Below, piece after piece: positions 1-20,414 of a stretch of DNA of 20,414 nucleotides. The notes under the pieces are model-generated. The model searched no databases. It worked only from the letters and a program-made list of their open reading frames with translations, and was not told the origin of the DNA. The position numbers were made by a program, and so were the translations under genes. The DNA lies in assembly GCA_023150835.1 (NCBI GenBank), contig JAKLKB010000126.1, positions 1 through 20,414 on the forward strand, read 5' to 3'. The stretch comes from Myxococcota bacterium. Lineage in GTDB: Bacteria > Myxococcota_C > UBA6777. Numbering within the stretch: the first letter of the stretch is position 1; each line of letters begins with the position of its first letter.

Positions 1-8
1 CACGACGC

Positions 9-61
9 GCAGACGCTGCCCGTTCCAACTTCCCCCCGTTCACGGGGGGATTGAGGGGGGG
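9..61 (+). repeat. R1 53-bp direct repeat, left copy
   Basis: This 53-bp sequence is identical, base for base, to 20358-20410. It contains a perfect hairpin at 31-50 and ends in a G-run. The match runs to the start of the divergent flank on both sides. The two copies nearly bracket the window. Confidence 0.85.
31..50. other. Perfect hairpin within R1
   Basis: TCCCCCCG (31-38) pairs with CGGGGGGA (43-50) across a TTCA loop: an 8-bp, almost pure G/C stem. No T-tract follows on either strand, so it is not a classical intrinsic terminator, although it lies downstream of the esterase stop codon (172) on the minus strand. Confidence 0.6.
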
Positions 62-106
62 CGACAAAAGAAACGGCGATCAGGCTAGACTATCCGGTGT
101 TTCCAC

Positions 107-138
107 CTTAACAAGGCGCGTATGGGGGCTGCCCCTAC
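107..138 (+). repeat. R2 repeat, left copy
   Basis: This short element begins CTTAAC and contains CGCGTATGGGG followed by a GCCCC arm, so it can form a small G/C hairpin. The reverse complement of 20217-20248 shares CTTAAC, then CGCGTATGGGG, then TGCCCC, with a 4-base mismatch block and a small gap. Confidence 0.5.
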
Positions 139-171
139 ATTTTTACGATCACACGATGGGCGGATTGCGTG

Positions 172-2154
172 TTACTTGGCGGGAGGGAGGGGAAGGCGGT
201 ATTTGCGGACTTCGGGTTGACGGATGCGATCTGCATAACGCTTTTCGACCTCGGCGATCACCTCGAAGAAAGCGGATTCCATCTTGGGGCCATCGTTTCC
301 TTGGAAGCCCTTGTTATCGACGTACAAGGTGCCTTTGTGACAGCCTTCTGCTTTTTCAGAACGCAAGCGCTTCGGATTGGCGGGGTCGGGGTAGATCCGA
401 TCACAAGAACCATGAATGCTCACACCGATCATCTTGGCAGCCTCTCCTACGGACATCAAGCCCGCACCTGCGGCCAACACCGAAGCCATATCGGGGCCGC
501 TCATCCCGTAGCCATGCCCCATGTAGATCACAGGATAGCGCTTGGTGGGGTTGGCGTGGAATCCGGGAGGCAGCACCACCGAATAGATCTGTTGGCGGCC
601 AAGTGCCTTAGACTCATAAAAAAAGTGGAGCGGTACCCCTTCTTGTTTTTCTTGATCGAGGGGGACTTTTTCAACATCTGCATCGGGCAATTGGTGCGCA
701 ACGAAACTGTAAAAAGAAAAGACGCGGTTGATAATACCCGATACTCCGTGGATATGGTCTCCATCCCCCGCAGCGATCTCTTCGGGGGTTGCGTTGGGAT
801 TACCGTACTGGATGTAGAGATGTTGGCCTTTGTCGCTCCAGTCCACTTTGTGCGGCTCGTACGGGCCTTTGCCTTCGGGCATCAAAGAAAGAAAGCGCTC
901 ATGTAGCGGTGCATGCTCCATCTTTTCGATACGCGCCCGAATCGCCCCAAGCAAGTTGATCCCCGTCACTTGGAAGTTGAGTAGATCACGGATACCGCCG
1001 TCGATATAGATGTTGAGACGTGAAAGTTGCGCGGGTGTCATCTTCAAGATCAACGAGTAGGGATCGTGTTTCATAAAGTTTTCATAGCCGGGCGTTTGCG
1101 TGAATTTCCCGTCTTTCTCGCCATAATCTCCCGTCCCTTCGACACCATCCAAACCAAAGTCTTTGTACGGTTCGCCTTGGTCGAACTGTAGGTTTCCTTC
1201 GAGGCCCTTGGGATTTTTGATGGGGTGATAGTTGTCGCCGTTGGGATCATCGCCGCCCGGGCCTTTTTGGCCTTCGGGTACACAGCCGCCCTTGCCGTCT
1301 TCGCGATCATCGCCACAACCATCGACGCCGACATCCTGATAACGCTCGTGAGGCGTGATCAACACAGGCTCTCCGTAATCTCTCTTGCCGTTGCCGTTTA
1401 GATCCAAGGCCAAGAAGACTTCGGTGGGGGCGTTGTGTAGCTCAGGCTTGTCGGGATAAAAAGTACCGCTTTTGTCCGTCCCATCGCAAAAAGTGATCAC
1501 ATCATACTCGCCTTTTGGGTTGTATTGATCGTGGTAAAACTTTTTGATGCGGATGGGATCGGCGCAACGGTCGGGGCGATCACGCCAATCTTTCGGTACT
1601 CCGGGCGGATAATAGGTGCTTTCAGGGTTGTAGTACGCAGGATTGCCAAACGCATAGAACACATCTTGCGTTGCGCGGATCAAGGAATTGCGATTCCAGC
1701 CGTTGTTACCGAGAGAACTGCTGTAGAACCAATTGTTAAAGTCCGAGATCAACTCAAACGGAAACTGTGGCTTCGGATCGACCGGCTTACAATAAGAGGA
1801 AGCCTCATTGAGTGTTCCGTCTTTCGCGGCCTGTTCGAGCTTTTTGAGATCACAAAAACCATTGGACACCATATTTTTGAGGTGCTGCAAAAAATAGGTG
1901 TGGTTGTTGAATCCACCCAGCGTACCGATGATATCGAACTTTTCATGATGCCGCAGCCCGAGCATCGCAGCAAATCCGCCGCCCATCGAGACACCCGCAA
2001 TCAGCCGATAATTCCACTGACGCTCAATGGTTTGGCCGGTGATCTCTTTCTTTTGGATGGGTTCTGTTGTGACGGTGCAGGCGGCCCCCCCAACGCACAA
2101 CACCCACAAAACAAACAACAAACACGCATGACGAGAGAAGCATCTAGTTTTCAC
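172..2154 (-). CDS. Secreted esterase-like alpha/beta hydrolase with circularly permuted motif order
   Basis: A 660-residue exported protein, probably an envelope or secreted esterase. The GTG start at 2154 is chosen because AAGGAG lies 6 bases upstream and a hydrophobic signal segment (12-25) ending in GGAAC (Cys26, a weak lipobox) follows. The longer reading from 2265 begins with TTG and has no ribosome site. The nucleophile elbow GVSMGG (Ser56) comes near the N-terminus. Candidate acids are Asp385/Asp389 in YIDGGIRD, and the candidate His is 467/469 in GDGDHIHG. The segment YSVVLPPGF...YPVIYMGHGYG (524-550), which in esterase D / PHB-depolymerase-like enzymes precedes the nucleophile, is at the C-terminus and is followed by EVEKRYADR (635-643), normally just before the elbow. 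Residues 251-351 hold Asp/Asn/Gly-rich calcium-loop-like stretches such as DLNGNGKRDYGE. Cysteines are frequent, consistent with disulfides. The substrate is unknown. It is monocistronic, with its own promoter at 2283-2311. Confidence 0.85.
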   Translation of the reverse strand: MKTRCFSRHACLLFVLWVLCVGGAACTVTTEPIQKKEITGQTIERQWNYRLIAGVSMGGGFAAMLGLRHHEKFDIIGTLGGFNNHTYFLQHLKNMVSNGFCDLKKLEQAAKDGTLNEASSYCKPVDPKPQFPFELISDFNNWFYSSSLGNNGWNRNSLIRATQDVFYAFGNPAYYNPESTYYPPGVPKDWRDRPDRCADPIRIKKFYHDQYNPKGEYDVITFCDGTDKSGTFYPDKPELHNAPTEVFLALDLNGNGKRDYGEPVLITPHERYQDVGVDGCGDDREDGKGGCVPEGQKGPGGDDPNGDNYHPIKNPKGLEGNLQFDQGEPYKDFGLDGVEGTGDYGEKDGKFTQTPGYENFMKHDPYSLILKMTPAQLSRLNIYIDGGIRDLLNFQVTGINLLGAIRARIEKMEHAPLHERFLSLMPEGKGPYEPHKVDWSDKGQHLYIQYGNPNATPEEIAAGDGDHIHGVSGIINRVFSFYSFVAHQLPDADVEKVPLDQEKQEGVPLHFFYESKALGRQQIYSVVLPPGFHANPTKRYPVIYMGHGYGMSGPDMASVLAAGAGLMSVGEAAKMIGVSIHGSCDRIYPDPANPKRLRSEKAEGCHKGTLYVDNKGFQGNDGPKMESAFFEVIAEVEKRYADRIRQPEVRKYRLPLPPAK

Positions 2155-2282
2155 GTTGTCTCCTTCGGGTCGCCTCGTGGAATCCGAATGTTTCTCTCCA
2201 AAAGGGAGGAACTCGCGGTATGCTCTTGGATCGATCACCCAAGGCAGAGAGGCTCGGGCTTTCAAGGCGAATCCATCGCGGC

Positions 2283-2311
2283 ATCGTAGAAAACGAATTC
2301 GATTCCGTCAA
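2283..2311 (-). promoter_or_regulatory. Sigma70-like promoter of the esterase gene
   Basis: On the minus strand, TTGACG (2311-2306) and TACGAT (2288-2283) are separated by exactly 17 bp. Transcription would begin near 2276, giving a leader of about 120 nt before the GTG at 2154. Confidence 0.55.
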
Positions 2312-2315
2312 GGAA

Positions 2316-2327
2316 CCTAAACTTAGG
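2316..2327. promoter_or_regulatory. Palindrome CCTAA-AC-TTAGG, possible operator
   Basis: A perfect 5-bp inverted repeat with a 2-bp spacer, 4 bp upstream of the -35 box of the esterase promoter. That is a position typical of an activator site. It is short enough to be chance. Confidence 0.25.
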
Positions 2328-2497
2328 CAAAGATTCGAGTTGTGCTCGATTACGTTCTCTGGCAAATTGTCCCCAGAACGCACGACCAAGGCAAACCACG
2401 CGCACCACAACAGAAGCAACACCTTTAGATGCGACTTGCTTGGCCCTCGAAAACGAGCCTTTGCGCCTCGCATCCCGGCAAAGCGGAGACATTGCAG

Positions 2498-2902
2498 ATG
2501 CTCTACACATTACGCTGCCCTCATTGCGCTCGGACGTTGGAGATCGAAACACAAGGTTCGCCCCCCGAACAGTTTTGTATGATCTGCAACGAAAAGATGC
2601 TCTTGCCCGACGAGCAGCCCATGCTCGCACAAACCCAAGAGCGCGCCATCCTCGCAGAACTCACCGCAAGCGGACGCAGCCGTAACCGAATCTATTTCTT
2701 GCTGTTCGGTCTCATCCCCTTGTTTCTCGTCGTGGTGTGGTTTTTCGCCTTCGGCAAAGTCATCGACTTCTTCGAATGGCTTGGGATGCCTCGTGATTGG
2801 GCTCCCATCCTTGAGCCGCTCGGGTATGTCATCCTGATCGCTTTGTTTTGGCCCCTCAGCTATTTTTGGAAACGGTTTGAAGACAGCGAGAACAAGTGGT
2901 AA
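2498..2902 (+). CDS. Small zinc-ribbon membrane protein, two transmembrane helices
   Basis: A 134-residue protein of unknown function. The ATG at 2498 is chosen because GGAG lies about 10 bases upstream and the zinc ribbon begins at once; the upstream in-frame extension (from 2429) has no ribosome site. Residues 7-30 form a CPHC...CMIC pair (Cys7, 10, 27, 30), a zinc-ribbon-like knuckle. A polar helix-like segment leads to two hydrophobic segments at about 65-86 and 105-124, placing the ribbon and the charged tail on the cytoplasmic side if the helices form a hairpin. The next small membrane-protein gene follows after 37 bp, so the two are probably co-transcribed. Zinc-ribbon plus transmembrane proteins of this size are common in myxobacterium-like genomes but have no assigned role that I know. 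Confidence 0.8.
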   Translation: MLYTLRCPHCARTLEIETQGSPPEQFCMICNEKMLLPDEQPMLAQTQERAILAELTASGRSRNRIYFLLFGLIPLFLVVVWFFAFGKVIDFFEWLGMPRDWAPILEPLGYVILIALFWPLSYFWKRFEDSENKW

Positions 2903-2939
2903 AAAGAAGGACGTTGCCCCCATAACACAGGAGTTGCCG

Positions 2940-3077
2940 ATGCGCCCAAGCGCCTATTTCGCGGATATCTCACCCCCAACGATCATGGACGGGCTGTTGT
3001 TCTTTAGCGGTCCTTTGATCCTTCTTATCGCGTTGCTGATCTGGTTGATTTGGACGCGCCGAAAGCGCGGGTTTTAG
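2940..3077 (+). CDS. 45-residue single-pass membrane protein
   Basis: A very small protein: a 17-residue polar N-terminus, one strongly hydrophobic helix (about 18-39, ending LLIWLIW) and a basic tail RRKRGF, predicting N-out/C-in topology by the positive-inside rule. The ATG at 2940 is preceded by AGGAG with 7-base spacing, a better site than the upstream in-frame ATG at 2877, which overlaps the previous gene. It follows the zinc-ribbon membrane-protein gene by 37 bp, and the kinase gene converges from the other side 34 bp away. No family is recognised; it may be a subunit or regulator of the preceding membrane protein. Confidence 0.65.
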   Translation: MRPSAYFADISPPTIMDGLLFFSGPLILLIALLIWLIWTRRKRGF

Positions 3078-3086
3078 CCTTGTTCG

Positions 3087-3102
3087 GGCGGACGCATCCG
3101 CC
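3087..3102. terminator. Possible bidirectional terminator hairpin
   Basis: GGCGGA (3087-3092) pairs perfectly with TCCGCC (3097-3102) across a CGCA loop, inside the 34-bp gap between convergent genes. The position favours a terminator, but there is no T-tract on either strand, so termination activity is uncertain. Confidence 0.35.
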
Positions 3103-3111
3103 GATGCAACC

Positions 3112-5298
3112 CTAACGTCGCAAGCAGTAATCGGGGGCAGGATCGAGGCCGTCCGATGCTTTGATCAGCTTGACCTGCCAACGCTTACGAAAGGCGTGCA
3201 GTTTGATCCCACAAGGCGCGAGATCTTCGCCATCCCCCACCAACACAAATGGTCGATTCAACCCTTCGGGTGACTTGACGCAAAGATATCGCGAACTTTT
3301 CGTAATAAAGCTGTAATCCTTGTTCAGACGAAATGATCCTCCGCTCACATCGATCTGCATCCATGTGTGACCGTCTGTCGGGCAGCGTGACCCCGCATCG
3401 CTCACGATCGGGATGCTTGGAGCAGGGCGGCGCGGCACCATCCGCCGCACGATCGGTCGTTTTCGTAGGCGGACTCGTGGGCGCGGTGGGACGCCTACCA
3501 CAGGCGGGTCCGCATCGCGCCTTGCCATCGGCACAACGCGCACAGCAAGAGCATCAGGCGGTGGGATGGGTTCTTTGCGAAGAGGTGCGATCTCACGCGG
3601 CAACACCGCACGCGACGGTTCTGGCCGCTGTGCCGATAGTTCGGGATCTCTTGATCCACGAGAAGGTGTCGTGGTTTTGAGCGGCCCAAAGATCATCTGC
3701 CCACCCAAGATCCCCAACAGCACCACCCCCACCGCAACAAAGAGCATCACAAGGCGCGAAGGCCCTGTGTTTCCGACATCTTCATCCTCATCGCCTCTTC
3801 GGCCTCGCAGATCCGACGAGTCTACCGCTCTTGATGCAGACGACGCAGAGACAAACAAGTCCTCTTGAAGAGAGGGTTGTTGAACAGAGGGTTGTTGAAC
3901 AGAGGGTTGTTGGGGCGAAGCTTGGGCTGTGGCGACAGATTGTGGAGGGGGAGCGGAAGATCTGTCCGAAGAAGAAGCCGATGGTGACGGTCGATTCGCA
4001 AGGGCCGAGGAGGCCGATGGTGACGGTGGGTTGGAAAGGGAAGAAGAAGCCGATGGTGGCGGTGGGTTGGAAAGGGAAGAAGAGGCCGATAGATTGGGCA
4101 GAACGGATGAATTCGATGGGACGGGCTGGCTTTGCGGAAAATTTCCCGTACCAGAAGAAAGCTCACCTGTGGGCAGATGGGATTCGGAGAGAGCGGAAGA
4201 AGCGGCCTGTCCGATGGATATCGGAGCAAGAGCAGCGGACGGCACATGAAACGCAGAGGGATGGGAAGTGAAGAGATGGGGTGACTCAAGAGGCGCGCCG
4301 CTCGCAAGAAAGGCGTTGTGCCGCTCAAGCTCTTGTAGGGTCTGCAACATCTCTTGAACGGATTGAAAGCGCGCTTGAGGGCTTTTGGCCATCACTTTAA
4401 GCAAGAAGGCATCGAACACTTGAGAGAGGCCAAGGTCAGGGCGATGCTGCACCAAAGAGTACGGCTCGCTGGACAATTTCATAGCGAGGATATGCATCGC
4501 GTTGCGCGGCTCCGTTTCATGGGGAAGACGAAACGGCGTATGCCCTGCGATCATCTCATAAAAGATCACGCCCATCGCGTAAATGTCCGCCCGATGGTCG
4601 ATATCGGCAGTCACACATTGTTCGGGCGGCATATACTCGGGAGTTCCGATCGCTCCACGCGTAAGGTTTTGCCCGTCACCTTCGACAGGTTTGGCGATCC
4701 CAAAGTCGATCACCTTAACGAAAAGGTCGGTTCCACCGCGTGATATCAAGAAGATATTTTCGGGTTTGAGATCGCGATGAACGACTTGGGCTTGGTGCGC
4801 GGCGATCAACGCAGCACACAATTGACGAAACACCCACAACGCTTCATGGAGCGGCAAAGGCCCGCGTGTCCCCACGCGCTCCGCAAGCGTCGTCCCCACC
4901 AGATGTTCCATGACGTAGTAATGCCCGATCTTCGGGACTTCACCAAAGTCATCAAAGATGCGCACGATGTGTTCGTTTCGTTGCGACAAAGACGAGGTGA
5001 TCTGAACCTCCCGCGCAAAGCGTTCAGCCACCGAAGCCCGTCGGAAGATCTCAGGAAGGATGAACTTGATCACACGACTGGCATCCATCTGAAGTCGGAT
5101 ATGCCGAGCTTTGTAGATGATTCCAAATCCGCCCTTTGCGATCTGCGCTTCAAGCAGATATTTCCCTGCAACCAACAGCAACGGGTGTTGGCAACTTCGA
5201 CAAAATCGCACATCACTTTCCGAACGCGGCTCAAACAAAAGTTCGTTGATCGATGTGTTGCAGTTTGGACAGCTCTCCATTCGGATCTGACTCATCAT
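3112..5298 (-). CDS. Zinc-ribbon Ser/Thr protein kinase, membrane-anchored, Cys-containing ectodomain
   Basis: A 728-residue Hanks-type kinase. Residues 10-36 form a zinc ribbon (CPNC...CRSC). The kinase domain is about 46-325, with glycine loop IAKGGFG, catalytic Lys78 (VIKF), Glu97, HRDLKPEN (174-181), DFG (198-200) and GTPEYMPPEQ (219-228); every catalytic residue is present, so it should be active. A long Ser/Pro linker (about 340-510) contains 12-residue and 5-residue tandem repeats. An acidic stretch (RRGDEDED) precedes the transmembrane helix at 515-538. Outside lies a basic Pro/Arg region and a roughly 90-residue C-terminal domain with Cys639, 673, 696 and 725, probably two disulfides and a possible sensor. 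The start is ATG 5298 or the adjacent ATG 5295, after AAAGGGTGAG. It is last in a trio with the PEGA protein (30 bp upstream) and the SurA-like lipoprotein. The ligand and substrates are unknown. Confidence 0.92.
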   Translation of the reverse strand: MMSQIRMESCPNCNTSINELLFEPRSESDVRFCRSCQHPLLLVAGKYLLEAQIAKGGFGIIYKARHIRLQMDASRVIKFILPEIFRRASVAERFAREVQITSSLSQRNEHIVRIFDDFGEVPKIGHYYVMEHLVGTTLAERVGTRGPLPLHEALWVFRQLCAALIAAHQAQVVHRDLKPENIFLISRGGTDLFVKVIDFGIAKPVEGDGQNLTRGAIGTPEYMPPEQCVTADIDHRADIYAMGVIFYEMIAGHTPFRLPHETEPRNAMHILAMKLSSEPYSLVQHRPDLGLSQVFDAFLLKVMAKSPQARFQSVQEMLQTLQELERHNAFLASGAPLESPHLFTSHPSAFHVPSAALAPISIGQAASSALSESHLPTGELSSGTGNFPQSQPVPSNSSVLPNLSASSSLSNPPPPSASSSLSNPPSPSASSALANRPSPSASSSDRSSAPPPQSVATAQASPQQPSVQQPSVQQPSLQEDLFVSASSASRAVDSSDLRGRRGDEDEDVGNTGPSRLVMLFVAVGVVLLGILGGQMIFGPLKTTTPSRGSRDPELSAQRPEPSRAVLPREIAPLRKEPIPPPDALAVRVVPMARRDADPPVVGVPPRPRVRLRKRPIVRRMVPRRPAPSIPIVSDAGSRCPTDGHTWMQIDVSGGSFRLNKDYSFITKSSRYLCVKSPEGLNRPFVLVGDGEDLAPCGIKLHAFRKRWQVKLIKASDGLDPAPDYCLRR
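3871..3915 (-). repeat. 15-bp tandem repeat (x3) in the kinase linker
   Basis: Three in-frame 15-bp units encode QQPSV-like pentapeptides in the disordered linker. The first two units are identical and the third differs only at one end, suggesting recent slippage. Confidence 0.8.
3982..4089 (-). repeat. 36-bp tandem repeat (x3 plus partial) in the kinase linker
   Basis: Three 12-codon units encode SASSSLSNPPPP and variants (residues 404-439), followed by a partial unit to about 3964. In-frame repetition lengthens the linker between the kinase domain and the membrane helix. Confidence 0.8.
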
Positions 5299-5328
5299 CT
5301 CACCCTTTCGGATCGCTCGGACATACCA

Positions 5329-6369
5329 TCAAAAAGCAACAAACAACACGCGGCTCTGTTCACCCAATCTTCGAAGCACGCCCACAGCCTCCGCCTGACC
5401 TGAAACGTTTCGTGTGTGCTTTGCGATCTTTGGGCGGTTTTCTGCTGCGTTCTTTTTGGGAGACAAGGTTTGCTGGGCCACCACCCCAGCCACCACGATC
5501 GCGATCCCCAGCCCCAACGCACTCATGCCGATCACCGTCATGATCTGGGCCGCCCCCAGATCGCCCGAAAACTGCTTGTCCGTATAAGCGATATTCTGTT
5601 TTGGATCACCCATCCGCGCATTGGCCTCGTTCTGCCGCACCAAACCAACCACCCCCAACGCGCCACCTGCCACGATCACCAAAACACCGCCAAGATAACT
5701 TGCCAAGATCAGCGGTGGGATCTGACGGCTTGTGTACATACGCCGCACCTTGATCTGGAACTGTGTCGGTGAAACATCCAGCAGCACCCGATCTCCGGGA
5801 GGAACCACCACGTCGCGGGTTTGAGCAGGGGTATCCGCAAAACGGATCGTGATCTGATAAGCCCCCGGGCGCACTTCTTCTGTAAAGTCCTTCTCACGGG
5901 CTTGTCTGTAGCGAAAACCTTTGACGACGATGCGTGCCTTTGGATCTTTGGACGAGATCACCAACGTTCCATAACGGATCTGCGCATTGATCTGATCCGC
6001 CATCAAGCGATTTTGCCGGCAGCGACGGGCTGCACGACAATATCCCTCGCGAAAAGTGATCGTCAGCATCTCGACCGCACGTTCTAAGAAAAAGGCTTTG
6101 GGTGCTTCTTGCGCCCCCTCCGCAGCACGTTGGTACGCCAACGCGCTGTAGCGCAAGTAACGCTCTTTGAGTAGCGTTGCAAAGGCTTTTTGACTGGGGT
6201 CTCGATCCGCCTGTTGTGCAGCAAGCTCATAACAAGACGCTGCTTGGGCATAAGCCTTCGCTTTCATCTGCTCCGCACAGGCCGCCGCACTTGCCTCTGC
6301 CTGACGCGCCACAGCGCAAAGCGAAAGGCCCAACACCGCGCAGCCGACAAACCAAAAAGACCGAAGCAT
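5329..6369 (-). CDS. TPR-like / PEGA-domain membrane protein
   Basis: A 346-residue envelope protein. The ATG at 6369 is chosen because GGAGG lies 5-6 bases upstream; the GTG at 6381 overlaps that ribosome site. A signal peptide (about 1-26, ending QAEASA) is followed by an Ala-rich helical region (29-125) with Cys31/46 and Cys111/117, resembling a TPR-type scaffold. A PEGA-like beta domain lies at 134-200 (GTLVISSKDPKARIVVKG...VRPGAYQITIRF). Two hydrophobic segments (218-246, 272-298) then anchor the C-terminus, leaving a basic tail. This TPR + PEGA + two-helix layout is widespread in myxobacterium-like genomes next to Ser/Thr kinases. It begins 12 bp after the SurA-like gene stop and ends 30 bp before the kinase, so co-translation and partnership with that kinase are likely. 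PEGA domains are thought to bind surface or cell-wall structures; no ligand can be named here. Confidence 0.88.
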   Translation of the reverse strand: MLRSFWFVGCAVLGLSLCAVARQAEASAAACAEQMKAKAYAQAASCYELAAQQADRDPSQKAFATLLKERYLRYSALAYQRAAEGAQEAPKAFFLERAVEMLTITFREGYCRAARRCRQNRLMADQINAQIRYGTLVISSKDPKARIVVKGFRYRQAREKDFTEEVRPGAYQITIRFADTPAQTRDVVVPPGDRVLLDVSPTQFQIKVRRMYTSRQIPPLILASYLGGVLVIVAGGALGVVGLVRQNEANARMGDPKQNIAYTDKQFSGDLGAAQIMTVIGMSALGLGIAIVVAGVVAQQTLSPKKNAAENRPKIAKHTRNVSGQAEAVGVLRRLGEQSRVLFVAF

Positions 6370-6381
6370 CGGAACCTCCAC

Positions 6382-7260
6382 TCAGGGGCGAGAAACATTC
6401 GGCATCGACGACGGCAATGACGCGGGCGGACGAGGTGCTGGTAAGAGCGGCGAAGACATACGAGGCGACGGAGAAGACGAAAAAGGTTCGTGTTGTGATC
6501 GCAGCGGTGGGGCGGGAGAAGGAAGCGATGGCGCAGGCAGCCGCGACGGCGCAGGAAAAAGCGACGGTGCAGGCGGTTGTGGCGATGTCGGCAAAGAGGC
6601 AGCACGCGGAGAAGGGAGCGGCGAGGGGGCGATGTGTGGAGAAAGCATCGGCAAAGAGATCGGCGCAGAGGTCGGAGAAAGCGGTGGGTTGGAGGGCGGG
6701 CGGTAAGCGAGACGCTTTTGTAAGGCAGCGAAGCGGGCTTGATCGATGCGTACGCCGCGTTTTTTTCGTTGTTCAGCCAGCCAAGCCTTGGCGAAGGCTG
6801 CGTATTCGGGGATAGCTTGGGCCGAAGCGGACTGGGCCTGTGGTGTTTTGGGAGCCGATTGCGCTTGCCATGTGTGGCGAAGCTGTTGGGCCAAAAGCTC
6901 GATCGCAGCGCGGCGTTGAACAAAGCGCACTTCTTGATCTTCGGAAAGCCCCAAACGACGGGCCTCCATCGAAAGCAGCCGCACGATCATCAATTCTTGA
7001 AGCAACGCTTTTTTCTGGGGCAATCCCAAAAAAAAGCGCTGGTGACTTGCGCTTTGTTCTTTGATGGCTTCGCGCAAAGCTTGGATCGTGATGACTTCTT
7101 GGCCGACTACCGCCAACACATCGGGATGATCCGCCGAAGGCGGCAAATCTTGATCAGGGCGACATCCAAGAAACAACCCAAGGCAACACGCCCCCAACCA
7201 CGCGATCGAGCTCCAAAAGGCCGATCGTTTCAAACGATCCACACGATATCGCTGTTGCAT
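6382..7260 (-). CDS. SurA-N-like lipoprotein lacking a PPIase domain, with Pro/Ser tail
   Basis: A 292-residue predicted lipoprotein. ATG 7260 follows GAGAGG. The signal segment (14-32) ends in LFLGC (Cys33). Residues 47-130 match the helical chaperone core of the SurA/PrsA family: VLAVVGQEVITIQAL, then KKALLQELMIVRLLSMEARRL and GLSEDQEV. Residues 150-182 (FAKAWLAEQRKKRGVRI) resemble the strand-helix piece that closes this core after the parvulin domain in family members. Here the two parts are joined by only about 20 Gln/Ala/Ser residues, so no parvulin domain and no prolyl isomerase activity is expected. From about 188 to the end is a roughly 105-residue Pro/Ser-rich tail with many PSP/PAPS motifs, probably extended or disordered. 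The PEGA gene starts 12 bp after the stop. A periplasmic holdase or adaptor is the likely role; the client is unknown. Confidence 0.85.
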   Translation of the reverse strand: MQQRYRVDRLKRSAFWSSIAWLGACCLGLFLGCRPDQDLPPSADHPDVLAVVGQEVITIQALREAIKEQSASHQRFFLGLPQKKALLQELMIVRLLSMEARRLGLSEDQEVRFVQRRAAIELLAQQLRHTWQAQSAPKTPQAQSASAQAIPEYAAFAKAWLAEQRKKRGVRIDQARFAALQKRLAYRPPSNPPLSPTSAPISLPMLSPHIAPSPLPSPRAASLPTSPQPPAPSLFPAPSRLPAPSLPSPAPPLRSQHEPFSSSPSPRMSSPLLPAPRPPASLPSSMPNVSRP

Positions 7261-7279
7261 CCAATCCTCTCAACACACA

Positions 7280-7301
7280 GCGCACCCGATTCTTGGTGCG
7301 C
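7280..7301. promoter_or_regulatory. Inverted repeat in the leader of the SurA-like gene
   Basis: GCGCACC (7280-7286) pairs perfectly with GGTGCGC (7295-7301) around an 8-base spacer, 19 bp upstream of the ATG at 7260. It has no T-tract, so it fits an operator or a leader hairpin near the ribosome site better than a terminator. The rest of the 222-bp gap between mfd and this gene shows no clear promoter. Confidence 0.4.
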
Positions 7302-7482
7302 AGATGACACATCTACGATGCGAAGACCCCCAAAATTGGCTCATCGCTCCAAAGAAAGCAAGCGCCTGCTCGTTCGAAAGAACCCGACGCTGTTCGCCCA
7401 AAAGCGCCCAAGAAGGAACAAACAAGAGAGGAGCGGCGCAAGGGCGAAAACAAAGACGTGTTCACAAGCGACCCACCGCCGA

Positions 7483-10400
7483 TCACGATGCAGGACGCCG
7501 CAAGATCAATGTTGGCAAAGGTCGCAAGAAGCTGCGGATCGAAGCAAAGGGATCTTTTTTGTCCAGCGCAGCGATCGATTCGATGGCTCCTTGCGGCAGC
7601 AGCCGAAACAACGGTTCTTTCTTTTGAACTTCGGCCAGCAGGCGCTCGTGATCAAGCGGCGCTTGGGGATGAAAAAACACACGAAACTTTTCGCCCGAAA
7701 GCTCGCCTGATGTCGCAAACAACGCCTTGAGCAACAAGCGGATCTCCATGCTTTGGAACAGCCGCTCGCTCTCTCGTGGCAACGGCCCAAAGCGATCGAC
7801 GAATTCTTCGGATAGTTGGTCCAATTCGTCTGTATCAACAGCGGTTGACAAGCGTCGGTAGCACTGCAAACGCAACTGGATATCGGGGACGTAATCATCC
7901 GAGAGATAGGCATCGATCCCCAGCTTGACTTCGGGATCGATCTGCGCATCCACGGGCTTTCCTTGGAGTTCAGCCACGGCTTCTTGCAGCATCTCCATGT
8001 ACAACTCAAGACCGATCGCGTGGATGTGTCCCGATTGTTCCTTGCCAAGGAGGTTTCCAGCGCCGCGCATCTCGAGGTCATGGCGTGCGATCTCAAAACC
8101 CGCCCCCAACTCTGTAAAGCGCTGCAACGTCGCCAAGCGCTGCTTGGCTTCGGGGTTGATCCGCGCATCTGGCGGAACCAACAGCACCGCGTAAGCGCGT
8201 TCTCGACCGCGCCCGACACGACCCCGGATCTGATACAACTGCGCCAATCCAAACGCATCCGCTCGATTGACCAAGATCGTGTTGGCGCGGGGGATATCGA
8301 GCCCCGATTCAATAATCGAGGTACACAGCAAGATATTGTAGCGGCCTTGCACAAAGTCCAGCATCACCCGCTCCAAGTCTCCTTCTGGCATCTGACCATG
8401 CGCCACGATCACCCGTGCTTCGGGGACGATGCTGTGCAGCCATGCCTGCATCTTTCCGATATCTTCGACGCGGTTGTGAACAAAAAACACCTGCCCACCG
8501 CGATGCAACTCGCGCATCACCGCTTCTCGGACGATCTCATCGCTCAATGGCGCAACCGTCGTTCGGATCGCCAACCGATCCACAGGCGGCGTCGTGATCA
8601 ACGACAGATCTCGCGCTCCCACCATCGACATCTCTAACGTCCGTGGGATCGGCGTTGCCGTCAATGTCAGCACATCCACCTCACTGCGAAACTGCTTGAT
8701 CCGCTCTTTGTGCTTGACTCCAAATCGCTGTTCTTCATCCACGATCAACAAACCAAGATTCTTGAAATGCACGTCCCGCGACAACAATCGATGCGTCCCG
8801 ATCACCACATCGATCTTTCCTGCTCCCAACAACCGAAGCGATTCTTTTTGATCTTTCTCTGATTGAAAACGCGATAGCACCGCGATCTTGATCGGATACC
8901 CATCAAATCGCTCCATAAACGTTGCACCGTGTTGTTGCGCAAGCACCGTCGTCGGTACCAACACGGCCACTTGGCGACCGCTAAAAGCCGCCACAAAAGC
9001 CGCACGGATCGCCACTTCCGTTTTGCCATATCCGACATCGCCACACACAAGGCGATCCATGCATCGCGGAGATCGCATATCTTCCAATACGTCTTGGATC
9101 GCTTGGGCCTGATCGGGGGTCTCTTCGTAAGGAAAACGCGCCTCAAACTCGGCGTACAGCTCGGGGGATATCTCGATCGGCTCGCCCGAATGAAGCTGCC
9201 GCGTGGCATAGAGCTTCAACAAATCCCCTGCGATCGCTTGGATCGCTGCACGCGCTTTGGTTTTTTTCTTCTCAAAGGTGTTGCTTTTGAGCCGATCCAA
9301 CGGCGGATCGCCCCCGCCTGTATGCCGCTCGATCAAGTGCAGCTTGGTCACAGGCAGATAAAGGCGGTCACTTCCGTGATATTCTAGCAACAAAAAGTCC
9401 CCTCGCACGCCTTCCATCTGCACCGCATGTAGCCCCCCATAACGCGCCATCCCGTGTTCGCGATGGATCACCAAGTCCCCGACTTGAAGGCTTTGTAGCT
9501 CGGTCTCCAACAATATGCCTTTTTTCTTGGTCTTGGAACGTCGGGCTTTTGGGCCAAAGATCTCTTCTTCCGAAAGCGTCGCCAGCCGCGCCCGAGGAAA
9601 CACAAATCCCTCGGATATACGGCCCAAATAGATGCTGATAAGATGGCGTGGCGCATCTCGCCGAAACAACGACTCCATCGAAAAGCCGTCCTCGCAGATC
9701 TGCGCCGACATCGCGTACAACTCCAACAACTCGCGCAAACGCAACGCTTGCCCTTTTGTCCCACACGCGATCACCACCACCAAGCCTTCGGCTTGCCACA
9801 TCTTGATCCGCTCGATCAACGGCTGCAAACGATGCTCTTGCGATGCAGGGATCGAACGCAAAAGCTGCTTCAATCCCTCCTGCGACAACGACACATACGG
9901 CATCAACAACTCGCCCGCATCCCCAAAACGCACCCCTCCCACTTGACGGCGCGCCTCTCTCAAAAAAGCCGCTCTCTCCGCCTGCTTCTGCGCTTCATCC
10001 ATCACCACAGAAACAACAGGACCCGTCACACCGCCTTGCCCCGAGACAACGCCTTCTTGACTCCCACTTGCTCTACGAACAACCGCTGTGTCTTCTTCCC
10101 ACTCTTCGTACTCATCGGATGAATCAGAGTCGTCGCCTTCCTCGATATATTCTTCGCCCACTTCCAGACGCCCACCCACCGACCCTTCAGACCCAGTCAA
10201 CGTGTCGATCTCCGTATAGCCGTATCGACCGCCATACGCGATCTCTCCAGCACTTTCTCGATGGCCGATGCGCGGACCTCCCCCGTCCTCTTCGATCTCA
10301 TCCCCCCATTCATCCAACAACAGAGAAGATGAATCCTCCCATCCTTCCGAGCTATCCATCCCCATCTCATCCAAACCGCCGTACTCATCGGTGCTTTTCC

Positions 10401-11979
10401 TGCGGCCTTTTCGCCCCCGCAAAGGCGTCGTGCGCTTGGCCGCTGCCTTCGGGTAGACCGAAGGAGCAGGCTTGACCTCTGCTCGCTTTTGGGACACGCG
10501 CTTCTCACGGACAGACAACGACCCGCCACCTTCCACACTCAACCCACGCCCGACACGCCCTTGTTCCGAGAGGACTGCCCCTTGCGATGACGACCCTCCT
10601 TGCGATGACGCCGATGAGGCCGAGATAACCGACCCTTCCGATGAGGCCAATCCTTCCGATGAGACCGTTCCTTCCGATGAGGCCGATGAGGCCGATGAGG
10701 CCGATGCCCCTGCCGCCTCTGAGAAGGCCGTCCCGCCCGATGCACCCACCTCCTCCAAGAAGGCCACCCCTTCCGAGAAAACGGGCGCTCCCGATGCAGT
10801 CGAGGCATCCGAACCCACCGACTCTTTTGTCAACGTGGGCTCGGCTGAACTCCCAAGCAAAAAGACGGACTGGTGTTCGATGCGGCAGACGCGGCGCAAG
10901 GAAGATTCGATCTCTTTGGTGGGCAAAAGGAAGTCTTCGGGCGGGAAAGCGAAGCGCCCTTCTGCGCAAAGGGCGGCATAACTTTCTTGCATGCGCTCGG
11001 TGTAGGCGCGAGCTTCGAGCAGGATATCGCGGGGTTCATCAAGGATCAGGAGAGTTTCTTTTGGCAGATACGAGAACAGACTCTCCAACTGCTCGTAAAA
11101 TCCGGGGATCATCCCTTGGCTGCCAAAAGGACGGACATCTTCGCGGATATCGTCAAGCAACTGACGCCACTCTCGCGTCGGATAATGCAGGATATCCGCT
11201 TGGGCAGCAAATCGCCGATTGGCCCAAGACAAGTTTTCAGGAGTTCGCAAAAGCTCATCCACAGGACCGACCAATAATTCTTCGGATTCGCAAACGGTAC
11301 GTTGCGTTGTCGGTTCAAAGTGGCGGATCGACATCACCAACTGATCGTCGAGTTCCACCCGCGCAGGGAAACGATACAACGGCGAAAAGATATCGACGAC
11401 CGCCCCACGCACCGAAAAAGTCCCGCGATCTTCGACGACAGGGACTCGCTGATACCCCGCTTGTACGAGATGATGCAGCAACTTGTCTCGTTCTAATTCT
11501 TCCGCAACCGCGATCAAGTCGGACGCACGACTCAATACAGGCTTCGGCAACACCCGCCGCAATAGCGCTGCCGCAGGCATCACCATCACAGGAAAGTGCC
11601 GATGCTGTAACTGAAGCAAGCCACACAAGCGGCTTTGAATCGCCCCACGATCCGGCATCATCTCGCTATAAGGTAAGATCTCATCGGCTGCGTAATAGCT
11701 CAAACGCGACAACGCCGCGTGCGGATCCTCTCCACAAAAAAACTGGATATCTTCGTAGATCTGATAAGCCCGTTGCGGTTCTGGAGCCACAACCACCACA
11801 GGACGGTCTGGAAACGCGGCCAACAGACGCGAAACCAACCACGCCAAAGCACCCCCTACCAACCCCGAAAGCGCGATCCGACTGGCTTCTCCGCGTACTC
11901 GCCCGATCAGTTCTTCTACACTACAACCGCCCCACGGCAGATCTTCCCCCAAGGCATGATAGATCTCTTGTCGCGTCAT
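7483..11979 (-). CDS. mfd: Transcription-repair coupling factor Mfd with large low-complexity insert
   Basis: Mfd displaces stalled RNA polymerase and recruits the UvrA-containing excision complex. This copy has 1498 residues against about 1150 usually. Start ATG 11979 (MTRQEIYHAL) follows GAGAG; the longer reading from 12189 crosses the promoter. Domains in order: UvrB-homology module (about 1-375, including YYAADEILPYSEMMPD), an insert (378-660), D3 (about 690-800), RNA-polymerase-interacting domain (about 828-890, VGDLVIHREHGMARYGGL), translocase (about 940-1300) with Walker A GDVGYGKTE (980-988), DEEQ (1081-1084), TATPIPRT and GRVGRG (1253-1258), and the C-terminal TRCF domain (about 1340-1430). 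All motor motifs are intact, so the protein should work. Its sigma70-like promoter is at 12040-12069. The SurA-like trio begins 222 bp downstream and may be partly read through. Confidence 0.96.
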   Translation of the reverse strand: MTRQEIYHALGEDLPWGGCSVEELIGRVRGEASRIALSGLVGGALAWLVSRLLAAFPDRPVVVVAPEPQRAYQIYEDIQFFCGEDPHAALSRLSYYAADEILPYSEMMPDRGAIQSRLCGLLQLQHRHFPVMVMPAAALLRRVLPKPVLSRASDLIAVAEELERDKLLHHLVQAGYQRVPVVEDRGTFSVRGAVVDIFSPLYRFPARVELDDQLVMSIRHFEPTTQRTVCESEELLVGPVDELLRTPENLSWANRRFAAQADILHYPTREWRQLLDDIREDVRPFGSQGMIPGFYEQLESLFSYLPKETLLILDEPRDILLEARAYTERMQESYAALCAEGRFAFPPEDFLLPTKEIESSLRRVCRIEHQSVFLLGSSAEPTLTKESVGSDASTASGAPVFSEGVAFLEEVGASGGTAFSEAAGASASSASSASSEGTVSSEGLASSEGSVISASSASSQGGSSSQGAVLSEQGRVGRGLSVEGGGSLSVREKRVSQKRAEVKPAPSVYPKAAAKRTTPLRGRKGRRKSTDEYGGLDEMGMDSSEGWEDSSSLLLDEWGDEIEEDGGGPRIGHRESAGEIAYGGRYGYTEIDTLTGSEGSVGGRLEVGEEYIEEGDDSDSSDEYEEWEEDTAVVRRASGSQEGVVSGQGGVTGPVVSVVMDEAQKQAERAAFLREARRQVGGVRFGDAGELLMPYVSLSQEGLKQLLRSIPASQEHRLQPLIERIKMWQAEGLVVVIACGTKGQALRLRELLELYAMSAQICEDGFSMESLFRRDAPRHLISIYLGRISEGFVFPRARLATLSEEEIFGPKARRSKTKKKGILLETELQSLQVGDLVIHREHGMARYGGLHAVQMEGVRGDFLLLEYHGSDRLYLPVTKLHLIERHTGGGDPPLDRLKSNTFEKKKTKARAAIQAIAGDLLKLYATRQLHSGEPIEISPELYAEFEARFPYEETPDQAQAIQDVLEDMRSPRCMDRLVCGDVGYGKTEVAIRAAFVAAFSGRQVAVLVPTTVLAQQHGATFMERFDGYPIKIAVLSRFQSEKDQKESLRLLGAGKIDVVIGTHRLLSRDVHFKNLGLLIVDEEQRFGVKHKERIKQFRSEVDVLTLTATPIPRTLEMSMVGARDLSLITTPPVDRLAIRTTVAPLSDEIVREAVMRELHRGGQVFFVHNRVEDIGKMQAWLHSIVPEARVIVAHGQMPEGDLERVMLDFVQGRYNILLCTSIIESGLDIPRANTILVNRADAFGLAQLYQIRGRVGRGRERAYAVLLVPPDARINPEAKQRLATLQRFTELGAGFEIARHDLEMRGAGNLLGKEQSGHIHAIGLELYMEMLQEAVAELQGKPVDAQIDPEVKLGIDAYLSDDYVPDIQLRLQCYRRLSTAVDTDELDQLSEEFVDRFGPLPRESERLFQSMEIRLLLKALFATSGELSGEKFRVFFHPQAPLDHERLLAEVQKKEPLFRLLPQGAIESIAALDKKDPFASIRSFLRPLPTLILRRPAS
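10000..10848 (-). other. Tripartite low-complexity insert in Mfd (residues 378-660)
   Basis: About 283 extra residues sit between the UvrB-homology module and D3. Part one (about 385-485) is Ser/Gly/Ala/Glu-rich with repeated SSEG and SASS words, encoded by 9-bp DNA repeats near 10676-10710. Part two (about 490-530) is strongly basic (VREKRVSQKR, RGRKGRRKS). Part three (about 531-635) is strongly acidic and Tyr/Trp-containing (EEYIEEGDDSDSSDEYEEWE). The frame stays open throughout and the flanking domains are normal, so it is a genuine in-frame insertion and not an assembly fault. Confidence 0.85.
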
Positions 11980-12039
11980 GAATTTTATCTCTCTGTTGGA
12001 CTGGCTACTGCGCTTTTGCGTAGGCTTGGCAGCGCACGA

Positions 12040-12069
12040 ACCATAGGACGCCCCGATGATCGCTGTCAA
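12040..12069 (-). promoter_or_regulatory. Sigma70-like promoter of mfd
   Basis: On the minus strand a perfect TTGACA (12069-12064) and TATGGT (12045-12040) are 18 bp apart. Transcription would start near 12033, giving a leader of about 54 nt before ATG 11979. Confidence 0.65.
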
Positions 12070-12072
12070 GTC

Positions 12073-12140
12073 GAGCCTCCAGCGCACACCTGCCAAAACG
12101 CGGATTATCGGGAAAAAGCCTCCACATACGCAAGAGGCTC
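12073..12140. promoter_or_regulatory. Three AGCCTC words between divergent promoters, candidate shared operator
   Basis: Between the two divergent -35 boxes, GAGCCTC occurs at 12073-12079 and inverted (GAGGCTC) at 12134-12140, and AGCCTCCA occurs at both 12074-12081 and 12117-12124. The outer copies lie 3 bp and 1 bp from the -35 boxes of mfd and of the plus-strand gene. This arrangement would suit one regulator acting on both promoters, but the words are short. Confidence 0.3.
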
Positions 12141-12141
12141 C

Positions 12142-12171
12142 TTGAAAAAGAAGCCACACCACGTCTATGAT
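12142..12171 (+). promoter_or_regulatory. Sigma70-like promoter of the GYPPQPQ-protein gene
   Basis: TTGAAA (12142-12147) and TATGAT (12166-12171) are separated by 18 bp. Transcription would start near 12178, about 66 nt before ATG 12245. Confidence 0.6.
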
Positions 12172-12244
12172 GCCGCGATGGTTCGGCATCCCCCGTACCC
12201 TTCGCGCTCGCTTTGTTCGACGACTCTTTGAAGGAGGTTTTTGA

Positions 12245-14308
12245 ATGCCCTCTGAACAAGCAGATATGGCCGCTGCACAGGCTCAACAATACGACCCACA
12301 GACGAGTGCCGATCCGCAGGCTGCCATGCAAGGCCCCGACCTTTCCGCTCTCTCTCCACAACAACAACAAGCCTACCAAGACGCCTTCCAACAGGCCATG
12401 GAAGCCCAACAGCTCTACGCCAAAGCCCAAGAAGATTACCTCCAAGCCCAACAGTCCGGCAACGAGCAACTCGCCCAAGAAGCCTACCAACAAGCCCTCA
12501 ACGCACAACAAATGTACGGGCAAGCCCACCAGATCTACCTCTCCATCCTCGAACAAGCCCAACAAGCCCAAGCCTACGCTGCTCCCCCTCAATCTGCTCC
12601 CCCTCCGCAGGAGGCTCCCCCCCCCTCGCTCTCGCCCCAAGTCCCCTCCGCTCCCCCTCAGCAAGGAAGCCAAGGCAATATGCCTTACGCACAGCCACTT
12701 CAGGGTTATCCGCCTCAGCCTCAGGGTTATCCGCCTCAGCCTCAGCCTCAGGGTTATCCGCCTCAGCCTCAGGGCTACCCGCCTCAGCCTCAGGGTTATC
12801 CGCCTCAGCCTCAGGGCTACCCGCCTCAGCCTCAGGGCTACCCGCCTCAGCCTCAGGGCTATCCGCCCCAGCCTCAGGGCTACCCGCCCCAACCTCAGGG
12901 CTACCCGCCCCAACCTCAGGGCTACCCGCCCCAACCTCAGGGCTACCCGCCCCAACCTCCGATGTACGGGGGAAGTCAAGGCAGTATGGATCAGATCCAA
13001 GCCCCGGGTTATACGCAGCAGCCAAGCTATCCACAGCCTCTGCCGACCGCCTCGCCCGAAGCTTCGGCTGCATGGGAAGAAGATCTCGATGCAGGAGCCT
13101 CCTCGAACTCCGAAGGTGGCGGAGGCAAGCTATTTTGGATCTTCGTACTCGCCGTGTTGGCGGTCGCTGGCTACGGCCTCTACACCCTGACCAAAGACGA
13201 CCGCCCCAAACCCGACTTGAGTAAGTTCGACAAACCCGCTGCACCTCCCCAAACCAAGCAAGATCTCGAACAGATCCGACGTTCTTTCTTGGGCCTTGAC
13301 AAAGAAAAACCCTCTCCCCACCTGCGTTCGCTCGTCTTCTCCAAAAAAGACGCCAAGTGGAATCGACTTGTCCTTTCAGGAAAAGGCGATTGTATGACGT
13401 TGTTTCTTAGTGACGGAAAAGACGTTTACTCTGGTGAAGGCGGTATTGATCCCAAAGAACCCAAGCTCCTGCGCCGCCCTTTCCCCGAAGAAGACTTCCC
13501 CATGAATATGGCCCCCTTCAATAGCCGCATCCTCGATTTCCAATTTGCGCAGGGCCTCTCGGGCACTTACCTGTTGATCCGTCACCGCATCGAAGGCCGC
13601 ATCTGGTTGGCCATCTACACTTTGTTGGGCAACCCTTTGGATGAAAAAGAAAAAGGCAAAAAGAAAAAAGACGATGTGACGTGCGGATCTTCGGGACATA
13701 CCCACGTCAAACGCGAACATGTGATCTTGCTTGGAACAGGAAGCTGCAAAAAAGCCGCAAAAGATCTGGAGATCAAAACGCATCTTTGCAAAGAAGATAT
13801 CGATATCCCCGAAAAAGGGAGCGTCTTTTTTTTCCAAAGTGGAAAAGCCTATCCGCCCGAAGGCTCCGTCATCATCGGCTCGACGCGACTCGATCTCGGC
13901 CCGAAGCGTTTCGCCGCAGAAGCCAACGAGCGCGGCTTTGCCTCCCGCCTTACCGTCTCGACGCCCCCTTCACCTGATCGCAAAGGCAAGCGATGGATCG
14001 CCCTCGATCAAAGCACCGGGGTCTTGTGGGCTTTTGACAAAAAACTCCGTCAATCTAGCCTCAGCGGCCCTCTGCCCACCTCCGCAAGCAAAGCACTCGC
14101 CGCCCATCTCGAAAAAAACACCCTTCGCGTGGTCTTCCCCACCAAATTGATCCGCTTTTCTTTGAAAGGAAAGCAACTCACCGAAGACAAGAGCTTCGAC
14201 TTTGGCGAAAAGCTCCAGATCCACTACGCCAGTTGGGGCAACGAAGGCAAGATCCTGCTGTTTGCTACAGAAAAAAGCTCCATCTTCCAATACGACGAAT
14301 CTCCATAA
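12245..14308 (+). CDS. Single-pass membrane protein with Gln-rich N-terminus and GYPPQPQ repeats
   Basis: A 687-residue protein of no family I recognise. ATG 12245 has GGAGG 8 bases upstream. Residues 1-110 are Gln/Ala-rich and helical (repeated [18 protein letters not shown]-like units), a probable coiled coil. Residues 111-153 are Pro-rich. Residues 154-239 are 12 tandem GYPPQPQ units, one expanded to nine residues. After a Gly-rich hinge a transmembrane helix (about 295-315, [19 protein letters not shown]) leads to a C-terminal domain of about 370 residues with beta-strand-like segments, Trp/Phe-rich repeats ([25 protein letters not shown]) and an internal Lys-rich loop ([11 protein letters not shown]), perhaps a beta-propeller. 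With no signal peptide, the repeat region should be cytoplasmic and the C-terminal domain periplasmic. GYPPQ tails in eukaryotic proteins drive self-association; a similar role here is inference. Confidence 0.85.
12704..12961 (+). repeat. 21-bp tandem repeat encoding GYPPQPQ (12 units)
   Basis: Twelve in-frame units begin at 12704, 12725, 12752, 12773, 12794, 12815, 12836, 12857, 12878, 12899, 12920 and 12941; the second is 27 bp, and the last ends in PP instead of PQ. Synonymous choices shift along the array: early units use TAT and CCT-CAG, later ones TAC and CCC-CAA. The units at 12878, 12899 and 12920 are identical, so the 3' end expanded most recently. Confidence 0.95.
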
Positions 14309-14455
14309 CCTCGTAGCAACTGGCTTTTTCGCATACAACGCTCCACCACAGCCCCGCTGCTGCTCTCCCGCCCTCAACCACGGAGCATCGCAAGCCATCC
14401 TGTCGCATCACAACCCACACCCCACGCAAACAAACGGCTCACACAGGTGTTGCAG

Positions 14456-17400
14456 ATGACACAACAGCCCCCTCTCTCCGCCGAAATCGACCTCGCCTCT
14501 CTCGAATCTCACGCCCGCTGGGCTCATCTGCTCTCGCACATCCCTGTCCTCTTACAGTCCATCCATCGACACGGACTTCAAAACCCCGAATCATGGGCAG
14601 AGATCATCCAAACACTCATCCCACACAGCCTTGCCGCGATGCTCTACCCCCATCACATCGCCCTCTGGACCTATCGCCCCCACCCAACACACCAAACCCT
14701 CCCTCTCTCTTTGCCTTCTCAAGACGTTTTCGCCTCCATACAAACCCTTTCTCACTCCCAACTCCCCCAACCTCTGCAACAAGCCCTGACAAAAATCACC
14801 CACCCTTTCCCCTCCGATATCCTCTGCGTACCCATCTCTCTTCTCCATCAGCGCATCGGAACCCTGTTGTGGTGGTTTTCCACACCACCCTCACCCCAAC
14901 AACAACACGCTGCCGTCTTGCTTTCCGAACAACTGTCTCCTCACCTTGCCCTCGCCCCCTTGTTGTCCTCTCCATCCGACGAGCCACTCCTTCAAACCTT
15001 TCTTCGTTCCGAAACGCTACGCGAAACCACCCCTTCTATCCGACAACTCAGCACCACCTCGGAGCCTCTTCTCGCTCCTCCCTCCACTTCCCACAATCCC
15101 CTTCCCAACGAACAACACCACCCACGCACAAAAACCACACACACACAAAAGCCACTCCACGCCCCACTCCCCCCTACAGAAAAAGAGACACACGCGATCG
15201 ACAACCTCTTTCCAAACAGCGATGATCTCTTCTTTCCCAACGACGACGATATCTTGTTCCCCAACGATCTCGAACCAACCTTGCCCGCCGCCCAACCCGC
15301 CGACCTTTCACCCACTCCAACAACTCCAACCTCGGCAGAAGAAAACCAACGCCTGCGTTCCGCCCTCGACGAAGCTCTGCGCACCGTCTCTCGCCTTCAA
15401 TCCACCTTGCATCAAGCCACCCAACTCGGCGAGGCACAAAGACAACAGCTTGTCGAATTGGCTCGCCTCAGCCTTGAGATGCACGAGCAGATCCGCGAAC
15501 TCCAAACCCAACGACGCCTCCAAACCCCCGAACCCTTTACACAACTCAACCAAGCCATCACACAACTACTGCCCAAACTCCAACGCTCTCTCGCCCAACT
15601 CGAAGAACATTACCAACACCTCGCAGAAACCCACCCCCAAGAAAGCCACGCCACTTACCAACTCACCAGCACCAGCCGCGCCTTGCTCAATTATCTCGCT
15701 CAGTGGTCTGATTACAATCGCTGCCTTCTCGGCCAGATCCAACCCAAGATCGCCGCTTTTTCGATCACCAGCTTGCTCGAACAACTCAAGCGCTCTTTTC
15801 GACCCCAACTCGAACACAAAGCCATCGTCTGGCGTTGGGAACTCCACCCACCCTCCCTCCCTGCCCTCGAAGGTGACGAAGAGATCGTCTCTTCCCTACT
15901 TTCATTGATCGTTGGCTACGCCATCGATCAATGCCCCCTACAAGGGCGCATCCAACTCACCCTTCAAAGCGATCAAACGGCCCCTCCTTCTTCGCTCCAG
16001 ATGCGCTTTGAATACCCCCACGTCTTCCTCGAAAACGCAGACCTCCAACGCCTTCTTGAACCCTTTGAAGAGCAAGCCCAACCCGTCTTTGTTCCCCGTT
16101 TGTCCCTCGCCCTCGCCAAACAACTCAGCCGCCTTCATCAAGGCCACCTCGCCCTCCAGTACAAAGACAAGCACCTCGTTGTTCTCTTGCGCTTGCCGAT
16201 CCAACTCCCCAAACGCGCCAAAGATGATCCACGCCCCGCCCTCGGCGTCACTCGCGAGCTCCCTTTGCTCCCAAGCTTCCCCAAACAATGGCGGCTTCCC
16301 TTCGCCGAACAACTCCAACATCTCTCGCCCCCCTACACCGACTCTCCCCCTCTGCCAACCGACTCCCCACACCTTTCTGCCGCCCCTTCCGTTGAAATAA
16401 AACATCCCCATCCCGCCGCCCATTCCGCCGAGATGCAACGCCACCACTCTTCCGCCGAGACACAACAACCCCTTCCTGCCGCACCTTCCGCCGAGACACA
16501 ACAACCCCTTCCTGCCGCACCTTCCGCCGAGACACACCCCCCTCATCCTGCCGCACCTTCCGCCGAGATATCTTCTGCTCTACGAAAGGCCTCCGCATCC
16601 GTCCAAACAGCACCTACCCAAACCACACAACGCTCCTCGCACGCCCCTTCCTTCGACACGCTCCCGCCCTCTAGTTCTGCGCGATCCGCCTCTCCTCTAC
16701 ACTCACCCTACGCTCCATCGACAAAACTCCATGCTTCCGACCTCTTCACCGATACCTCGCGACACTCGCCCTACAGTCCATCAGCAAAGCCCCATGCCTC
16801 CGGCCTCTCCGCCGACACCTCCGAACCAGAGATCGAATTTATCGAACTCACCCCCACCCACGCCCCCCACGATCTCGCTATCGCTCCCCCCATCCATCCG
16901 CCCTATGGTAGCAACCCAAGCTCCACCTTTGGACAACTCGACACGCTCGCCAAACAATTCCCCCTCTACCCCATGCAAGGCCCTTCTCTTCCCGTCTCCG
17001 AAGACAAACACGCTTCCCGCACGCTCTCCGCTCACCCAAAACCCACCCCCACCGCCCTTGTCTACGGAACCGCCAGTGGCGCGGGCGAAGAACCTCAACT
17101 CCTCGACGGCTTCCAATTCCTCCAATTGGAAAATCACCTCTTCCCCACCCTCGAAGAACTCGCCCATCAAGCCCAATTCCGCCCTCCACGCTTGATCCTC
17201 TTTGGACCTGACGATCAGCAGGCCCCCCAACTCAAAACCCTGCGCACGCGCATCGAAGACAACGTCCGCATCCACGTCCCCATGCTCGAAAAACAAGGTA
17301 GCATCGACTTTTATCGCTTTCATTGGAGCCACTACCGCAGCCTTCCCTTTAGCGCCACTCACCTGCTCCAATGGCTCCAATCTGTCCGCATCGCCCGACC

Positions 17401-17731
17401 CCGCCAAGAAAAACAACTCCTTGTCACCGGCCCAAGCACCCTGTGGGGCGAAACCGCGCCTTTGCTCCAGTTTCTCTGCGGGCCCCGCTATCGCATCCAC
17501 CTCGAAGCCAACCCACACACTTGCGCCAAAACCCTCCACCGCAATCCTCCCGACCTTTTGCTCGCTCAGATCGATCAAAATGATCCCGCATGGCAAGAAT
17601 TTTTCCAAGAACTCCAGCAAGCCATCCATCTACCCACCCCTCCCCTCCTGATCTTTGCCCTCACGCAACTCTCCCAAGAACTTAACCTCTTGCTCCAGCC
17701 CTTCCAACAACTCTTGTTCCTACCCGCCTAA
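14456..17731 (+). CDS. GAF / coiled-coil protein with degenerate histidine-kinase and receiver-like domains
   Basis: A 1091-residue, probably cytoplasmic signalling scaffold. ATG 14456 follows AGGTG by 6 bases; GTG 14447 overlaps that site. Residues 20-170 look GAF-like. A Pro/Thr linker contains three FPN-type acidic motifs (252-272). A coiled coil (294-355) leads to a DHp-like helical pair (360-425) without an HExxxP phospho-accepting box. Residues 433-583 follow the HATPase order (LEGDEEIVSSLLSLIVGYAID, then LLEPFEE, then LSLALAKQLSRLHQGHL, then LRLPI), but the N-box Asn is missing and the GxGxG loops are absent, so ATP binding is doubtful. A His/Pro/Ala-rich tract (about 590-880) has tandem repeats. 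The last roughly 210 residues contain one or two receiver-like folds: LLVTGP replaces the acidic pair, and PDLLLAQI has Gln where the phospho-Asp should be. The domain names are fold-level inference. Confidence 0.85.
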   Translation: MTQQPPLSAEIDLASLESHARWAHLLSHIPVLLQSIHRHGLQNPESWAEIIQTLIPHSLAAMLYPHHIALWTYRPHPTHQTLPLSLPSQDVFASIQTLSHSQLPQPLQQALTKITHPFPSDILCVPISLLHQRIGTLLWWFSTPPSPQQQHAAVLLSEQLSPHLALAPLLSSPSDEPLLQTFLRSETLRETTPSIRQLSTTSEPLLAPPSTSHNPLPNEQHHPRTKTTHTQKPLHAPLPPTEKETHAIDNLFPNSDDLFFPNDDDILFPNDLEPTLPAAQPADLSPTPTTPTSAEENQRLRSALDEALRTVSRLQSTLHQATQLGEAQRQQLVELARLSLEMHEQIRELQTQRRLQTPEPFTQLNQAITQLLPKLQRSLAQLEEHYQHLAETHPQESHATYQLTSTSRALLNYLAQWSDYNRCLLGQIQPKIAAFSITSLLEQLKRSFRPQLEHKAIVWRWELHPPSLPALEGDEEIVSSLLSLIVGYAIDQCPLQGRIQLTLQSDQTAPPSSLQMRFEYPHVFLENADLQRLLEPFEEQAQPVFVPRLSLALAKQLSRLHQGHLALQYKDKHLVVLLRLPIQLPKRAKDDPRPALGVTRELPLLPSFPKQWRLPFAEQLQHLSPPYTDSPPLPTDSPHLSAAPSVEIKHPHPAAHSAEMQRHHSSAETQQPLPAAPSAETQQPLPAAPSAETHPPHPAAPSAEISSALRKASASVQTAPTQTTQRSSHAPSFDTLPPSSSARSASPLHSPYAPSTKLHASDLFTDTSRHSPYSPSAKPHASGLSADTSEPEIEFIELTPTHAPHDLAIAPPIHPPYGSNPSSTFGQLDTLAKQFPLYPMQGPSLPVSEDKHASRTLSAHPKPTPTALVYGTASGAGEEPQLLDGFQFLQLENHLFPTLEELAHQAQFRPPRLILFGPDDQQAPQLKTLRTRIEDNVRIHVPMLEKQGSIDFYRFHWSHYRSLPFSATHLLQWLQSVRIARPRQEKQLLVTGPSTLWGETAPLLQFLCGPRYRIHLEANPHTCAKTLHRNPPDLLLAQIDQNDPAWQEFFQELQQAIHLPTPPLLIFALTQLSQELNLLLQPFQQLLFLPA
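16451..16558 (+). repeat. 36-bp tandem repeat (x3 plus partial) in the pseudo-kinase linker
   Basis: Three 12-codon units encoding SAETQQPLPAAP-like peptides start at 16451, 16487 and 16523, and a partial fourth starts at 16559. The first two are identical in DNA. Confidence 0.9.
16700..16825 (+). repeat. 63-bp duplication in the pseudo-kinase linker
   Basis: Two 21-residue units, HSPYAPSTKLHASDLF... (16700-16762) and HSPYSPSAKPHASGLS... (16763-16825), are tandem and diverged at several codons, so this duplication is older than the 36-bp array. Confidence 0.75.
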
Positions 17732-17929
17732 TCCACCGCCCCGTTAGCGACTCCCCCTCCGCCAGAGGACTCCCAACAACGCGACCAGCCCGCTTTTTTC
17801 ATCGCGTGCTCTCTCCTTCTCGCGATGGTTGCGTCTTCCACTCCCTTGACTTTTGTGCTACCGCATACCGCCAGAGAACGCGCATCCGATCCAAGCGCGT
17901 ATCTGGGCGTCTTCTCCTTGGAGGAAAGT

Positions 17930-20155
17930 GTGGAAACCCTTGGTAAATATCGCCTGCTGCGCCGTGTCGCGGTCGGTGGAATGGCGGAGATCTTTCTTGC
18001 TGAACAACCCGGACCTGCGGGCTTTTCCCGACGTGTCGCCATCAAACGCATCCTACCTCACCGTGCCGATGATGCCGAATTTGTCGAGATGTTCCTCAAT
18101 GAAGCCCGACTCGCCGCGATGCTCAACCACCCCAACATCGTCCAAATCTACGATCTCGGCCAGATCGGCCAAACCTACTTCATCGCGATGGAGTTTGTCG
18201 AAGGCTACGATCTCGGCCAGATCCTCGACCAGATCGAAAACAAAGGCGAAAAAACACCTCCGCTCTACGCCGCCCATATCATCGGACAAGCCGCTGCTGG
18301 ACTCCATTACGCCCATCAATACCTCGACCCCCAAACCAACACCCCTCTCGGTTTGATCCACCGCGATATCAGCCTCCCCAATATCATGGTCTCCAACGAA
18401 GGCATCGCCAAAGTTCTTGACTTTGGTATCGCAAAAGCCCGCATATCCGGTGAAGAAGCCCGAAAACAAACTCAAACGGGTGTCCTCAAAGGCAAGATCT
18501 CTTATATGTCGCCCGAATATCTAATGGGCGATCCCATCGATTGGCGACACGATATCTTTGCTCTCGGTGTCGTCTTCTACGAACTCGTCACGGGACAAAA
18601 GCCCTTCAAAGCACGCGGCGATGTCCAGATGCTCCAAGCCATCCTCACCCAAGAACCCACCGATCCTCGCGAATACCATTCCTCTCTCCCTGCTCCCCTG
18701 ATCCCCATCATGATGCGCCTGCTCGCCAAAGAACCCAACCAACGCTTCCAACACGGCGCAGAACTCGAACACGCCATCGAACAATGTATCCTCGCTTGCA
18801 CAGGCGGCGAGATATCCCAATTCTACCTCTCCGAATTCTTACGCACACTCTTCTCGGACGCACCCACCCACGCCCCCGAACCCACCCGCTCCATCCCACC
18901 TAGCGCACTCTCCCCCCAACGCACCGCCTCCCCGACCAGCAACGCTCCCGCATTTCGCACCACTTCTCCCACCGGCAACGCTCCCGCATTTCGCACCACC
19001 TCCCCCACAGGCGAATTTACGCCCCTCCCCGATCCACAATCTCCTCTCAAATCAAGCACCTCTTCCCCCAATCCTCGCAACAATCCTTGGGCCGAAGAAA
19101 CCCGATCTATCGATATCGGCCAACTCAACGCCGCCAAGATCAGCCAGATCGGTGCCTCCAAAGGCCCTCTCCATCTCCCCGAACCTACTCCCACCGCCGC
19201 TTTGATCTTGCGCCCCGATCAAAACCTCAAATCCATGTCCCTCCAAGAGATCGCCGCCCTTCAACCCGGACCCAAAGCCCCCCTCACCCCCATCCCTGTC
19301 GATCCCAAAGAACCCACCCCTCCGCATGCCATCCCTGCCATCCCTCCTCCCAAAGAGCTTCCCACTTGGATCTACATCGTCCTACCTTTTCTGATCGTCC
19401 TCTTGATCGGCTTGGTCTTCATCCTCTGGCGTCTGCGCGCACAACGCACCGCACCGCCCACTCCACCACCCATCCAAGCCCAAGCCCCCGATGCTGGAAC
19501 CACCACACCTCCCATCCTCCCCGCTCGGCGCGTCGATCCCCCCACCCGCCCCACGCCTCCCATCATCCCGCAACCCAGATCTCCTGACGCCGGAACCACC
19601 GCGCCGATCACACAACCCGATACACTCCCCGATATCTCGCCTTCTTCTGATCCGCAGATCGAGATCGGCGAAGCCAGTCCCCTCCCCGAAGCCGATCCAA
19701 CCCCACCCGAAACCACCCCACCCACCGGCAACGCCTCGCTCCTGCTCTCCGCCTCTCGGCCTTGCCCCTGCAAACTCTACATCCGCGAACAAGCCTACAC
19801 CATCTCCGGAAAACCCACCCCGATCTCCCTCGAAGAAGGACCGCACAACCTGATCTTGCGGCGTTCCAAACCCCACATACACCTGCCTTTTCGCATCCAA
19901 ATCAAAAAAGGCGAAACCCTTCGCAAGCATCTCCAGATCCGCGAAGGATACCTCTCCGTCACCGTCACTCCGTGGAGTTCCAAAGTCTTCCTCAACAAAG
20001 ACTACATCGGCACCACCCCACTCCGACCGATCCGCCTCTACCAAGGCGTCCACCAACTCCGCATCGACAACATCGAACACCTTAATCGGCCCATCACAAA
20101 AACCATCTTCATCCGACCCCATACCCAACTCCCCATCCGTATCCGTATCCGCTAA
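17930..20155 (+). CDS. Ser/Thr protein kinase, membrane-anchored, with C-terminal PEGA repeats
   Basis: A 741-residue Hanks-type kinase. The GTG at 17930 is chosen because GGAGG lies 5 bases upstream and the protein then begins at ETLGKYRLLRR, where such kinases usually start; the ATG at 17825 has no ribosome site. The kinase domain (about 6-290) has VAVGGMAE, Lys39 (VAIKR), Glu58, HRDISLPN (144-151), DFG (164-166) and GKISYMSPE. HRDIS carries Ser where Ser/Thr kinases usually have Lys (HRDLK), a variant common in myxobacterial kinases. A Pro-rich linker (310-478) has a 12-residue duplication. A transmembrane helix (480-500) is followed by a Pro/Thr spacer and two PEGA-like repeats (about 601-668 and 672-731, VTPWSSKVFLNKDYIGTTPLRP...). 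Fold and anchoring imply a cytoplasmic kinase with a periplasmic or cell-wall-facing sensor. The gene follows the pseudo-histidine-kinase gene by 198 bp. Confidence 0.92.
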   Translation: METLGKYRLLRRVAVGGMAEIFLAEQPGPAGFSRRVAIKRILPHRADDAEFVEMFLNEARLAAMLNHPNIVQIYDLGQIGQTYFIAMEFVEGYDLGQILDQIENKGEKTPPLYAAHIIGQAAAGLHYAHQYLDPQTNTPLGLIHRDISLPNIMVSNEGIAKVLDFGIAKARISGEEARKQTQTGVLKGKISYMSPEYLMGDPIDWRHDIFALGVVFYELVTGQKPFKARGDVQMLQAILTQEPTDPREYHSSLPAPLIPIMMRLLAKEPNQRFQHGAELEHAIEQCILACTGGEISQFYLSEFLRTLFSDAPTHAPEPTRSIPPSALSPQRTASPTSNAPAFRTTSPTGNAPAFRTTSPTGEFTPLPDPQSPLKSSTSSPNPRNNPWAEETRSIDIGQLNAAKISQIGASKGPLHLPEPTPTAALILRPDQNLKSMSLQEIAALQPGPKAPLTPIPVDPKEPTPPHAIPAIPPPKELPTWIYIVLPFLIVLLIGLVFILWRLRAQRTAPPTPPPIQAQAPDAGTTTPPILPARRVDPPTRPTPPIIPQPRSPDAGTTAPITQPDTLPDISPSSDPQIEIGEASPLPEADPTPPETTPPTGNASLLLSASRPCPCKLYIREQAYTISGKPTPISLEEGPHNLILRRSKPHIHLPFRIQIKKGETLRKHLQIREGYLSVTVTPWSSKVFLNKDYIGTTPLRPIRLYQGVHQLRIDNIEHLNRPITKTIFIRPHTQLPIRIRIR
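18941..19012 (+). repeat. 36-bp tandem duplication in the kinase linker
   Basis: Two units encode NAPAFRTTSPTG (18941-18976 and 18977-19012) and differ at only a few synonymous bases. Confidence 0.9.
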
Positions 20156-20216
20156 TCCCCCCTCCTCTTCTTCCTTTTTTCCGCAACCGATAGAACTTGT
20201 GCAGTTTCCGTGTTTT

Positions 20217-20248
20217 GTGGGGCACCGCCCCATACGCGTTAGGTTAAG
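20217..20248 (-). repeat. R2 repeat, right copy (inverted)
   Basis: This is the reverse-complement counterpart of 107-138. It contains a perfect small hairpin, TGGGGC-GGT-GCCCCA on the minus strand. Confidence 0.5.
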
Positions 20249-20272
20249 CGCTTGTTGGCCCCCCCACCCCAG

Positions 20273-20296
20273 CCCTCCCCCGTGAACAGGGGAGGG
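20273..20296. other. R1-like hairpin, inverted orientation
   Basis: CCCTCCCC (20273-20280) pairs perfectly with GGGGAGGG (20289-20296) across CGTGAACA. Read on the minus strand the loop and arm (TGTTCACGGGGGAGGG) resemble the R1 core. It lies 118 bp after the kinase stop and has no T-tract, so it is not a clear terminator. Confidence 0.6.
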
Positions 20297-20357
20297 AGCG
20301 AAAGTCGGAAGCATCGGGGATTTTGTTTTTTCATGACGCACGCTGTATGCACGAAAT

Positions 20358-20410
20358 GCAGACGCTGCCCGTTCCAACTTCCCCCCGTTCACGGGGGGAT
20401 TGAGGGGGGG
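20358..20410 (+). repeat. R1 53-bp direct repeat, right copy
   Basis: Identical to 9-61 over all 53 bases, including the 8-bp hairpin. It lies in the 259-bp non-coding end of the window, which otherwise holds the inverted R2 (20217-20248) and the inverted R1-like hairpin (20273-20296). Confidence 0.85.
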
Positions 20411-20414
20411 AGAA

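Follow-up and report, generated by a model that had tools for sequence, protein, structure and literature searches.

The window, meaning the whole stretch of DNA that was analysed (20,414 nucleotides), is contig JAKLKB010000126.1 of a Myxococcota bacterium (assembly GCA_023150835.1). Close to one end it carries an esterase-like gene with the following features.

172..2154, minus strand: whole gene, an intact ORF (GTG start at 2154, stop at 172-174) for a 660-aa esterase-like protein, predicted to be a permuted lipoprotein
2077..2154, minus strand: signal peptide, residues 1-26, ending in the lipobox-like VGGAAC (Cys26); lipoprotein processing is predicted from this motif
1861..2022, minus strand: N-terminal block, residues 45-98, matching the second half of the PF00756 core (strand 5, nucleophile elbow, strand 6) in profile and 7XRT comparisons
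1987..1989, minus strand: Ser56, nucleophile predicted from conservation (GVSMGG, residues 54-59)
1045..1860, minus strand: large insert, residues 99-370 (~270 residues), between strands 6 and 7, colinear throughout the family and without counterpart in natural-order PF00756
1369..1404, minus strand: EF-hand-like loop DLNGNGKRDYGE, residues 251-262, a putative calcium-binding site
1117..1182, minus strand: second acidic, Gly-rich conserved loop, residues 325-346 (D..E...D.G.DG.....D.GE in a 10-member alignment)
985..987, minus strand: Asp390, catalytic acid predicted from conservation and from alignment to the natural-order Asp
754..756, minus strand: His467, catalytic base predicted from conservation
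637..690, minus strand: putative new linker, residues 489-506, mapped between the old C-terminus (past the His helix) and the old N-terminus (strand 1)
220..636, minus strand: C-terminal block, residues 507-645, matching the first half of the PF00756 core (strands 1-4 and the following helix) in profile, 7XRT and PDB comparisons
511..516, minus strand: His547-Gly548, oxyanion-hole turn predicted from conservation

Three other loci in the window were recorded. The mfd gene (7486-12189, minus strand; transcription-repair coupling factor) encodes ~590 residues between the UvrB-interaction and RID domains, including a long low-complexity acidic and Ser-rich stretch; in E. coli Mfd this gap has roughly half that length. 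A 21-base repeat that encodes GYPPQPQ is present in twelve copies (12700-12959) in a gene for a protein of unknown family (12245-14305, plus strand). In-frame repeats of 36 bases (ETQQPLPAAPSA and similar) are present at 16449-16568 and 18920-19008 in two adjacent genes, of which one encodes a protein that has no Pfam match and the other a PEGA Ser/Thr kinase.

A sequence-only reading of this DNA had proposed an esterase D-type hydrolase with a rotated motif order, and the positions were confirmed in the intact ORF. The GVSMGG motif is N-terminal, with Ser56 located 30 residues after Cys26, as the reading had it, while YSVVLPPGF (524-532), HGYG (547-550) and EVEKRYADR (635-643) lie near the C-terminus of the 660 residues. 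The protein ends ~15 residues past the last core helix. Cys26 was invariant across six proteins of the same phylum, and anchoring as a lipoprotein is suggested by the signal peptide. The putative linker (489-506) was variable in the 10-member alignment and was flanked by conserved blocks.

Homology of both halves to PF00756 was observed by several methods. The Pfam profile matched the protein with 33.8 bits (cut-off 22) in two stretches, residues 45-84 corresponding to profile positions 113-151, and all 10 family members in the alignment tested also matched. In a phmmer search of PDB sequences, CE1 esterases were matched by both ends of the protein in swapped order, the C-terminal matches being 5vol, 7xrt and 7b5v. 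Profile-profile comparison (hhalign) of 43 family members with 40 natural-order PF00756 sequences, several from the same genome, aligned natural positions 20-143 with the C-terminal block (score 142.0, E 8e-19) and 147-184 with the N-terminal block (score 75.6, E 1.7e-9) when the order was left as found; positions 197-252 matched the Asp segment weakly (score 36.3, probability 30%). When the family alignment was rotated at residues 100-497, the first two pieces were joined into one alignment (score 202.8, 161 columns), which was broken again by rotation points within the C-terminal block. The two blocks meet at natural positions 143|147. In the feruloyl esterase 7XRT, the C-terminal block corresponded to residues 24-143 and the N-terminal block to 143-209, the junction falling at residue 143. 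As a control, natural-order proteins were scanned with the family profile and also gave the rotated order. A continuous PF00756 domain with the oxyanion block N-terminal to the Ser motif was not found, and the reverse order was present in all 82 complete homologues. As the matching chain ends are complementary, contiguous and single-copy, they indicate a rotation rather than a duplication or a second domain.

The ends are thus swapped without being duplicated and their order is conserved under selection, the two sequence properties sought in a circular permutant. The protein is very probably a naturally occurring, circularly permuted alpha/beta hydrolase of the CE1/esterase D type (PF00756), exported as a lipoprotein and with one shared active site. 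The cut proposed by the sequence-only reading, just before the nucleophile strand, agrees with complementary ends that meet at 143|147 and share one residue of 7XRT, and its esterase D-type assignment was borne out by the PF00756 and CE1 matches. AlphaFold2 run on the single sequence without an alignment gave a model of too low confidence for use (pLDDT 35.5, pTM 0.24). Mean-field covariation on 83 sequences (Neff 74), a shallow set dominated by gaps and ancestry, gave no signal between the chain ends.

The predicted Ser-Asp-His triad of PF00756 is reflected in the conservation of the family. Ser56 was Ser in 78 of the 83 homologues and Gly in the other five. The earlier candidates for the acid were Asp385 and Asp389; Asp385 is present and nearly invariant (81 Asp, 2 Glu), but the second Asp is Asp390 (DGGIRD = 385-390), which was kept in 83/83 homologues and is the residue aligned with the natural-order PF00756 acid. 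For the base, His467 and His469 had been put forward. The former was kept in 80/83, with gaps in the other three, all from the Ser-less clade, whereas the latter was not conserved (Asn in L008). His467 was assigned by position and conservation rather than from an alignment with the natural-order His. The oxyanion residue Gly548 was kept in 77/83 homologues and was Asp in exactly the five Ser-less sequences; His547 was replaced by Pro in 13/83.

The insert (99-370) had no Pfam domain match. In the loop DLNGNGKRDYGE, D251 and E262 were conserved in 83/83 homologues and D259 in 82/83, with Asn or Asp at 253 and 255 in all. The conserved residues at loop positions 1, 3, 5, 6, 9 and 12 agree with a canonical 12-residue EF-hand loop, but position 8 is occupied by Arg and none of the Pfam EF-hand models matched. 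Invariant residues of the second loop in the 10-member alignment were D325, E328, D332, G334, D336, G337, D343, G345 and E346. A cap is usually placed after strand 6 (PMC11878206), which is where the insert lies. The insert probably needs calcium, judging from its loops.

The five Ser-less homologues (L023, L024, L073, L074 and L075, from one phylum) carry Gly for the catalytic Ser and Asp for the oxyanion Gly, have an unclear His segment with most of GDGxH also lost, and keep the calcium-like loops. They are probable pseudoenzymes and form one clade, so that they count as one or few loss events. Catalysis may not be the sole function under conservation, as this Ser-less lineage retains the insert. 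This raises the alternative that the protein is permuted and folded as proposed, with binding, as a calcium-loop surface protein, as its conserved function and the hydrolase site secondary. That all the acidic residues of the insert are kept by the five homologues with Gly for Ser is in agreement with a binding function, but the Ser in 78/83, the Asp in all and the His in 80 argue against it, and this alternative seems unlikely.

The family is CE1-like by sequence. Significant homology of both halves is shared with CE1/esterase D-type enzymes (PF00756; feruloyl esterases 7XRT, 7B5V and 1JJF), as are the GxSMGG elbow, the LPPGY...YPVxYxxHG block and an Asp on the strand past the cap position. 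In contrast to these enzymes, the permuted family has a rotated order, a large insert with EF-hand-like loops, predicted lipoprotein processing and, in many relatives, extra N-terminal domains. In type 1 PHB depolymerases (NCBIfam NF050058) the order is normal; a weak similarity at the Ser motif was detected in 5 of 10 members (best 2e-5), far under the curated 150-bit cut-off.

Type 2 PHB depolymerases provide a precedent for this order that the sequence-only reading did not mention. The paper on 2D80 reportedly described a circularly permuted fold. These enzymes are not known to have an EF-hand-like insert. Their lipase box is followed by the Asp, the His and, last, the oxyanion hole (PMC2666664), and 2D80 has Ser39, His155 and Cys250, the oxyanion residues being Cys250/Leu251 (PMC7034887). 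The Penicillium funiculosum enzyme (2D80/2D81) has nearly the same cut, with the Ser N-terminal and the oxyanion residues last, so the kind of event is already known. The shared motif order (PMC2666664, PMC7034887), together with a weak colinear match to 2D80, might place the protein within this known type, as a product of the same permutation event. This is very unlikely: 2D80 was matched at E 0.28 and over the Ser block only, compared with 1.3e-21 for the normal-order CE1 esterase 7XRT, its oxyanion pair is Cys-Leu rather than His-Gly, and NCBIfam matches were limited to CE1 and the type 1 depolymerase. The linker and substrate-binding domain of type 2 enzymes are also absent. Membership of the type 2 depolymerases was rejected on sequence grounds. 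The permuted family belongs with the CE1 esterases as far as its sequence is concerned, and its origin is likely to be independent of the type 2 permutation. No description of a permuted CE1 esterase was found in the open-access papers searched, which does not imply absence elsewhere.

A different objection is that the halves do not form one domain in one chain, the protein being a domain-swapped dimer or a pair of half-domains with another role. Swapping is compatible with the topology taken alone, but neither half would make a complete sheet, the two complement each other and occur once each, and in the Ser-less clade the Ser, the oxyanion Gly and the His segment have decayed jointly, as expected of one active site to which both chain ends contribute. 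We consider this objection most improbable.

The permuted order was found in 83/83 distinct ORFs from four phyla, both blocks being present in 82 and one ORF being cut by a contig end. No insert-bearing protein in normal order was found among these 83. The gene was present in 5/5 genomes examined of its own phylum, 76/282 of the G251 phylum, 2/2 of the G048 phylum and 6/7 of the G184 phylum. In a sample of 386 genomes from across the domain, its own family and five others gave matches at E <= 1e-25; viral contigs were scanned for homologues and none was found. A second copy (69% identical) is present in its own genome, and PF00756 proteins of ordinary order are encoded in the same genome as the permuted gene. 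Compared with the copy in the nearest named relative, Myxococcota bacterium isolate KLAP109, the window gene had a dN of 0.0067 and a dS of 0.227 (dN/dS ~0.03), indicating purifying selection. Only 171 bases separate the window gene from the contig end, which could suggest that the order is an artefact of assembly or sequencing, or that a frameshift conceals another, complete hydrolase, much as the sequence-only reading had considered for a sequencing error; the same order in independent genomes and the low dN/dS refute this and leave it a negligible probability. The permuted arrangement is real, old and still selected.

Many relatives from the G251 phylum have ~200-380 extra residues N-terminal to the Ser block, in which no Pfam match was found except a weak Ig-like one. 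The gene neighbourhood revealed no functional association shared by the family as a whole. At the second copy (contig C71 of G000) and in G004, the immediate downstream neighbour of the permuted gene, on the same strand, encodes a zinc-ribbon Ser/Thr kinase (64% identical; L162:3-1847 and L156:5839-8031, both minus strand); the kinase adjoining the window copy is only ~36% identical. Three genera of family f203 encode a ~1000-aa protein without a clear Pfam family immediately upstream of the permuted gene (L158:4589-7654, L164:4992-8069, L159:11731-16176).

In the proposed permutant, the chain would start at the nucleophile strand with Ser56 and continue through strand 6, the cap-like insert, the strand bearing Asp390, and then His467 and the helix associated with it. 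The new linker would then lead to strands 1-4, with the oxyanion residues HG547-548, and to the helix that normally leads into the nucleophile strand. Both chain ends would thereby lie in one sheet, with one Ser-Asp-His active site for ester cleavage, covered by the insert, which probably requires calcium. Only as a guess by analogy with CE1 relatives, the substrate could be an acyl ester of a polysaccharide from the cell wall or the environment.

A quick tree was built on the two shared blocks of 82 permuted sequences; 77 grouped together (support 93), and the five Ser-less ones were placed apart on long branches, a result still compatible with one origin. A single origin is favoured because the insert is common to the members. 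It would most likely have begun with a normal-order domain that was duplicated in tandem or fused, the outer halves then being lost, and the rotation may either predate the divergence of the carrier lineages or have spread between them by transfer. Two tandem normal-order PF00756 domains (128-406 and 432-687) were observed in L031; an arrangement of this type could yield a permutant if the outer halves were lost.

Natural circular permutations with good support are few in the alpha/beta hydrolase fold, one of the largest enzyme folds. Databases score the permuted family as fragments of ordinary esterases, and these enzymes are probably mis-annotated as partial. If its origin is independent of the PHB depolymerase case, the permutation would represent a repeated evolutionary route. 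A conserved family cut at the nucleophile strand, beside ordinary-order relatives in the same genome, is a natural experiment on the tolerance of permutation and on selection.
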